DNA of 64,000 nt, from positions 1 to 64,000 of the forward strand of contig KQ960853.1 in NCBI GenBank assembly GCA_001553355.1, read 5' to 3'. Numbering within the stretch: position 1 is the stretch's first letter; each line of letters starts with the position of its first letter. The notes under the pieces were generated by a model. That model was not told where the DNA came from and did not search any database. It saw only the letters and a program-made list of their open reading frames with translations. This document shows, one piece after another, positions 1 through 64,000 of this stretch. The stretch comes from Veillonellaceae bacterium DNF00626 (GTDB lineage: Bacteria; Bacillota; Negativicutes; Veillonellales; Dialisteraceae). A program made the position numbers and the translations under genes.

Positions 1-19
1 TTACTGGTTTGTCCAGTAA
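1..19. repeat. Short perfect inverted repeat at the window edge
   Basis: TTACTGG and CCAGTAA flank a 5-nt loop. It could be part of a terminator or operator of a gene outside the window. There is no T-run on the plus side, so its role is open. Confidence 0.3.
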
Positions 20-101
20 AGAGGGTACATATCATTATTCCGCTCTCATTTTTTATGCCTTTCTTGATTTTGCACCCTGCTTTTTCAAAGGTCACCTCAA
101 C

Positions 102-127
102 GCCCACTTGATCAAGGGCTTTTTTTG
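102..127 (+). terminator. Weak terminator of an upstream plus-strand gene
   Basis: GCCC and GGGC enclose a TTGATCAA-like loop and are followed by a run of seven T. The stem is short. The upstream gene is outside the window. Confidence 0.45.
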
Positions 128-201
128 TGTCTTAATCATTTGTATAATAATAACATCAGTTGCACTCATATTATTTACTGTCCATCTAACTAAGGAGAAT
201 T

Positions 202-549
202 ATGGCTTATATACTCACCTGTCCTCGATGTGCTACCAAGCTACCTCTTTTTCGCAGTGCCATTGAAAAGCGGAAGGGAGTGGTTCGCTGCCTTCATTGC
301 GGTTCTCGTATTTCTTATGACTTAAACGCTTCAAAAATTCAGAAATCCGGATTTCAAAAAATAATCGCTCCGCCTTTTAACACACAGACAAAAGACAAAT
401 TATTAGCCGCTCTTTCGGGAAAAATAAAATCATCTTCTCTTCGATCAAATAATCAAATTTCATCTACGGAAAATCCTTTTACGCAAAAAACCGGTTTCGT
501 GTCGTTGGCTGATGCTTTAGGTACTTTAAATCGTAAGGAGAAAAAATAA
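202..549 (+). CDS. Small zinc-ribbon (MJ0042-like) protein
   Basis: This 115-residue protein begins with a zinc ribbon: CPRC at about residues 8-11 and CLHC at about 30-33. That spacing resembles the MJ0042/DUF3426-type N-terminal fingers. The rest is a Ser/Thr/Lys-rich low-complexity tail with no membrane segment. The start is chosen because AAGGAG lies just upstream of the ATG. Its last third (from base 431) and its 3' flank are duplicated 1.5 kb downstream (1933-2229), so the gene marks the left edge of a duplication/insertion event. No specific function can be assigned. A nucleic-acid or protein-binding adaptor is plausible. Confidence 0.7.
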   Translation: MAYILTCPRCATKLPLFRSAIEKRKGVVRCLHCGSRISYDLNASKIQKSGFQKIIAPPFNTQTKDKLLAALSGKIKSSSLRSNNQISSTENPFTQKTGFVSLADALGTLNRKEKK

Positions 550-570
550 TAGATGTGATTCAATCAAAAC

Positions 571-618
571 CGGCCTTGCTCCAATAATCGGCAAGACCGT
601 TTATTTATTTATTTATTT
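571..618. terminator. Hairpin terminator of the zinc-ribbon gene (copied at 2073-2120)
   Basis: CGGCCTTGC pairs with GCAAGACCG with one mismatch and is followed on the plus strand by a T-rich run. On the minus strand the stem ends in CCGGTTTT, so it may work both ways. An identical hairpin is present in the right repeat copy. Confidence 0.75.
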
Positions 619-622
619 TTTC

Positions 623-676
623 TTACCCACGGATGATTTGTCCTGCGATGATGCCACCGGCGACGACTCCACGGGT
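623..676 (-). pseudogene. Gly-zipper C-terminal coding remnant, left copy
   Basis: On the minus strand a run of codons reads RGVVAGGIIAGQIIRG and ends in TAA just before the shared hairpin. A TAG sits in frame right upstream and no start codon follows it, so this looks like the surviving end of a lost membrane-protein gene. The same remnant lies at 2125-2178. Confidence 0.35.
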
Positions 677-776
677 CTACGCTATACGTTATTATGGAAT
701 ATGTACGTTCCTCTTTTCCTTGAAAAATTTACACCAACTTTCTTGACACAACTATCCAGAAAGCGTGATTATTTCC

Positions 777-1268
777 CTACATCAGATATTTTCTAGCATA
801 TATTATAATATTAATAAGAATAGAAATTTTTATAATAATTTCAAAGAGAATTGATTGGTTCCAGTAAAAGAAAACAACTCCTATACAAAAAATAGCTATG
901 ACAATAATCAAGGTTCCTAAATAATGCTTTATACCATTAATCTGAGTATCCTCATTTCTTCTTCTATCATATTCATTAGCATACCAAAATAACTTTAGCA
1001 AATTATGTATAATAGGTGTACGATTATTATTTTCTGACGTTTTTTCTAAATCTTTTAAAATCATTTGCATTTGTAGTATTCCTAGATTTATTAAACAAAT
1101 ACCCATCAGCAAAATCACAAATAAAAAAGCATAGTCAGAAAAATCTATAAGTATAATTTCCCCATTGTAAACTTTTTCAATACAATAAAAAATGGAAAGC
1201 ATTCCTGCTATGACAAAAGAATACCCATTAATTATAGAAAAGTTGCTCAAATTCCTATGTCCAAGCAT
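777..1268 (-). CDS. Unknown small multi-pass membrane protein
   Basis: The 163-residue protein has about four hydrophobic segments, near residues 10-30, 45-65, 115-135 and 140-160. A charged cytoplasmic stretch with DRRRNEDTQ lies between the second and third. AGGAG upstream of the ATG supports the start. It lies 17 bp after the preceding gene (1286-1762), so the two probably form an operon. Codon use is very A+T-rich. I do not recognise the family. An immunity-like or accessory envelope protein would fit the context but nothing shows it. Confidence 0.6.
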   Translation of the reverse strand: MLGHRNLSNFSIINGYSFVIAGMLSIFYCIEKVYNGEIILIDFSDYAFLFVILLMGICLINLGILQMQMILKDLEKTSENNNRTPIIHNLLKLFWYANEYDRRRNEDTQINGIKHYLGTLIIVIAIFCIGVVFFYWNQSILFEIIIKISILINIIIYARKYLM

Positions 1269-1285
1269 AAATAATACACTCCTCT

Positions 1286-1762
1286 CTATGGCTTAGGATA
1301 AATTGACACTGAATACTTTAGCAAATTTTTCTGATCATCTTTTTTATTATTGCACAAATCCTGAAAGTTAAAATATACTATCAGCTCATAGTTTTCTTTT
1401 GCGAACACAAACGAATCTCCTGTCTTTATGTTGCTTGAATAATCTATATATTCTGATTTCCCCATAAAATTCCATCCAATATCATCCAAATGTCGCTGAT
1501 AATATTTTATGATACTTGTTTGATCCCCGTAAGATTGAAGTGTACCTGTAAGAATATAGTGTTTAGAAGTTTTATAGTTGAATTGCAACAAATCCACTAA
1601 TTTACTTTCCCCATTATATATATTGATCCCTGTAATACTTTTTCTTATCTCAATTTCAGGTTTTTTGGATTCTAAATGATTAACTAAGACACAAATCAAA
1701 ACTATCATGACAAGTCCTAATACTCGTAATATCAATTCTTGATACTTTATTTTTAAAATCAT
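1286..1762 (-). CDS. Unknown membrane-anchored extracytoplasmic protein
   Basis: The 158-residue protein has one N-terminal membrane segment at about residues 12-30, followed by a soluble domain of roughly 125 residues that should face outside the inner membrane. AGAGGTG lies 5 bases before the ATG. It is the first gene of the two-gene operon inside the inserted segment and shares its strong A+T bias. I see no family motif. The pairing with a multi-pass protein suggests the two products may form a complex. Confidence 0.6.
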   Translation of the reverse strand: MILKIKYQELILRVLGLVMIVLICVLVNHLESKKPEIEIRKSITGINIYNGESKLVDLLQFNYKTSKHYILTGTLQSYGDQTSIIKYYQRHLDDIGWNFMGKSEYIDYSSNIKTGDSFVFAKENYELIVYFNFQDLCNNKKDDQKNLLKYSVSIYPKP

Positions 1763-1868
1763 TTTGTCACCTCTTATTCTTATTTCTATATTAGTTTTTT
1801 TAGATCCTATTTGTTCTATTTAGATTGATTTAAATTACTACGTAGTCTGCATTTATGCATATCCTATC

Positions 1869-1918
1869 GCGTGGGAATTGCATTTCGCAAAAAAGATGGC
1901 TCACGCCAATTCCCACGC
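1869..1918. repeat. 12-bp perfect inverted repeat near the right junction
   Basis: GCGTGGGAATTG (1869-1880) and CAATTCCCACGC (1907-1918) are separated by 26 bp. The pair ends 14 bp from the start of the right direct-repeat copy. Without a T-run it is not a normal terminator. It could be an element end or recombination site. Confidence 0.7.
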
Positions 1919-1932
1919 AGGAAAGACAAAAG

Positions 1933-2229
1933 CATCTTCTCTTCGATCAAATAATCAAATTTCATCTACGGAAAATCCTTTTACGCAAAAAACCGGTTTT
2001 GTGTCGTTGGCTGATGCTTTAGGGACTTTAAATCGTAAGGAGAAAAAATAATAGAAATGATTCAATCAAAACCGGCCTTGCTCCAATAATCGGCAAGACC
2101 GTTTATTTATTTATTTATTTTTTCTTACCCACGGATGATTTGTCCTGCGATGATGCCACCGGCGACGACTCCACGGATCTACACTATACGTTATGATGGA
2201 ATATGTACGTTCCTCTTTTCCTTGAAAAA
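1933..2229. repeat. Direct repeat, right copy (297 bp)
   Basis: Near-identical to 431-727. It includes an incomplete copy of the zinc-ribbon gene's 3' end (no start), the hairpin at 2073-2120 and the Gly-zipper remnant at 2125-2178. Confidence 0.95.
2125..2178 (-). pseudogene. Gly-zipper C-terminal coding remnant, right copy
   Basis: Same reading as the left copy: a glycine-zipper membrane helix ending RG-stop, preceded by an in-frame TAG and with no start. It lies about 75 bp past the stop of the coiled-coil protein at 2253-3536 but in another frame. It may be the lost tail of that gene or of a neighbour. Confidence 0.35.
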
Positions 2230-2252
2230 ATTTTGTAAATATCTTTTGGTTT

Positions 2253-3536
2253 TTAATCTTTTTCCCCACGCTTTGAAGAAGATGTTTCAGAAATCCTATC
2301 ATCATTTTTTCTTTTATCCTCCGCTGCTTTTTGTGCGGCTCTTTCTTTTGTTTTTTCTCGAAACTCGTCGGCATAAGCAGTCGCACTCTTTTTTACTTCT
2401 TCCATTTTATTTTGCACATTTTCTATGTGTTCTTTGGCTTGTTCTTTTAATTCTTCCGCTTTTTCTTTTGCGTCTTCCATATGTTCCTTGGCTTGTTTCT
2501 TTAATTCTTCTGTTTTTCCTTTAGCCCTTTCCATATGTACTTTCGCTTGTTCCCGCAATTCTTCGGTTTTCTCCTTTGCATCTTCCATATGTTCTTTGGC
2601 TTGTTCTTTTAATTTTTCTGCTCTGATTTTTGCTTGTGTTTTCAATTCTTCCGCTTTTATTCTTGCCTGTTCTGCCTGCATTTCAGAACGTTTTTTCAAT
2701 TCTTCCATTTGTACTCTGGCTTGTTCTTTCATATCTGCCGCTTTAATGCCTATGTCTTTTTTCCATTCTTTAGACTTTTCTTTTGCCAATATTTTTAGGT
2801 CGCTACCTGCCTTTTCCGCAGCTTCTTTTACGACTTCGGCTGCTCCTAAGGCTGTATATTTTACATTTTCAATTTGTTCATCAGTAACTCCGGCTTCTTT
2901 TAACCTTTTAATCAATTTGGCGCTCAATACATCAACTACGTCAGAAACGTTTTCTGCCATCTTATCTACCACGTCATGAGCTTTTTTTGAATAATTCATT
3001 TCATTCTCTGTCTTTACAAAATCTTTCATTTCATCACCTAAAGGAATATCTTTATTTTCATCCTTTTCTATTTCCACTATCCGTGCCTTACCTTCTTTTT
3101 TCCCTTCTTCAAAAACCGCCTTATACGGCTCTGTATCATCCGGCATCCCGTCTTTAATCCATTTCAATGCTGCCTGCCCTAATCCATAGGTAATGGATAT
3201 CCCCAACGGCATTTGAATCAATGAAATAGGAATCAACGTTGCTACGGTCATTCCCAACATGGTAGCCCCTAATGAACCAATAAAGGAAATTACGGCTTTT
3301 TGTGAAATATCAACCCCATAAATACTTCCTATACGAGAAATCATATACACTTCATTAGCCATCAGCGCCACTGATCCAAGCATCGGTGTCACTACAATAA
3401 CGCCGGCTCTGGCTGCCGCCCAATGGATAAGCGATTCTGCTTGCTGATCACGGTCATCAATGACATGAATCTCTACATCTGCATCAGCTGTTTCCACTGA
3501 TTTTATTTCTTTTTGATTTTTATTATTTTCTTCCAT
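2253..3536 (-). CDS. DUF697/YcjF-like membrane protein with long repeat coiled coil
   Basis: Of 427 residues, about 40-130 form a hydrophobic, Gly-rich domain with several helices that resembles the DUF697/YcjF family, a fold often linked to small GTPase-like or envelope functions. Residues about 150-410 are almost purely helical and charged. They start with 11-residue units (EELKxQA pattern) and then contain four 18-residue units of the form K-x-H-M-E-x-A-K. These lengths suit three and five helical turns, so an extended amphipathic rod or membrane-surface helix is likely. A candidate ribosome site lies upstream of the ATG. Family assignment is tentative. The rod is clear. Confidence 0.6.
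   Translation of the reverse strand: MEENNKNQKEIKSVETADADVEIHVIDDRDQQAESLIHWAAARAGVIVVTPMLGSVALMANEVYMISRIGSIYGVDISQKAVISFIGSLGATMLGMTVATLIPISLIQMPLGISITYGLGQAALKWIKDGMPDDTEPYKAVFEEGKKEGKARIVEIEKDENKDIPLGDEMKDFVKTENEMNYSKKAHDVVDKMAENVSDVVDVLSAKLIKRLKEAGVTDEQIENVKYTALGAAEVVKEAAEKAGSDLKILAKEKSKEWKKDIGIKAADMKEQARVQMEELKKRSEMQAEQARIKAEELKTQAKIRAEKLKEQAKEHMEDAKEKTEELREQAKVHMERAKGKTEELKKQAKEHMEDAKEKAEELKEQAKEHIENVQNKMEEVKKSATAYADEFREKTKERAAQKAAEDKRKNDDRISETSSSKRGEKD
2382..2597 (-). repeat. Four tandem 54-bp (18-residue) coding repeats
   Basis: CATATG-containing units recur at 54-bp spacing inside the coiled-coil gene, encoding K-E-H-M-E-x-A-K repeats. The fourth unit is degenerate. High identity between units suggests recent expansion and possible length variation between strains. 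Confidence 0.85.
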
Positions 3537-3793
3537 ATATCCTCCTTCGCTGCCTCTGGCTCACTTACATAAACTATTTCCTGTTTTTATTATAACCTAT
3601 TTTTACGAACTATCCAAAAAGAGGCCATATAAATGACGAATTTCAATAATTTCACAATTTTTTACCGTTATTGGCACATGCCGGTAAATTGTTAAGAATG
3701 CAAGCCTTTGCCGGTAGCACATTCTCAAACACGCTTAATCAGTATATACTATAAGAAAATCATTCATTGCATAGATCAATAAGGAGTTATTTC

Positions 3794-5611
3794 ATGGCAA
3801 ATAAAAACAGTTCATCACTTCCGCCATTCACACGCACCTTACTCAGGCACATTACGCATCCGGATATCCCTTTCGACACTCCGGGTCATCATGGTGGACA
3901 ATTTTATCAACTTACGAAAGAAGGAAAAATTTTTACAGAAATATTAGGCTCTCCTATGTTTCTTTCTGATATTTCCGATTCTGACGAAGAATTAGGCGAT
4001 CCATCCGCCCACGAAGGCGCCGCAGGAATGGCGGAACAATCTGCTGCTGCCGTGTGGCATGCTGACCGCACCTGGTTTGTACTTCACGGTACGTCCGTAT
4101 CCAATCGTATATGCGCCGATGCGCTACTCTCTCCGGGCGACTTAGTTCTCTTCGATAGAAATAATCACAAATCTCTTTACCAAGGGGCTTTACTACGAAA
4201 TGATACCCGGGCAGTGTACTTAAACACACAAAGGCTCCCGGGCGGTATTATCGGCGGTATTGACACTGATGTGCTCACACGAAAAAGGCTACGAGCTGAA
4301 GCGGGAAAAATAGATCCTACCAAAAAAAATAAAAAACATCCCTTCCGTGTGGCTTGCATCGAATCCACCACTTATGACGGTTTTATCGCTGACGCAACCT
4401 ATTTCATTCAACTTCTTTCCCCCATATGCGACTACATTCTCTTCGATTCTGCATGGGGCGGATACGAAGCCTTTCTCCCGTTATTAACTTCCTACGATCC
4501 TCTACAAGCCCCTACCGATGACACCACCTGCGGCATCTTAGTCACCCAATCGGTGCATAAACAGCTATGCGGATTTTCTCAAACATCACAAATACACAAA
4601 AAAGACACACATATCAAAAATAAAAAATATTATCTTCCCGATGATGTTTTAGACAACGCCTTTCTCATGAATATTTCAACCAGTCCGTACTTCCCCCTCT
4701 TTGCTGCCTTGGAAATGAATGCATACATCCATCAAAAATACGGCAAAAAACTATGGAAACAAAGTATTACCCAAGCCATCGAACTGCGAAAGAAAATCCT
4801 TCATTCATGCGAAAATATCCGACCTTTCCTTCCACGTCATATCAACGGAAAACCTTGGGAGACATATAGCACCGAAGAAATAGCAAAGAATCCCCTATTT
4901 TGGAATTATAAAAACAAATTACAAGAAATAGGAATAGCCACGAAAAATACTCACTATCTTATTGATCCCTGTAAAATTCTGCTTACCACCAATGAAGGCG
5001 CAAAAAAAATCCCTGCTGCCGTACTTTCCCTGTATTCACAAAATAAACACATCATTCCGGAAAAATGCGGTCTTCACTCTATTCTCTTCCTTGCCGAGCC
5101 GGGAAACACCAAAGAAAAAGGAGACAATTTACTCAACGCACTCGCCGAATTTGAAAACAATGCATGGAATAAGCCGGTCAAGGAAATATTCCCTACCCTT
5201 AGCAAAACTTATAACGGCACAGTAAAAGACCTTTGCAGCGCTATTGAAACACTCATAAACACGCACAAAGGGGAAACTTTGGAAACCAAGCTATTCACGA
5301 TACTCCCTACTCCATCTTCCATTAACGGGAAAAAAGCCACCGATGCTTTCACCAAAGGAGAACGAAAATCCCTTCCATTAGCGCAATTAGAAAATCATGT
5401 CGCCTTAGAATGTGCCATGATCTATCCGCCGGGCATCTGCGCCATCGCTGCCGGAGAAATATGGACAACCACTGCTGTCAAATATTTCCAATTTATAGAG
5501 ACCTACATCAATCAATTCCCGGACTTCGCTCCGCACTGTGTAGGACTTCACATAGAAGAAGAGCAGGGGCAAAAGAAACTCTACGGCTATGTGTGGACAA
5601 AAAGAAAATAA
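3794..5611 (+). CDS. Orn/Lys/Arg decarboxylase (PLP fold type I), wing-less
   Basis: This 605-residue enzyme should remove CO2 from a basic amino acid to give a polyamine. The major domain shows TPGHHGG near residue 30, ELGDPSAHEG near 70, DRNNHKS near 130 and the PLP lysine in SVHKQLCGFSQ at about 255. The N-terminal response-regulator-like wing of E. coli LdcI/SpeC is absent. I start at 3794 because AAGGAG lies 8 bases before this ATG. An ATG 27 bases upstream has no such site. Which amino acid it uses cannot be read from the sequence. In Negativicutes cadaverine or putrescine is bound to peptidoglycan to tether the outer membrane, so that supply role is attractive but inferred. Confidence 0.85.
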   Translation: MANKNSSSLPPFTRTLLRHITHPDIPFDTPGHHGGQFYQLTKEGKIFTEILGSPMFLSDISDSDEELGDPSAHEGAAGMAEQSAAAVWHADRTWFVLHGTSVSNRICADALLSPGDLVLFDRNNHKSLYQGALLRNDTRAVYLNTQRLPGGIIGGIDTDVLTRKRLRAEAGKIDPTKKNKKHPFRVACIESTTYDGFIADATYFIQLLSPICDYILFDSAWGGYEAFLPLLTSYDPLQAPTDDTTCGILVTQSVHKQLCGFSQTSQIHKKDTHIKNKKYYLPDDVLDNAFLMNISTSPYFPLFAALEMNAYIHQKYGKKLWKQSITQAIELRKKILHSCENIRPFLPRHINGKPWETYSTEEIAKNPLFWNYKNKLQEIGIATKNTHYLIDPCKILLTTNEGAKKIPAAVLSLYSQNKHIIPEKCGLHSILFLAEPGNTKEKGDNLLNALAEFENNAWNKPVKEIFPTLSKTYNGTVKDLCSAIETLINTHKGETLETKLFTILPTPSSINGKKATDAFTKGERKSLPLAQLENHVALECAMIYPPGICAIAAGEIWTTTAVKYFQFIETYINQFPDFAPHCVGLHIEEEQGQKKLYGYVWTKRK

Positions 5612-5869
5612 TCTCACCACACACTCCCCCCATAAATCATTTATTATAAAGCAGATGCAATACTACACAAGACGATTTCCCGAGAAACTATTAAGAGCCC
5701 CTCATCTCACATAATTTAATAAACTCTTTCATTTACTATCTACTCGTATGCTTTTATTTTATAAATCATAAAACACTTCCACAATATTATTTTTTAATGT
5801 TTACGCCGATTATTATTTGATTTATAATATTTAATGTATATTTATTTTTTTATAAAAAGGGGGTCACTT

Positions 5870-6391
5870 ATGTTTTGTACAAATTGTGGAACAAAGCTTT
5901 CAGAAAATGATCGTTTTTGTTCTAATTGTGGTATGCAAATCTCAGAAAACAAAACCGTTCCTACTACTCCTACTGAAAATACGTCTTTTATAATGGAACT
6001 TAATGGAGTAAAATTTGATGCTTTTCGCTTTGCTCTTGAACAAGATTTATTTAATAAAAAAGGCTTTTTTTCTACAGTAACTATAAATACTGAATTACAA
6101 AAAATCACAAAAGCAAATACATCATCATGCGATAAAATGGTAAAAGAATTAAGAAAAAACGTTGAATTAAAAAATGCAATTTTAAAGTATAACGATAATA
6201 TGAATTCACCGGGTGTTCGTTGTCCAAAATGTAGTTCAAAAAATGTACATCTTACAGAAAAAGGATATAGTGGAACAAAAGGATTGATTGGTGGAATTTT
6301 AACAGGTGGAATTGGCCTTCTTGCTGGATTTCACGGTCGCCATAATTTGCGAGGTCAATGTTTAAATTGTGGCCATAAATGGAGTTTGTAA
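5870..6391 (+). CDS. Zinc-ribbon protein with C-terminal Gly-rich segment
   Basis: The 173-residue protein starts with a double-Cys zinc ribbon (CTNCG, CSNCG, residues 3-24) and ends with a second one (CPKC and CLNCGHKW, about 120-170). Between the two Cys pairs of the second finger lies a Gly-rich hydrophobic stretch (GGILTGGIGLLAG) that may insert in or touch the membrane. A middle segment is Lys-rich and helical. AAAAAGGGGG precedes the ATG at 5870. An upstream in-frame ATG lacks this. The gene is A+T-rich. Function unknown. Confidence 0.7.
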   Translation: MFCTNCGTKLSENDRFCSNCGMQISENKTVPTTPTENTSFIMELNGVKFDAFRFALEQDLFNKKGFFSTVTINTELQKITKANTSSCDKMVKELRKNVELKNAILKYNDNMNSPGVRCPKCSSKNVHLTEKGYSGTKGLIGGILTGGIGLLAGFHGRHNLRGQCLNCGHKWSL

Positions 6392-6485
6392 TAATTTATC
6401 AGGCATTCTATATTTTTCATTTATAATCCATAGAGACAAAATCGTTTGCAGATCACGTAACCATCATATGGCAACGATTCACTAT

Positions 6486-6514
6486 TTGACTTATTTTATT
6501 ATATTAGCTATAAT
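6486..6514 (+). promoter_or_regulatory. Sigma-A promoter of rpsD
   Basis: TTGACT and TATAAT separated by exactly 17 bp, about 50 bp upstream of the rpsD start. Confidence 0.8.
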
Positions 6515-6562
6515 AATAAAGCTGTTTATGTTGACAGCGAATTTTATAGAGAGGTGATATAC

Positions 6563-7156
6563 ATGGCAACAAACAAGAATCTCCGTTTTAAGACAAGCAG
6601 ACGTTTCGGCATGAATATTTATGGCCATCCGAAAGCGTTAAAACGGCAGCCCGCTGAAGTTAGACAGAAGAAAATGTCTGAATATGGTACTCAGTTGGCA
6701 GAAAAACAAAAAGTGAAAGCGTTATACAATCTTCTTGAAAGACAATTTTATCGCTATTATGATAAAGCAAGAAGAATGTCCGGCGTCGTTGGTGAAAACT
6801 TGTTACTCCTTTTGGAAACAAGATTGGATAACTTAGTTTATCGTGCCGGTTTCGCTCGTTCTATCCGTCAAGCACGTCAAATGGTCAATCATGGATTGAT
6901 TTTGGTAGACGGAAAGAAAGTGGACATTCCTTCTTATCCGGTACACCCGTCCCAGGTTATTTCTTTGAAGGAAGCATATCGCGCAAATGATATGTTTAAA
7001 AATGCCTTCTTAGAACTCAAAACTTTTGAATTACCTTACCTCGAAAAGAGTTTTGATAATTGGGCAGTGACATTAACCAGAGTTCCTCTCCGTGAAGAAC
7101 TCCCGTATAAAGACGAAGTCAATGAAACGCTCATCGTCGAATTGTACTCGAAATAA
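6563..7156 (+). CDS. rpsD: 30S ribosomal protein S4 (zinc-free form)
   Basis: S4 nucleates 16S rRNA folding and sits on the 30S body. The 197-residue protein has the S4 N-terminal domain and an RNA-binding S4 domain at about 90-155 ([30 protein letters not shown]). The N-terminus has no Cys knuckle, so this is the C-minus type that works without zinc. GAGAGGTGAT precedes the ATG at 6563. The gene stands alone with its own promoter and terminator rather than in the alpha operon, so autoregulation would have to act on its own short leader. Confidence 0.95.
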
Positions 7157-7190
7157 TTATACGTCTTTAACCACTTACAGAAAAATACAG

Positions 7191-7235
7191 AAATCGGGAA
7201 ATGCCTTTATTTTATCGGCATTTCCCGATTTTTCT
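7191..7235 (+). terminator. rpsD terminator
   Basis: A 15-bp perfect stem (AAATCGGGAAATGCC and complement) with an 11-nt loop, followed by T-rich sequence. Confidence 0.9.
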
Positions 7236-7569
7236 ATTGCCTTAAAATGCATGAAATTGATATTTCATTTAAAATATTTCTCCCCTCTTTATAGCTTTTG
7301 TCCTTTTTCTTTTTTCGGTGTCAATTTTTTCAAAATTAATAGAGGAAATAATTGCATACAACAGTTTTTCACGAACATTGTAACAACCTGCTCTATCCGC
7401 CAGCAAAGTATGGTAATTAAAAACGTAAAAAGCGACAGCACTAAACGCTCACGACGCAAATGAGCTGTAACCATATTATCTATTCTCAGTCGGGTTTAAA
7501 TACTCAATCTACTCAACCCCCGTCCTTCATTTCTGATCAATCAAAATTTCCTACCATTACTTCTTTGCA
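7236..7569. other. Intergenic stretch without recognised feature
   Basis: Between the convergent rpsD and hinT terminators I find only A+T-rich sequence and short open frames without ribosome sites. Confidence 0.6.
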
Positions 7570-7600
7570 AATAAAAAGACACCCGTTTGGATGTCTTTTT
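7570..7600 (-). terminator. hinT/mtaB operon terminator
   Basis: AAAAAGACA and TGTCTTTTT form a stem with a 10-nt loop. It is T-rich on both sides, so it may stop both strands. Confidence 0.85.
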
Positions 7601-7613
7601 TCATTGAATACTA

Positions 7614-7973
7614 TTATTTAGCTTCTTCCGGAAATGGCGGCCAGCCCATATCTTTCCCACCGATAATGTGTGCATGGAAATGAAATACGGTTTGTCCGGC
7701 TTTTTCTCCTGTATTCACTACTAAGCGAAAGCCTTTGTCTTTAAGTCCTGCTTCTGTGGCAATGTGTTTAATGGTCGGGAAAAAATTCTGAAATTCAGGA
7801 TTTCCTTCATTGGTCATTTCCATGATGCTTTTTACATGTTTTTTGGGAACAACCAAAATGTGAACCGGTGCACAGGGTTCAATATCTTTGAAGGCATACC
7901 AGTCTTTGTCTTCATACACTTTACTGCTTGGAATGTCTCCGGCAATAATTTTACAAAATATACAGTTTTCCAT
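7614..7973 (-). CDS. HIT-family nucleotide hydrolase (HinT-like)
   Basis: The 119-residue protein is of standard HinT size. The histidine triad is seen as VFHFHAHIIGG near the C-terminus (about 96-106), and CxxC near residue 4 (CIFC) is the zinc pair often found in this group. Such enzymes hydrolyse purine nucleoside phosphoramidates and acyl-adenylates in the cytoplasm. The start follows the mtaB stop by one base, so translation is probably coupled with the tRNA-modification gene, a common pairing in Firmicutes. Confidence 0.92.
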   Translation of the reverse strand: MENCIFCKIIAGDIPSSKVYEDKDWYAFKDIEPCAPVHILVVPKKHVKSIMEMTNEGNPEFQNFFPTIKHIATEAGLKDKGFRLVVNTGEKAGQTVFHFHAHIIGGKDMGWPPFPEEAK

Positions 7974-7974
7974 G

Positions 7975-9294
7975 TCATTCCTCCTCTTGTACTCTACCGA
8001 TGAGTCCGTCTTCTGTAAGATTTTCTACATATACGGAATATAATCGGCCTTTTTCTACATTTTTATCGGTAATGGATACACGAATGTATTCATCGGATAA
8101 ACCTTCAAAATATCCGTTTTTTTCTTCTTCGATTAAAACATGAACGGTCTTTTGTAAAAATGTTTTTCTATATTCTTTTGATATTTCTTTTTCTAATTCT
8201 TGTACTCGATGTACTCTGTCTTTTTTAATATCTCCGGGTACTTGGTTTGGAAATACCGCCGCCGGTGTACCGGTTCTTTGGGAGTAGGGAAATACGTGAA
8301 TAGCTGAGAATCTAAGTTCTCTCAGCGTTTCTAACGTTTCCATGAAGTTTTCTTCTGTTTCTCCGGGAAATCCTACGATGAGATCGGTAGTCAATGCTAA
8401 GCCCGGAATTTTTTCCCTCAGTTCGGAAATAAGTTTTTTGTATTCCGGCAGTCGATAGTGTCGATTCATTCGTCGCAATACCGCATCGGATCCGGATTGA
8501 ATGGGTAGATGCAAATGTCTGCACACTCGGGGTTCGTCTTTAATTAAATTAATTAGGTCATCGGAAAGTTCTACAGATTCAATAGAACCCATACGGATAC
8601 GTAATAAATTTGGTATGCGAAGAAGTTCTTCCACTAAGGTGGCAAGGCTTGTACCATCGTGAAGATCTCTTCCGTAATTGCCTAAGTGTATCCCGGTAAG
8701 GACAATTTCTCTATATCCTTTGGTGACTAATCGCCGTATTTCTTCTACGGCGTCTTTTTGTTTTCTTGATTTCAATTTACCGCGTGCAAATGGAATGATA
8801 CAAAATGTGCAGTAATTATCACAGCCTTCTTGTACTTTAATAAAAGCCCGTGTTTTTGTTTCTCCTTCTGCATCAACGTAGAGGTTTTCAAATTCCGTGA
8901 CAGACATAATGTCTTTGACAGCATTGATGGTCTTTTCCTTTTTTTGTGCTTGTTCTACGTATTCCACAATTTTTGATCGATTTTGTGCTCCTACGATGAC
9001 ATCAATGTCTCCCATAGCTTCAAATATTTCCGGTGCAATTTGAGCATAGCAACCGGCCACAGCAATAACTGCCTGAGGATGTTTCCTTCGTATTTTGCGT
9101 ACCATTTGTCTTGATTTTCTATCACCGATACTTGTCACTGAACAGGTATTAATAACGTATACGTCCGCTTCTTCTTCCTCCTTGACGGCTCTGTACCCTT
9201 GTTGCAGAAATATCGTCCTCATGGCATCGCTATCATATTGATTGACTTTACAACCCAATGTAAGAAATGATACTGTTTTGTTTTCTTTTTCCAT
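7975..9294 (-). CDS. mtaB: tRNA t6A37 methylthiotransferase MtaB
   Basis: The 439-residue radical-SAM enzyme converts t6A37 to ms2t6A37 in tRNAs reading ANN codons. Three N-terminal Cys (about 15, 51, 82) hold the auxiliary Fe-S cluster, CDNYCTFC (about 158-165) is the radical-SAM CX3CX2C motif, and the C-terminal 65 residues form a TRAM RNA-binding domain. No Shine-Dalgarno lies before the ATG. Instead an extended -10 (TGGTATAAT at 9301-9309) ends six bases upstream, which would start the RNA on or next to the start codon. The message may therefore be leaderless. Confidence 0.93.
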   Translation of the reverse strand: MEKENKTVSFLTLGCKVNQYDSDAMRTIFLQQGYRAVKEEEEADVYVINTCSVTSIGDRKSRQMVRKIRRKHPQAVIAVAGCYAQIAPEIFEAMGDIDVIVGAQNRSKIVEYVEQAQKKEKTINAVKDIMSVTEFENLYVDAEGETKTRAFIKVQEGCDNYCTFCIIPFARGKLKSRKQKDAVEEIRRLVTKGYREIVLTGIHLGNYGRDLHDGTSLATLVEELLRIPNLLRIRMGSIESVELSDDLINLIKDEPRVCRHLHLPIQSGSDAVLRRMNRHYRLPEYKKLISELREKIPGLALTTDLIVGFPGETEENFMETLETLRELRFSAIHVFPYSQRTGTPAAVFPNQVPGDIKKDRVHRVQELEKEISKEYRKTFLQKTVHVLIEEEKNGYFEGLSDEYIRVSITDKNVEKGRLYSVYVENLTEDGLIGRVQEEE

Positions 9295-9300
9295 AGAAAC

Positions 9301-9309
9301 ATTATACCA
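9301..9309 (-). promoter_or_regulatory. Extended -10 promoter of mtaB (possible leaderless start)
   Basis: TG-G-TATAAT on the minus strand, with its downstream end only six bases before the mtaB ATG. No good -35 at 17 bp. Confidence 0.5.
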
Positions 9310-9310
9310 C

Positions 9311-9345
9311 AGAAAATGGCTACCTTCTTTTGTCGGTAGCCATTA
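9311..9345 (-). terminator. nudF terminator
   Basis: ATGGCTACC and GGTAGCCAT make a 9-bp stem followed on the minus strand by TTTTCTG. It separates the pnp-dut-nudF unit from mtaB. Confidence 0.8.
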
Positions 9346-9348
9346 TTT

Positions 9349-9885
9349 TTATTTTTCGTACAGGTAATCTCTTGCTATGGAAAAAGCGGATAAGGTCTTG
9401 GCATCTTGTATTTTTCCTTCGCTTATCATTTGAAATACTTTTTTGATAGGAATGGATATAACGTCTAAGTATTCGTTCTCGTCTAAATGTTGTTTCGTTT
9501 TTATTAATTGTTCCGCCATGTAAAGGTAAATCGTTTCGTCGCAAAAGCCCGGAGTGGTATAAATAACCCCTATTTTCTTTAGTGTTCCGATGTATCCTGT
9601 TTCTTCTTCCAATTCCCGCAATGCACAGATTTCCGGTTCTTCTCCGGCATCTCGTTTCCCTGCCGGTATTTCTAAAAGTACCTGACCAATAGCATAACGG
9701 TATTGTTTTACGAAAAGTATTTCTTTTTCATCGGTAACGGCAATAATGGCCGCCGCGCCGGGGTGATTCACTATTTCTCTCTCTGTGTTTTTCCCCGCGA
9801 TTGTTACTTCATCGACTTGAACGTGAATAATTTTCCCGTTGTAAATTTCTCGACTTTGTCTCTTTTTTTCTATTTCTATACTCAT
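9349..9885 (-). CDS. Nudix hydrolase, ADP-ribose pyrophosphatase type
   Basis: The 178-residue protein has a full Nudix box beginning GKRDAGEEP at about residue 76 with REL-EEETGY (catalytic Glu residues). The upstream NHPGAAAI and KQYRY segments match the NudF/ADP-ribose pyrophosphatase branch. It would hydrolyse ADP-ribose to AMP and ribose 5-phosphate. Its ATG overlaps the dut stop codon region by one base, so it is the last gene of the pnp-dut operon and is followed by a terminator. Confidence 0.88.
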   Translation of the reverse strand: MSIEIEKKRQSREIYNGKIIHVQVDEVTIAGKNTEREIVNHPGAAAIIAVTDEKEILFVKQYRYAIGQVLLEIPAGKRDAGEEPEICALRELEEETGYIGTLKKIGVIYTTPGFCDETIYLYMAEQLIKTKQHLDENEYLDVISIPIKKVFQMISEGKIQDAKTLSAFSIARDYLYEK

Positions 9886-10334
9886 TAGCGCCCTGTACTT
9901 CCTATACCTCCGGTTCGTGTGCCTTCGGCTATATCGTTATCGGTTGTGCGGTAGCCGGTAAAAATTCCTTGTGCTATACGGTCGCCTTTGGTGATATGAA
10001 ATATGTCATTCGTGGTGTTATAAAGTGCACACATGATATGCCCTTCATTATCTGCATTATTATAGTAATCTGCATCAATAATGCCGGTGTTATTGATCAG
10101 CATAATACCATGCTTAATGGCCATTCCTGATCGTATATGAATCGCTAAATATTCATCAGCAGGCATATAAGCTTTGAGTCCTGTGGGAATAATGGTAATT
10201 TTCCCCGGTTCTAAGTCTATGTCTATGGCACTTTCAATATCATATCCTGCACTTTGCGCTGTTTTTCTCACAGGTAACGAAATTTCTTTGTCTGCCCACG
10301 CTTGAACTACTTCAAATCCTCTATTTCTTTTCAT
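9885..10334 (-). CDS. dut: Deoxyuridine triphosphatase
   Basis: The trimeric dUTPase hydrolyses dUTP to dUMP and keeps uracil out of DNA. In 149 residues the five motifs can be seen: [28 protein letters not shown] and the C-terminal [10 protein letters not shown] arm. I start at 10334, where GGAG precedes an ATG by 7 bases. A longer in-frame start has no ribosome site. The start overlaps the 3' end of pnp by 14 bp, implying coupling. A separate dCTP deaminase gene at 32.6 kb would feed dUTP to it. Confidence 0.93.
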
Positions 10335-12417
10335 TTTTTTTCTCCAGTAGCAAGGCTTTTCTTGATACGTTAATTCTTCCTTTGTCATCTATTTCCGTAA
10401 CTTTAACCATGATTTCATCGCCTTCATGAATAACGTCTTCCGGTTTTTCTACTCGGTTGAGTGCTAATTGAGACACATGCACCATGCCTTCTTTCCCGGG
10501 TAATAATTCTACAAAGGCGCCAAATTTCATAATTCGTGTCACTTTGCCTACATACACTTCTCCGGGTTGTATGTCATGCGTCAATTCTTCTATCCATTTC
10601 TTGGCTTTTTCTGCTGCTTTTTCATCAGGTGTAGCAATATAGATGCGTCCGTCTTCTTCAACGTCCATCTTAACCCCGGTTTCGCTGATAATTTTGTTAA
10701 TCATTTTTCCGCCTGTCCCGATAACGTCGCGGATTTTATCTACCGGTATGGACATGGTAATAATTTTAGGCGCATAAGGTGAAAGATGTTCTGCCGGTTT
10801 ATCAATGCATTCTGCCATTTTTCCTAAAATGAACATCCGCCCTTTATGAGCTTGTTGTAATGCAGCCATCAAGATATCTCTGGACAATCCATGTATTTTA
10901 ATATCCATTTGAATAGCGGTAACGCCTTCTGCTGTTCCTGCTACTTTGAAATCCATATCTCCTAAAGCGTCTTCCATTCCTTGAATATCTGTCAAGATGG
11001 TAAAGTGTTCCCCTTCTTGTACAAGTCCCATAGCAATACCTGCTACCGGTGCTTTGATAGGCACGCCGGCGTTCAAGAGAGACATGGTACTTCCGCAAAC
11101 TGATGCTTGCGATGAAGATCCATTGGATTCTAATATTTCTGAAACTACACGAATCGCATAAGGGAATTTTTCTACATCAGGGATAACCGGTACCAAAGCT
11201 CGTTCTGCTAAAGCGCCATGACCTATTTCACGCCGTCCGGGCCCTCTGGAGCTTTTTGTTTCGCCCACGGAATAGGACGGGAAATTATATTGATGAATGT
11301 ATCTTTTTTCTGTTTCTTGTGTCAGATCATCGATAATTTGTGTTTCAGACATCGGTGCTAAGGTCGTTATAGTAAGTGCTTGTGTCTGTCCACGAGTGAA
11401 TAGTGCTGATCCATGTACACGGGGTAATAATCCCACTTCGCAAGTAATAGGACGTATTTCATCTAAAGCACGTCCATCCGGACGAATCTTATCTACGGAG
11501 ATCATGTGACGCACAATTTCCTTCGTCAAATGATCGAGGCATGTTTCTATATCACTACCATTATCCGGATATATTTCCTTAAAGTGTTCTTCTGCTTCTT
11601 TTCTTACCTCTGCCATATGTGCTTCTCTGGTCAGTTTATCGGGATTAAAAATAGCAGCTTTCAAATTAGCTTCTGCATAGTCACGAATGGCTTTTTCAAT
11701 TTCCTCCGGAATTTCAGGAAATACAAGTGTTCTTTTCTGTTTTCCTACTTCTTCAATTATTTTCTTCTGGAAAGCCACTATTTCTTTAATGGCTTCATGT
11801 CCAAACATAATAGCGTCTAGAATATCTTCTTCCGGTGCTTCTTGTGCGCCGCCTTCTACCATGAGAATCGCTGTTTCTGATCCGGCTACGGTAATTTGCA
11901 ACGTCGTTTTTTCTAATTGTTCTTGTGTGGGGTTAATAACAAATTGTCCGTCTACTTTGCCCACACATACACCGGCAATCGGGCCATCCCACGGAATGTC
12001 CGATATTCCCAATGATGCTGATGCACCAATCATACCGCAAAGTTCCGGTGCATTATCATAATCTACGGAAAGTACGGTGGCAACTACATGCACATCATTA
12101 CGACATCTTTTATCAAATAAAGGACGAATAGGACGATCAATCAAACGCGCATGTAAAATAGCTGAATTTGGCGGACGTCCTTCTCTGCGCAAAAATCCAC
12201 CGGGCATTTTCCCTACGGAATACATTTTTTCTTCATAGTCAACGGTTAATGGGAAAAAGTCCGTTCCCTCACGAGCTTCTTTGCTCCCTGTAGCAGTAAC
12301 AAGTACCGCAGTTTCTCCATATCTTACCAACACGGCTCCACTTGCTTGTTTTGCCATTTTACCGGTTTCAATAATCAATGGACGACCGGCAAGCTCCATC
12401 TGAAAGGTCTTATACAT
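10321..12417 (-). CDS. pnp: Polyribonucleotide nucleotidyltransferase
   Basis: PNPase degrades RNA 3'-5' by phosphorolysis. Its 698 residues contain two RNase PH folds, the helical linker, a KH domain (about 555-615, [10 protein letters not shown]) and an S1 domain to the C-terminus. The ATG at 12417 is preceded by GGAGGAAGG. A 29-residue extension upstream in frame is not needed. Promoter at 12466-12494. The segment immediately upstream ends a separate non-coding unit with its own terminator, so pnp is transcribed independently. Confidence 0.96.
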
Positions 12418-12465
12418 ATCCTTCCTCCTCTGATATTTAATCTTTTTCTCTATGTGTACCGTTTT

Positions 12466-12494
12466 ATTATATGCTTTAATAAAATTTAAATCAA
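12466..12494 (-). promoter_or_regulatory. Sigma-A promoter of pnp
   Basis: TTGATT (12489-12494) and TATAAT (12466-12471) with a 17-bp spacer on the minus strand. Confidence 0.75.
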
Positions 12495-12540
12495 ATATTT
12501 TCAAAATATATCATGAAATAAATTGAAAATATAAAAAATG

Positions 12541-12571
12541 GCAAAAGAAAAGAAGCAGCTTTCACTGCTTC
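12541..12571 (-). terminator. Terminator of the B12-gated non-coding RNA
   Basis: GAAGCAG and CTGCTTC with a 6-nt loop are followed on the minus strand by TTTTCTTTTGCC. It closes the non-coding unit about 50 bp before the pnp promoter. Confidence 0.85.
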
Positions 12572-13100
12572 AAAAAGGGGGGAGGTAAATTTACCTCAAA
12601 TGAGATTATAACAACATCAATGATGTTATTAACTAAAAGAGGGGGAGAACGATGATGGTTTTCCCTGAGACCACCATCGTTCCAAAGGAGTTGAACTATG
12701 TAAAAGAGATCTACTCTTCTATCGAGTTACACAGTTCGATAAGTAATATATGTCAACTCCCGAAGGAGTTTTTCTAAAAAGGAGAACGATGACATTTCCC
12801 TCGTATCATCGTTCGGAGAAAAGTGAACCCGTGAGTTTCCTCACAATATATGTAAAGCTATAATAGCATTACATCCAATAAATATATATCAGCTCCTATG
12901 TAGGAGTTCTTTTAAAAGAGGAACGATGACATTCCCTGTTATCACCGTTCAAAAGATGAACCATGAAGAATTCCTATAAATCCTTCTATATGTAAAACCA
13001 TTTGGTATTTACATCACGATTAGAGGAATAGAATAGCTTTCCCTTGCTATCCTATGGGTGTATTTTTATCATTCTGCAGTCTCCCACCACAGTTTGCTAT
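12541..13100 (-). ncRNA. Candidate modular structured RNA with AGGGAA hairpin loops
   Basis: No convincing gene lies here. On the minus strand three modules repeat: GAACGATGA-type stems at 12921-12950, 12784-12814 and 12647-12682, all with AGGGAA in the loop, plus a related hairpin at 13028-13055 with loop AAGGGAAA. ATGTAA...TTACAT hairpins, a C(UUCG)G hairpin at 12755-12770 and a final 16-nt palindrome at 12582-12597 lie between or after them. Three of the four AGGGAA stems hold one imperfect pair, and each is G-U on this strand but A-C on the other. Two tandem cobalamin riboswitches lie upstream on the same strand and a terminator closes the unit. GGA triplets number about thirteen. A CsrA-type sponge is one reading. 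The true role is unknown. Confidence 0.65.
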
Positions 13101-13134
13101 AAAAAAATCCACCTCTGCGTCAGAAAAGGTGGAT
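13101..13134 (-). terminator. Terminator of cobalamin riboswitch 1
   Basis: ATCCACCT and AGGTGGAT form an 8-bp stem followed by seven T on the minus strand, 32 bp beyond the aptamer. It is the likely expression platform. Confidence 0.9.
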
Positions 13135-13166
13135 AATTAGCACGTTAAAAATATTTTACCACACCG

Positions 13167-13352
13167 CCTTCCCATCACTCGCAGGTCAAACAGCAGCCAA
13201 AACAGGCAGTTCTCCTGACTCTGCTTCATCGTGCCTTCGGTCTTCCCAATTATCTCAGTGACATCATCGAATTTACTCTGCATTACAGTGGCGGGACCGT
13301 GTCGGTCTTTCACCGACTTCCCTATTAAGTCCTTTCGGACACCTGTTTCAAA
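13167..13352 (-). ncRNA. Cobalamin riboswitch 1 (downstream member of tandem pair)
   Basis: The minus strand carries the conserved core GGTCCCGCCACTGTAA and the B12 box AGTCAGGAGAACTGCC, ending with GTGATGGGAAGG. It is close in sequence to riboswitch 2, from which it is separated only by a terminator. No protein gene follows before the terminator at 12541. An adenosylcobalamin ligand is expected from the family. Confidence 0.93.
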
Positions 13353-13393
13353 TATGAAGTTGTTCTCCTCATAACTGAACCCTTATAACCATA

Positions 13394-13423
13394 AAAAATC
13401 TCTTTACACGAACGCAAAGAGAA
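13394..13423 (-). terminator. Terminator of cobalamin riboswitch 2
   Basis: TCTCTTT and AAAGAGA with a 10-nt loop, followed by TTTTTT on the minus strand. Confidence 0.85.
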
Positions 13424-13437
13424 TGAGTATTTTATCT

Positions 13438-13622
13438 CCTTCCCATCGCTCGTGGGTCAATCGGGATTATCCTTAGGCAGTTCTCCTGACTCTGCTTCAT
13501 CACGCTTCCTGTCTTCCCAATTTCTCAGTGACATTCTCGGATTTGCTCTGCATTACAGTGGCGGGACCGTGTCGGTTTTTCACCGTTCTTCCCTATTAAG
13601 TCCTTTCGGACACCTAAGTCTT
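13438..13622 (-). ncRNA. Cobalamin riboswitch 2 (upstream member of tandem pair)
   Basis: Same core and B12 box as riboswitch 1 (GGTCCCGCCACTGTAA and GTCAGGAGAACTGCC), ending CGATGGGAAGG. It begins about 15 nt after the promoter at 13637-13665, so transcription starts right at the aptamer. The two copies look like a tandem duplication. Confidence 0.93.
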
Positions 13623-13636
13623 CTTCAGTTGCTTAT

Positions 13637-13665
13637 ATCTTAGCATTATTTGGTTACCCTGTCAA
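13637..13665 (-). promoter_or_regulatory. Sigma-A promoter of the tandem-riboswitch RNA
   Basis: TTGACA (13660-13665) and TAAGAT (13637-13642) with a 17-bp spacer. It is the only good promoter I see for the riboswitch pair. Confidence 0.8.
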
Positions 13666-13852
13666 ACTGTTTTTTCCCTATTTATGCACTTCTTTACAAT
13701 ATTTTTATATTCACCTTAAAATATTTTCTCGCATTCATCATGCATTGAAAATACACTTATTTATTGATTTATTTCCCGGTATATTATATTTATTTGTCCT
13801 TTAATTTTTACGTAATATTCTCCGGAATAGCTTATTTCATCAAAAAGCTTTC

Positions 13853-14425
13853 TCAAAAGACCTTTTCTAATGTACCGCTCTCTTCCAACAGAGAAATATT
13901 AATCGGTGTATAAGTTTCGGGATTTTTTCTGAGGTAATATTGTTCTTCTTCAGGTGCTTCGTAAAAATTTTCAAGACGTTTTGCTTCCGTACGAATAGGC
14001 GGACGGAAATTTTTTTCATTTTCATATTCATTAAATATTAAACAAGCTTCACTCATAGGGCGTGATTGCCCGCGACAGTTAATATATGCCATATAATAGG
14101 TAATTTGGGGTATATCTTCTGCTGATGTATAGTAAACACCGGTACGATAATGTTTCCCGACACATTTCCCTTGTATCCCATCAGTATAAGGATTGATAAT
14201 GGTGAAAAATACGGACAACAATGAACCGATGTCTATTTTTTTTGGATTATAAGTCACTTTCACACATTCTACGGCACCGGCTTTTCCGCTATGCACGTCT
14301 TCTTTTTTAGGATTTTCTATTTGACTATTGGCATATCCTGCTACCGTAGCTGTGACGCCTTTTATACGGGAGAATACTTCTTGTATGCCGTAATATGGTC
14401 CTCCGGCTAAGTATAGGTCTTTCAT
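13853..14425 (-). CDS. MsrA-fold protein lacking the catalytic cysteine
   Basis: The fold is peptide-methionine sulfoxide reductase A: GVTATVAGYA, NPKKEDVHSGKAG and HYRTGVYY align with MsrA landmarks. However, the signature GCFWG reads GPYYG (about residues 9-13), so the nucleophilic Cys is replaced by Pro. The Asp of the usual QGxDxGxQYRS segment reads Cys in QGKCVGKHYRTG, placing a thiol elsewhere in the expected pocket. The active-site Glu (GAVE) and Tyr (HYR) are kept. GGAG lies upstream of the ATG at 14425. An ATG 24 bases earlier lacks a site. The protein is 190 residues long. Normal MsrA activity is unlikely. A changed chemistry or binding role is inference. Confidence 0.75.
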   Translation of the reverse strand: MKDLYLAGGPYYGIQEVFSRIKGVTATVAGYANSQIENPKKEDVHSGKAGAVECVKVTYNPKKIDIGSLLSVFFTIINPYTDGIQGKCVGKHYRTGVYYTSAEDIPQITYYMAYINCRGQSRPMSEACLIFNEYENEKNFRPPIRTEAKRLENFYEAPEEEQYYLRKNPETYTPINISLLEESGTLEKVF

Positions 14426-14490
14426 TTCCTTTTCTCCTTTTAATTTCATTTATTCTTTTTGTTTGACATATTTTTTAGTTAAATAAAGAA

Positions 14491-14527
14491 TAAAGAACCC
14501 CCGAAAAAGCTCCGGGGGTGTTCTTTA
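14491..14527 (-). terminator. mutA-mutB-meaB operon terminator
   Basis: A strong G+C-rich hairpin (ACCCCCGG region with CGGGGGT), extended by AAAGAA/TTCTTT pairs and followed by T-rich sequence on the minus strand. Confidence 0.9.
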
Positions 14528-14570
14528 TTTCTTATGTACAACGAAATCGTCTCCGAGCCGAAATACGTAA

Positions 14571-15749
14571 CTATACGGGATTTCCTTCCAGGTGTTTAGC
14601 GGAAGCTCGATCCATATCAAATGAACGAATCAGCTCTGCTACAGCTTGACTGGGGGAAATAACTCCTGTCAATACAGCTGCTCGTACTTCCGGCATGCGA
14701 GATTTAATAATGGGATCTTCGTAAAACAGATTATGCAAATGTTCGTCAATCATATTACTTACCCAGGAAAGTACCTGGCGCTGTCTTCTGTTTTCAAAGA
14801 CTCCTGATTTCTTCGTCACTTTTTCAAATTGACGCATAACAGCCCACAGTTCCAAAAGCCCGGTTTTCTTCAGTGCAGAGCAACGATAAGCGTGTGTTTC
14901 CCACCCCTCAGTGGCAGGTCGAATAAATTCAACCATACGCTCATATTCACCCTGTGCGACTTTGGCTCTTTCTAAGTTATCACCATCGGCTTTATTGACA
15001 ACAATGGCATCAGCTAATTCCATGATACCTTTTTTGATACCCTGAAGATCATCGCCTGCGCCGGTAAGTACTACCAACATAAAGAAGTCTACCATGTCGC
15101 GTACGGTGGTTTCAGATTGTCCGACACCTACGGTTTCAACTAAGATAACATCATATCCGGCTGCTTCGCAAAGAAGCATCGTTTCACGGCTTTTCCGTGC
15201 TACGCCGCCCAATGTTCCTTTAGAAGGAGATGGACGAATGAAACAGTTCGGTTCTCTGGATAGATTTTGCATTCGAGTCTTATCGCCTAAGATAGATCCA
15301 CCGGTAATAGAACTGGTAGGGTCTACTGCCAAGGCCGCTACTTTGTAGCCTTGTTGGCAAAGCATGGTACCAAATGATTCGATGAAACTACTCTTACCTG
15401 CTCCCGGTACACCGGTAATCCCGATACGGAGCGCATGTCCGGTACGGGGAAGTAAGCCTTGCAATACACGCTGTGCTTTGTCAAAATCTTTCGGTGCGTT
15501 ACTTTCGATAAGGGTAATCGCTTTGGACAGAATCATTCTGTTCCCTTCTGATACCCCTTTCACAAATTCTTCTACTGATAGTTTCTTACGGCGCGGTACT
15601 TGACGAAGTTTTGATTCCGGCGGATATTCTTTTGCCCCGGTTATGCTGTTCATGGCAGTATCTATGCCACGCATTACCGAACAAGCAAATGCCGGATTTT
15701 TTTCCTTCGGTACCCAGCTTGGTCTTAAGTCATCATCGTTATTGGCCAT
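14571..15749 (-). CDS. meaB: Methylmalonyl-CoA mutase-associated GTPase MeaB
   Basis: MeaB is a G3E GTPase that gates adenosylcobalamin delivery to methylmalonyl-CoA mutase and protects it from inactivation. The 392-residue protein has a Walker A GVPGAGKS at about 113-120, DPTSS switch region, and a NKADGDN guanine-specificity motif near 255. An N-terminal extension of about 55 residues precedes the usual MeaB start, and the C-terminal dimerisation arm is present. It lies 11 bp after mutB, so the GTPase is made with its client. Confidence 0.95.
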   Translation of the reverse strand: MANNDDDLRPSWVPKEKNPAFACSVMRGIDTAMNSITGAKEYPPESKLRQVPRRKKLSVEEFVKGVSEGNRMILSKAITLIESNAPKDFDKAQRVLQGLLPRTGHALRIGITGVPGAGKSSFIESFGTMLCQQGYKVAALAVDPTSSITGGSILGDKTRMQNLSREPNCFIRPSPSKGTLGGVARKSRETMLLCEAAGYDVILVETVGVGQSETTVRDMVDFFMLVVLTGAGDDLQGIKKGIMELADAIVVNKADGDNLERAKVAQGEYERMVEFIRPATEGWETHAYRCSALKKTGLLELWAVMRQFEKVTKKSGVFENRRQRQVLSWVSNMIDEHLHNLFYEDPIIKSRMPEVRAAVLTGVISPSQAVAELIRSFDMDRASAKHLEGNPV

Positions 15750-15760
15750 ATTACTGTACC

Positions 15761-17956
15761 TTAACCTTCCTTGGCTTCCTCTTCGGCACGGTCAACAAGC
15801 ATGTGGAGTAATTTAATGCAGCATTCCGGAATATTCGTACCGGGTCCGAAGATAGCTTGTGCCCCATGTTCATAAAGATAATCGTAATCCTGCGGCGGAA
15901 TAACGCCACCGATGCAAACCAATATATCTTCACGACCACGTTTCTTCAATTCTTCTACAATAGCCGGTAGCAATGTCTTATGTCCTGCTGCCAATGAGGA
16001 GAAACCAACCATATGAACATCGTTATCCACAGCATCTTGTGCAGCTTCTTCCGGTGTCTGGAACAAAGGTCCTACGTCGACGTCCCAGCCCATATCTGCG
16101 AAAGATGTTGCCAATACTTTTTGTCCTCTATCATGTCCGTCCTGACCCATTTTAGCAAGGAAAATACGTGGGCGACGACCTTCCAATTTTTCAAATCTGT
16201 CTGCCAATTTCTTTGCTTCTTCCAACTGTTTGGAATTATCAAATTCGGAAGAGTATACACCGGAAATGGTATGAATGGTCGCATTGAAACGCCCGGATAC
16301 TTTTTCAACTGCATCGGAAATTTCTCCCAAAGATGCACGGTCATGTGCTGCTTGTACAGAAGCTTCCAATAAGTTGCCGTTATCACGAGATTCAGCAGCT
16401 TTTGTAATGGCTTCCAAGTCACGTGCTACTGCATCAGGATCACGAATGCTTCTCAATTTTTCCAAACGCTTAATTTGTGCATTACGAACGGCGGTGTTAT
16501 CAATGGACAATACGTTCAACGGATCTTCTTTTGCCAAACGATATTTATTCAAACCAACAATGGTTTCTTTACCGCTATCAATATTTGCCTGACGTCGAGC
16601 TGCGCATTCTTCGATACGCATCTTCGGAAGACCTGTAGAAATAGCTTTTGCCATACCTCCAAGTGCTTCGACTTCTTGAATGTGACCCCAAGCACGTCGA
16701 ATAATCTGATTGGTGAGGTATTCTACGTAGTAAGAACCGCCCCACGGATCGATAATTTTGCAAGCTTTCGTTTCATCTTGAATATACAACTGTGTATTAC
16801 GTGCCAAACGTGCGGAGAAGTCTGTCGGAAGTGCGATAGCTTCGTCCAATGCGTTGGTATGTAAGGACTGTGTATGTCCCAAAGCCGCAGACATAGCTTC
16901 CATACAGGTACGAGCAATGTTATTGAACGGATCCTGTTCTGTCAAAGACCAACCGGAAGTCTGACTATGTGTACGAAGTGCCATGGATTTCGGATTCTTT
17001 GCACCAAAGCTCTTAAGGATCTTAGCCCAAAGGACACGAGCTGCACGCATTTTCGCAATTTCCATGAAGTAGTTTTTCCCTTGATCCCAGAAGAAGGACA
17101 GACGTTTTGCAAACGCATCGACAGGAAGTCCGGCTTTTTCGCCGCAACGGATATATTCCATACCATCTGCCAATGTATAACCGATTTCAAGATCGCAGGT
17201 AGCACCGCATTCTTGAATATGATACCCGGAAATGGAAATACTGTTAAACTTCGGCATGTATTTCGTCGTATATTCAAAAATATCACCGATAATACGCATG
17301 GACATAGCCGGCGGATAGATATAGGTATTACGAACCATGAACTCTTTCAAAATATCATTCTGAATCGTTCCTGCCAAAATCTTCTTATCTACCCCTTGTT
17401 CTATACCTGCAGAGATGAAGAATGCCAAAATCGGAAGCACGGCACCATTCATCGTCATGGATACGGACATCTGGTCCAACGGAATTCCATCAAACAAAAT
17501 ATTCATATCAAGCATCGAGCAAACCGAAACGCCTGCTTTACCAACGTCACCGATAACACGCGGGTTATCAGCATCGTAACCACGGTGTGTAGGAAGGTCG
17601 AATGCAATGGACAACCCTTTCTGTCCGGCAGCTAAGTTTCTTTTATAAAATGCATTAGATTCTTCTGCGGTAGAGAACCCTGCATACTGACGAACTGTCC
17701 AAGGACGAAATACATACATCGTCGAATACGGTCCGCGAAGGAATGGAGGGATACCACTCACAAAATCAAGGTGATTACACTGATCATATACATCCTTCGT
17801 ATAAAGCGGTGCTACAGGAATACGTTCCATTGTCTGTTCATAAAGATCATCAAATGATTTCCCTGTATTCTCCTTTAAATTATTTTGCCATTCATCATAA
17901 GAGCAATGAGGATGTTCTTCTAAGTTCACCTTTGTAAAATCCGGATTCATGGCCAT
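15761..17956 (-). CDS. mutB: Methylmalonyl-CoA mutase large (catalytic) subunit
   Basis: The enzyme interconverts succinyl-CoA and methylmalonyl-CoA using adenosylcobalamin. The 731 residues include an N-terminal TIM barrel and a C-terminal B12-binding domain with DGHDRG at about 606-611 (His is the lower cobalt ligand), the SSL motif near 652 and the GG of CIGG near 681. The start overlaps the SD region of the gene after mutA, with a 1-bp gap. In this operon it would serve the succinate-to-propionate route. Confidence 0.97.
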
Positions 17957-17957
17957 G

Positions 17958-20237
17958 TTATTTTACCTCCTGTTCTGTAATTTTAATGCCTTTTTTGCCT
18001 TGAAGCATGCGGAGGATCTGATAGCAATTTGCTTTGACACTGATAAATTCGTCAACGCCGGCTTCACGATATACCGGTTCCAAGTCCTTCGGTGCCGCAC
18101 CTGCTAAGAAAAGTACTCCATCTCCCAAGATTTCCTTCAAACGCGGTGCTAATGCCGGCACGTCTTCCGGATAGGTTGCATCTGTGGAACAAATAACAGC
18201 GCCGTCATACGGTGTGCCTTTTCCGTCAATGCCTTCTTTCAATGCTGCTACGCACTTATCCCACCGAGATCCCGGCTTACCTTCATCATCTTGGAATCCG
18301 GTGTTAAGATGGATATTAAATTCACCAACCTGAAGGAAACTGGTAGAGAAATCTGCTCTGGCTTTATGCTGAGGAATCGGCCCCATATTCGCCAAAAATA
18401 TTTCTACATTCTTTCCGGTTTCTTTCTTATAAACTGCTGTATCCTGACGAAGTTGTTCAAAACGTTCCGTCCAACGATGTGCATAAATCTTTCTGATTTC
18501 CAAAGTGCCTTTTTCTGATTTTTCGGCATTCTTCACTTCGCTTTGTGTAGCACCGGCAGCAAATGCATCCATTGCTTTGTTAATCAATTCGCCTTCGCCG
18601 GCCTTTTTCAGTGCAGCCAATTTTTCTTCTCTATATTCTTCATCCATATCGCTACGATATTTCTCAAGACCTTCTGTCAATTCTTTGCGCAACGCTTCAG
18701 TATCTTCCGGACGCGGTTCCAAAAGTTCTTCCGTCATATTCGGATACATATTCGTTCCTACTGCACTGTCTTTACGAAGCTCCAATGCCTTGAAGCGCTG
18801 ATTCAAAATATCAAGTATCTGCTTCTGCGGATACTCTTCCTGCAATGCTTTTATAATTCCGCCAAGGGATTCAATTTTTTGGAATTCTTCCCAAATCTTT
18901 TCTGACATCGCTTTGGTTAAATATTCAATGCCCCAAGAACCGCCGGCCGGATCAATCGGACGAAGCATGCTAAATTCTTCCTGCAGCATGATATGAAGAT
19001 TTCTGGCAATACGACGAGAAAATTCGTCACCTTTACGAACTGTTTCATCATATGGTTCATTTTCATAAGTATCAATGCCACCTACAACAGCAGAAAAGAT
19101 CTGTGTCGTGTTACGAAGCATATTTACACCTATATCATAAACGGTTTTGGTAAATAATGCCGGACGTGCATGAATCTTAGCTGAACGATCCCGTTCTTCT
19201 GCACCAAAGGCCTTCATAATATTTGCCCAAACTTGACGAGCTGCGCGGAGCTTTGCTATTTCAGTAAAGAAAATAGCTCCTGTATTAAATCCGAAATTGA
19301 TGGATTGTGCGATATCGTGAATATCAAGACCACGTTTCTGCATCTGACGGATATATTCTACCGCTATGGCAAATGTATAAGCCACTTCTTGCACCGCATT
19401 ACATCCGCCACGAGAGAATACTTCACTTCTCGGCATAATAGTACGTAAATTCGGTGCATTTTTTCTTGCCCAACGGACACATTCTGCCATTTCATCATAA
19501 TAAGAATCTAACGACTCATCCAATTTCCCTTTACGAATCAACTGTGAAATCGGATTAGCCCCAATCACACCATGAAGTTTGCTGACATCTTTTCCCTGCG
19601 CTTTTAAGGCAGCTGCCACTAATGCCAACAAACGTACCGATGACGCACCGCAATACATCATAAATGGATATTTATCCATTTCAAGTCCATCAAGCAATGT
19701 ATGCATATCATCCAAAGAGGTAATACTTACACCGTAGTCGCCCGGCTCTTTAGCGTCTGTAACATCAATGCTATCCGTAGTTGCGCTATCCAGACGTACA
19801 TTATACACGGTAGACCCTCTATCAATTTCATGTTTCAAAAGTTCATTATTTTCTTTTGGTAATGTTTCATCACAAGCTTGAGCTATTCCCCAAGGAGCTT
19901 CCTTATATCCATTAGCCGTAGCACCTCGCATGTAATCTCCCATACCCGGATAATCATCGGTAGGAAGAATATCATCTACTGCATCAGGACCTGTGCTTCT
20001 TGTGTAAATAGGACTGAAGGTAATCCCTTCATATGTCTTGGTATACATAATTTTGTCAAAAGGTTTTCCTTTTAACAGAGCATTACAAGCCTCTACCCAT
20101 TCTTCATAGGTAGGCTTTTCAAATTCATCAAACTCAACCTGCGGGAATTCCGCTTTTTCATTTGATTTTCTCAAAATTGCTTCTAACTCTTTATCAGTCA
20201 GTTGTTTTACCGAATCTTGGGAATTCTGTTCATCCAT
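17958..20237 (-). CDS. mutA: Methylmalonyl-CoA mutase small (non-catalytic) subunit
   Basis: The 759-residue beta subunit has the same two-domain layout as MutB, but its C-terminal domain lacks the cobalt-ligand motif ([11 protein letters not shown] in place of DGHDRG), as known for MutA of Propionibacterium. It stabilises the heterodimer. AAGGAGG precedes the ATG. It is the first gene of mutA-mutB-meaB. A cobalamin riboswitch with a terminator lies in its 430-nt leader, so cobalamin is likely to control the whole operon. Confidence 0.95.
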
Positions 20238-20403
20238 GAAAATATCCTCCTTATAATAATTTTAGACAATCTCAAAGAAACATATCCTATTTACTCCATA
20301 CACTCCTATATAGTTTCCTAAAAACGCTCCATGGGGCATGATGATAAATAGAATATTTCCATGTCGCCGATATGTACACCTCCTTATATTACCTCCTGTC
20401 AAC

Positions 20404-20433
20404 AAAAAACGACTATCATGCGAAATGACAGCC
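20404..20433 (-). terminator. Terminator of cobalamin riboswitch 3 in the mutA leader
   Basis: GGCTGTCAT pairs with ATGATAGTC (two G-U pairs) around a 5-nt loop and is followed by GTTTTTTG on the minus strand. Confidence 0.85.
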
Positions 20434-20456
20434 GGACAAGGAAAATTTCCTAATCC

Positions 20457-20643
20457 CCTCCCCATCGCTCGCAGGTATAACGGTGATTCTTAGACAGATA
20501 GTTCTCCTGGCTTAAGTTCATTGCCTACATCGCCTTCCCGGTTACCCAGTGACATATATGATATAGACTCCCTTTACAGTGGCGGGACCGCTCCGGATTT
20601 ATCCGGATTCTCTTTTATGCTTTCGCATCTGTCAGATATATGA
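20457..20643 (-). ncRNA. Cobalamin riboswitch 3, leader of mutA-mutB-meaB
   Basis: The core GGTCCCGCCACTGTAA and the B12 box AGCCAGGAGAACTATC are seen on the minus strand. The aptamer ends CGATGGGGAGG. The terminator at 20404 follows. After it, two AGGAGGT sites 14 nt apart lead into a short GTG frame of 30 codons before mutA, which might be a leader peptide. Confidence 0.93.
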
Positions 20644-20667
20644 AATTGTCTAAACAACTACATTTTA

Positions 20668-20696
20668 AGTATACTTCATTGCCCCGATAGTGTCAA
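20668..20696 (-). promoter_or_regulatory. Sigma-A promoter of the mutA leader
   Basis: TTGACA (20691-20696) and TATACT (20668-20673) with a 17-bp spacer, ending about 25 bp before the aptamer. Confidence 0.85.
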
Positions 20697-20750
20697 TGAA
20701 AAGCGGGCTATTCGCCTGCCCCTTTCACTTCCAATAAACGCTTTCATTAG

Positions 20751-20780
20751 TTGCTTTTCTGAATACATTTATCATATAAT
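20751..20780 (+). promoter_or_regulatory. Promoter of the B12-domain-like gene
   Basis: TTGCTT and TATAAT with an 18-bp spacer, divergent from the mutA promoter. A small CGTCT/AGACG hairpin follows in the leader. Confidence 0.6.
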
Positions 20781-20838
20781 GAAAACAATAAAAATCCTTA
20801 ACGTCTATTAAGACGAATAAGGACAAGGAGGAAATATA

Positions 20839-21345
20839 ATGGCTGAGAGCGAATTAAATAGGGAAAAAATCATGACTGAAGCCCTTCAGTTAAGCAAACA
20901 ATTTGAAGAAATAGACGGTCGTCGTCCCAGATTATTTTTACCGGAAATGGAAGAAGATGACGATAAAGAAAATCGTAAATTGGCTGCTACTGCCTTTGCA
21001 GACCAAGGATGGGATGTAGATGTCGGCCCACTACTTTCGCCTGAAGCATCTGCCCAAACAGCAGCAGATAATGATGTGCATTTTATTTTCTACACGTCGA
21101 AAAGTCCTGCTATGAAAAAAACAATCATTGCTATGGCTCAAGCCTTAACGCTTTTGGGACGAGATGATATTCTTATTGCCGTGCACCCGGCAAAAAAAGA
21201 AGATAAAGATTCTTTTTTCCGCTATGGCGTCATTGCTGCATTTGACGAAAATACCGCATTTGAAGACATGAGTCTCACCATGCTTCGCGTCTTGGTCGCA
21301 ATGGCAAAAGAAGCCGAAGATCCATCGCCGAGTTATGACTATTAA
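20839..21345 (+). CDS. Standalone B12-binding-domain homolog without cobalamin motifs
   Basis: The 168-residue protein aligns along its length with the last 150 residues of MutB encoded next door: [29 protein letters not shown] and GRDDIL match almost word for word. The cobalamin contacts are gone: DGHDRG reads DDDKEN, the SSL motif reads TSK, and CIGG reads AVHP. The fold is probably kept but cannot bind cobalamin in the usual way. AAGGAGGAAA precedes the ATG. It is divergent from mutAB and shares their upstream region. A role as mutase partner, MeaB decoy or regulator is inference. Confidence 0.85.
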   Translation: MAESELNREKIMTEALQLSKQFEEIDGRRPRLFLPEMEEDDDKENRKLAATAFADQGWDVDVGPLLSPEASAQTAADNDVHFIFYTSKSPAMKKTIIAMAQALTLLGRDDILIAVHPAKKEDKDSFFRYGVIAAFDENTAFEDMSLTMLRVLVAMAKEAEDPSPSYDY

Positions 21346-21469
21346 TAAAATCTAATCAAGCCGTTCAATTCATACCTATGGCAACTTTTTGAAAATAAAT
21401 AAAAAACATGAACTATGAGTACGACATTTTCTATTTGTACTCTATTCATAATTCAAATGATACCAATAA

Positions 21470-21499
21470 AAAACGTGCTCCATTAAAGGACACGTTTTC
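21470..21499. terminator. Bidirectional terminator between convergent genes
   Basis: AAAACGTG and CACGTTTT with a short loop, T-rich on both sides. Confidence 0.8.
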
Positions 21500-21501
21500 T
21501 T

Positions 21502-21936
21502 TTATTGACAATTTTTTACATCTTCTTCGTAATTTTCCTTGATATATCGATCGACTTCGTTAAATAACGCCAGCAATAAATTCGGATCAAATTGTTCTAC
21601 ATCTGCCGGCAAAGTGCAACTTAAAATTAAACTTCCGTCTCTATCCAACGTATATTTCAAAAATGTGGTCCTATTTTTATTATTAATCCATTCAATAACT
21701 TTTTCTTTACGAGAAGACGCCTTTTCAAGAAGCATCACTTGAATCGTCGTATACACTGTGTTATCAATCAAGATAATAGCAGGAAGCTCATTTTTCGATA
21801 CCACTAAATTCGTTCGGAAAAAATAATCATCCTCTTCCCCTTTTGTATTTCCTAACACAAAACTATCAATCTTATACTTGTCCAAAAGATTTTGAAATAT
21901 ATCCACTTTCTGTCTAGCTATACTTTTCTCTTTCAT
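21502..21936 (-). CDS. YbjN-like protein, paralog 1
   Basis: The 144-residue protein is a clear paralog of the C-terminal part of 22458-23168: both contain FRTNLVV/FRSNLPV, ILIDNTVYT/ILLDDSVYT, C-LPAD/C-IPAG and a final FDPNLLLALFNEV-type helix. The alternating strands with a closing helix resemble the YbjN/T3SS-chaperone-like fold, a peptide-binding family. That family name is tentative. It lies downstream of skp, with a terminator between them. Confidence 0.55.
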   Translation of the reverse strand: MKEKSIARQKVDIFQNLLDKYKIDSFVLGNTKGEEDDYFFRTNLVVSKNELPAIILIDNTVYTTIQVMLLEKASSRKEKVIEWINNKNRTTFLKYTLDRDGSLILSCTLPADVEQFDPNLLLALFNEVDRYIKENYEEDVKNCQ

Positions 21937-21957
21937 AAATACCTCCTCATATAAGAA

Positions 21958-21982
21958 AAAGCACCCGATGAAGAGTGCTTTC
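21958..21982 (-). terminator. skp terminator
   Basis: AAAGCACTC and GGGTGCTTT form a stem followed by T-rich sequence on the minus strand. Confidence 0.8.
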
Positions 21983-21997
21983 TCTCAAAAAGATTTT

Positions 21998-22402
21998 TTA
22001 TTTCATATTTGCTTTTACGTCTTGAGTCAAGTCAACTCCGCCATAGACTACAGAACCGGCATTAACAACCATATCTACATCTTTTGCTTTTGCTGCTTTT
22101 TCAATAGCTGCACGGAATTTACTCTGAATCGGTCCCATGAGCTGTGCTTCATACTGAGCCAATTGCTGATTCATTTTCTGTGCCAAAGCCTGTTTATCCT
22201 TATCACTCATAGATTTGGATTTTTCGTTAAATTCCTTCTGAAGTTTTTGCTGTTCAGCTACAAGACTTCTTCCTGCCTGTACAAAAGCCGGAGAAGAAGC
22301 CAATACAGCTTCTACATTCACATAGCCTGATGCTGCATCAGCAGAACCCATCAAACCTAATGATGCTGCAGCGAGCATAGCGGAAATAAGTACTTTTTTC
22401 AT
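21998..22402 (-). CDS. Skp/OmpH-family periplasmic chaperone
   Basis: The 134-residue protein begins with a Sec signal peptide (positive n-region, Leu/Ala-rich core, cleavage after SADA near residue 23). Then comes a YVNVEAVLASSP strand typical of OmpH and a long charged helical section (about 45-100), matching the jellyfish-like Skp arms. Skp-type chaperones hold unfolded outer-membrane proteins in the periplasm. Its presence supports a diderm envelope. A TATAAT lies in the gap to the upstream gene, so it may have its own promoter. Confidence 0.85.
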   Translation of the reverse strand: MKKVLISAMLAAASLGLMGSADAASGYVNVEAVLASSPAFVQAGRSLVAEQQKLQKEFNEKSKSMSDKDKQALAQKMNQQLAQYEAQLMGPIQSKFRAAIEKAAKAKDVDMVVNAGSVVYGGVDLTQDVKANMK

Positions 22403-22457
22403 AATGATAACCTCTTTTCTGAAATAAATAACTGACTGATACTATTATACTATATTA

Positions 22458-23168
22458 TTATTTTTTCCAAAGCTTTTCCATAATGGTCGGATAAAGAGCA
22501 CTCAAATGTCCTTGAACCTGATTCAAAATAGCGATAACGAGAGCCGGTTCAAAGTGATCAAGGCCTGCCGGAATGCAGCAAGTCATGATTACGTTACCTG
22601 CTTCATCTACATTGTACTTAAGCATGCGATATTGATCATTCAATTCGTTCAAGTATTCACAAACGAATGCTTTCTTTTCAGCTGTTACAATGTTTGCTGC
22701 TACCTGTACCTGGAGCATGGTGTATACACTGTCGTCCAAAAGAATCATGAACGGAAGGTTATTTCCGGCTACGGGCAAGTTGCTGCGGAATGCCTGAGCA
22801 TGCACATCATTTTCAAAATCCTGCAAACCAAATCCTTCGATTTTTGCTTCTTCTAAATACTTTTTGAATGCTTCAACTTTTTTAATACCAACCTGTACTT
22901 CCGGTGTTGCTGCTGCTTTAACTTCGTTCTTCTTGTCTGCCATTTTTAAGTCTCCATTTCTCTGGTCCTGCCAGAACTCAAATAATAAACGACTGATGTC
23001 TTTGTACTCAGTATTCTTGTGAGAAACATCCCAATCCTTTGCTTGATGGACTTTAAAACGAAGTAACTTGATTTCTTTCAATAGATTTAAATATAAATTC
23101 TTATTGACCGGAACCACATTTCCCTTGGTCGCCTCCACACGACTAATTTCATCTTTTAGCTTAACCAA
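22458..23168 (-). CDS. YbjN-like protein, paralog 2, under a cobalamin riboswitch
   Basis: I start at a TTG at 23168 because GGAGG lies 7 bases before it. The frame is open further upstream only because it runs through the riboswitch. This gives 236 residues. A second possible start (ATG at 22940, with GGAGA upstream) would give the 160-residue core alone. Residues 1-75 are a charged helical segment absent from the paralog at 21502-21936. Residues 85-235 form the YbjN-like domain. Function unknown. Riboswitch control suggests a job in cobalamin-dependent metabolism or in responding to its lack. Confidence 0.6.
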   Translation of the reverse strand: MVKLKDEISRVEATKGNVVPVNKNLYLNLLKEIKLLRFKVHQAKDWDVSHKNTEYKDISRLLFEFWQDQRNGDLKMADKKNEVKAAATPEVQVGIKKVEAFKKYLEEAKIEGFGLQDFENDVHAQAFRSNLPVAGNNLPFMILLDDSVYTMLQVQVAANIVTAEKKAFVCEYLNELNDQYRMLKYNVDEAGNVIMTCCIPAGLDHFEPALVIAILNQVQGHLSALYPTIMEKLWKK

Positions 23169-23220
23169 TGTTGTTCCTCCGTTTCGGAAACAAGCAATTT
23201 TTATTTTAGCCGGCTTACAG

Positions 23221-23250
23221 AAATAAAAACTGCCGAATAAGTTAGACAGT
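23221..23250 (-). terminator. Terminator of cobalamin riboswitch 4
   Basis: ACTGTC and GGCAGT (one G-U) with a 10-nt loop are followed by TTTTTATTT on the minus strand, between aptamer and gene. Confidence 0.75.
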
Positions 23251-23275
23251 ACCGCTATTGCATATACCATCCCTA

Positions 23276-23400
23276 CTATTCCGCAGGCATGTACATTGAA
23301 AACAGGCGGTATCCGACTCGGGTCACCCCTTACGGCTGTCAAACAGTTCCGGATTTGCACCGGATTCTCCACACGAGCAAAAGCTCTGTCTCCCTTTGAA
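23276..23400 (-). ncRNA. Cobalamin riboswitch 4 (short variant)
   Basis: GGTGCAAATCCGGAACTG, then GACAGCCGTAAGG and the B12 box GAGTCGGATACCGCC are read on the minus strand. It is shorter than the other three aptamers and uses a variant core (GACAGCCGTAA rather than CCGCCACTGTAA). This may place it in a different cobalamin subclass. Confidence 0.85.
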
Positions 23401-23436
23401 ATTGTTTCCCAAACCTTTTCCGATTTGGTTATTCAC

Positions 23437-23465
23437 ATAGTATCACACCTTTTTATCTTTTTCAA
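23437..23465 (-). promoter_or_regulatory. Promoter of riboswitch 4 and the YbjN-like gene
   Basis: TTGAAA (23460-23465) and TACTAT (23437-23442) with a 17-bp spacer. Confidence 0.7.
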
Positions 23466-23609
23466 GTAATTTTTTATCTTTTTTTAGAAAATCATAATTT
23501 GCTCTAAAAATACGCTTTTTCCCTTTATATAAAAAACATAAGTATCCGTATAATTGGAAATATTTCATCACAAAAAAAAGAAGAGTTTTATCTCTCCTTT
23601 CTTCCTTTA

Positions 23610-24536
23610 TTATCTTTCTTGCTTAAGTCCTTCGCCTAAAAGTCTGACATCTAATGGGACATGCACTCCGAATTGTTCTTTGATACGACGTTGAACTTCA
23701 TGAAGTACAGCTAAGACGTCTTGGCATGAAGCATTTCCATTATTTACCACAAAATCAGGATGTTTATCGGACACTTGCGCATCACCTATAGAAAATCCAA
23801 TAAGCCCGCAAGCTTTGATCATAGGTCCTACATGATATCCCGGCGGTCGAAGGTACATGGTACCGGCACTTCTTTTATCTAAGGGTTGCTTTGTTCTTCT
23901 GGATTCTTGGTGTTTGTCCATTTGCGCTTTGATTTCTTCCATATCCCCTTCAGCTAAATGGAGTTTCACACCATAAATAATATCACCATTATGCATGAAG
24001 ATACTATCGCTTTCGCCATATTTTAAGTCATCCCAATCATAGACTTTGTCTTCTTGTCCGTCTTTTGTGAGGGCATAGACTTTTTCTACAATCTGTTTCA
24101 TTTGACCGCCATAACCATTTGCATTCATAAATACAGCGCCACAGAGTGTTCCCGGAATACCTACTGCCCACTCAAGCCCGGTAAGTCCATGTTTCCACGC
24201 AAAACGTGCCGCCGCTCCGGTACTGACTCCGCCCACTGCAGTCAACCATGTATCCGTAATAATCATATCCGGTTTCATACGAGCTGTACAAATGGTAATG
24301 CCACGAATACCTTTATCACTGATTAAGCAGTTGGATCCTCCGCCAATAAGCGTGACCGGCACTCCTTCACGATAAGAAATTTGTAAAATTTCCACCAATT
24401 CATCTTTCGTACTCGGCGTAAGAAATATATCGGCAGGTCCTCCGATACCATACGTATTATGATGAGCCATAAGCTCATTTTCTTTGATTTGTCCGTCGTT
24501 TAGCACATGGCCAAAAAGTTGTTTACCATCTATCAT
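23610..24536 (-). CDS. murB: UDP-N-acetylenolpyruvoylglucosamine reductase
   Basis: MurB reduces UDP-GlcNAc-enolpyruvate to UDP-MurNAc in peptidoglycan synthesis. The 308 residues show the FAD-binding stretch VTLIGGGSNCL (about 60-70), GLEWAVGIPGTLCGAVFMNANGYG region and RSAGTMYLRPPG near 225, with the catalytic Ser replaced in context by the SAGT motif normally SAGS in type II enzymes. The start overlaps the ylbF stop by 4 bp (ATGA). It is the last gene of a four-gene minus-strand unit. Confidence 0.95.
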   Translation of the reverse strand: MIDGKQLFGHVLNDGQIKENELMAHHNTYGIGGPADIFLTPSTKDELVEILQISYREGVPVTLIGGGSNCLISDKGIRGITICTARMKPDMIITDTWLTAVGGVSTGAAARFAWKHGLTGLEWAVGIPGTLCGAVFMNANGYGGQMKQIVEKVYALTKDGQEDKVYDWDDLKYGESDSIFMHNGDIIYGVKLHLAEGDMEEIKAQMDKHQESRRTKQPLDKRSAGTMYLRPPGYHVGPMIKACGLIGFSIGDAQVSDKHPDFVVNNGNASCQDVLAVLHEVQRRIKEQFGVHVPLDVRLLGEGLKQER

Positions 24537-24886
24537 TTTTGAAGTTCCAATACATCCATACCCTGCGCCATTGCATCTGAAATGATTTTTTGCAAATCCG
24601 CAGCCACTTGATTCCAGCGAATAAACGCTTGTAAATATTCTTGAGCGATACTATTTCCGCTCACTAAAAGCGCCAAATCCTGCAAATGCTTATAATCTTC
24701 TTCTGATATTTCTTTTCCGGCTAATTTCCCATAATCAGCTTTCATTTGTGCATTGATATAATCTTTCACCATCTTCTTGGCGCTTTCATCTTCTTTTATT
24801 TTTTCTGCTGCCGCTGTTAAACGTTTCATTTCATCTGATTCTTTGATGGCTTTGGCTAAAGCATAAGCTTCATCATAAGTATTCAT
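24533..24886 (-). CDS. YlbF/YmcA-family regulator
   Basis: The 117-residue all-helical protein matches the YlbF family (AYALAKAIKESDE, then a conserved helix pair and LLVSGN). In Bacillus YlbF, YmcA and YaaT(RicT) form an Fe-S-containing complex that directs RNase Y processing. A ricT gene lies at 53.4 kb in this window, so that complex may exist here. I start at 24886, where AAAAGGAA precedes the ATG. The start overlaps the end of trmL by 14 bp. Confidence 0.8.
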   Translation of the reverse strand: MNTYDEAYALAKAIKESDEMKRLTAAAEKIKEDESAKKMVKDYINAQMKADYGKLAGKEISEEDYKHLQDLALLVSGNSIAQEYLQAFIRWNQVAADLQKIISDAMAQGMDVLELQK

Positions 24887-25382
24887 TTCCTTTTTGCCCT
24901 CCCTTAAATAATCGTCCACTTTTCTGTAACAAATGAGGAAATTCATTTTGTCTTAGTGCTTCCATGGCTACAATGGCAACAGCATTGGACAAATTGAGTG
25001 ATCTCGCTTCTTCTATCATCGGTATACGAATACAATCTTCTTTGTGCGCTTTCAATAGTTCTTCCGGAAGTCCTTTTGTTTCTTTCCCGAAAACCAATAC
25101 ATCATCCACACCAAAAGTGACATCCGTATAGGAATGAATGGCTTTGGTAGTATTGTAATAAAAATGCTTCCCGGCAAGCATTCGTTTCACTGATTCATAA
25201 TTTGGATGGACATGCACTTCTAAGAGATCCCAATAATCCAAACCGGCACGTTTTAAATGTTTATCATCAATTTGGAACCCCAAAGGTTCTACTAAATGAA
25301 GTGTCAAATGTTCAGCTGCACAAAGGCGAGCAATATTTCCTGTGTTTCCCGGTATTTCCGGTTCTACTAATACGATATGCAT
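24873..25382 (-). CDS. trmL: tRNA (cytidine/uridine-34-2'-O)-methyltransferase
   Basis: A 169-residue SPOUT methyltransferase of TrmL type. It begins HIVLVEPEIPGNTGNIAR and ends with the knot region LVFGKETKGLP and IPMIEEARSLNLSNAVAIV, which bind S-adenosylmethionine. It methylates the ribose of the wobble base of leucine tRNAs. It starts directly after the stop of the upstream secreted-protein gene. Confidence 0.93.
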   Translation of the reverse strand: MHIVLVEPEIPGNTGNIARLCAAEHLTLHLVEPLGFQIDDKHLKRAGLDYWDLLEVHVHPNYESVKRMLAGKHFYYNTTKAIHSYTDVTFGVDDVLVFGKETKGLPEELLKAHKEDCIRIPMIEEARSLNLSNAVAIVAMEALRQNEFPHLLQKSGRLFKGGQKGNEYL

Positions 25383-25799
25383 TTAAAAGTAACTCCCATA
25401 ACGATTCCTATATTTTTCCTTCATAATAGGCAAAGGATAGGCTTTAAAAGTTTTTGCTTTTTGTCCTTTATAAGAAACGGTATACATCGTCCCTTCAATC
25501 ATACCATCTACTGCCATACGATACGTATTTTCATGCATACCGTCATATGGCTCTTTCACCGGCATCATCGTTAAATGAAGCTGATTACTAAAAACGAAAT
25601 CCGGCACAAAATCATGGCGATTCAGACGATGGGGATCCATTTCTTCTTCAGTTAACGGTTTTTCCATAACCACTTCTATGGTAAGGTAGTCTATCGGAAA
25701 TACGTAGCGTATGCTATTTTCTGCCGCATGAACTCCTACTGATGGAAATAACAGTAAAAGAAATAAAAAACCTGCCCCTATCATATTTGTTATTTTCAT
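25383..25799 (-). CDS. Unknown secreted protein
   Basis: The 138-residue protein has a clear signal peptide (hydrophobic FLFLLLLFPSVG, cleavage after VHA near residue 25). The mature part, about 113 residues, is rich in beta-strand patterns, aromatic residues and basic residues near the end, with no Cys. I do not recognise a family. It is the first gene of the unit with trmL, ylbF and murB and likely acts in the periplasm or envelope. Confidence 0.65.
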   Translation of the reverse strand: MKITNMIGAGFLFLLLLFPSVGVHAAENSIRYVFPIDYLTIEVVMEKPLTEEEMDPHRLNRHDFVPDFVFSNQLHLTMMPVKEPYDGMHENTYRMAVDGMIEGTMYTVSYKGQKAKTFKAYPLPIMKEKYRNRYGSYF

Positions 25800-25956
25800 T
25801 CATTTCCTCTTATATTTTCACCTAAAAAGCAAAACTTCATTGTCGTTTCTTATTATACTTCATCAACCGAAATATGTGTACTCTTTTTAGTTTACATTGC
25901 GAAATTTTATTTGTTGACATTTATTATATTTCTGTATGAACATTTCTCAACCCATC

Positions 25957-25979
25957 AAAAAAGAGGACCGAAGTCCTCT
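25957..25979 (-). terminator. rplS terminator
   Basis: AGAGGAC-TTCG-GTCCTCT on the minus strand followed by TTTTTTG. It has a stable UUCG-type loop. Confidence 0.9.
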
Positions 25980-25987
25980 CTTGTTTC

Positions 25988-26329
25988 TTATTTCTTTTCT
26001 TTGATTCGTGCTGCTTTCCCGGATAATCCTCTGAGATAAAACAGTTTGGCACGGCGAACAATACCGCGGCGTTTCACTTCGATTTTTGCCAATCGAGGTG
26101 AATGAATCAGGAATATTCTTTCTACCCCTACACCGTAAGAAATACGACGAACGGTGAAAGTTTCTCTTACACCCTGATTTTTTCTCGCAATAACAACGCC
26201 TTCAAATACTTGAATACGTTCTGTTTTTCCTTCAATAACCTTTACGTGCACGCGAACGGTGTCGCCGGGACGAAAGGCAGGAATATCACTGCGAAGCTGT
26301 TCATTTTCTAAAGTTTCAATAATATTCAC
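25988..26329 (-). CDS. rplS: 50S ribosomal protein L19
   Basis: The 113-residue L19 contacts the 30S subunit at an intersubunit bridge. [16 protein letters not shown] and [12 protein letters not shown] are family hallmarks. I choose a GTG at 26329, because AAGGAGG lies 8 bases upstream and L19 proteins begin at this residue. A longer ATG start would include the ribosome site itself. The gene stands alone, with a terminator. Confidence 0.95.
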
Positions 26330-26433
26330 GATCTTTTCCTCCTTCTCACGAGACATTCATGCCGATCGCTTGTGGCAGTGGACTGTCCGAATAACGTTGT
26401 TAGTATACCATAGGCTCATGTTTTTTGCAAATA

Positions 26434-27618
26434 TCATAATCCTGCGATGGGAAATGCCAATTTTTTCAATTTCTTTAATGCTTTCCCTTCAATTTGACGA
26501 ATACGTTCACGTGTAACGCCAAAATATTTTCCTACTTCTTCCAAGGTTCTTTGCGTACCATCTTCAATGCCGTAGCGAAGAATAATTACACCTTTTTCTC
26601 TTTCTGTCAATGTATCCAACAAATTATGTATTTGTTCACGACGCATCGTCGCTGCCGCTTCATCTTCCGGTGACGCAGACTTTTGGTCTTCAATAAAATC
26701 ACCCAAGTGAGAATCTTCTTTCTCTCCGATAGGAGTTTCTAAAGAAATAGGGTCTTGCGCCGCTTTTTTGGCTTCTCTGATTTTATCAATAGTGGTTTCC
26801 ATAAGTTTCGCTAATTCTTCATTCGTCGGTTCTCGTCCATGTTCTTGGAGAAAACGGCGAGCTATACGATTCATTTTATTAATGGTTTCCACCATATGAA
26901 CCGGCACGCGGATGGTTCTGGCTTGATCTGCAATAGATCTTGTAATCGCTTGCCGTATCCACCATGTCGCATAGGTACTAAATTTATATCCTTTGGTGTA
27001 ATCAAATTTATCAACAGCTTTTAGCAAACCCATATTTCCTTCTTGAATTAAATCCAAGAACGGCATGCCGCGACCGGGATATTTTTTGGCAATAGATACA
27101 ACCAACCGAAGATTCGCATTAGCCATTTCTTGCTTTGCTTTCGTTGCTGCTTCTTTCTGTTCTTCTGTGGCATCAGGGAGCTTCCCTATTTCTATCGTCT
27201 GCGCCAATTTCATTTCTTCTTCAGATGTCAAAAGAGGTGTCGTACCGCATTCTCGTAAATAAAGTCGTACCGTATCAGTGATACCTACCGCATCGACAGA
27301 TAAATCTCCCTCTTTCTCCCAATCTTTTTCTTCTATATTATCATCATCAATATCTTCGTCTTCATCTATACTTTCATCAAATAAATCATCTTCGTCATCA
27401 AGAGGAGTTGTTTCTTCATCTAATGTTTCCTCGTCATCATAAACGATGTCCACTCCTTCTTCATGACATTTTTGAAATAATATATCTAATTGTTTTTGAG
27501 TTAATGATTTTTCTTTTACTAATCGTAATATGCATCCATAGGATATATTACCATCTTTATTAACAGAACTTTTTATTTCATCCATCCATTGTTTTAATTG
27601 TGCTTCTTTTGACTTCAA
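26434..27618 (-). CDS. rpoD: Primary RNA polymerase sigma factor (sigma-70/RpoD)
   Basis: The 394-residue factor has region 1.1 at the N-terminus, a very acidic linker rich in Asp/Glu (about 60-105), region 2 ([30 protein letters not shown]), region 3, and region 4 ending with the -35-binding helix [17 protein letters not shown]. The start is probably the TTG at 27618, with AGGAGG 8 bases upstream. A GTG three codons earlier overlaps the ribosome site. It has no dnaG directly upstream within view. Confidence 0.96.
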
Positions 27619-27902
27619 GAAAGGCACCTCCTAATACAGCAATATATTATTTCTTATCCCCTTTTTCATTATTTCATGCTTTTCTATAAGCCTATACAAG
27701 GGTATTCATTCCTCAATCAAATGGTTATTTTACACTTATTTCCAAAAAATTTCAATATGTTTTTGTAAAATAAAATTTATTCATTTCTTTTTTAGTACTT
27801 TCTCGGATTCTTATCGGAATTTTTATTCCCTCCATTTTATTTTCCTACTGCTTTCTCATGATATAATGAAAATATAACATCTAAAACAAGGAGGAATCTC
27901 TT

Positions 27903-28931
27903 GTGAACCATTCAAAGCGTTGTCTTGCCATCGTCAATCCCACCTCCGGACGAGAACGAGCTGCTCATTTTATTCCGCTCTTAGCCTCTGTTTTATCTGA
28001 GCGATATGAAGATGTTTCTTTCAAAATTACCCAAAAGCCTAATGATGCAAAAATATTTGCCCAAGAAGCCGCTATGCAGCACATGGATGTCATTTGCATG
28101 GGCGGTGACGGCACCATTAATGAAGCTATTAATGGTATTGTACCGATAAATAGTTCTTCCGTTTTCGGTTTTATTCCTTTAGGTACTGTAAACGATTTAG
28201 CCAGAGCACTTCACATTCCGCGCACGCCGAGAGTCGCCATTGAAATGCTCCGAACGGCAAAAATTTCTCATATTGATGTAGGAAGAGCCAATGATCGTTA
28301 TTTCACTAATATTGTGGCTGCCGGCCTTATTCCGGACGCAGTATCTCAAGTGACCATCAAAGAAAAAACCATGTTTGGCTCATTGGCTTATTTTATGAAA
28401 GGCATGCAAGTATTTCCCAAACAACATCCTTTTCATGTAGTCATTGAAGAGGATGGGAAAAAACCTATTCATATAGAATCTCCTCTTATTGCTGCCATGC
28501 TCACCGATTCGGCAGGAAGTTTTCGCATATTAATTCCACCGGAAGATCGAAACAACGGCGTTATTAAATTGGCATTATTTCATGATTTCCAATTTTTCCG
28601 TACATTAAAAGAAGCGCCAAAACTTCTGACCGGTGTTCGTTTGGGTAAAGATATTTTAACAATTATTAATTTTAAAAAGGCTCGTATTTCTATTACAGGA
28701 AATAATATACCGATTCATGCTAATATTGATGGTGATTACGGCGCATATTTCCCCATTGATTTGGAAATATTTCCTAAACGTCTTCCGATTTTTGTTCCAA
28801 GTAAAATCAAGAATGAATCTCCATTATTTCCTCACATCTTAAGTACGAAATCCCTCATGGAAAAAATTCATTGGCCGGATTCATCCGATACTTCGACAAA
28901 AAAAGAAAATACGTCAAAAACAACTATATAA
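27903..28931 (+). CDS. Diacylglycerol/sphingosine kinase-family lipid kinase
   Basis: The 342-residue protein belongs to the DagK/YegS family: NPTSGRE near residue 12 and GGDGTINEAING near 62-73 form the nucleotide-binding signature, followed by PLGTVNDLAR. These enzymes phosphorylate diacylglycerol or related lipids at the membrane surface. A GTG start at 27903 has GGAGG 8 bases upstream. It is monocistronic, ending at a bidirectional terminator. Confidence 0.88.
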   Translation: MNHSKRCLAIVNPTSGRERAAHFIPLLASVLSERYEDVSFKITQKPNDAKIFAQEAAMQHMDVICMGGDGTINEAINGIVPINSSSVFGFIPLGTVNDLARALHIPRTPRVAIEMLRTAKISHIDVGRANDRYFTNIVAAGLIPDAVSQVTIKEKTMFGSLAYFMKGMQVFPKQHPFHVVIEEDGKKPIHIESPLIAAMLTDSAGSFRILIPPEDRNNGVIKLALFHDFQFFRTLKEAPKLLTGVRLGKDILTIINFKKARISITGNNIPIHANIDGDYGAYFPIDLEIFPKRLPIFVPSKIKNESPLFPHILSTKSLMEKIHWPDSSDTSTKKENTSKTTI

Positions 28932-28952
28932 CTATTTCTTTATTACATCTAT

Positions 28953-28989
28953 AAAAAAGCACGATAGATTCACTCTACCGTGCTTTTTT
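28953..28989. terminator. Bidirectional terminator between convergent genes
   Basis: AAAAAAGCACG and CGTGCTTTTTT with a 15-nt centre. It serves both the lipid kinase and the TRAP operon. Confidence 0.9.
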
Positions 28990-28993
28990 GATG

Positions 28994-30937
28994 TTATTTT
29001 GATTTTATAATAAATGATCGCACAAGTGCCAATCCCATCAGTGCCACACCGATAGCATCAGTGATGAGCTGCGGATCAATAAGCATGATCCCCCCGACAA
29101 AGAGAAGTATGCGTTCCCACCATTTCAAAAAGTTTGTCAAATATCCAATCATCGCAGCAGATATTCCTGTCATACCAATTAATGAGGAACAGGTCGTCAA
29201 TATAACTCCACTGATACCGGCATTAATACCTAATATCTGCGGTGATAAAACGAATACATAAGGAATAATAAAGGCGGCAATACCTAATTTTGATGCATTC
29301 ACTCCGGTTTTTAACGGATCTCCTCCGGAAATGGCACTGCCGGCAAATGCTGCTAATGCCACCGGTGGCGTAATATCTGCAATAATCCCAAAATAGAAAA
29401 CAAACATATGCGCTGCCAAAATCGGTACGCCTAAATTCACTAACGCCGGGGCAGCAATAGTCGATGTAATAACATAATTTGCCGTAGTGGGTACTCCCAT
29501 ACCTAAGAGAAGGGATGTAATCATCGTGCAAACCAAGAGAAGCATAAAATTTCCGCCTGCCAATTCTACCAATACAGACGCTAATTTTAGTCCCACACCG
29601 GTTTTTGTCACGATACCGATAATCATTCCGGCAGATGCACAGGCAATAAGTACGCCTAAAGCCCCTCGAGCGCCTTTAATCAATCCATCGACAATATCTT
29701 TCATGGACATACGGGTATTTTCTCTAAGCATAGCTGCTATGATAGAAATCACAATACCTGCCAATGCCGCTTTCATCGGTGTATATCCTGATACCAAAAG
29801 CCCGATAATAGCAATAAGAGGTAATGCCAAATGCCCCTCTTCATGCATAATTTTTTTCCATGACGGAAGTTCGCTTTTAGGCGTTCCTTTTAAATTATTT
29901 CTTTTGGCTTCAAAGTGCACTCCTAAAAACACCCCGATAAAGTAGAGAATAGCAGGCACAACAGCCGCTTTTACCACTTCTACATAGGGAATATTAACAA
30001 ATTCAGCCATCAAGAAGGCTGCCGCCCCCATGATCGGTGGCATAAGCTGTCCGCCCGTAGACGCAGCAGCTTCCACCGCTCCGGCAAAGTTTTTATGGTA
30101 ACCCAATTTTTTCATCATAGGAATCGTGAACGAACCGGAACCTACCACATTTGCCACGGACGATCCGGAGATGGTGCCTTGAAGGGCTGAAGAAATAACA
30201 GCCACTTTCGCCGGCCCGCCGGACGCCCATCCGGCAATAGCATTCGCAATATCAATAAAGAATTTCCCTAATCCTGTTTTTTCTAAATAGGCGCCAAACA
30301 ATATAAATAAGAAAATAAAAGTTGATGACACGCCCATAGGTATACCAAATACACCCTCTGTGGTGTAAAACAAATGACCTACCATTTGCTCTAATGTCAA
30401 CCCGCGATGCGCCAATGCTCCGGGCATATACCTTCCTAAAAATCCATAAGCAATAAAGCAAAGTACAACGATGACAATAGGAAGTCCTACGATACGTCGA
30501 GCAGCCTCAATGATCATCACAATACCCAATATACCAATAAGCACATCCGGTGTGGTAACCGTACCGGCGCGAAGAATAAGTTCTTGATAATTCAGTAATA
30601 CATAGAGTGGCGGCACAATAGATAAAATAGCCAATCCTAAATCAAGAAAATGTACCTTACCATCTTTAATCCATTCTTTTTTAGTAGGACAAAGTAAATA
30701 AACAAGAGAGATACCGAAAGTGAGATGAATACAACGCTGTATCATGGCATCCAAAACTCCAAAAAATCCGGTATACAAATGGAAGAGAGAAAAGCATATG
30801 CAAATAACAGCAATAATATTTCCCCACATTCCCGTATATTCCATATGATTAGATTCTTTATCCAACTCGTCCAATTTTTTCTTTATTTTATGATCCTTTG
30901 TAACCTCATTTTCTGCATCATATGTCGCATCACTCAA
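28994..30937 (-). CDS. TRAP transporter fused permease (4TM-12TM, TAXI type)
   Basis: The 647-residue protein fuses the small DctQ-like and large DctM-like membrane parts of a TRAP carrier, which uses an ion gradient and a binding protein to import organic acids. About 16 hydrophobic segments are visible after a charged N-terminal 40 residues. GSGSFTIPMMKK and GMGVPTTANYVI are typical large-subunit motifs. I start at a TTG (30937), 9 bases after AAGGAG and 5 bases beyond the DUF1850 stop. The longer ATG start would overlap that gene. The substrate is unknown. C4-dicarboxylate or glutamate is usual. Confidence 0.9.
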   Translation of the reverse strand: MSDATYDAENEVTKDHKIKKKLDELDKESNHMEYTGMWGNIIAVICICFSLFHLYTGFFGVLDAMIQRCIHLTFGISLVYLLCPTKKEWIKDGKVHFLDLGLAILSIVPPLYVLLNYQELILRAGTVTTPDVLIGILGIVMIIEAARRIVGLPIVIVVLCFIAYGFLGRYMPGALAHRGLTLEQMVGHLFYTTEGVFGIPMGVSSTFIFLFILFGAYLEKTGLGKFFIDIANAIAGWASGGPAKVAVISSALQGTISGSSVANVVGSGSFTIPMMKKLGYHKNFAGAVEAAASTGGQLMPPIMGAAAFLMAEFVNIPYVEVVKAAVVPAILYFIGVFLGVHFEAKRNNLKGTPKSELPSWKKIMHEEGHLALPLIAIIGLLVSGYTPMKAALAGIVISIIAAMLRENTRMSMKDIVDGLIKGARGALGVLIACASAGMIIGIVTKTGVGLKLASVLVELAGGNFMLLLVCTMITSLLLGMGVPTTANYVITSTIAAPALVNLGVPILAAHMFVFYFGIIADITPPVALAAFAGSAISGGDPLKTGVNASKLGIAAFIIPYVFVLSPQILGINAGISGVILTTCSSLIGMTGISAAMIGYLTNFLKWWERILLFVGGIMLIDPQLITDAIGVALMGLALVRSFIIKSK

Positions 30938-30942
30938 TGTTA

Positions 30943-31470
30943 TCAACTCCTTATTTCTTTTTTCATCCAATAGCCTTTCCACAAGGGTGCTACATAGAGA
31001 TGTAATTCTTTTTCAATAGGCATCAGTGCTTTAAGATCATAATCTTTTTCTCCCACCGTAATATGTTCTTCATTTGTCACACCATTACGTATAGAAAGTG
31101 ACGGATAAGCACGATTCATATTTTCCATAATGAACCAATCCCCTTCTTGTCGAAAGGAACCATCTTCTTTTGAAAAAGGAAGACCTACCCCAAAAGATTG
31201 GTATTTCGTAGACTTCAAAATAAGTCCGTCTTCTGTTTGATTCACTACTAAGTATTCATAAACCATTGTTTTTTGTACAGAATGACGATAAGACAGTGTA
31301 ACGGGTGTGCCGGCTTCTACTTTTTCACGAATGACAAACCCGTCTGCCGTCTGCCCATATAAATACGGTGTTCGAATATAATATCCTATCGCCGTTAAAA
31401 TAATCATCAAAATAATTCCTATAAAAGCAATGGTCGTTTCCAGTTTTCCTTGTTTTGTTTTTCTAATCAT
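30943..31470 (-). CDS. DUF1850 protein of the TAXI-TRAP operon
   Basis: The 175-residue protein has one N-terminal membrane segment (about 12-30) and an extracytoplasmic beta-rich domain with the YRHSVQKTMVYEY motif common to DUF1850. The family almost always sits between the TAXI binding protein and the fused permease, as here, but its function is unknown. A role in assembly or in coupling is a guess. Confidence 0.85.
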   Translation of the reverse strand: MIRKTKQGKLETTIAFIGIILMIILTAIGYYIRTPYLYGQTADGFVIREKVEAGTPVTLSYRHSVQKTMVYEYLVVNQTEDGLILKSTKYQSFGVGLPFSKEDGSFRQEGDWFIMENMNRAYPSLSIRNGVTNEEHITVGEKDYDLKALMPIEKELHLYVAPLWKGYWMKKEIRS

Positions 31471-31506
31471 CGGTCTTTCTGTTTTATTATCCTTTTCTAT
31501 CGTTAA

Positions 31507-32457
31507 TTATTCTTTCAAATATTTCGCTGCCCCTTTATTCATGGGAACAGACATACCATCCATAGCTGTATCTTTCGTAATATATTTTCCGACAGCATGA
31601 GCTGCTTTCATCCGATCCAAATGTTCATAAAGGGCTTTTATAATTTTATAACCCATATCTTCATCCAACGCATCTGTGCCCACAATAATACATTTCACTG
31701 CCACGGATGCCACATCTTCATCTTGTCCTTTATACGTACCGGCAGGAATGACCATCTTGGTGTAATAGGGATAACGTTTCATGAGCGCATCTACTTTGTC
31801 ATTATCGATAGGAATAATTTTTATTGATTTATTAGCCGCTAAATCTTGGATAGCTGCGGTAGGAAATCCTGCTGCCACTATGCCTACGTCCACATTACCA
31901 TCTTTCAATGCATCAGCAGCTTCACCGAAAGACAAGAAGCGTTCATCAATATCTTCATAAGTAATTCCATATTCTGCCAAAATCTGACGAGCGTTTGCTT
32001 CCACACCGGAACCGGCTGCTCCCACTGCCACTTTCAATCCTTTTAAGTCTGAAATAGATTTAATATTTTTATCCTTTGTCGTGACAAACTGTACCGTTTC
32101 CGGATATAAAGCAGCAATTCCGCGTAAATTCGCCACCTTATTGTCTTTAAACATTTCCTTCCCATTCACTGCATAATAAGCAATATCATTTTGAATAAAA
32201 GCAATATCTACCGATCCATCTTTAAGCATATTTACATTAGCTACTGATGCACCCGTGGATTGTGCAGACGCGTTCATATTTTCAATATTATTATTTAAAA
32301 TTTCTGCCAACGCTCCACCTAAAGGATAATAAGTTCCTGCTGTTCCCCCGGTGGCAATATTCAAAAAATTTTTTCCGCCGCCGCAACCGGTGAGAAGCAT
32401 GAGCCCGGTACCGCAAACCACTGCTGCTGTGACGATTTTTTTCATTGTCTTATTCAT
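31507..32457 (-). CDS. TAXI-family TRAP solute-binding lipoprotein
   Basis: The 316-residue protein starts with a lipoprotein signal (LLTGCGGG, lipidated Cys at about 25). The TAXI hallmark GGTAGTYYPLGG follows at about 36-47. It should bind an organic anion in the periplasm and deliver it to the fused permease encoded two genes downstream. GGAGGG lies 5 bases before the ATG. Confidence 0.93.
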   Translation of the reverse strand: MNKTMKKIVTAAVVCGTGLMLLTGCGGGKNFLNIATGGTAGTYYPLGGALAEILNNNIENMNASAQSTGASVANVNMLKDGSVDIAFIQNDIAYYAVNGKEMFKDNKVANLRGIAALYPETVQFVTTKDKNIKSISDLKGLKVAVGAAGSGVEANARQILAEYGITYEDIDERFLSFGEAADALKDGNVDVGIVAAGFPTAAIQDLAANKSIKIIPIDNDKVDALMKRYPYYTKMVIPAGTYKGQDEDVASVAVKCIIVGTDALDEDMGYKIIKALYEHLDRMKAAHAVGKYITKDTAMDGMSVPMNKGAAKYLKE

Positions 32458-32491
32458 AAGATACCCTCCTATTTTTTACCACTATGTGAAC

Positions 32492-32525
32492 AAAAAAAGC
32501 AGCCGGATGACAATGCATCTGCTGC
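32492..32525 (-). terminator. dcd terminator
   Basis: GCAGC and GCTGC enclose a second GATG/CATC stem and are followed by TTTTTTT on the minus strand. Confidence 0.85.
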
Positions 32526-32564
32526 AAGCTTCTTTGCTTCACTCATTAAATTACTATTATCATA

Positions 32565-33086
32565 CTACTTTTTGAAATCTTTGTAAAGTAAGCTCGGTTG
32601 AATACCTTTATTATGCTGATATTTACCATGAGCATAAGTATCTGCTTCACCTAATACAGTGTGAAAATAAATTTGACAAATCTGCACACCGGCATAAATA
32701 CGAATAGGCTGAACGCAAAACATTTCCAGTGTCCAATACCCGGAAAAACCCACATCACCAAAGCCGGCAGTCACATGAATAAAAAGTCCCAAACGTCCGA
32801 CAGAAGAACGACCTTCCAACATAGGTACAAAACACTTGGTTTCTGTATACTCCTGCGTTCTCCCTAAATATAATTTGTTCGGTTCAAGCAAATACCCTTC
32901 TTCCGGAATATGAATAAGATGTCCTTTATTTTCCTTTTTCATATCCAATTCATGATTTTCATAAATCATCAGTTCATCTGCCAACGTCAAATTGTAACTA
33001 TTGGGATTTACTTGATTTTCATGAAAGGGATTGATAATAATTTCTTCTCCCATATGACGAACAATTTCTTTTCCTGATAAAATCAT
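32565..33086 (-). CDS. dcd: dCTP deaminase
   Basis: The 173-residue enzyme turns dCTP into dUTP and ammonia. EGRSSVGRLGLFIHVTAGFGDVG holds the phosphate-binding and structural residues and YWTLEMF the catalytic Glu. Whether it also hydrolyses dUTP, as some archaeal-type enzymes do, cannot be told. A separate dut exists at 9.9 kb. Its ATG overlaps the upstream gene's stop by 4 bp. Confidence 0.92.
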   Translation of the reverse strand: MILSGKEIVRHMGEEIIINPFHENQVNPNSYNLTLADELMIYENHELDMKKENKGHLIHIPEEGYLLEPNKLYLGRTQEYTETKCFVPMLEGRSSVGRLGLFIHVTAGFGDVGFSGYWTLEMFCVQPIRIYAGVQICQIYFHTVLGEADTYAHGKYQHNKGIQPSLLYKDFKK

Positions 33087-33934
33087 TTTTCTCTCCGTCC
33101 TTCCTCATGACATATTTTCCTATGAGCAGCCATACGCCGTCCACTGAAACGACCATGAATAAGCTGACCTTTATGTAAATTAAATTGCTCTTGCTCTGTA
33201 TCTGATAGTTTTGCTGAAATAATCAAACGCCCACCGCTACTGAAAGAAATCAAATGTGCGGCAAAAAGTGATCCATGCGTAGGGCAAAAAATGAGGCCTT
33301 TTCGTTTTTCTTCATCATCCCCATAAGAAACTACACGAAGAATAGAGACACGTGTCGCTCCGCATACGACACAACAAGGTATATCCGGTAATGATTTGCG
33401 AAAGAAACTTTCTTTTTCAATCAGTAACTCTCGTATATGTGCCACTGTTTCATCAGCCGTAGCAGAAAATAGATTCCCTTCTGCGCCAAAAGATGAATTA
33501 TCTTTCGCTAAAAGTCTCCAAATGTGTCCAACAACAGAAATATCCGCTTTTTCTATTTCGCTTAAAGCGCTTAGCATCGCCGGTTTGATCATCCACAAAT
33601 AGGTGCCGTATTCATCTTCTTTCCCATCAAAGACATATTGCCATGGTGCCATAGATAAACGCGTCTGAGACATGTCCTTATCAGTTTCAGATTTTGTTTC
33701 ATACCAATCTTTTATTTTATTTCCTGCCCAACCGACAGCCGCATTAAGTGCCCGATACTCCATGAATAATCCTTCGGCTAAATGCCCGGCATTATCTGTA
33801 TGTTTTGGTGCATGGTAAAGGGTAAAAATCATACGCATCATTAAATCGGAGATAATTGCCTTGGTCGCGAAAAGAGTATACCACTCCGGTATCGTAATTC
33901 CGTCCCATCGCTTTAATCCCTTTATTCGCGCCAT
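33083..33934 (-). CDS. Unknown protein with a CxxC..CxxH cluster
   Basis: The 283-residue soluble protein has a helical N-terminal two-thirds and a possible zinc site, CVVCG near residue 188 followed by CPTHG near 218. The C-terminus is basic and ends RRMAAHRK. No membrane segment. It overlaps dcd by 4 bp and is probably co-transcribed, but I see no nucleotide-metabolism motif and do not recognise the family. Confidence 0.65.
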   Translation of the reverse strand: MARIKGLKRWDGITIPEWYTLFATKAIISDLMMRMIFTLYHAPKHTDNAGHLAEGLFMEYRALNAAVGWAGNKIKDWYETKSETDKDMSQTRLSMAPWQYVFDGKEDEYGTYLWMIKPAMLSALSEIEKADISVVGHIWRLLAKDNSSFGAEGNLFSATADETVAHIRELLIEKESFFRKSLPDIPCCVVCGATRVSILRVVSYGDDEEKRKGLIFCPTHGSLFAAHLISFSSGGRLIISAKLSDTEQEQFNLHKGQLIHGRFSGRRMAAHRKICHEEGRREK

Positions 33935-34061
33935 ACATCCCCCTTATCAATACCTGTTTGTTGTCATTATAGCATTTTATTAGGAAACAATAAATATTTT
34001 ATATACAGCACTCATATACCCAAAAGAAAAAGACCTTCTCATAAAAGAAAGTCTAAAAAAA

Positions 34062-34135
34062 TGGAGCGGGTGAAGGGAATCGAACCCTCGTAACCAGCTT
34101 GGAAGGCTGGCGCTCTACCATTGAGCTACACCCGC
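34062..34135 (-). tRNA. tRNA-Gly (TCC anticodon)
   Basis: GCGGGTG acceptor, D-arm AGCTCAATGGTAGAGC, anticodon stem CCAGC/GCTGG with TCC in the loop, T-arm GGGTTCGATTCCC and an encoded CCA end. 74 nt. Confidence 0.96.
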
Positions 34136-34138
34136 ATG

Positions 34139-34215
34139 TGGTCGGAGCAGCAGGATTTGAACCTGCGACCCCTTGGTCCCGAACCAAGTGCGCTACCAAA
34201 CTGCGCTATGCCCCG
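34139..34215 (-). tRNA. tRNA-Pro (CGG anticodon)
   Basis: CGGGGCA pairs with TGCTCCG. Anticodon stem CTTGG/CCAAG carries loop TTCGGGA, and the T-loop is TTCAAAT. The CCA end is encoded. 77 nt, three bases upstream of tRNA-Gly on the same strand, so co-transcribed. Confidence 0.95.
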
Positions 34216-34317
34216 GTAACATAGTTAATTATAGTGGCTAACTTTCAGTCTGTCAATGCATTTTTTTGAAATAGTAAAGAAAATCGTAAATTCAAGGGAA
34301 CTATATTGATTTTACCC

Positions 34318-36600
34318 CTATATTTTCTTCTTGATAATTTCTTCGTATACCATGATGGCATTCCTGAATTTTTCTCCGTATTCATGAGGAAAGTTTACCG
34401 GTATTTTCTTTTCTCGTGCCATCATACGCAAAGCATCATCCGACAGAATATCTTCGTCTTTTTTCCCATTTCGCACAGCTATTTGCTGCCTTACTTTTTG
34501 CAAATAAAGAATAAACGCCTTTTCTGCAATATCTCCCTCCACCGGCGCCTCTTGTATATCTTTTATAGTTGCCTTTTTTCCTTGAAGAATGGGAAGAAAT
34601 AAGAGTCCGTATTGTTGAGCTTTTCTTTCACCAATGCCTTTAATTTCTTTTAACTCTTTCAATGTCGTCGGCCGCATCTCTGCCATTTGTTCCAACATGG
34701 CATCGGTAAAAATCTGTCGCGTTGCTACTTTTCTTTCCTCACAAATACGGCGACGAAGTGTGTATAATCGTTTCAAAAGAGCTTCATTCGTTATTCTTTC
34801 ATCAGGCACTGTCACTTTTTGATTCTGATGAAAGATATCCAAAAAACGTGTGCCATATTTCTGTAACTTAAAAGCTCCAACACCATGCACTTTTGCCATA
34901 TCCTCTTGATTTTTCGGTGACAAACGAATCATATCCTCTAAAGTGGCATCAGAAAAAACCACAAAAGGCGGCACATGTTCTTCTTTCGCGATAATAGCGC
35001 GTAATTCTCGAAGTTGGTCAAAAAGGGATCTATCCGGAGCAGGTGGGTTTGCTTCACTGATGTCATCCGCCACCAACTCATAAAATCCCACTGCCATACC
35101 TCTCACTTTCTTTTGACCTGCCAGAACGGCTTTCGCCAATGGTGTAAGTTCAATGGTTCCAAATTCTTTATCTTTATCTAAATATCCATCAGCCATAAGT
35201 GACGTAATCAAATCTCTGATATGCATAAGTTTAGCGCTCTGCAATTTACCAAAAGTAAGCACCTGATCCAAGTGTTTTGCCATTACCATTTTCCTTTGGC
35301 TTCCCTTTAATATTTGCGCAATCACAGACGCGCCGAAATGACCTTTCACCGCAGCCACCGTGCGAAATACCAATTGTGCCATGTCCGTAATATCCACACG
35401 ACACGATTCATTTTCACAATTTCCACAATGCCCGCAAGGTGAATTTTCTTTTTCACCAAAATAATCTAATATCGTATTCCGCAAACATTGTGAGGTCTGT
35501 GCATATTTCTCCATCGCATGAAGTCTTTCATAGTCATGATGTCGTTGTTCTTCCGGTTTATCACTTATTTCAATAAGATAACGTTGAATTTCACTATCTG
35601 CTCCGCTATAAAGCAAAATGCACTCTGCCTTTGCCCCATCTCGTCCGGCACGCCCGGCTTCTTGATAATAAGCCTCTAAACTTTTGGGCATTTGGTAATG
35701 AATCACATAACGCACATTGCTTTTATCTATCCCCATGCCAAACGCATTAGTCGCCACCATAACTTGAATACGATCATAAGAAAAATCATCTTGTGCCAAC
35801 TGCCGTTCCTTGTCTGTCATGCCTGCATGATAGCGCCCTGCCGAAATGCCCTCACGCTGAAGATGCTCATATATTTCATCCACAGACTTTCGAGTGGCGC
35901 AATAAATAATACCGCTTTCCTTTTGATGACTTTTCGTATAGGAAAAAATAAAATTTTCCTTATCCACATGACGAAAAACACGAAACGATAAATTCGGTCG
36001 ATCCAACCCTGTGCGAAACACCATAGCATCAGTCAAGCCCAAAAGCATTTTCATATCCGCTTCCACAAGTGTCGTAGCCGTAGCAGTAAAGGCCGTAATT
36101 ATCGGCTTAGATGACAATCTATCAATCACGCCTTTGATTAAGCTATATGACGGACGAAAATCATGTCCCCATTGAGATACACAATGTGCCTCATCAATAA
36201 CCACCATAGATAACGGCACTTTCTCTAAGCATGAAACAAAATGCGGCGCCATAAGCCTTTCCGGTGCCATATACAAAATTTTTATTTTTCCGCGATACAA
36301 ATCGCGAAGACGTTCGATAGACTCCTCATAAGAAATCGTTGAATTAACAAAAGACGCAGGAATCCCTTGCGCCACCAATGCTTCCACTTGATCTTTCATC
36401 AAAGAAATTAAAGGCGAAATCACAACCGTTCCATAAGGAAATAATAACGCAGGCACCTGAAAACAGATGGACTTTCCGGCGCCGGTCGGCATAATTGCCA
36501 GCACCTTCCGTCCATCTTGAATTGCCTGAATAATATTTTCCTGTGCAGGTCGAAATGTATTATAACCAAAATATTTCTGCAATACCTCACGTGGTAACAT
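34318..36600 (-). CDS. recQ: ATP-dependent DNA helicase RecQ with three HRDC-like domains
   Basis: The 760-residue helicase is about 150 residues longer than E. coli RecQ. Order: helicase domains with MPTGAGKS (about 37-44) and DEAH (about 136), the Cys-rich zinc site (CLRN to CGHCGNCENESC, about 375-400), a winged helix, then HRDC domains at about 515-590, 605-680 and a divergent third at about 690-755. Three HRDC domains are known in Deinococcus RecQ, where they tune DNA-structure binding. It would act in recombination and fork repair. Confidence 0.93.
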   Translation of the reverse strand: MLPREVLQKYFGYNTFRPAQENIIQAIQDGRKVLAIMPTGAGKSICFQVPALLFPYGTVVISPLISLMKDQVEALVAQGIPASFVNSTISYEESIERLRDLYRGKIKILYMAPERLMAPHFVSCLEKVPLSMVVIDEAHCVSQWGHDFRPSYSLIKGVIDRLSSKPIITAFTATATTLVEADMKMLLGLTDAMVFRTGLDRPNLSFRVFRHVDKENFIFSYTKSHQKESGIIYCATRKSVDEIYEHLQREGISAGRYHAGMTDKERQLAQDDFSYDRIQVMVATNAFGMGIDKSNVRYVIHYQMPKSLEAYYQEAGRAGRDGAKAECILLYSGADSEIQRYLIEISDKPEEQRHHDYERLHAMEKYAQTSQCLRNTILDYFGEKENSPCGHCGNCENESCRVDITDMAQLVFRTVAAVKGHFGASVIAQILKGSQRKMVMAKHLDQVLTFGKLQSAKLMHIRDLITSLMADGYLDKDKEFGTIELTPLAKAVLAGQKKVRGMAVGFYELVADDISEANPPAPDRSLFDQLRELRAIIAKEEHVPPFVVFSDATLEDMIRLSPKNQEDMAKVHGVGAFKLQKYGTRFLDIFHQNQKVTVPDERITNEALLKRLYTLRRRICEERKVATRQIFTDAMLEQMAEMRPTTLKELKEIKGIGERKAQQYGLLFLPILQGKKATIKDIQEAPVEGDIAEKAFILYLQKVRQQIAVRNGKKDEDILSDDALRMMAREKKIPVNFPHEYGEKFRNAIMVYEEIIKKKI

Positions 36601-36902
36601 GATATTCTTCCTTCCGTTATTATTTCTATTATACCAAACGCCTTATAATAGTCAATTTCCCCTTATACAATGGGCATTTCCATGACATCCTTCATAAACC
36701 CCGTTCTTCATTTCCCTACCATTTCTGCAAAAGCATTGACAAAAAACGATAGAGATAATAAAGTGTAATTTAAGATGAAAACGCTTATGATTACTATTTC
36801 CTTCAACACACTCAAAAGAAAACATACCATAAAAAACGGAGAAATAATCATGGCTAAATTCATTTGTATCACTATTTGAATAATAATCACTAAAGGAAAA
36901 TT

Positions 36903-37493
36903 ATGGATTTCATTGTACATTTTTTACTGGATTGGGGCTACATCGCTCTATTTATTTGTATGGCCTTGGAGAATATGAATATTCCCATTCCCAGCGAAAT
37001 TATTTTAGGTTTCGCCGGTTTTTTAGTATCACAGCACATTTTTGATTTCACCACGGCTACCATTGTAGCCACTATCGCCGGATTGGCAGGCTCTCTTCTT
37101 TCTTATTACATGGGTCTTAAGGGCGGTAGAAATCTCATGCTTCGCCATACGGCAAAAGGCGGATTAGGCGCAAAAAAATTAAGTTTAGCCAAAAATTGCT
37201 TCGAGAAATACGGTGGCTTAGCGGTTTTTACCGGTCGCCTTCTACCGGGTATTCGCACCTTCATTTCACTCCCTGCCGGCATCGCTAAGTATCCCATCAA
37301 AAGATTTATTATCTATACACTTTTAGGTACCATACCATGGACAATTTTTCTTATTTACATGGGTGATTTTTTGGGAGAAAACTGGACACTCCTGATAGAC
37401 TATAAATTGGAAATCGGAGTCACTTGCTGCGTGCTTGCCGCTATCGCCGGTGCATTATTTTATATATTTCACAAACAAAATAAAATGAAATAA
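36903..37493 (+). CDS. DedA-family membrane protein
   Basis: The 196-residue protein has the DedA/SNARE-associated layout: an N-terminal ENMNIPIPSEIILGFAGFL segment, the GLAGSLLSYYMGLKGG re-entrant region, FTGRLLPGIRTFISLPAGIA (the conserved Arg-Pro-Gly motif) and two final membrane segments. DedA proteins are thought to be lipid scramblases or proton-linked flippases, including for undecaprenyl phosphate. It stands alone, with a terminator at 37548. Confidence 0.92.
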   Translation: MDFIVHFLLDWGYIALFICMALENMNIPIPSEIILGFAGFLVSQHIFDFTTATIVATIAGLAGSLLSYYMGLKGGRNLMLRHTAKGGLGAKKLSLAKNCFEKYGGLAVFTGRLLPGIRTFISLPAGIAKYPIKRFIIYTLLGTIPWTIFLIYMGDFLGENWTLLIDYKLEIGVTCCVLAAIAGALFYIFHKQNKMK

Positions 37494-37547
37494 TATATCT
37501 TGCTATCGCTAAATAACACAACAACGCATTTATCTACATCCAAAGAG

Positions 37548-37567
37548 GCGGCTTGTCCGCTTTTTTT
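37548..37567 (+). terminator. dedA terminator
   Basis: GCGG-CTTGT-CCGC followed by seven T. Confidence 0.75.
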
Positions 37568-37692
37568 ATTTCCTCCTAATTAGTAGGCAAATCATTTTTT
37601 ATAAAATAACTTACACTCAAATAATTTCATGTATAATAAAAGAAATAAATCTATTCATCTATTTTACTATTTACGAACAAAAAGGAGATCCC

Positions 37693-39288
37693 TTGGAAAA
37701 AATATTATTTCTCATCGCTATTGTTATTTTCTTTTGCATCGCATTTCAACGCATGCTCAGAAAAACCGGTGTGCCCGGCTTACTTATTTTCATTCTATTA
37801 GGTATGCTCTTCGGCAGCGACGGATTATTTAAAATTACTTTTGATAATTATTCTTTCGCCAACCAATTATGTTCTATCGCACTCATCTTTATTATGTTTT
37901 ACGGTGGTGCCGGTACAAAGTGGAGTACAGCCAAACCCATTGCGACAAAAGCCATCCTACTCTCTTCGATAGGAACCATTCTTACCGGTGGATTAGTCGG
38001 TCTTTTCTGTCACTATACTTTAGGTTTTAATTGGCATGAAGCACTTCTTACAGGTGCTGTCATCTGTTCTACCGATGCCGCTTCTGTCTTTTCAATTCTT
38101 CGTTCAAAAAAGATGAATTTGAAATATAATACCGCCCCCCTCCTGGAAGTAGAAAGCGGTAGTAACGACCCATTTTCTTACTTACTCACAATTATTGTCC
38201 TTACTTCCATAACCGGCGGCAGTTATAGCATAAGTGATATGTTGCTTTTATTGTTGTCACAAGTTGTTATAGGTATTATCGGTGGTGTTTGTTTTGCACT
38301 TATAGCAAAACAAATTCTTATTCGCTTTGATATTTCCGATTCCATATTAGACACCGCCTTTATAGTCGGAATTGCTCTTATCGCTTATACCGTTCCCTAT
38401 CTCCTTAATGGCAACGGCTATTTAGCGGTATACATTGCCGGCATTATTTTAGGAAATAGCCAAATTCCAAGGAAAAAAGCCATACTTAATTTTCTTGGAG
38501 GACTAACCGGTCTCATGCAAATGTTTCTCTTTTTCCTCCTGGGACTTCTTTCCTTCCCATCAGAATTACCGATTGTATCAGTAACTGCTTTTTCTATTGC
38601 ACTTTTCCTTACTTTTATTGCTCGACCTCTGGCAATAGCACTTTTAATGACACCATTTCACAGTCCTTTGAGACAACAACTTTTCATTGCATGGTCAGGC
38701 ATGCGCGGTGCTGCATCTATTGTATTTGCTATTATGGCTATCACCGGTACAAACTCTCTGACAAATGATATTTTTCACATCGTCTTTTTCATCGTTCTGT
38801 TTTCCATTTTAATTCAAGGCACATTATTACCTGTTGTAGCTAAAAAGCTGGACATGATTGATGATAATGAAAACGTTCTCAAAACATTTAATGACTATAC
38901 ACAGGAAATGCCGGTGGAATTCCTTCAATTTACACTCCACCAGGGTCACGCATGGGAAGGGAAAAAAATATCCGATATCATCCTTCCGCCGGAATGTATT
39001 ATGGCGTTAATTATACGAAATCATGAAAAAGTTCTTCCCAAAGGCGATACCATACTCAAAAAAGGTGACACCTTAGTTCTTGGCGGCAAAGAAGGCGGAG
39101 AAATCAGTACCGTGCATCTATACGAAAAAGAAGTAACAAAAGACGATCCTTGGCTGGGCGGACGAATTATGGACGTTGTACCGGATAAAAATTTGATTAT
39201 TTTAATTATTCGCAAAAACAATGTAATCATACCTAACGGAAATACCATTCTCTACGAAAATGATTGGCTTTACATCAGTGATAGATGA
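37693..39288 (+). CDS. CPA1-type K+/H+ antiporter (NhaP2-like) with RCK_C domains
   Basis: Of 531 residues, about 1-390 carry some 12 membrane segments of the CPA antiporter fold, with [14 protein letters not shown] and the ESGSNDPF ion-site motif near 155-162. Residues about 400-531 hold two RCK_C-type regulatory repeats (ISDIILPPECIMALIIR and IMDVVPDKNLIILIIR). It should exchange K+ or Na+ for protons at the inner membrane. The start is a TTG at 37693, 5 bases after AAAGGAG. Confidence 0.88.
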   Translation: MEKILFLIAIVIFFCIAFQRMLRKTGVPGLLIFILLGMLFGSDGLFKITFDNYSFANQLCSIALIFIMFYGGAGTKWSTAKPIATKAILLSSIGTILTGGLVGLFCHYTLGFNWHEALLTGAVICSTDAASVFSILRSKKMNLKYNTAPLLEVESGSNDPFSYLLTIIVLTSITGGSYSISDMLLLLLSQVVIGIIGGVCFALIAKQILIRFDISDSILDTAFIVGIALIAYTVPYLLNGNGYLAVYIAGIILGNSQIPRKKAILNFLGGLTGLMQMFLFFLLGLLSFPSELPIVSVTAFSIALFLTFIARPLAIALLMTPFHSPLRQQLFIAWSGMRGAASIVFAIMAITGTNSLTNDIFHIVFFIVLFSILIQGTLLPVVAKKLDMIDDNENVLKTFNDYTQEMPVEFLQFTLHQGHAWEGKKISDIILPPECIMALIIRNHEKVLPKGDTILKKGDTLVLGGKEGGEISTVHLYEKEVTKDDPWLGGRIMDVVPDKNLIILIIRKNNVIIPNGNTILYENDWLYISDR

Positions 39289-39388
39289 AATATCATGTAA
39301 CGTATTCATCCCTTTACATACCAAAAATTCTATTATATAATCAATACAGGAAATCGAAACAATTAGATTTATTCAAAAGGAGAACTCA

Positions 39389-39712
39389 ATGGTAAAAGAA
39401 CTGAAATCAACTGATGAATTTGTACAAGAAATAACTAATCAAAAAGGCTATGCACTCATTGACTTTTGGGCTGTATGGTGTCAGCCCTGCCGTATGATGG
39501 CACCGGTGGTAGAAAAAGTAGCAGAAGAATTATCTGATCTTCGTGTATACAAAGTAAATGTAGATGAAGTATCTTCTCTTTCCGAAGGCTTTGAAATTAT
39601 GTCCATTCCCACACTAATTATATTTAAAGATGGGAATCCCATTCATCGTCTATCCGGATATCGTCCTTTCGACGTTTTACTTCATGACATCAAAGAAGTC
39701 ATTGAACAATAA
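39389..39712 (+). CDS. trxA: Thioredoxin with WCQPC active site
   Basis: The 107-residue protein has the thioredoxin fold: DFWAVWCQPCRMMAP (about 25-39), VNVDEVSSL, and the cis-Pro loop SIPTLIIFKDG. Gln replaces the normal Gly in CGPC, which may shift redox potential or partner choice. AAAGGAG lies upstream of the ATG. No thioredoxin reductase is nearby. Confidence 0.92.
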   Translation: MVKELKSTDEFVQEITNQKGYALIDFWAVWCQPCRMMAPVVEKVAEELSDLRVYKVNVDEVSSLSEGFEIMSIPTLIIFKDGNPIHRLSGYRPFDVLLHDIKEVIEQ

Positions 39713-39733
39713 ATATTGCGATTTTGCATAAAT

Positions 39734-39760
39734 AAAAAACCTGCATTAAGCAGGTTTTTT
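39734..39760. terminator. Terminator shared by trxA and nrdG
   Basis: AAACCTGC and GCAGGTTT, A-rich before and T-rich after, so it can act on both convergent genes. Confidence 0.9.
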
Positions 39761-39769
39761 ATTGTTTGT

Positions 39770-40324
39770 TTATATCTTTGCCATAGCAGAGATACTCGTA
39801 TCACGAGGATTCCAAAATACAATATCTCCTGTTTTCAAAGATTTTTGCACATCAATCGTTCTTTGATTTGATGATCCCTTAAAAAGAAGGGTAATATCTT
39901 TCTTTTCCAGAACAAATTCTCCATCTACCAACACGTCAATATACGAAAGTAATTTCATCGTTTCAGGCATCGTTTTTGCAAAACGTCCTAATATTTCTTC
40001 ATCAAAGAGAAATCCGGAGAAACACCATAAATCCTTTTCCGGATAGGTTTCCTTAAATCGACGCACCAAAGGGAGTAGTCCTTTTTGATTGACCGGCTCC
40101 ATAGGCTCACCGCCCAACAGTGTCATACCTTGGTAACAATCTTGTCCCAACTTTTCAATGATATAGTCTTCCGTTTCTTTGGTGAAATCCTTACCATAAT
40201 TAAAATCCCATGTATGAGGATTAAAACATCCCTTGCATCTATGTGTACACCCCGATACGAAGAGAGAGAACCGTATGCCCGGTCCGTTAGCAATATCATA
40301 TTCTTTTATTCCGGCATATTTCAT
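39770..40324 (-). CDS. nrdG: Anaerobic ribonucleotide reductase activase
   Basis: The 184-residue radical-SAM enzyme makes the glycyl radical on NrdD. CTHRCKGC (about 26-33) is the CX3CX2C cluster site, preceded by GPGIRFSLFVSGC. It follows nrdD by about 50 bp, in which a hairpin (40350-40368) lies and may lower its expression relative to nrdD. Confidence 0.95.
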   Translation of the reverse strand: MKYAGIKEYDIANGPGIRFSLFVSGCTHRCKGCFNPHTWDFNYGKDFTKETEDYIIEKLGQDCYQGMTLLGGEPMEPVNQKGLLPLVRRFKETYPEKDLWCFSGFLFDEEILGRFAKTMPETMKLLSYIDVLVDGEFVLEKKDITLLFKGSSNQRTIDVQKSLKTGDIVFWNPRDTSISAMAKI

Positions 40325-40349
40325 AACATTCTCTTCCTTAGAAAATAAA

Positions 40350-40368
40350 GACGGCTATGCGAGCCGTC
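40350..40368. terminator. Hairpin between nrdD and nrdG (partial terminator)
   Basis: GACGGCT and AGCCGTC with a 5-nt loop. On the minus strand it is followed by TTTATTTTC, suggesting attenuation between the two genes. Confidence 0.55.
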
Positions 40369-40375
40369 CTTTTTA

Positions 40376-42583
40376 TTATAAATGAAGCACGCGATCCTTT
40401 ATTTCCTGAGTACGTCCTTGATTCCAGAATTGCGTACCGATATATCCGCAAGTCCGACGAGCTACCGACATTTTATGCTGATCTTCGTTGCCGCAATTCG
40501 GGCATTCCCAAATTAATTTCCCACTTTCATCTTCAATAATTTTTATTTCTCCGTCATACCCGCATTCCATGCAGTAATCACTCTTCGTATTCAACTCTGC
40601 ATACATAATATTATCATAAATATATTTCATCACAGAAATAACCGCAGGAATATTATTTTGCATATTCGGCACTTCGATATAAGAAATAGCACCGCCGCCG
40701 GAAAGTTTTTGGAAATCCGATTCAAATTTCAGTTTATGGAACGCATCAATTTTTTCCGCTACATGAACGTGATAGCTATTGGTAATATAATTTTTATCCG
40801 TTACACCGGGAATAATGCCAAAACGCTTCTGCAAGCACTTAGCAAATTTATACGTTGTTGATTCCATCGGTGTGCCATATACAGAGTAACTGATATTTTC
40901 TTCTGCTCTCCATTTAGCGCAGGCATCATTCAATTTCTCCATGACACGAATAGCAAATTCCCGTCCTTTTTCCGTCGTGTGTGATACGCCAAGCATTCTC
41001 ATGCACATTTCATACAAACCGGCATATCCTAAGGAAATTGTACTGTAATTATTAAATAACAACTTATCTATCGTTTCGCCCTTTTTCAATCTTGCCAATG
41101 CCCCATTTTGCCAAAGAATCGGTGCTACATCAGACACGGTTCCCAAAAGTCTTTCATGCCGGCAACGGAGCGCTCTATGACAAAGCTCAAGACGTTCATC
41201 TAAAATCTTCCAAAAGTCTTCCATATTTCCTTCAGACGAACAAGCCACGTCCACCAAATTCAAGGTCACTACGCCTTGATTGAATCGGCCATAATACTTA
41301 TGCTTTCTGCCTTCGCCCAATCCTTCTGTATCAGGTGTAAGGAAGCTGCGGCAACCCATGCAAGGATACACATCCCCTTCTTTATTTTCCTTCATTACCT
41401 TAGCAGAAATATAATCAGGAACCAAACGCTTTGCTGTACACTCTGCCGCTAATTTCGTCAAATCGTAATAAGGCGAATCTTCATGAATATTATCTTCATC
41501 CAACACATAAATTAATTTCGGAAATGCCGGTGTAATCCATACGCCCTTTTCATTTTTTACGCCCTTCATGCGCTGCAATAAAACTTCCCGTATGATCATG
41601 GCTAGATCTTTTCTAATTTGTCCATCCGGCACTTCGTCCAAATACATAAACATAGTCACGAACGGTGCCTGACCATTGCAAGTCATCAATGTAATAAGCT
41701 GATACTGAATAGTCTGAATACCATTCTTAATTTCCTCTTTCAAACGAGCTTCAGTAATCTTATCAATAATATCATCATCCATTGGCTCGCCGGTGATTTT
41801 TCGTTCTTCAATAATTTCTTTTCTTATTTTTTTACGACTAATATCAACAAACGGTGCCAAATGAGACAACGTGAACGATTGTCCTCCATACTGATTGGAT
41901 GCTACTTGCGCCACAATCTGCGTTGTCACGTTACAAGCGGTAAAGAAGGAATGGGGCTTTTCAATCATTGTCTGACTGATAACCGTGCCATTCTGAAGCA
42001 TATCCTCCAAATTAATCAAATCGCAATTATGCTCTTTCTGTGCGAAATAATCCGCATCATGAAAATGAATAATGCCTTCCTCATGAGCCTTTACAATATC
42101 TTCAGGTAACAAAAGACGACGAGTCAAATCTTTTGAAACCTCTCCTGCCATATAATCACGCTGTGTAGAATTTATGATCGGATTTTTATTTGAATTTTCC
42201 TGCTTTACCTCTTCATTATTCAATTCAATAAGAGATAAAATGCCATCATCGGTAGTATTACTCTTACGTGAAATTTCACGTTTATAACGATAACGTACAT
42301 ATTTCTGCGCCACTTCATAACCGCGCATTTCCATGATACCCGTTTCTACCATGTCCTGAATATCCTCTACATGAGCAGCTCGAGAATAGTCCGTAATCTT
42401 TTTGGCAATGTTATCGGCAATAGCACGAATTTGAAATTTATTCAGCTGATGAATCCCATCCACCTCATGATTTGCCTTTGCAATTGCGTTGATAATTTTT
42501 GAAATATCAAATGATACTTCCTGTCCATTTCTTTTAATAACATTATTGCGAACGATAATGTTTTCCTGTTGATCTGTGTTCAT
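40376..42583 (-). CDS. nrdD: Anaerobic (class III) ribonucleoside-triphosphate reductase
   Basis: The 735-residue oxygen-sensitive enzyme reduces NTPs to dNTPs. An ATP-cone at about 15-110 gives allosteric control. The C-terminus has a zinc site (CMECG, CPNCG) and the glycyl-radical motif RRTCGYIGTQFWNQGR about 20 residues from the end. It is transcribed first, then nrdG. The upstream 540 bp hold several palindromes and a direct repeat, so regulation seems elaborate. Confidence 0.96.
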   Translation of the reverse strand: MNTDQQENIIVRNNVIKRNGQEVSFDISKIINAIAKANHEVDGIHQLNKFQIRAIADNIAKKITDYSRAAHVEDIQDMVETGIMEMRGYEVAQKYVRYRYKREISRKSNTTDDGILSLIELNNEEVKQENSNKNPIINSTQRDYMAGEVSKDLTRRLLLPEDIVKAHEEGIIHFHDADYFAQKEHNCDLINLEDMLQNGTVISQTMIEKPHSFFTACNVTTQIVAQVASNQYGGQSFTLSHLAPFVDISRKKIRKEIIEERKITGEPMDDDIIDKITEARLKEEIKNGIQTIQYQLITLMTCNGQAPFVTMFMYLDEVPDGQIRKDLAMIIREVLLQRMKGVKNEKGVWITPAFPKLIYVLDEDNIHEDSPYYDLTKLAAECTAKRLVPDYISAKVMKENKEGDVYPCMGCRSFLTPDTEGLGEGRKHKYYGRFNQGVVTLNLVDVACSSEGNMEDFWKILDERLELCHRALRCRHERLLGTVSDVAPILWQNGALARLKKGETIDKLLFNNYSTISLGYAGLYEMCMRMLGVSHTTEKGREFAIRVMEKLNDACAKWRAEENISYSVYGTPMESTTYKFAKCLQKRFGIIPGVTDKNYITNSYHVHVAEKIDAFHKLKFESDFQKLSGGGAISYIEVPNMQNNIPAVISVMKYIYDNIMYAELNTKSDYCMECGYDGEIKIIEDESGKLIWECPNCGNEDQHKMSVARRTCGYIGTQFWNQGRTQEIKDRVLHL

Positions 42584-42654
42584 GATACGCTCCTCAGTGA
42601 TTTATTATTTCATTTCCGTAGAAATACAAAATATTGAAAAATATTTGTCGAAAA

Positions 42655-42670
42655 ACACAACATGTTGTGT
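42655..42670. promoter_or_regulatory. NrdR-box-like perfect palindrome upstream of nrdD
   Basis: ACACAACATGTTGTGT is a perfect 16-bp palindrome close to the known NrdR-box pattern (ACAC-W-A-T-A-T-x-GTGT). A second, smaller palindrome TATGTT-AC-AACATA lies at 42678-42691, 22 bp away centre to centre. Confidence 0.55.
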
Positions 42671-42710
42671 CGAAACTTATGTTACAACATATTCAACAAA
42701 AAGGGAATAG

Positions 42711-42748
42711 CCAAAATATCATAACTAAAACGCCAAAATGTCATAACT
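42711..42748. repeat. Pair of 16-bp direct repeats in the nrdD leader
   Basis: CCAAAATATCATAACT (42711) and CCAAAATGTCATAACT (42733) start 22 bp apart, two helical turns, as expected for adjacent protein sites. Confidence 0.6.
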
Positions 42749-42888
42749 CATTTTCCGTGAAATCAAAAAAAATGAGAAGCATACGACAAGTAATAGTAAA
42801 TCGAAAATTTTAGTAAATGTTTCACGATAACGTTTCACATCCTCCATGCTGTTATAGATTTATTTTATAACATGCAAATACGAAAAAT

Positions 42889-42904
42889 CCACTATATATT
42901 GTAG
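42889..42904. promoter_or_regulatory. Second NrdR-box-like site upstream of nrdD
   Basis: CCACTATATATTGTAG matches the NrdR-box core (ACTATATATTGT) but lies about 230 bp upstream of the first palindrome, farther than the usual paired spacing. Confidence 0.45.
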
Positions 42905-43129
42905 CCATATAATAACGAATTTCTACAAATAGTATAAACACGAATAAAAACTGTGACAACAATCTTGCAAAAAATAAATTTATTTTCTTTCTTCCCCCAT
43001 GCCCTACCCCTATGTGATACATCCCGCATATACCCCTTTATAGATAAATTAGTTCGCCCATGAAGCCTTTCAGCGCCCTTACCATGCTATAATAATAATA
43101 TCTAATTCATGTTATAAAGGAGGCTTCTC
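42905..43129. other. Rest of the nrdD / enoyl-CoA hydratase divergent region
   Basis: A+T-rich DNA between divergent genes. AAAGGAGG at the right end serves the plus gene. I see no further gene or clear RNA element. Confidence 0.5.
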
Positions 43130-43924
43130 ATGTACACTCGACTTCATTTATCTTTCAAAAATCACGTGGCACTAATCACCTTAGACCATAATGCTACGTT
43201 AAATGCCATTGATCTCACTATGGCTGATGAAATTTTAGCCGCGTTAAAAGAAACTGAAGAATCAAAAGATGCACATATTGTAATTATTACCGGTGCCGGT
43301 CGTGCTTTTTCCGGCGGCGGAAATATCCAATACATGAAAGATCATTGTCAAGAACCTGATTTCGTAGAAAAATCTATGGGGCCTTTAGCTAAACGAGTGT
43401 CTGAAATTGTTTTATACATGAAAAAAATGAAGAAAATTGTCATAGCTGCTGTGTCCGGAGCCGCTGCCGGTGGCGGTGCCAATATTGCCTTAGCCGCTGA
43501 TTTTATTTTTGCTGCTGAAAATGCCAAATTCATTCAAGCTTTTGTAGGCATCGGTCTTTGCCCTGACACAGGCGGCACTTATTTCCTACCGCGCATGGTA
43601 GGCGCTATGCAAGCGATGGACATGTTCATCACCGGCAGACCGGTTTCTGCCGAGGAAGCCTACCGCTTAGGTCTTATTAAATCTGTAGTAGCGAAAGCAG
43701 ACCTTCTTCCTCAAACTATCACCTTTGCTGAAAAATTAGCCAAGGGACCTACCCTTGTTTACCAAAACACGAAAAAACTTATCTTTGAATCTTTATATCA
43801 TGATTTTGAAAAGTTCATGAGTACTGAGTTGAAATATGTTTCACAATGTGCAGAAAGCGACGATTTCAAGGAAGGAATCACTGCCTTTTTAGAAAAACGC
43901 CCTCCTAAATTTACCGGGAAATAA
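43130..43924 (+). CDS. Enoyl-CoA hydratase/isomerase family protein
   Basis: The 264-residue crotonase-fold protein has the oxyanion-hole stretches GAGRAFSGGGNIQYM (about 57-70) and AVSGAAAGGGANIALAADF (about 105-124), followed by GLCPDTGGTYFLPR. The Glu positions typical of true hydratases are not both seen, so an isomerase or another CoA-ester reaction is possible. It is alone on the plus strand with its own terminator and a strong AAAGGAGG site. Confidence 0.85.
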   Translation: MYTRLHLSFKNHVALITLDHNATLNAIDLTMADEILAALKETEESKDAHIVIITGAGRAFSGGGNIQYMKDHCQEPDFVEKSMGPLAKRVSEIVLYMKKMKKIVIAAVSGAAAGGGANIALAADFIFAAENAKFIQAFVGIGLCPDTGGTYFLPRMVGAMQAMDMFITGRPVSAEEAYRLGLIKSVVAKADLLPQTITFAEKLAKGPTLVYQNTKKLIFESLYHDFEKFMSTELKYVSQCAESDDFKEGITAFLEKRPPKFTGK

Positions 43925-43950
43925 TTCCTTTCCTCCATCTACTATTTCAA

Positions 43951-43985
43951 GCCAAAGCACCTTTTTCATCGGTCTTTGGCTTTTT
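43951..43985 (+). terminator. Terminator of the enoyl-CoA hydratase gene
   Basis: GCCAAAG and CTTTGGC with a 16-nt loop, followed by five T. Confidence 0.85.
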
Positions 43986-44129
43986 AGTTGAAATCATCTT
44001 TTTCATGCTCTCGTCTTTATTCATACAAATTTCTATTTTTCTCTATTTATGTCTGTGGTATAATATTTTCATTCCTTCGGACTTTCACTCCGTTGCGATA
44101 GAATGATGGTTTTTAGAAAGGATTTTTAT

Positions 44130-45182
44130 ATGACAGAAAGAAAAAAAGTCGTCGTCGCCATGTCCGGTGGCGTTGACAGTACTTTAACCGTGCGTCTTTT
44201 ACAAGAAAGCGGTTATGAAGTTTATGGGGCAACCATGAATCAATTTGAAGGACAAGATGTATCAGATGCCGTAGAAATGGCAAAATTTCTTGGCATTCCG
44301 CACAAGGTATTGGATGTAAAGGAATTGTACAATAACGTTGTACTTTCTTATTTCATTGATTCTTATAAAAATGGAATTACACCAAACCCTTGTATGATTT
44401 GTGATTTCAAAATTAAATTTGGTCTTTTTTATGATGCCATGCGTAACTATTTCGATGCTCCCTATTTTGCTACCGGTCACTATGCACGAATTGTTTATGA
44501 TCGGGAACGACAAAAATATCAAGTGGAAAAAGGCATAGACATAGGCAAGGATCAATCTTATATGATGTACCATCTCAATCAAGAACAGTTGGCACATATT
44601 TTATTTCCTTTAGGTCGTATTTTCAAAAAAGATACCCGTCGTATATCGAAAGAGAAAGGACTTCCTACATTTAATAAAGCGGAATCGCAAGATATTTGTT
44701 TCCTTACAAGCGAAAAGTCTTATGTAGAATTTTTAGAAAACCACGCACCTGAAGCCTTCCGCCCGGGAGATATCGTTCATACGGACGGTCATGTCTTGGG
44801 ACGCCATAAAGGACTTCCGCATTATACCATCGGTCAGCGTAAAGGACTGGGTATCGCTTATCGCACACCGCTCTATGTGGTCGCATTAGATTCCGTGAAA
44901 AACCAAGTCATTGTCGGTGGAAATGATGAGCTATTTCGCAGCAAACTTTTAGCCACTGAACTGGATTTTACAGACGGCACTCCACCGGCTCAGGAATTTC
45001 GCTGTGAAGCCAAAATTCGCTATGGCATCCGTGTGCATCCGTGCTTGGTATCTCTTGATGATAAAGGACAAGCCATTGTCACCTTCGATGAACCGCAACG
45101 CGCTATCACATCAGGACAATCAGTGGTATTTTACCGAGGTGATCGTCTTTTAGGCGGCGGCACCATCGTTAAAGCATTATAA
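44130..45182 (+). CDS. mnmA: tRNA-specific 2-thiouridylase MnmA
   Basis: MnmA adds sulfur to the wobble uridine of Lys, Glu and Gln tRNAs. The 350-residue protein has the PP-loop SGGVDST (about 11-17), a first catalytic Cys in NPCMICDFKIKFG (about 91) and the second in AESQDICFL (about 190), then the beta-barrel C-terminal part with IGQRKGLG. It starts at 44130, with AAAGGA upstream. An ATG 27 bases earlier lacks one. It is somewhat divergent from the common form (Thr after the PP-loop Ser), so a second paralog may exist in the genome. Confidence 0.9.
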   Translation: MTERKKVVVAMSGGVDSTLTVRLLQESGYEVYGATMNQFEGQDVSDAVEMAKFLGIPHKVLDVKELYNNVVLSYFIDSYKNGITPNPCMICDFKIKFGLFYDAMRNYFDAPYFATGHYARIVYDRERQKYQVEKGIDIGKDQSYMMYHLNQEQLAHILFPLGRIFKKDTRRISKEKGLPTFNKAESQDICFLTSEKSYVEFLENHAPEAFRPGDIVHTDGHVLGRHKGLPHYTIGQRKGLGIAYRTPLYVVALDSVKNQVIVGGNDELFRSKLLATELDFTDGTPPAQEFRCEAKIRYGIRVHPCLVSLDDKGQAIVTFDEPQRAITSGQSVVFYRGDRLLGGGTIVKAL

Positions 45183-45189
45183 ATGAAAC

Positions 45190-45236
45190 AGATTTGGTAT
45201 CTCAAGCAATAATCGCCTGTTACCAAATCTTTTTTA
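45190..45236 (+). terminator. mnmA terminator
   Basis: AGATTTGGTA and TACCAAATCT with a 21-nt centre, followed by TTTTTT. Confidence 0.85.
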
Positions 45237-45296
45237 TTACCAAAAAAGCAATTCACTTATGTTATAATGATTGAAATATATTTTCACGAGGTTGTT

Positions 45297-46052
45297 ATGG
45301 ACATTATCGCCTATCTCATTGTTTGCCCTTTAAGTTTTTTAGCCGGATTTATAGACGCCATCGCCGGTGGTGGTGGACTCATTTCCTTACCTGCCTATAT
45401 CATTGCCGGTGTCCCCATTCACAACTCCATTGCCACAAACAAATTAAGTGCAGCCATGGGTACATTACTCACTACGGCAAAATTTGCTAAGAGCGGTCTT
45501 ATTCCCTGGCGTACCGCTCTTCCCGGTGTCGTCTTTGCCATCTTAGGCTCTTCATTGGGAGCGCACTTAGCCTTACTCTTAGATGCTGAAATTTTTCTTT
45601 TCTTTATGCTTATCATCTTACCGCTCACCGCACTTTACGTGACACAGAAAAAAAGCATGGAAGAAAAAAAATCCTATCCATTTACAAAAACTGCACTCAT
45701 AAGTTGTTTTATTGCTTTCATATTAGGTATTTATGACGGCTTCTACGGCCCCGGCACAGGCACTTTTCTTATTCTCCTTTTAGTTGGTCTTGCCCATGTA
45801 AAATTGAGCCAATCCAATGGAATCACAAAAGTCATCAACAGCACTACCAATGTAGCTGCCTTAGCCGTATTTTTCATGAACGATACCGTTTGGATCACCT
45901 TAGGACTCATATCCGGTTTCTTTAATATGGCAGGAAACTATTTAGGCGCCACCTACTTTGAAAAAAGCGGCCCAAAAAATGTACGCCCTGTTATCATGTT
46001 CGTTCTTACCATCTTTTTCATCAAAGTACTGTATGAATTATTCATGAAATAA
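45297..46052 (+). CDS. TauE/SafE (TSUP) family permease
   Basis: The 251-residue membrane protein has eight or so hydrophobic segments and the two TSUP repeats: GFIDAIAGGGGLISLP near residue 17 and GIYDGFYGPGTGTFL near 150. Family members export or import sulfur-containing or organic anions such as sulfite and taurine breakdown products. The substrate here is unknown. GAGG lies upstream of the ATG at 45297. An in-frame ATG 30 bases earlier has no site. Confidence 0.88.
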   Translation: MDIIAYLIVCPLSFLAGFIDAIAGGGGLISLPAYIIAGVPIHNSIATNKLSAAMGTLLTTAKFAKSGLIPWRTALPGVVFAILGSSLGAHLALLLDAEIFLFFMLIILPLTALYVTQKKSMEEKKSYPFTKTALISCFIAFILGIYDGFYGPGTGTFLILLLVGLAHVKLSQSNGITKVINSTTNVAALAVFFMNDTVWITLGLISGFFNMAGNYLGATYFEKSGPKNVRPVIMFVLTIFFIKVLYELFMK

Positions 46053-46086
46053 TAGCCCATTCAACTGCACGAAATACTATCTGTAA

Positions 46087-46122
46087 AAGTCGGATTATCT
46101 CTAAAATATACGGCTTTTTTTA
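46087..46122 (+). terminator. Terminator of the TSUP permease gene
   Basis: AAGTCG and CGGCTT (one G-U) with an 18-nt loop and seven T. Confidence 0.65.
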
Positions 46123-46281
46123 TTTTCCCATCAAATTCCTTTTTACACCAATTATCTCTATTCTCCTTAAACACATCCTGTTTCTTTGGGTTTAAGAGTA
46201 TGCTATTATAAATATAGTTTATAACATTTTTATTCTTTTTCTTAACAAAACAAGAATTATTTATCAGAAATCAGGACATTG

Positions 46282-47487
46282 ATGCAAAAAATATTGTCAT
46301 TTTTTCCGGCACTTCAAAATAAAAATTACAGACTCTTTTGGATAACCGGATGGATTGCCCTTGTGGGTTTCTGGGTGCAATTAACGGCTCAGCAATGGCT
46401 TGTCTATCGCATGACAGATTCTGCCATTTTATTAGGTACGCTTTCAGCCTTTCAATTTCTCCCCAGTCTCCTTTTTACCCTCTTCTCGGGCGTATGGATT
46501 GATCAACATAATAAAAGGAAAATATTAGTAGCCACACAAGCCATATATATTATCGAATCTGCGCTATTGGGATTACTATTGTTTTTTGGATATGAAAATT
46601 ATTATTGGCTCCTATTTTTTGCTTTCTTTTGCGGCACCATTGACGCTTTTGACATGCCTGCTCGTTTGGCATTTATGCCTGAATTAGTAGGCCCTAAAGC
46701 ATTGCACAGTGCCATCAGTTTGAACTCCGCCAATTTTAACATTACCCGTATGGTTGGCCCTGTATTAGCTGCTTTTTTGCTGACCTATCTTTCTTACAGC
46801 TCCGTTTTCTTTTTATACGCCTTATCAATTCTTCCAATATTATGGACTTATCATCGCATTAACGTCAATTCCGTTCCTTATACCGGCAGAAAGAAACACC
46901 CACTAAAAGAAATTATCATCGGACTCAAAGTAGCCAAAAATAACTCCATCATTCTTTGTGACTTAATTGGCATTGCCATTGTAAGCGGATTAGTATTAAA
47001 CTTTTCCAACTTCGCGCCGCTCTTTTCCGATCGGGTACTTAATAAAGGACTATCGGGATTCAGCACTATTCTTTTCTTTGTCGGAATGGGTGCCATGCTA
47101 AGCGGATTATTTTCCGCCACATCACAAAATTATTTCTCTCAAAAAAAGATTTTCATCATTGGGCTCATTTGCGGCTTCCTTCTTATTCTCATCAGCCTCA
47201 CATCATCCTTCCTACCTGCCATGATTCTTTTTACCCTTTTAGGCAGTGCCGTTATTTTATTTATCGTCAATTGTAATACCGCCATTCAAATGGCGACTCC
47301 GGCAGAATACACCGGACGCATCATGGGCCTTTATACTTTTGTCTTTTTAGGCGTCGCCCCATTCGGTAGCCTTTTCACCGGATTTATCTTAGAAATATTC
47401 GGAACAGCACGAGGCATGGGTATCATTGGATGGCTCAATATTTTCTGCCTCTTAGCTTTAGGCTATTACTACAAAAAAATTAAGTAA
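46282..47487 (+). CDS. MFS transporter, EntS-like (MFS_3)
   Basis: The 401-residue protein has about 12 membrane segments. The N-terminal motif RLFWITGWIALVGFWVQLTAQQWLVYRMT and the loop GVWIDQHNKRKIL (motif A variant) match the enterobactin-exporter type MFS_3 branch. It probably exports a small molecule or drug by proton antiport. AGGA precedes the ATG. No siderophore or antibiotic genes are near. Confidence 0.85.
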   Translation: MQKILSFFPALQNKNYRLFWITGWIALVGFWVQLTAQQWLVYRMTDSAILLGTLSAFQFLPSLLFTLFSGVWIDQHNKRKILVATQAIYIIESALLGLLLFFGYENYYWLLFFAFFCGTIDAFDMPARLAFMPELVGPKALHSAISLNSANFNITRMVGPVLAAFLLTYLSYSSVFFLYALSILPILWTYHRINVNSVPYTGRKKHPLKEIIIGLKVAKNNSIILCDLIGIAIVSGLVLNFSNFAPLFSDRVLNKGLSGFSTILFFVGMGAMLSGLFSATSQNYFSQKKIFIIGLICGFLLILISLTSSFLPAMILFTLLGSAVILFIVNCNTAIQMATPAEYTGRIMGLYTFVFLGVAPFGSLFTGFILEIFGTARGMGIIGWLNIFCLLALGYYYKKIK

Positions 47488-47491
47488 AACA

Positions 47492-47540
47492 AAAAAGCCT
47501 TTGTAACAGACACAAATCATCATCTGTCCAAAGGCTTTTT
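47492..47540. terminator. Bidirectional terminator between MFS gene and hldE
   Basis: AAAAAGCCTTTG and CAAAGGCTTTTT with an inner CAGACA/TGTC pairing. Confidence 0.9.
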
Positions 47541-47547
47541 GCACGCC

Positions 47548-48987
47548 TTATTTCTTCATTTTTTCAATTATCATCGTAGTGGAATATCCTTCTACAAAAG
47601 GAAGAATACGTACTTCTTTTGCATATTCTTTTCCTGCCACGTCCTCTACTTTGTAGTCGCCACCTTTGACTAAAATATCAGGTTTCAAATAGGCCAATAA
47701 TTTTACCGGTGTATCTTCATCAAAAATAACCACTTCATCTATATAAGGTAACGCCAAAAGCATAAACGCTCGTTCTTCTTGATTATTTACCGGACGTGTA
47801 ACACCTTTCAATGCTTTCACTGAACGATCGGAATTAAGCCCCACTATTAAATGATCGCCTAATGCAGCCGCTTGTTTTAAATAAATCAAATGCCCCCGAT
47901 GAAGCAAATCAAAACAACCATTTGTAAAAACGATACTATCGCCTTGCCGTTTCCACTGTTCACAGTGTGCCTTTGCTTCTTCCCACGTCAAAACCTTTTT
48001 TATTTGATAAGATTTCTCCGATATAGCTTCCCATATTTCTTCTTTTTTCACACAATATGTCCCTGATTTGGAAATAGCCACACCGGCAGCCGTATTTGCC
48101 AGTACAAGCGCATCTTCCATACTTAATCCCATCACAATCGCTGTGGTAAGTACCGCCACTACCGTATCACCGGCACCGGACACATCAAAAACTTCTTTCG
48201 TTACCGATTCTTTATGAATAGACGACCCATTAGATATACAAGACAATCCTTTTTCCGATCGAGTAATGAACACATAATCTAAAGCATATTTCTTCCGCAA
48301 AAATTGCCCGGCTGCTTCCACCGATGCATCATCATTATTCACAACATAACCGATACCTTCCGCCAACTCTTTTATGTTCGGCGTAATTCCAAAAGCGCCT
48401 TTATATTTCCCCCAATTTTTCCCTTTCGGATCAACGATAACCGGTATTCCTTTTTCTTTTCCCAAAGAAATAATCCGCTGCGTCAGTGATTCCGTCATCA
48501 CTCCTTTAGCATAATCCGACAAAATGATCGCATGAAGTCGACGAGAAGATAAATCATTCACCCATTGAAAAATTTTTTCTTCCACTGCTTCATCAATGGG
48601 ACGTACTTTCTCAAAATCAAGACGAATCATCTGATGTCCGCCACTTTGCACCCTAATCTTCGTCGTTGTTTCTATGTCATCACAAAGAAGGACTCCGGAC
48701 ATATCAATAGGCAATGCTTTAAGCAAAGAGTGTACCACCGATCCATTTTGATCATGTCCATAGACTCCTGCCATATGCACATTGACGCCTAATCCTGCCA
48801 AATTCGCTGCTGTATTAGCTGCCCCGCCGGGAACGAATTTCCGTGACTTAATTACATTCACCGGCACAGCAGCCTCCGGAGAAATCCGAGTCACTTCTCC
48901 GCATAAATATTCATCCAATATCAAATCACCAATGACTGCTATATGTATATTTTCAATAGAACCATCAAAAAAGTCATTAATACGCAT
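47548..48987 (-). CDS. hldE: Bifunctional heptose-7-P kinase / heptose-1-P adenylyltransferase
   Basis: HldE makes ADP-heptose for the LPS inner core. Of 479 residues, about 1-320 are a PfkB-type kinase (IGDLILDEYL, PGGAANTAANLA, and the anion-hole DVSGAGDTVVA near 270) and about 345-479 a nucleotidyltransferase (FTNGCFDLLHRGHL). A Firmicute with this gene must build LPS, which again indicates Negativicutes. It is a single gene with a terminator. Confidence 0.95.
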   Translation of the reverse strand: MRINDFFDGSIENIHIAVIGDLILDEYLCGEVTRISPEAAVPVNVIKSRKFVPGGAANTAANLAGLGVNVHMAGVYGHDQNGSVVHSLLKALPIDMSGVLLCDDIETTTKIRVQSGGHQMIRLDFEKVRPIDEAVEEKIFQWVNDLSSRRLHAIILSDYAKGVMTESLTQRIISLGKEKGIPVIVDPKGKNWGKYKGAFGITPNIKELAEGIGYVVNNDDASVEAAGQFLRKKYALDYVFITRSEKGLSCISNGSSIHKESVTKEVFDVSGAGDTVVAVLTTAIVMGLSMEDALVLANTAAGVAISKSGTYCVKKEEIWEAISEKSYQIKKVLTWEEAKAHCEQWKRQGDSIVFTNGCFDLLHRGHLIYLKQAAALGDHLIVGLNSDRSVKALKGVTRPVNNQEERAFMLLALPYIDEVVIFDEDTPVKLLAYLKPDILVKGGDYKVEDVAGKEYAKEVRILPFVEGYSTTMIIEKMKK

Positions 48988-49041
48988 AAAAAATCTCCTT
49001 TTATTTATATGGTTATTATACTATGCTCTTTTCATAAATAC

Positions 49042-49069
49042 AAAACGGCACTGCCAAGACAGTACCGTT
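49042..49069 (-). terminator. tatD terminator
   Basis: ACGGTACTG and CAGTGCCGT (one mismatch) with a 6-nt loop, then TTTTG on the minus strand. Confidence 0.75.
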
Positions 49070-49844
49070 ATTTCTTTATTTGATAAATATGAAGCGCATT
49101 TTGTCGTGTTTGCTCGACAACTGTTTCTACCGAAATCTGCTTTAAACGAGCTATTTCTTCTGCCACAAAACGAACATATGACGGATTATTTCTTTCACCC
49201 CGATGCGGCGGCGGTGTCAAATAAGGGCTATCCGTTTCAATGAGAAGACGGTCTAAAGGAATCGCTTTTGCCACTTCTTTTAATTTGCTGCTTTTAGGAA
49301 ATACCACGGGGCCGGCGAAGGAAATATAAAAGCCTAATTTCATCAACTCTTTCGCCATCTCTACGCTACCGCCATAACAATGCATAATCCCCCGAAGTTT
49401 CGTCGATGCCTGTTTTTTTAAGATAGAAAACGTATCACCATGAGCCTCTCTATCATGAATAATGATCGGCAAATCCAACTCTTTTGCCAATTCAATTTGC
49501 TTTTCAAACCAAATTTTCTGTATTTCTTTTGGGCTATAAAAATAATAGTAGTCCAATCCTATTTCTCCGATAGCCACTACTTTATCATCAGATTTTGCCA
49601 AATTCGCTATCTCTTGTAATGCCTCATCAGTGGCATTTTTCGTTTCATGAGGATGAATCCCCACTGCCCCATAAAGTCCGGCATAGCAAGGAAGCAATGC
49701 CACTGTCTGCCTTGATGTTTCTACATTTTCCGATGGACACACGACATAATCTACGGTGCGAAAAACATTTTTCAGCATGGAGTCTCTATCGGAATCAAAT
49801 TGTTTATCATATACGTGTGCATGACTATCAAAAAGCCTCATCAT
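49068..49844 (-). CDS. tatD: TatD-family metal-dependent hydrolase
   Basis: The 258-residue TIM-barrel protein has the metal ligands SHAHVYD (about 7-12), GEIGLDYYY (about 92), IIHDREAH (about 127), MHCYGG (about 152) and TDSPYLTP (about 203). TatD enzymes are 3'-5' DNA exonucleases or D-tyrosyl-tRNA-related hydrolases. Its ATG overlaps the metG stop (ATGA), a widespread gene pair. Confidence 0.93.
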   Translation of the reverse strand: MMRLFDSHAHVYDKQFDSDRDSMLKNVFRTVDYVVCPSENVETSRQTVALLPCYAGLYGAVGIHPHETKNATDEALQEIANLAKSDDKVVAIGEIGLDYYYFYSPKEIQKIWFEKQIELAKELDLPIIIHDREAHGDTFSILKKQASTKLRGIMHCYGGSVEMAKELMKLGFYISFAGPVVFPKSSKLKEVAKAIPLDRLLIETDSPYLTPPPHRGERNNPSYVRFVAEEIARLKQISVETVVEQTRQNALHIYQIKK

Positions 49845-51760
49845 TTCACGCGACTTCCGGCAGGCATATCCACAAAAGGCACTACTAATTTATCATCTTT
49901 TGAGGCCGCTAAAATCATTCCTTGTGATTCAATCCCCATAAGCTTTGCCGGTTTCAAATTCGCAACAAAAATCACATGCTTTCCAATAAGCGCCGACGGT
50001 TCATAATATTCAGAAATACCACTCACCACGGTTCTTTCTTCACCATTACCAAGGGATACGGTAAGTTTCAACAATTTCTTTGATTTCTTCACTTTTTCCG
50101 CTGTCAAAATTTCTGCTACACGAAGTTCCGTTTTGAAAAAATCGTCAATAGAAATGCCCGGTAAGTGCGGTTCTTTTATCACTTTTTCCTCTTCTTCCGC
50201 TTCCTCTTCTTTTATATCAATACGCGGAAATATGGGATCCCCTTTATGTACTTCTGTATCGTCAGCAATACCGCCCCATGTAAGGTCATTATAATTGGCT
50301 TTAGCAAAATCTGTAAGTCCTAATTGATTCCACATTTTTTCCGCTGCCAACGGAATAAAGGGCTCTACCATCAGAGAGACGAAACGCATACCTTCACACA
50401 AATGGTAAAGAACTGCATCCAATGTTGCTTTCTTATTTTCATCTTTCGCCAATGCCCAAGGCATAGTAATATCAATATATTTATTCAGAGAGCGAATATA
50501 TGTCCAAACGCCTTTCAGTGCATCATTAATTTTCCAATCATCCATATTTTTTCGGAATGCAGCTAAAGTTTCTTCTCCATGATGACGCACTTCTGCTGAA
50601 GCATCACGAACAATTTCGTCCCCTGTCGGATCACCTTGATATAAATGACCATTTCTATATTTTTCCACCATGGACAATGTGCGATAAAGCAAATTCCCTA
50701 AATCATTGGATAAATCTGAATTGATTCGATTAATCAGGCGTTTACGGCTAAAGTTCCCATCTTGCCCTAATTGAATATCATTCAAAAGATAGTAACGAAT
50801 AGCATCTGAGCCAAATTCATGAATAAGAGGAATAGGATCCACCACATTTCCTAAAGATTTTGACATTTTTTCGCCATCAACAATAAGCCAACCGTGACCG
50901 TAAATCTTTTTCGGCAACGGAATATCAAGACTCATGAGCATAATCGGCCAAATAATAGAGTGGAAACGGACGATTTCTTTTCCTACCAAATGAACGTCCG
51001 CCGGCCAATATTTCTTAAACATCTCCGGATTATCCATAATGCCTATGGCAGTGATGTAATTCACAAGAGCATCAAACCACACATATACGACATGTTTCGG
51101 ATCAAACGGTACCGGCACGCCCCAGGTAAAACTGGTACGAGACACACACAAATCTTCCAACCCGTTTTTCACAAATTGTATCATTTCATTTCGCCGTGAC
51201 AAAGGTTCAATGAAATCGGGATGTTCATCAATAAATGTAAGCCACCGATCGGCATATTTTGACATCCTAAAGAAATAGGCATCTTCACTCACCCTTTGCA
51301 AGGCTCTGCCGCAATCGGGACAAGTCTTTTCTTCCGTCAACTTATTTTCAGGCCAAAAAGTTTCATCGGGCACGCAATACCAACCTTCATATTTCCCTAA
51401 ATAAATATCCCCTTTATCATAAGCCCTTTGAAATAGCATTTGCACTACTTTTGTATGACGTTCTTCCGTAGTACGAATAAAATCATCATTGGTAATGTTA
51501 AGTTCCTCCCAAAGTTGCTTGAAAAGTTTTACAATACCGTCTACATACTCAATAGGAGTCACACCGGCCTCTTTGGCTTTATCCTCAATTTTTTGCCCAT
51601 GTTCGTCGGAGCCGGTCAAAAACATCACATCATAACCGCAAAGTCTTTTGAAGCGTGCCATGCTGTCTGCGATAGACGTGCAATAGGTATGCCCGATATG
51701 TAATTTCGCACTGGGATAATAAATCGGTGTTGTAATATAAAATGTTGGTTTCTCTGTCAT
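49841..51760 (-). CDS. metG: Methionyl-tRNA synthetase
   Basis: The 639-residue class I synthetase shows KLHIGHTYCTS (HIGH, about 17-20), a CPDCGRAL half zinc site near 145, and GEKMSKSLGN (KMSKS, about 300). A C-terminal EMAP/tRNA-binding domain at about 535-639 aids dimerisation. It charges initiator and elongator Met tRNAs. It is upstream of and coupled to tatD. Confidence 0.96.
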   Translation of the reverse strand: MTEKPTFYITTPIYYPSAKLHIGHTYCTSIADSMARFKRLCGYDVMFLTGSDEHGQKIEDKAKEAGVTPIEYVDGIVKLFKQLWEELNITNDDFIRTTEERHTKVVQMLFQRAYDKGDIYLGKYEGWYCVPDETFWPENKLTEEKTCPDCGRALQRVSEDAYFFRMSKYADRWLTFIDEHPDFIEPLSRRNEMIQFVKNGLEDLCVSRTSFTWGVPVPFDPKHVVYVWFDALVNYITAIGIMDNPEMFKKYWPADVHLVGKEIVRFHSIIWPIMLMSLDIPLPKKIYGHGWLIVDGEKMSKSLGNVVDPIPLIHEFGSDAIRYYLLNDIQLGQDGNFSRKRLINRINSDLSNDLGNLLYRTLSMVEKYRNGHLYQGDPTGDEIVRDASAEVRHHGEETLAAFRKNMDDWKINDALKGVWTYIRSLNKYIDITMPWALAKDENKKATLDAVLYHLCEGMRFVSLMVEPFIPLAAEKMWNQLGLTDFAKANYNDLTWGGIADDTEVHKGDPIFPRIDIKEEEAEEEEKVIKEPHLPGISIDDFFKTELRVAEILTAEKVKKSKKLLKLTVSLGNGEERTVVSGISEYYEPSALIGKHVIFVANLKPAKLMGIESQGMILAASKDDKLVVPFVDMPAGSRVK

Positions 51761-51796
51761 GGTAATTCCCCCTGATACATTTATTATTTCTAGACA

Positions 51797-51822
51797 TCTA
51801 TATTGCCTATTTCATATAGATT
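51797..51822. repeat. Inverted repeat between rsmI and metG
   Basis: ATCTATAT and ATATAGAT, 8-bp arms with a 10-bp centre, right after the rsmI stop on the minus strand. No T-run, so an operator or weak transcript end. Confidence 0.4.
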
Positions 51823-52667
51823 TACTTTTCCTTCAACAAAAATTGATAAATTTCTCGTCTGGGCAAATGATATTCGACTGCCATTTGCCGTGCCACGTCT
51901 TTGATAGGCATCTCCTTCGCTCGCCTTAACGCATCTTCTTGCCAAGAAATAGTATCTCTCTCCGCCATCGGTTTCACGTTTTCACCGGCGCCTTCTACAA
52001 GAATGACATATTCTCCACGAGGTGTCTCTACCTCCAAATGGCTAAGCGCCTCGCTCAATAAACAACGCCTAAACGTTTCAAATTTCTTTGTTAATTCACG
52101 AGCAAGAACAACCTGTCTATCACCTAACGATTGAAATAAAAATGATAAAGTTTCTTTCAAGCGATGAGGCGCTTCATAAAATATCAAAGTCCCCGGCATG
52201 ATAGAAATCGTTTCTATTAATTTTTTCTTTTTCCCTGTTATTTTAGGAAGAAATCCTATAAAAGTAAATAAGCGAGCATCTAAGCCTGATGCTACTAACG
52301 CTGTTAATGCCGCATTTGGCCCCGGTAGCGGCACTATCGGTATATCATTCTCAATGGCTAATTTCACTAAATCAGCCCCGGGATCTGATATGACAGGCAT
52401 GCCGGCATCGCTGCATTGTGCTACTGACTTTCCACTCAGAATCGCTGCCACTATTTTCGGCGCCATATCCTTCTTATTATGTTCATGATAAGAAATTAAT
52501 TCTTTATGAATATCAAAATGCCGAAGTAAAATACTCGTATGCCGCGTATCTTCCGCTGCGATGATATCCACTTCTTGTAATACGGAAATAGCCCTTGCGG
52601 TCATATCCGATAAATTCCCTATAGGTGTCGGTACCAAGTATAACGTACCGGATTTCACTTCATTCAT
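51822..52667 (-). CDS. rsmI: 16S rRNA (cytidine-1402-2'-O)-methyltransferase
   Basis: The 281-residue tetrapyrrole-methylase-fold enzyme has GTLYLVPTPIGNLSDMT at its N-terminus, EDTRHTSILLRHF near 40 and the SDAGMPVISDPG glycine motif near 84. It methylates C1402 in the decoding centre. Its ATG overlaps the upstream methyltransferase gene by 8 bp, and it closes the holB operon. Confidence 0.95.
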   Translation of the reverse strand: MNEVKSGTLYLVPTPIGNLSDMTARAISVLQEVDIIAAEDTRHTSILLRHFDIHKELISYHEHNKKDMAPKIVAAILSGKSVAQCSDAGMPVISDPGADLVKLAIENDIPIVPLPGPNAALTALVASGLDARLFTFIGFLPKITGKKKKLIETISIMPGTLIFYEAPHRLKETLSFLFQSLGDRQVVLARELTKKFETFRRCLLSEALSHLEVETPRGEYVILVEGAGENVKPMAERDTISWQEDALRRAKEMPIKDVARQMAVEYHLPRREIYQFLLKEK

Positions 52668-53409
52668 CTTTTGCCTTTCCGTAAATCTCCATCACTTCTT
52701 TCGTATACGATCCATCCGCTTCATGAATAAAAAGCGGCGGATCTACCGTAAGTTCCGCATGACCGCCATAACGCCATTCCATCAAAAGACGTACAGCCCG
52801 TCTCCCTTCATGCGTATAAATCAACCGCAAACGTTTTGCTTCCATATGACACATCCTACCAAGCGTAATCAAATCAGCCAACCGATCCGCCCGATGCACC
52901 ATTGTCAATCGACCACCATATTTCAATAAATATTGTGCCGTTTCAAAAACGTCTTTAAGCGTAGCATGAATTTCATAACCTGCCGTAGCCACACCGGCAT
53001 GAGGGCTCATACGCCCCGTTCCCACCTCGCGATACGGCGGATTGACCACCACAGAAGAAAAAAAACCGGACGGAAATGATTTTTTCATCTCCCGATAATC
53101 ACCGTTCACCACCTGAATGACATCTTCCTTATGATTCCCGATGACATTACGATGGGCTAAATCAGCCATTACCGGATTCACCTCAAAAGCCACTATTTCC
53201 TTTGCTCCTAAAGCAGATAGAAGCAAAGAAATAACCCCCGTCCCTGTACCTAAATCAGCCACTACATCTTTCTTTTTTATATCCACATAATGAGCTAAAA
53301 GGACAGAATCCAAAGAAAAACAAAACTGATCCGGACGTTGAATAACTTTCATCCCATCAAGAAGCAAATCATCAAGACGCTCCCCCTCGAGGGTACAACC
53401 GTCAAACAT
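52660..53409 (-). CDS. TrmN6-like adenine-N6 methyltransferase
   Basis: The 249-residue Rossmann methyltransferase has DLGTGTGVIS (SAM motif I, about 51-60) and VVNPPYRE (motif IV NPPY, about 122), which marks adenine-N6 enzymes. The relation is to tRNA1(Val) A37 methyltransferase YfiC/TrmN6. The exact base is not provable here. It overlaps ricT and rsmI by 8 bp each, so all are translated together. Confidence 0.88.
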   Translation of the reverse strand: MFDGCTLEGERLDDLLLDGMKVIQRPDQFCFSLDSVLLAHYVDIKKKDVVADLGTGTGVISLLLSALGAKEIVAFEVNPVMADLAHRNVIGNHKEDVIQVVNGDYREMKKSFPSGFFSSVVVNPPYREVGTGRMSPHAGVATAGYEIHATLKDVFETAQYLLKYGGRLTMVHRADRLADLITLGRMCHMEAKRLRLIYTHEGRRAVRLLMEWRYGGHAELTVDPPLFIHEADGSYTKEVMEIYGKAKDE

Positions 53410-54241
53410 TATCCACCTGCTCTACAGCATCCCAAGGAAATATTTTCGTACTACCGCCTTCCAATTGAATCTTCACGCTACGCTTCTGATCATTCACATA
53501 CACCACTTGCCCTTCCCCTTCATCGGAAATAACACGCATACCCACACGGAAAAATTTTTTCGTTTCCGTCTTCAAAGGACAACGACAAGTCTTTGCTCTT
53601 TCCTCATACTGATCATTTTCATAAGTCAAACAACACATCAAACGACCGCAAGCGCCTGAAATTTTCGTCGGATTAAGAGAAAGCCCCTGAATTTTTGCCA
53701 TTTTAATAGACACCGGAGCGAACTCTCCTAAATACGTCGCACAACAGAGAGTCCGACCACAAGGGCCTATACCCCCTACCTGCTTAGCCTGATCACGCAC
53801 ACCCACTTGCCTAAGTTCAATGCGCACATGAAAAATCGCTGCCAACTCCTTAACAAGCTCACGAAAATCCACCCTGCCATCCGCAGTAAAAAGAAATATA
53901 ATCTTCGTTCGATCAAAAGTATACTCTGCCCGAAGAAGTTTCATAGGCACCTGAAGTTTCTTTATTTTCTCCAAACAAATATCAAAAGCCGCCTCTTGCC
54001 GCTCCCTATTTCTTGCAAGCTGTATCTGATCCTTCACCGTAGCGATACGCTTGACCGGTTTCAAATCATTACCGGCCACCTCGTCTTCCACCTGCTGCGG
54101 CATAGATGCGATATAACCGTACTCCGTTCCTCGCGACGTATCTACAATTACGCCGTCATTCATATGTATATCCAATCCATTAGGAGAAAAATAATAAATT
54201 TTTCCTGCCTTCCTAAAACGGACACCTACTATATATTTCAT
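53402..54241 (-). CDS. ricT: PSP1-domain protein RicT (YaaT)
   Basis: The 279-residue protein has the PSP1 C-terminal domain, with the Cys-rich GGIGPCGRTLCCATYLG near 160 and CGRLMCCLTYEN near 198. In Bacillus RicT binds an Fe-S cluster with YlbF and YmcA and modulates RNase Y. It starts one base after the holB stop. A YlbF-family gene is at 24.5 kb. Confidence 0.92.
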   Translation of the reverse strand: MKYIVGVRFRKAGKIYYFSPNGLDIHMNDGVIVDTSRGTEYGYIASMPQQVEDEVAGNDLKPVKRIATVKDQIQLARNRERQEAAFDICLEKIKKLQVPMKLLRAEYTFDRTKIIFLFTADGRVDFRELVKELAAIFHVRIELRQVGVRDQAKQVGGIGPCGRTLCCATYLGEFAPVSIKMAKIQGLSLNPTKISGACGRLMCCLTYENDQYEERAKTCRCPLKTETKKFFRVGMRVISDEGEGQVVYVNDQKRSVKIQLEGGSTKIFPWDAVEQVDNV

Positions 54242-55285
54242 TCATATACCTCTCTTGATATGACTCAGCCGAATAGCTATCATATCCCATATATTTTTTA
54301 CGGAAATATTTCTCCGACATGCCAATTCCGCGGTTTGCAGCACATCCAATGCTTTCTGCGCACGCCCTTCACCCCAATAAGGCGCCACCTTACGTAACCG
54401 TTCCTCTACCTGATTACAACGAGCAAAAGAAATATCTCCCACATCGGACATCACCATGATATCCCGTCCCACAAGCAAAATCCAACGAAGCAAGCGCAAA
54501 AAATCCTTTCGTTCCCCCAACTTCCAAGAAAACAACGTGGAAAACGACATAGAACTCCAGGTAATCGTTTCCCAAAACCGCATCGCTCGATCCGGCTCAG
54601 GCTCATCATCCTTACATAAATCCATCGTTACTCCGGGATTTCCTACGGACAAATCATAAGCCATTTCCATTGACATCCCCGAAGGCAATGCATATTTATC
54701 CATATCAGACATCAACAAATTCCGATAAACATCAAAAGACAACGGAAAAAAGCCAAACTTCTCACCACGTGACAAAATCGTAGAAAGAAGTGCATGAATA
54801 TCATGTGTGATTAAAATGAAATATACTTGCGCCGGTGGTTCCTCTAAAGTTTTTAAAAGAGAATTCGCCACTTCATCCTTCATCGTTTGTGCTTCATCAA
54901 TAATACAAACCTTCGGCGTATCATCAAAAGCAGCCATCTCTTTCAAAAATGCACGAAATTGATCAATCCTAAGCCCCGTGCCTATAGGTCGTAAATACCA
55001 AACCGATTCCTTTGCCCCCGTTAATAAAAGAGTTTTTTCACTCGCCTTATCCCATTTAGCGACATCCTTCCACAAATCCGCAGAAAAACCCGTTTGAGAA
55101 AAATCTTCATCCATAGGTAAAGAATTGGTCAAATTAGCAGCCAAATCAAGTGCCGCCGTGGTTTTTCCCAAGCCTTCTTCCCCATAAAAAATCATCGTAT
55201 GAGGAATACGCCCCTCACGCCAAAGACCTTCTATATTTTTCTTAAATTTTTCCTGCCCTGCCAAATGAGAAAAAAACAAATTCAT
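54242..55285 (-). CDS. holB: DNA polymerase III delta-prime subunit
   Basis: The 347-residue clamp-loader subunit has an AAA+ core: GQEKFKKNIEGLWREGRIPHTMIF at the N-terminus, GEEGLGKTTAALDLA (Walker A, about 35-42), and CIIDEAQTMKDEVANSLLKTLEEPP near 125-150. The four-Cys zinc module of many delta-prime and tau subunits is missing. It heads the holB-ricT-trmN6-rsmI cluster. Confidence 0.92.
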   Translation of the reverse strand: MNLFFSHLAGQEKFKKNIEGLWREGRIPHTMIFYGEEGLGKTTAALDLAANLTNSLPMDEDFSQTGFSADLWKDVAKWDKASEKTLLLTGAKESVWYLRPIGTGLRIDQFRAFLKEMAAFDDTPKVCIIDEAQTMKDEVANSLLKTLEEPPAQVYFILITHDIHALLSTILSRGEKFGFFPLSFDVYRNLLMSDMDKYALPSGMSMEMAYDLSVGNPGVTMDLCKDDEPEPDRAMRFWETITWSSMSFSTLFSWKLGERKDFLRLLRWILLVGRDIMVMSDVGDISFARCNQVEERLRKVAPYWGEGRAQKALDVLQTAELACRRNISVKNIWDMIAIRLSHIKRGI

Positions 55286-55368
55286 ACGCCTACCTATAAA
55301 AAGATAACAAAAATCTATTTTTTATTTTATCATTTACACGCATATATAGCAAAATAAGACCCTACGAT

Positions 55369-56505
55369 TTAACGCGACAACATATGCCCCAATAATTTTC
55401 TTACCTCTTCTGCCAAAGGTCCGCCATTAGCCAGCAACTTTTCATAAAATCGCTGCACATCATGATCATGCAAAATAGAACGAACCTGATCATTTCTTAA
55501 CGCAATTTCAAATAACCTGTTTCTCTGCGCCTCAGACCAATCCGTCACAGACTTCATCTCAGCAATTACATGATGCGTCGTAGAAAAACTCGTACTATCC
55601 TCTAATCGATTCACCAAATCATCACGATGACGAGCCTCTCGACTAATACCTTCCGTTTCTTTTCTCATTTCATTCATACAAGAAAAATGAACCCTCTCAA
55701 GCGCATCATTCGTGACTGTGCGATCAATAATTTGTTTAATCAAAATTTCCAGCGGAGAATTTTCCTCATAATCAGCCGGCGCAAAATAACGAATACGATT
55801 CTCCTCGAGCATGCGAAATACCTTTGACCGGTCCTGCGTTTTAGCATTATACACCCCGATAGCATGACCGCCATTCACCGTGACCAATTTCATACACGGA
55901 ATATCCGTATCACTGTCGCCGATATACACCATATTTCTAAACGGCACACGATACTCCGCCGCCGTAAAATAACTATTCACATCCTGATCATTGACATTCA
56001 AAACACCTTTTTCTATACGAAATAAAAACTGCGTCTTATTCGTATAATTCACCACCTGAGCAGGCCATACCGCCACACCGTCATCATCAAAATAAAACGA
56101 ACTGGCATAAATCTTCTTAAACTCCCCTGCCACCTTTGTGCCCTCAATCATTTCCTTAAGCCCTGAAGAAATAATATAATGCTCTACCGTAACACCCTTC
56201 TTTGCTCCATAAGCATTCACCCTACGAAACCAAGACTCCACACCGGGAAAAAGTGCCACCTTCGAACCATCAAGGCGAAGCCTCTCCCGATTCACGATAA
56301 GTTTACCGCGCGATTTTGTGGCCATCATGTACATATACGCCAAATTCTGATCCATATCATTTTCTTCCGAAAGTCGATTAGACTCCGCCCAAAAATCCGA
56401 CACCTCATATCCCAAAGACTGGATATACCCCTGAGCCTGCATATCATCCGGCGAAAGTGTCTTATCAAAATCATAACAAATCGCTAAAATCGTTTCCTTA
56501 TCCAT
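55369..56505 (-). CDS. HAD-superfamily hydrolase with helical C-terminal domain
   Basis: The 378-residue protein begins with the HAD nucleophile motif CYDFDKTLSPDD (about 10-20). The serine motif IISSGLKEM lies near 110 and the metal-binding VYIGDSDTDIPCMK near 200. The last 120 residues are helical and charged, of unknown role. I start at 56505, where AAGGAG precedes the ATG. A longer frame lacks a site. It is probably a phosphatase. The substrate is unknown. Confidence 0.82.
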   Translation of the reverse strand: MDKETILAICYDFDKTLSPDDMQAQGYIQSLGYEVSDFWAESNRLSEENDMDQNLAYMYMMATKSRGKLIVNRERLRLDGSKVALFPGVESWFRRVNAYGAKKGVTVEHYIISSGLKEMIEGTKVAGEFKKIYASSFYFDDDGVAVWPAQVVNYTNKTQFLFRIEKGVLNVNDQDVNSYFTAAEYRVPFRNMVYIGDSDTDIPCMKLVTVNGGHAIGVYNAKTQDRSKVFRMLEENRIRYFAPADYEENSPLEILIKQIIDRTVTNDALERVHFSCMNEMRKETEGISREARHRDDLVNRLEDSTSFSTTHHVIAEMKSVTDWSEAQRNRLFEIALRNDQVRSILHDHDVQRFYEKLLANGGPLAEEVRKLLGHMLSR

Positions 56506-56610
56506 AACCGCTCCTTTTATAAAAACCAAAAAGAAATATTGTCTCAGCCACCCTAAACATTGTAAAAAGCTTGCCCGTTCATCACGAACCGCAGCAAACT
56601 TTCAAAACAA

Positions 56611-57942
56611 CTATTTCTTTCTCCACGCCCCATCAGCAAAAGGAATATAAATCGAAAGTAATCCAAAAATAGCCAAAAACCAACAATACCACATATGCGG
56701 AATAATCTCGATAGCACTCAAAAGAGACCCATTTTTCGATGCCAACGCTGAAGCCGTCAAAAGCTGTGCGCCATACGGCACAATTCCCTGAAATACACAA
56801 GAAAAAATATCCAAAAGCGATGCCGTCCTCCGCGGATCTATATCATACTCACGACTGATATCCTTTGCTACACCGCCACTGATAATGATTGCCACCGTAT
56901 TATTCGCCGTCGCACAATCCACCATAGACACCAACGACGCGATACCGAGCTGCGCTGTCTTAGCCCCCTTAATCATCTGTCGCTACTTAGAAAGCAACCA
57001 ATCAATACCACCATAATAAGCAATCATTTCAGAAATACCGCCGCAGAAAAGCGCCAAGAAAAAGGCTTCTCCCATACTCATAAAACCATTCCAAATATTT
57101 TGCGCAAAAGTAATGACCGTCATATCCGATGTTCCCATACCGATAAACCCGGCCAGAAAGATCCCAATAGTCAATACAAGAAATACATTTGCGCCCAAAA
57201 GAGCCAATACCAATACGGCTATATAAGGAAATACCTTAAGCAAACTATAATCCAAATGCCCGAGAGCCACCTGCTCCTCCGGCTGACCAATCACCAAAAA
57301 CAAAATCGTCGTCAAAACCGCCGCCGGAAGCGCGATGCGAAAATTCATCTTAAATTTATCCTTCAAAGCGCACCCTTGCGTACGTGTTGCCGCGATAGTC
57401 GTATCAGAAATCATCGACAAATTATCGCCAAACATAGCGCCACCCACACAAGCCGCCACCATCAGAGGCTCAGAAATACCACTCTTCACAGCCACACCGG
57501 CAGCGATAGGCACGATAGCCGCCACCGTACCCATAGACGTTCCCGTAGCCGTTCCCATAAATGCAGAAATAACGAAAATACCGGCGGTCAAAAACTCCGT
57601 CGGCACCAAAGAAAGGCCCAAATTCACCGTAGCATCTCGACCGCCCATAGCTGCAGCCACAGCAGAAAACGCCCCCGCCAAAATATAAATCATGAGCATC
57701 GTCATAACATTTTCATTACCGGCGCCACGCGAAAAAATGCCAAACTTCACATTCAGTGACTCATCACCAATCCAAAACGCCACCAACACCGCCATAAACA
57801 TCGCTGTAACAGACGGAAATTGATAAAACGCCATTTCCACGCCTTTTACCTGAAAATAAATTCCGGCACCCAAATAAATGACAATAAAAACAAGAAACGG
57901 AAGAAGCGACAAAGCACCTTCCTTCTTAGGTGTATATCCCAT
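56611..57942 (-). pseudogene. NhaC-family Na+/H+ antiporter split by an in-frame amber codon
   Basis: Residues 1-319 (56983-57942) carry NhaC-type motifs (GTATGTSMGTVAAIVPIA, GDNLSMISDTTIAATRTQG) and about nine membrane segments. A TAG at 56983-56985 stops them. Without a frame change the sequence then continues RQMIKGAKTAQLG with three more segments to 56611. Joined, they make a protein of about 443 residues, the normal length of the family. GGGAGG precedes the start. Either the gene was recently inactivated, or the stop is read through, or the two pieces assemble. The TAG needs confirming in other isolates. Confidence 0.85.
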
Positions 57943-58137
57943 AATACCCTCCCTGCATGATTTCTCTTCATTATATCAGTTACCACTATAAAAAGAAATA
58001 AATATCCTCAGTTACATTATCCCATGATTATGAAGACCTATAAGTTATCTCTCCCATTTTTATAACAACATTGTGGTACAGTGAAATTATTGATATAATT
58101 TTATAAAATTAATTTTTTCTAACAGGAGGATTTATTT

Positions 58138-58791
58138 ATGTCATCGACTCAAAAAAAATTAGCCATAACCGGTGGCAGCATAGCGCTTATTATTCTTTTT
58201 GCTTTAGCATATTATTTCTTTTGCTGGATGAAATCACCGACTTATTCATTAATGCTTATTCGTGATTCTATTGAAAAACATGATGTCATGACCTTCCAAA
58301 AACATGTGGACTTATCTTCTCTCTTGGATAAAGCTTTTGATGATACGATCAAGGCGACATCTATCATCAATAAGGAAGATATTACATCAAATCCTTTTGC
58401 TCAAGGATTGATTCAAATAATTAAGCCAAACATTGTTCAAGCTCTTAAAGAAGAAATTCTATCTGAAATATCCAACGGAAAAGGTACTTCCAATAATTCG
58501 AAAAAGCCTCCGGAATTAAATAATTTTATGAAACAGTTCAACGGAAAAACGGACGTAAAGAATTCGTCTTTCAAGGATATATCTGTCGAATCTGTATCAG
58601 ATAATATGGCTATAACACGAGTTGTTATTCACAATGAAAAGTCAGATGAAGATTTTGACTTACGGGTAAAAATGGTAAAGCTTCCCGACGGAACATGGCA
58701 GGTAAAGGAATTTACCAATTTGGTAGATTTACTGATAACTTCGGAGCAAGACAAAAAGAATCAAAACAATAACGCAAAAAAATCATTTTAA
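58138..58791 (+). CDS. DUF2939-like membrane-anchored protein
   Basis: The 217-residue protein has one N-terminal membrane segment (about 10-30) and then the pattern SPTYSLMLIRDSIEKHDVMTFQKHVDL, which fits DUF2939: a short repeat of helix, HD and VD. The rest is soluble and Lys/Asn-rich at the end. It is probably exposed to the periplasm. AGGAGG lies 8 bases before the ATG. Function unknown. Confidence 0.72.
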   Translation: MSSTQKKLAITGGSIALIILFALAYYFFCWMKSPTYSLMLIRDSIEKHDVMTFQKHVDLSSLLDKAFDDTIKATSIINKEDITSNPFAQGLIQIIKPNIVQALKEEILSEISNGKGTSNNSKKPPELNNFMKQFNGKTDVKNSSFKDISVESVSDNMAITRVVIHNEKSDEDFDLRVKMVKLPDGTWQVKEFTNLVDLLITSEQDKKNQNNNAKKSF

Positions 58792-58809
58792 TATTTCCGA
58801 TAAAATGTA

Positions 58810-58846
58810 AAAACGTCATGAGATGATATTCTCACGGCGTTTTTAT
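58810..58846. terminator. Terminator between the DUF2939-like gene and mscS
   Basis: AACGTCATGAGA and TCTCACGGCGTT with few mismatches and T-rich sequence on both sides. Confidence 0.8.
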
Positions 58847-58850
58847 TTCT

Positions 58851-59699
58851 TTATTCTTTTTTATCTTGATGCACAACAAGTTGCGGATAGGGGATATCTA
58901 TGCCGGCAGCGTCAAAGGCTTCTTTTACTTTGATATATAAATCGGTCCGCGTTTCGTAGTATGTTTTCCGTTCTACTGCCGGTCGAACATAAATTTTTAT
59001 GCTATTTTCTCCTAAGGCATCTACATACATGGGTAATTTGTCTTTGTTCAAGACTCTTTTGTCTTCGTGAAATATTTGTTTAATCAATCTGAGGCAAGCA
59101 TTTAAATCAGTACCATAGCCTACGTCAAAGGTAAATTCTATATTTCTTACATCATATTGGGAGTAGTTTTTAATAACGCTGTTGGTAAGTGTGGAATTAG
59201 GCATAGCGATAAGTTGATTCCCTAAGGTAGCTAATTCGGTATACATGATGCGAATATTTTTTACTTCGCCTTCGTTATCACCAATTTTGATAAAGTCGCC
59301 TACTTTAAAAGGGCGGAAAATTAAGATAAAAATACCTGATGCCACGTTTCCTATATTATCTTTCAAGCCTAAGGCAATAGCGAGTCCGATACCGCCAAAG
59401 GCAGCTGCCAATGTCGCTGCAGAAACACCCATGGTAGATAGTGCCATGATGATAACGATAGCCAAGCAGAAGAAATAAATGATCTCCACGATAAAACTAT
59501 TGGCAGAGTGATCGATGTCACTCTTATTAAGTAATTTTTCTACCACTTTTCGGATGTGCCGGCAAATAAAATAACCGATACATAAAATAATAAATCCTTG
59601 AGCGATATCAATGCCTTTCGTGAATAAAAATTCTTTCCCTTGTTCTATTAATTGCCCGGTAAAGGTAATTTCATCGGAAATAAGCCCTTTTCCTATCAT
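58851..59699 (-). CDS. Small-conductance mechanosensitive channel (MscS family)
   Basis: The 282-residue protein has three membrane segments. The pore helix GVSAATLAAAFGGIGLAIALGLKDN at about 95-120 has the Ala/Gly packing of MscS and is followed by the beta domain (FKVGDFIKIGDNEGEV) and the C-terminal alpha/beta domain. It opens on hypo-osmotic shock to release solutes. It lies upstream of nothing else in its unit, 15 bp after folD. Confidence 0.93.
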   Translation of the reverse strand: MIGKGLISDEITFTGQLIEQGKEFLFTKGIDIAQGFIILCIGYFICRHIRKVVEKLLNKSDIDHSANSFIVEIIYFFCLAIVIIMALSTMGVSAATLAAAFGGIGLAIALGLKDNIGNVASGIFILIFRPFKVGDFIKIGDNEGEVKNIRIMYTELATLGNQLIAMPNSTLTNSVIKNYSQYDVRNIEFTFDVGYGTDLNACLRLIKQIFHEDKRVLNKDKLPMYVDALGENSIKIYVRPAVERKTYYETRTDLYIKVKEAFDAAGIDIPYPQLVVHQDKKE

Positions 59700-59714
59700 T
59701 CGCTTTGCCCCCTA

Positions 59715-60557
59715 TCATTTTTTTCTTTGTTGTTTTCCGGCTTTCACGAGTGATTCAATAACCATCGTGGTGGTCACTGATCCGACACCGCCCGGTACAG
59801 GAGTAATGTCTCCGGCTATTTCTTTTACATGTTCATAGTCTACGTCACCGACGGTAACGCCTTCTACTCGATTAATTCCTACGTCAATCACTACGGCCCC
59901 GGTGTTCACCATATCTGCGGTAAGGCTTTGAGGTCGACCTACGGCTACAATGATAATATCTGCTTTTTTTGTTATTTCTTTTATATTTTTCGTATGGGAA
60001 TGGCAAATCGTAACGGTGGCATTTCTATCTAATAGCATCTGTGCCACAGGTTTACCGATAACGTTACTTCGTCCCATAACAACAACTTTTTTCCCTTCGA
60101 GCTGAATTCCATAGTAATCTAATATTGCCATAACCGCACGTGGTGTGCATCCAAAAAGTCCTTCTTTGCCGGTAAATAATCGACCGGCGTTGGTCGTGGT
60201 CAATCCGTCAATATCTTTATCCGGATCGATGCACTTAATTATTTCTTCTGCTCTCATTCCTTTAGGCAAAGGCATCATGGGCAAAATTCCCGTCACGGTG
60301 TTGTCTTGATTCAGTTCTTCAATCAGTTTTTTTACGTCGTCTTCTGTGGCATCTTCTGATTTTTCATAAATCTCACTTCGTATTTCATAATTTTCTGCCA
60401 CTTTCATCATAAATCGGGCATACATTTGTGACGGTTTGCTATTTCCGATTAATAAGATAGCCAGTTTTGGAATAAATCCTTCTTTTTTGCTTTCTGCTAT
60501 TTGTTTTTTTAGTTTTTCTTCCAGTGCTTTGGCTGTTTCTTTTCCATCAAGTATCAT
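59715..60557 (-). CDS. folD: Methylene-THF dehydrogenase / methenyl-THF cyclohydrolase
   Basis: The 280-residue bifunctional enzyme interconverts methylene- and formyl-tetrahydrofolate. ARFMMKVAENYEI holds the catalytic Lys (about 53), GILPMMPLPKG lies near 90, GRSNVIGKPVAQML near 162-175 binds NADP and TPVPGGVGSVTTTM is near the end. The gene is 9 bp after fhs, so the two one-carbon enzymes are made together. Confidence 0.96.
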   Translation of the reverse strand: MILDGKETAKALEEKLKKQIAESKKEGFIPKLAILLIGNSKPSQMYARFMMKVAENYEIRSEIYEKSEDATEDDVKKLIEELNQDNTVTGILPMMPLPKGMRAEEIIKCIDPDKDIDGLTTTNAGRLFTGKEGLFGCTPRAVMAILDYYGIQLEGKKVVVMGRSNVIGKPVAQMLLDRNATVTICHSHTKNIKEITKKADIIIVAVGRPQSLTADMVNTGAVVIDVGINRVEGVTVGDVDYEHVKEIAGDITPVPGGVGSVTTTMVIESLVKAGKQQRKK

Positions 60558-60566
60558 ACAATCTCC

Positions 60567-62234
60567 TTAAAATAATCCGGTAATATGACCGTCATCGTCT
60601 ACATTAATATTTTCTGCTGCCGGCATTTTGGGAAGTCCGGGCATAGTCATCACTTTACCGGTAATTACCACCACAAATCCGGCACCGGCAGCTATCCTAC
60701 ATTCTCTTACATGAAGGGTAAATCCTTCTGCCGCTCCTAATTTGGTGGGGTCATCCGAGAAGGACGCCGGTGTTTTAGCGATACAAACGGGTAAATCGGC
60801 ATAGCCCATGTCTTCTATCTGTTTCAGTGCTTTTTCTGCATCATTCTCGTAAACTACGTCTTTAGCACCATATATTTTTGTAGCAATGGTTTCTATTTTC
60901 TTTTTCAAGCTTTGATCTAATTCGTATAAAGGCTGATAATGACTTTCTTCTTCCATTGCGGTAAGCACAGCTTTTGCCAGAGCTTCTCCGCCATGTCCTC
61001 CTTCTGTGAATACAGTGGCTTTTTCCATGGGTACTCCGACTTTTTCACAAGCCTCACGAATGATATTTATTTCTTCTTCCGTATCGGTAGGGAATAAATT
61101 CAATCCTACGACAATGGGAACTCCAAATTTTTTCAAATTGGAAATATGACGCAGCAAATTGGGCAGTCCCCGGCGTAAGGCATCTGTGTCCGGAATAGAT
61201 AATTTTTCTTTGGATACACCGCCGTTCATTTTCAGAGCTTTCACTGTGGCCACTAAAACCACAGCATGAGGTGTCAAATGCGCATAACGACATTTGATAT
61301 CAAAAAATTTCTCTGCACCTAAGTCAGCACCGAAACCCGCTTCTGTTACTGTATAATCGGCTAAATGTAAGGCTGTTTTTGTTGCCATAACGGAGTTACA
61401 TCCGTGTGCAATATTGGCAAATGGCCCGCCATGAATGAATGCCGGCACATGTTCTACGGTTTGCACCAAATTCGGTTTCAATGCGTCCTTCATAAGTGCT
61501 GCCATAGCGCCTTCTGCATGCAAATCTTTGGCACGTACCGGTTTATTGTCATAGGTATATCCGATAATAATTTCTCCAAAGCGATGCTTCATATCTGAAA
61601 TAGAATTCGCAAGGCAAAGAATCGCCATCACTTCTGATGCAACGGTAATATCAAATCCGCTTTCTCTCGGTACGCCATTTGCTTTGCCTCCTAAGGCAAT
61701 CACAATATGCCGCAGTGTACGATCATTCATATCCATTACGCGATTCCATACCACTCGACGGGGATCAATACCGAGCAAATTTCCTTGTTGGATATGATTA
61801 TCCACCATTGCGGCTAAAAGGTTATGTGCTGCTGTGATAGCATGAAAATCACCGGTAAAGTGAAGATTAATATCTTCCATAGGAACGACTTGCGAATATC
61901 CGCCGCCGGCAGCACCGCCTTTAAGTCCCATGCAAGGGCCTAATGATGGTTCACGCAAACAAATCATGACTTTCTTTCCCAATTTGGTCAATGCCTGTCC
62001 TAATCCGACCGTGGTCGTCGTCTTACCTTCTCCGGCAGGTGTCGGTGAAATAGCTGTAACTAAAATAATTTTCCCTGCTTTTCTTTCTAAGACTTTTTGT
62101 ATAAAGGGTAAGGAAATTTTTCCTTTATACCGTCCATATCTTTCTATATTTCCTTCGTCAATACCTACCATCTTTCCTATTTCCTCGATAGGTTTCATTT
62201 CCACTTGTCTTGCAATTTCAATATCACTTAACAT
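60567..62234 (-). CDS. fhs: Formate-tetrahydrofolate ligase
   Basis: The 555-residue ATP-dependent ligase makes 10-formyl-THF from formate. The ATP site is seen as [20 protein letters not shown] (about 63-80). [33 protein letters not shown] and [13 protein letters not shown] are family signatures. With folD it forms the one-carbon pathway that supplies purine and other syntheses in anaerobes. Confidence 0.97.
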
Positions 62235-62309
62235 ACTTTTCTCCTATTCCATTTTTACTACTTCCATGTATAAATTATATCATAAATACGACTATTTCTC
62301 GTAAAAACA

Positions 62310-62341
62310 AAGAAGTGACCTCACTTAAGAGATCACTTTTT
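62310..62341 (-). terminator. Terminator of the penicillin-binding protein gene
   Basis: AGTGATCTC and GAGGTCACT with one mismatch and a 6-nt loop, T-rich on the minus strand after the stem. Confidence 0.75.
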
Positions 62342-62342
62342 A

Positions 62343-64000
62343 TTATGGGCTAAAATAGACTTTCACCGCATCGCCTTTTTTCACAATTACACCGGGACGC
62401 GGTATCTGCCTATCAGCAGTACCTGTACCTTCCGGTCTAAAGCCTAAACCGGCATCACTCAGCCATTCTCCTACATCACGCATCGATGAACCATAAAAAT
62501 TGGGGAGACGAAATTCTTTGACATCATTTCCGGGTACACGAGGCAAATTCCTCCGATGATCCACGCCATGTCCACCGGTATGTTTTTCTTCCAGCACCGG
62601 TATTTTAAGATACCTCATAATATGTTCCATTACTTCTTTGAATACCGGAGCTGCCACTTGCCCTCCGTAGTAAACACCACGGGGATTATCCAATACGACC
62701 AAACAAACAGCACGAGGATCTTCCGTAGGGCCAAAGCCACAAAACGATGCTATATGTTCATTTTTCAAATATCCACCGGATATCGTATTAATTTTTTGTG
62801 CCGTTCCCGTTTTACCACCCATATGATATCCCGGAACCTTTGCTTTATTACCGCTGCCTTCAGAGATTTCCTTTTCCATCATATCTTTTACTTGATCTGC
62901 CACTTCTTTATCGACAGGCTCCCCTGCGGTTTCACTATGATAGGTTTTATAATCGCTACCGTCCGGATTTCTAATGGCTGCTAAAATATGAGGCTTCACC
63001 ATTTGTCCGCCATTGGCCAACGCACTATATGCCTGTACCATTTGCAAAGGCGTCACCGCAATCCCTTGTCCGATGGACATGGTAGCAATATCTATATCTT
63101 TCATGTCTTTTTCTTGAAATAAAATACCTGATGCCTCTCCGGGTAACTCAATCCCTGTTTCCTTTCCAAAGCCAAAGGCCCTCGCGTATTTCGTCAAATT
63201 CTCAGCACCCATAAGAAGACCGATATGCGCACAACCCGTATTAAGAGAATATTTGATAATATCCACCATACGAACATTACCATACGAACTGTCATCCCAA
63301 TTACGGATAGCATGCCCGGATGCCCATACTGCACCGGGATCAGTCCATACTATATCTGTTGTATATGACCCGGATGCCAATGCCGCAGCCGCAATAATCG
63401 GCTTAAAAGTAGAGCCCGGTTCATAGACATCCACTACCGCTCTATTTTTAAAACTGTCATCAGGAAATTCGTTAAACTTATTAGGATCATAAGTCGGTCG
63501 ATTGCAAAGCGCCAAAATATCCCCGTTCTTTGGATCCATAACTATAATAATGCCCCCTTGGGCTTTCGTAGACGCCATAGCCCGATCCAATGCACGTTCA
63601 GCATAAAACTGTATATTTTCATCAATAGTCAAATAAACTGACCTTTTTTCTTCCGGTTCTTTCTGATTGACCGATGAACGCAAAATCGGATTCCCTTTTG
63701 CATCGGTAATGACTTTATATTGACTTTTTTCTCCACCAATATAAGACTCCATAGATTTTTCCATGCCGCTTAAGCCGATATCATCAATCCCGACAAACCC
63801 AAGTACATTAGCTAATAGTGGCCCGTTAGGATAATATCTCCGACTTTCATGAACAAAACCAAACCCCACTTGCCATTTATTTTCTTTCAATAACGCCTCT
63901 ACTTTATCTGAATCTTCCGGATCCATCAATCGCGCAAGCCATACAAAACTGCTGTCTGCATTTAGCTTTTTTTCAATCTTTTCGGCATTTTCTTTCAGCA
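62343..64000 (-). CDS. Penicillin-binding protein with PASTA domain (FtsI/SpoVD type), 5' end outside window
   Basis: The frame stays open to the window edge, so the N-terminus is missing. The visible 552 residues hold the end of the dimerisation domain, then the transpeptidase: GSTFKPII (SxxK Ser), SLNTG (SxN) and GKTGTAQ (KTG). The C-terminal 65 residues are one PASTA domain. Such class B PBPs cross-link septal peptidoglycan during division, though assignment to FtsI rather than SpoVD is not certain without neighbours such as mraY or murE. This lies at the start of a division/cell-wall cluster if gene order is typical. Confidence 0.9.
   Translation of the reverse strand, partial: LKENAEKIEKKLNADSSFVWLARLMDPEDSDKVEALLKENKWQVGFGFVHESRRYYPNGPLLANVLGFVGIDDIGLSGMEKSMESYIGGEKSQYKVITDAKGNPILRSSVNQKEPEEKRSVYLTIDENIQFYAERALDRAMASTKAQGGIIIVMDPKNGDILALCNRPTYDPNKFNEFPDDSFKNRAVVDVYEPGSTFKPIIAAAALASGSYTTDIVWTDPGAVWASGHAIRNWDDSSYGNVRMVDIIKYSLNTGCAHIGLLMGAENLTKYARAFGFGKETGIELPGEASGILFQEKDMKDIDIATMSIGQGIAVTPLQMVQAYSALANGGQMVKPHILAAIRNPDGSDYKTYHSETAGEPVDKEVADQVKDMMEKEISEGSGNKAKVPGYHMGGKTGTAQKINTISGGYLKNEHIASFCGFGPTEDPRAVCLVVLDNPRGVYYGGQVAAPVFKEVMEHIMRYLKIPVLEEKHTGGHGVDHRRNLPRVPGNDVKEFRLPNFYGSSMRDVGEWLSDAGLGFRPEGTGTADRQIPRPGVIVKKGDAVKVYFSP

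Follow-up and report, generated by a model that had tools for sequence, protein, structure and literature searches.

The minus strand of the window (the whole 64,000-nucleotide stretch analysed here) carries a B12-gated non-coding RNA which, by its sequence, is a member of a real, free-standing family. We consider it reasonably probable that this RNA is a trans-acting sRNA, induced at low B12 and assisted by Hfq, that blocks translation of the B12-dependent operon leading from succinate to propionate. The argument is built on the anatomy of the locus, its conservation, the covariation of its stems, its linkage to tandem riboswitches, its complementarity to ribosome-binding sites and its co-occurrence with methylmalonyl-CoA mutase and Hfq. 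The source genome (G000) comprises 1.59 Mb in 64 contigs and is 99% complete. On the minus strand the genes mcmA, mcmB, meaB and msrA are followed, from 13665 to 12552, by one promoter-like site, two cobalamin riboswitches each with a terminator, and a non-coding segment of ~550 nt with its own terminator, and then by pnp (Table 1).

Table 1. Features of the B12-gated RNA locus and its predicted seeds in the window.
Feature	Position	Strand	Remarks
Promoter-like site, TTGACA-17-TAAGAT with extended -10	13637..13665	-	
Cobalamin riboswitch aptamer 1	13459..13632	-	RF00174, 88.3 bits
Terminator 1	13399..13422	-	
Cobalamin riboswitch aptamer 2	13188..13361	-	RF00174, 102.7 bits
Terminator 2	13107..13134	-	
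Module 0 hairpin, loop AAGGGAAA	13028..13055	-	
Predicted seed 1, UGGUUCAUCUUUU	12951..12963	-	13 contiguous pairs (two G-U) with GGAAGAUGAACCA of the split mutase ribosome-binding site
Module 1 hairpin, loop ACAGGGAA	12921..12950	-	Module model match
Predicted seed 2, GGUUCACUUUUCUCC	12815..12829	-	Pairs with GGAGGAAGAUGAACC of the mutase ribosome-binding site, one mismatch
Module 2 hairpin, loop CGAGGGAAA	12784..12814	-	Module model match
Predicted seed 3, AGUUCAACUCCUUUG	12683..12697	-	
Module 3 hairpin, loop CUCAGGGAAA	12647..12682	-	Module model match
3' hairpin (AAUAACAUC..GAUGUUGUUAU)	12609..12631	-	Dialister homologues have a similar hairpin ahead of their 3' end
Small hairpin GAGGUAAAUUUACCUC, then C-rich tail CCCCCUUUUUGAA	12574..12597	-	Partly kept in homologues
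Terminator-like site ending the RNA	12552..12571	-	Before the pnp promoter-like site
UGGUUCAUC			Stretch of the RNA's predicted seed

An earlier note, made from the sequence of the window, had described a stretch without a convincing gene behind two cobalamin riboswitches, closed by its own terminator before the pnp promoter, and four hairpins with AGGGAA-type loops. Both descriptions hold. The first agrees with the Rfam matches (both aptamers lie well above the RF00174 gathering score of 31.5 bits), the list of open reading frames and the terminator-like site, and the four hairpins lie at the coordinates given there, with AGGGAA in every loop. This motif occurs four times in the segment against 0.24 expected in dinucleotide shuffles. 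The segment folds more stably than its shuffles, with z = -7.6 for the minus strand and z = -6.3 for the plus strand. One module model finds three of the four hairpins, two of which lie in visibly repeated units of ~135 nt. The statement that GGA triplets are about twice as frequent as by chance was not borne out, since we counted 13 against 10.3 expected in shuffles, or 24.6 per kb against 20.3 per kb for the minus strand. No match to Rfam 15 above the gathering score was found for the body of the RNA, either in the window or in 12 homologue loci.

Strong support for an RNA structure is provided by the stems. In 26 distinct stems, compared over nine positions, 98% of the positions are paired, versus 54% with the arms swapped, and none of 10000 shuffles reaches 98%; several pair types occur at each of the nine positions. 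The stems were chosen as the best stems around GGGAA, and GGGAA sites in the RNAs were therefore compared with those of the genome as a control: 31 of 36 RNA sites lie in hairpins of at least 9 pairs, versus 31 of 942 genome sites. The loops have 8-10 nt with a constant GGGAA, while the stems vary freely. Many of the hairpins are preceded by a CU-rich strand, which reads GUUCAUCUCCUU in most Dialister and f2 copies and is altered in others. The idea that the GGGAA loop pairs with UUCCC, either within the RNA itself or in the leader of the mutase, was considered and dropped; by eye, such partners are present in some genomes and absent in others. A small protein encoded by the segment was likewise rejected. 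There is no minus-strand ORF longer than 24 aa, reading frames are not kept because loop length shifts by 1-2 nt between modules, and no convincing gene was seen on the strand opposite the RNA.

Homologues of the RNA, with conserved and covarying stems, were found in 12 further genomes from two Veillonellales families (f1 and f2), nearly all of them directly after tandem cobalamin riboswitches. The linkage of modules and riboswitches in Negativicutes, raised in the earlier note, is thus supported. A DNA search returned one weak relative in the genus (L002), whose plan consists of a TTGACA promoter-like site, two riboswitch-terminator units, GGGAA modules, a conserved 3' end and a terminator, followed by a glutathione peroxidase gene. 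Tracing tandem cobalamin riboswitch pairs led to homologues in G002, G004, G005, G007, G008, G010, G011, G012, G015, G018 and G021; for G011, G012 and G021 only the RNA-proximal aptamer was among the riboswitch matches listed. A module covariance model (R1), searched at E<=0.01 against 61 genomes of the order, gave matches inside this RNA only, and no isolated module copies elsewhere in the genomes; the copy in G004 falls below the threshold and was recognised by eye. In 250 genomes of the class R1 revealed no carrier beyond f1 and f2, and a pattern scan of the genome collection returned the same lineages plus one unrelated match. A separate element in G010 (L068 9788-10400, plus strand) consists of another cobalamin riboswitch, a terminator, a GCAGGGAA hairpin and a second terminator, lies just before the mcmA riboswitch and is perhaps a paralogous B12-gated RNA. 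In the literature we found no paper combining a cobalamin riboswitch, a non-coding RNA and Negativicutes, and none on Dialister sRNAs; a survey that looked for novel structured RNAs in 26 genomes describes other motifs from Veillonellales.

Cobalamin riboswitches usually precede genes, and the RNA lies between its riboswitches and a gene. It might hence be read as a long 5' leader or a remnant, with the riboswitches acting on the gene downstream and the hairpins being inert or the locus decayed. We regard this as highly improbable: the RNA has its own terminator, its stems covary strongly, and the genes downstream differ between genomes (pnp, glutathione peroxidase (gpx), tRNA-Leu, a cysteine desulfurase-like gene) without an evident B12 logic. 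As these neighbours vary, the RNA together with its riboswitches forms the conserved unit.

The direction in which the riboswitches act can be predicted from their folding. The 5' arm of terminator 1, UCUCUUU, could form a helix with AAGGAGA, located immediately 3' of the P13 hairpin, and this pairing is a candidate antiterminator. In riboswitch 1 of G000, G003, G008 and G010, an alternative pairing of 7-10 bp joins the 3' side of P13 (or the sequence just beyond it) to the terminator 5' arm, which fits riboswitches that end transcription in their B12-bound state; for riboswitch 2 the candidate antiterminators are harder to make out. Of 86 cobalamin riboswitches in a reporter study, 38 were functional; every one of these acted by repression, and 37 had terminators (PMC9600662). 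Given the terminators, the candidate antiterminators of riboswitch 1 and the repression seen in the reporter study, the RNA is expected to be produced under low B12. Transcription would start on the minus strand at about 13630. With adenosylcobalamin present, either of the tandem riboswitches would stop it at its terminator, and under B12 scarcity read-through of both terminators would yield an RNA of ~1.1 kb or processed pieces of it.

The earlier note had proposed a B12-controlled sponge RNA. The B12-gated, modular and conserved non-coding RNA contained in this proposal is supported, and capture of CsrA or EutV is not. The csrA gene was found neither in the source genome nor in any of 60 relatives, in a search that does find CsrA in three control genomes. 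An ANTAR response regulator is present once per genome in 30 of 30 relatives, including those that lack the RNA, and a mechanism of the Rli55 type was therefore tested. The ANTAR recognition element consists of double hexaloop hairpins (PMC3369931). No dual A1/G4 hexaloop hairpin site was detected, in agreement with the earlier note, and single hexaloop hairpins number 13 against 7.8 expected. A decoy for EutV (Rli55/EutX type) was rejected on these grounds. In the source genome the ANTAR regulator gene (L079 6020-8013, minus strand) is adjoined by a histidine kinase gene.

A different protein partner is suggested by gene content. Hfq is encoded in 12 of the 13 genomes that carry the RNA and in none of 48 other genomes of the order (Fisher 7e-12, a value that ignores phylogeny, with perhaps 3-4 independent losses). 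The only carrier without Hfq is G007, whose genome is 75% complete. In the class outside this order Hfq is frequent, with 80 of 100 sampled genomes encoding it. Probably, therefore, most of the order lost the gene and the RNA-bearing genomes retained it. From this pattern, Hfq probably assists the RNA, and it may dock on the purine-rich GGGAA loops.

Co-occurrence with Hfq could also be accommodated by a decoy RNA, the GGGAA hairpins of which titrate an RNA-binding protein (Hfq or another) at low B12, with the CU-rich strands being incidental. The loop is indeed the most constant element within freely varying stems, and the number of modules ranges from 1 to 5, as in sponges. Against this, CsrA and the ANTAR dual hairpins are absent, and the CU-rich strand flanking the hairpins is conserved as well. 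G012 and G015 carry a single module, which is poorly suited to titration, and a sequence-specific protein would be expected to have isolated module copies at its mRNA targets, whereas the search at E<=0.01 gave none. We consider a decoy unlikely. Base-pairing with ribosome-binding sites with the help of Hfq is the mode of action to which the evidence points more than to a protein sponge.

The predicted targets lie in an operon encoding the succinate CoA-transferase ScpC (scpC being the first gene), a split methylmalonyl-CoA mutase (553 + 130 aa), MeaB and an epimerase; the gene after the epimerase is probably a decarboxylase. Within f1 and f2 the RNA was found in 13 genomes with the mutase and in none of the three without it (G001, G006, G009). 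In G004, G008 and G011 the split mutase is the only one, and the RNA lies 6-10 kb away on the same strand, an arrangement that favours the split-mutase operon over mcmAB as the target. Apart from the seeds in Table 1, UCAUUUUCCUCC(U) in G008, G010 and G011 pairs over 12-15 bases with (A)GGAGGAAGAUGA, the f1 form of the mutase site, and CAUCAUCCUCC in G021 pairs with GGAGGAUGAUG, the f2 form. Upstream of scpC, AAAGGAGAUGG pairs with UCAUCUCCUUU of the RNA in f2. Contiguous helices of 11-14 pairs thus exist in several lineages and are partly lineage-matched. When the site and the RNA were swapped between lineages, a preference of the RNA for its own mutase site was clear in g4 and f2; Dialister RNAs show no own-lineage preference. 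The f2 genomes contain a second cluster of a CoA-transferase and a mutase (L245, L246, L247), and in G021 and G018 the CoA-transferase site of this second cluster (AAAAGGAGATGAC, GAAGGAGATGATG) also fits the RNA seed.

Targets were ranked against backgrounds of ~1.0 Mb of G000 and 0.96 Mb of G012. Corrected for accessibility and averaged across 12 genomes, pairing placed the mutase site first of 811 G000 genes and scpC fifth; without accessibility the cross-genome rank of the mutase was 9th by energy and 59th by z. Single genomes placed the predicted targets only within the top 2-3%: the mutase was 27th of 811 in G000 with accessibility, and scpC in G012 came 16th-17th of 849 when windows of 12-14 nt were used but 128th when they were 16 nt long. 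Tiled windows put the mutase first in several genomes, a result that is biased because these windows were chosen on the target.

Anti-Shine-Dalgarno seeds can pair with many sites, and the complementarity to the propionate operon might reflect just this general character, the same B12-gated antisense RNA having other main targets. In a single genome many sites do pair equally well, for example the targets of the C-rich tail in G000, and a transketolase-subunit-like site tops the list in G012. No gene, however, scores above the mutase when averaged over genomes, and the linkage and co-occurrence of the RNA with the mutase also speak against other main targets. A recurrent second target matching AAGGAGATGAA was rejected, as its exact sites precede no recurrent gene. 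Other main targets therefore seem distinctly unlikely to us.

In the favoured base-pairing model, each module would consist of a CU-rich single-stranded seed followed by a strong hairpin that exposes GGGAA in its loop. The seeds would pair in trans with Shine-Dalgarno regions, with the best support for the split mutase and scpC, and Hfq would help them to cover these regions, such that translation of the succinate-to-propionate operon is blocked.

The window also encodes a second B12-dependent mutase set, mcmA-mcmB-meaB, with its own cobalamin riboswitch and terminator at 20480-20647 (minus strand). The related mutA riboswitch of Veillonella parvula worked in the reporter study, where function means repression (PMC9600662). 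A B12-repressed riboswitch on a B12 enzyme is odd, and perhaps reflects an isozyme switch with the split mutase. As a tentative and rather doubtful extension, an Hfq-dependent multi-seed sRNA might act as a fermentation switch in Negativicutes that use succinate and, without B12, silence the main propionate operon, consisting of scpC-split mutase-MeaB-epimerase and the genes that follow, with mcmAB coming on under its own B12-repressed riboswitch; the GGGAA hairpin would then be a new repeated Hfq-docking module, and the RNA may help to explain why Hfq was retained. At 20839-21345 (plus strand) lies the gene of a 168-aa protein that resembles the C-terminal B12-binding domain of the mutase. 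By eye it seems to lack the DxHxxG cobalamin-ligand motif and has EEDDDKENRK instead, and is possibly a pseudo-B12-binding protein; a relative is found at the same place in L071 (316-813, minus strand). Another cobalamin-riboswitch-like match in the window (23288-23433, minus strand; 31.3 bits, gathering score 31.5) precedes the ORF at 22458-23372, and further weak matches of this kind occur on contigs C24 and C64.

Propionate formation is a health-relevant, B12-dependent process in the gut, to which the RNA would be tied directly, and the model offers a concrete answer to the question of how a cell avoids making B12 enzymes without the cofactor. The retention of Hfq together with the RNA, and its loss elsewhere in the order, makes this group a natural case for what retains Hfq. 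To our knowledge, cobalamin riboswitches that gate non-coding RNAs are otherwise found only in Listeria and Enterococcus; if the model is true, the Dialister-group RNA adds a third, independent lineage whose architecture differs.

Sponge RNAs of the CsrB/RsmZ type also present repeated hairpins with GGA in their loops, but the Dialister-group genomes have no CsrA, and the RNA combines GGGAA loops of 8-10 nt with conserved CU-rich strands alongside. Among the Firmicutes, FsrA, RsaE and LhrC are C-rich anti-Shine-Dalgarno sRNAs with repeated or single CU-rich strands. The Dialister-group RNA shares with them the CU-rich strands complementary to ribosome-binding sites and differs by its metabolite gate and its GGGAA modules. 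EutX of Enterococcus, in which ANTAR dual hexaloop hairpins capture EutV, follows the same plan as Rli55 of Listeria. In Rli55, a structured non-coding RNA lies behind a B12 riboswitch and prevents B12-dependent genes from being switched on when B12 is lacking (PMC8079631). Unlike both, the Dialister-group RNA contains no such dual hairpins, and it belongs neither to the ANTAR-decoy nor to the CsrA-sponge family. Pairing of a riboswitch-linked RNA in trans with a 5' UTR, masking the ribosome-binding site, is described for SreA/SreB of Listeria (PMC8079631); there the terminated riboswitch itself is the sRNA, whereas the Dialister-group RNA would be the read-through product. A further comparison is AspocR of Listeria, an antisense RNA that a B12 riboswitch terminates when B12 is present. 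Full-length AspocR represses a B12-dependent catabolic pathway, probably by base-pairing, and works in trans in tests; it lies opposite its target gene pocR and represses a regulator (PMC8079631). The Dialister-group RNA has in common with AspocR the B12 riboswitch with a terminator ahead of a non-coding RNA, and under the favoured model it would act much as AspocR does. It differs in lying not opposite its putative targets but unlinked or loosely linked to them, and in having two riboswitches, repeated short-seed modules with GGGAA hairpins and a link to Hfq.
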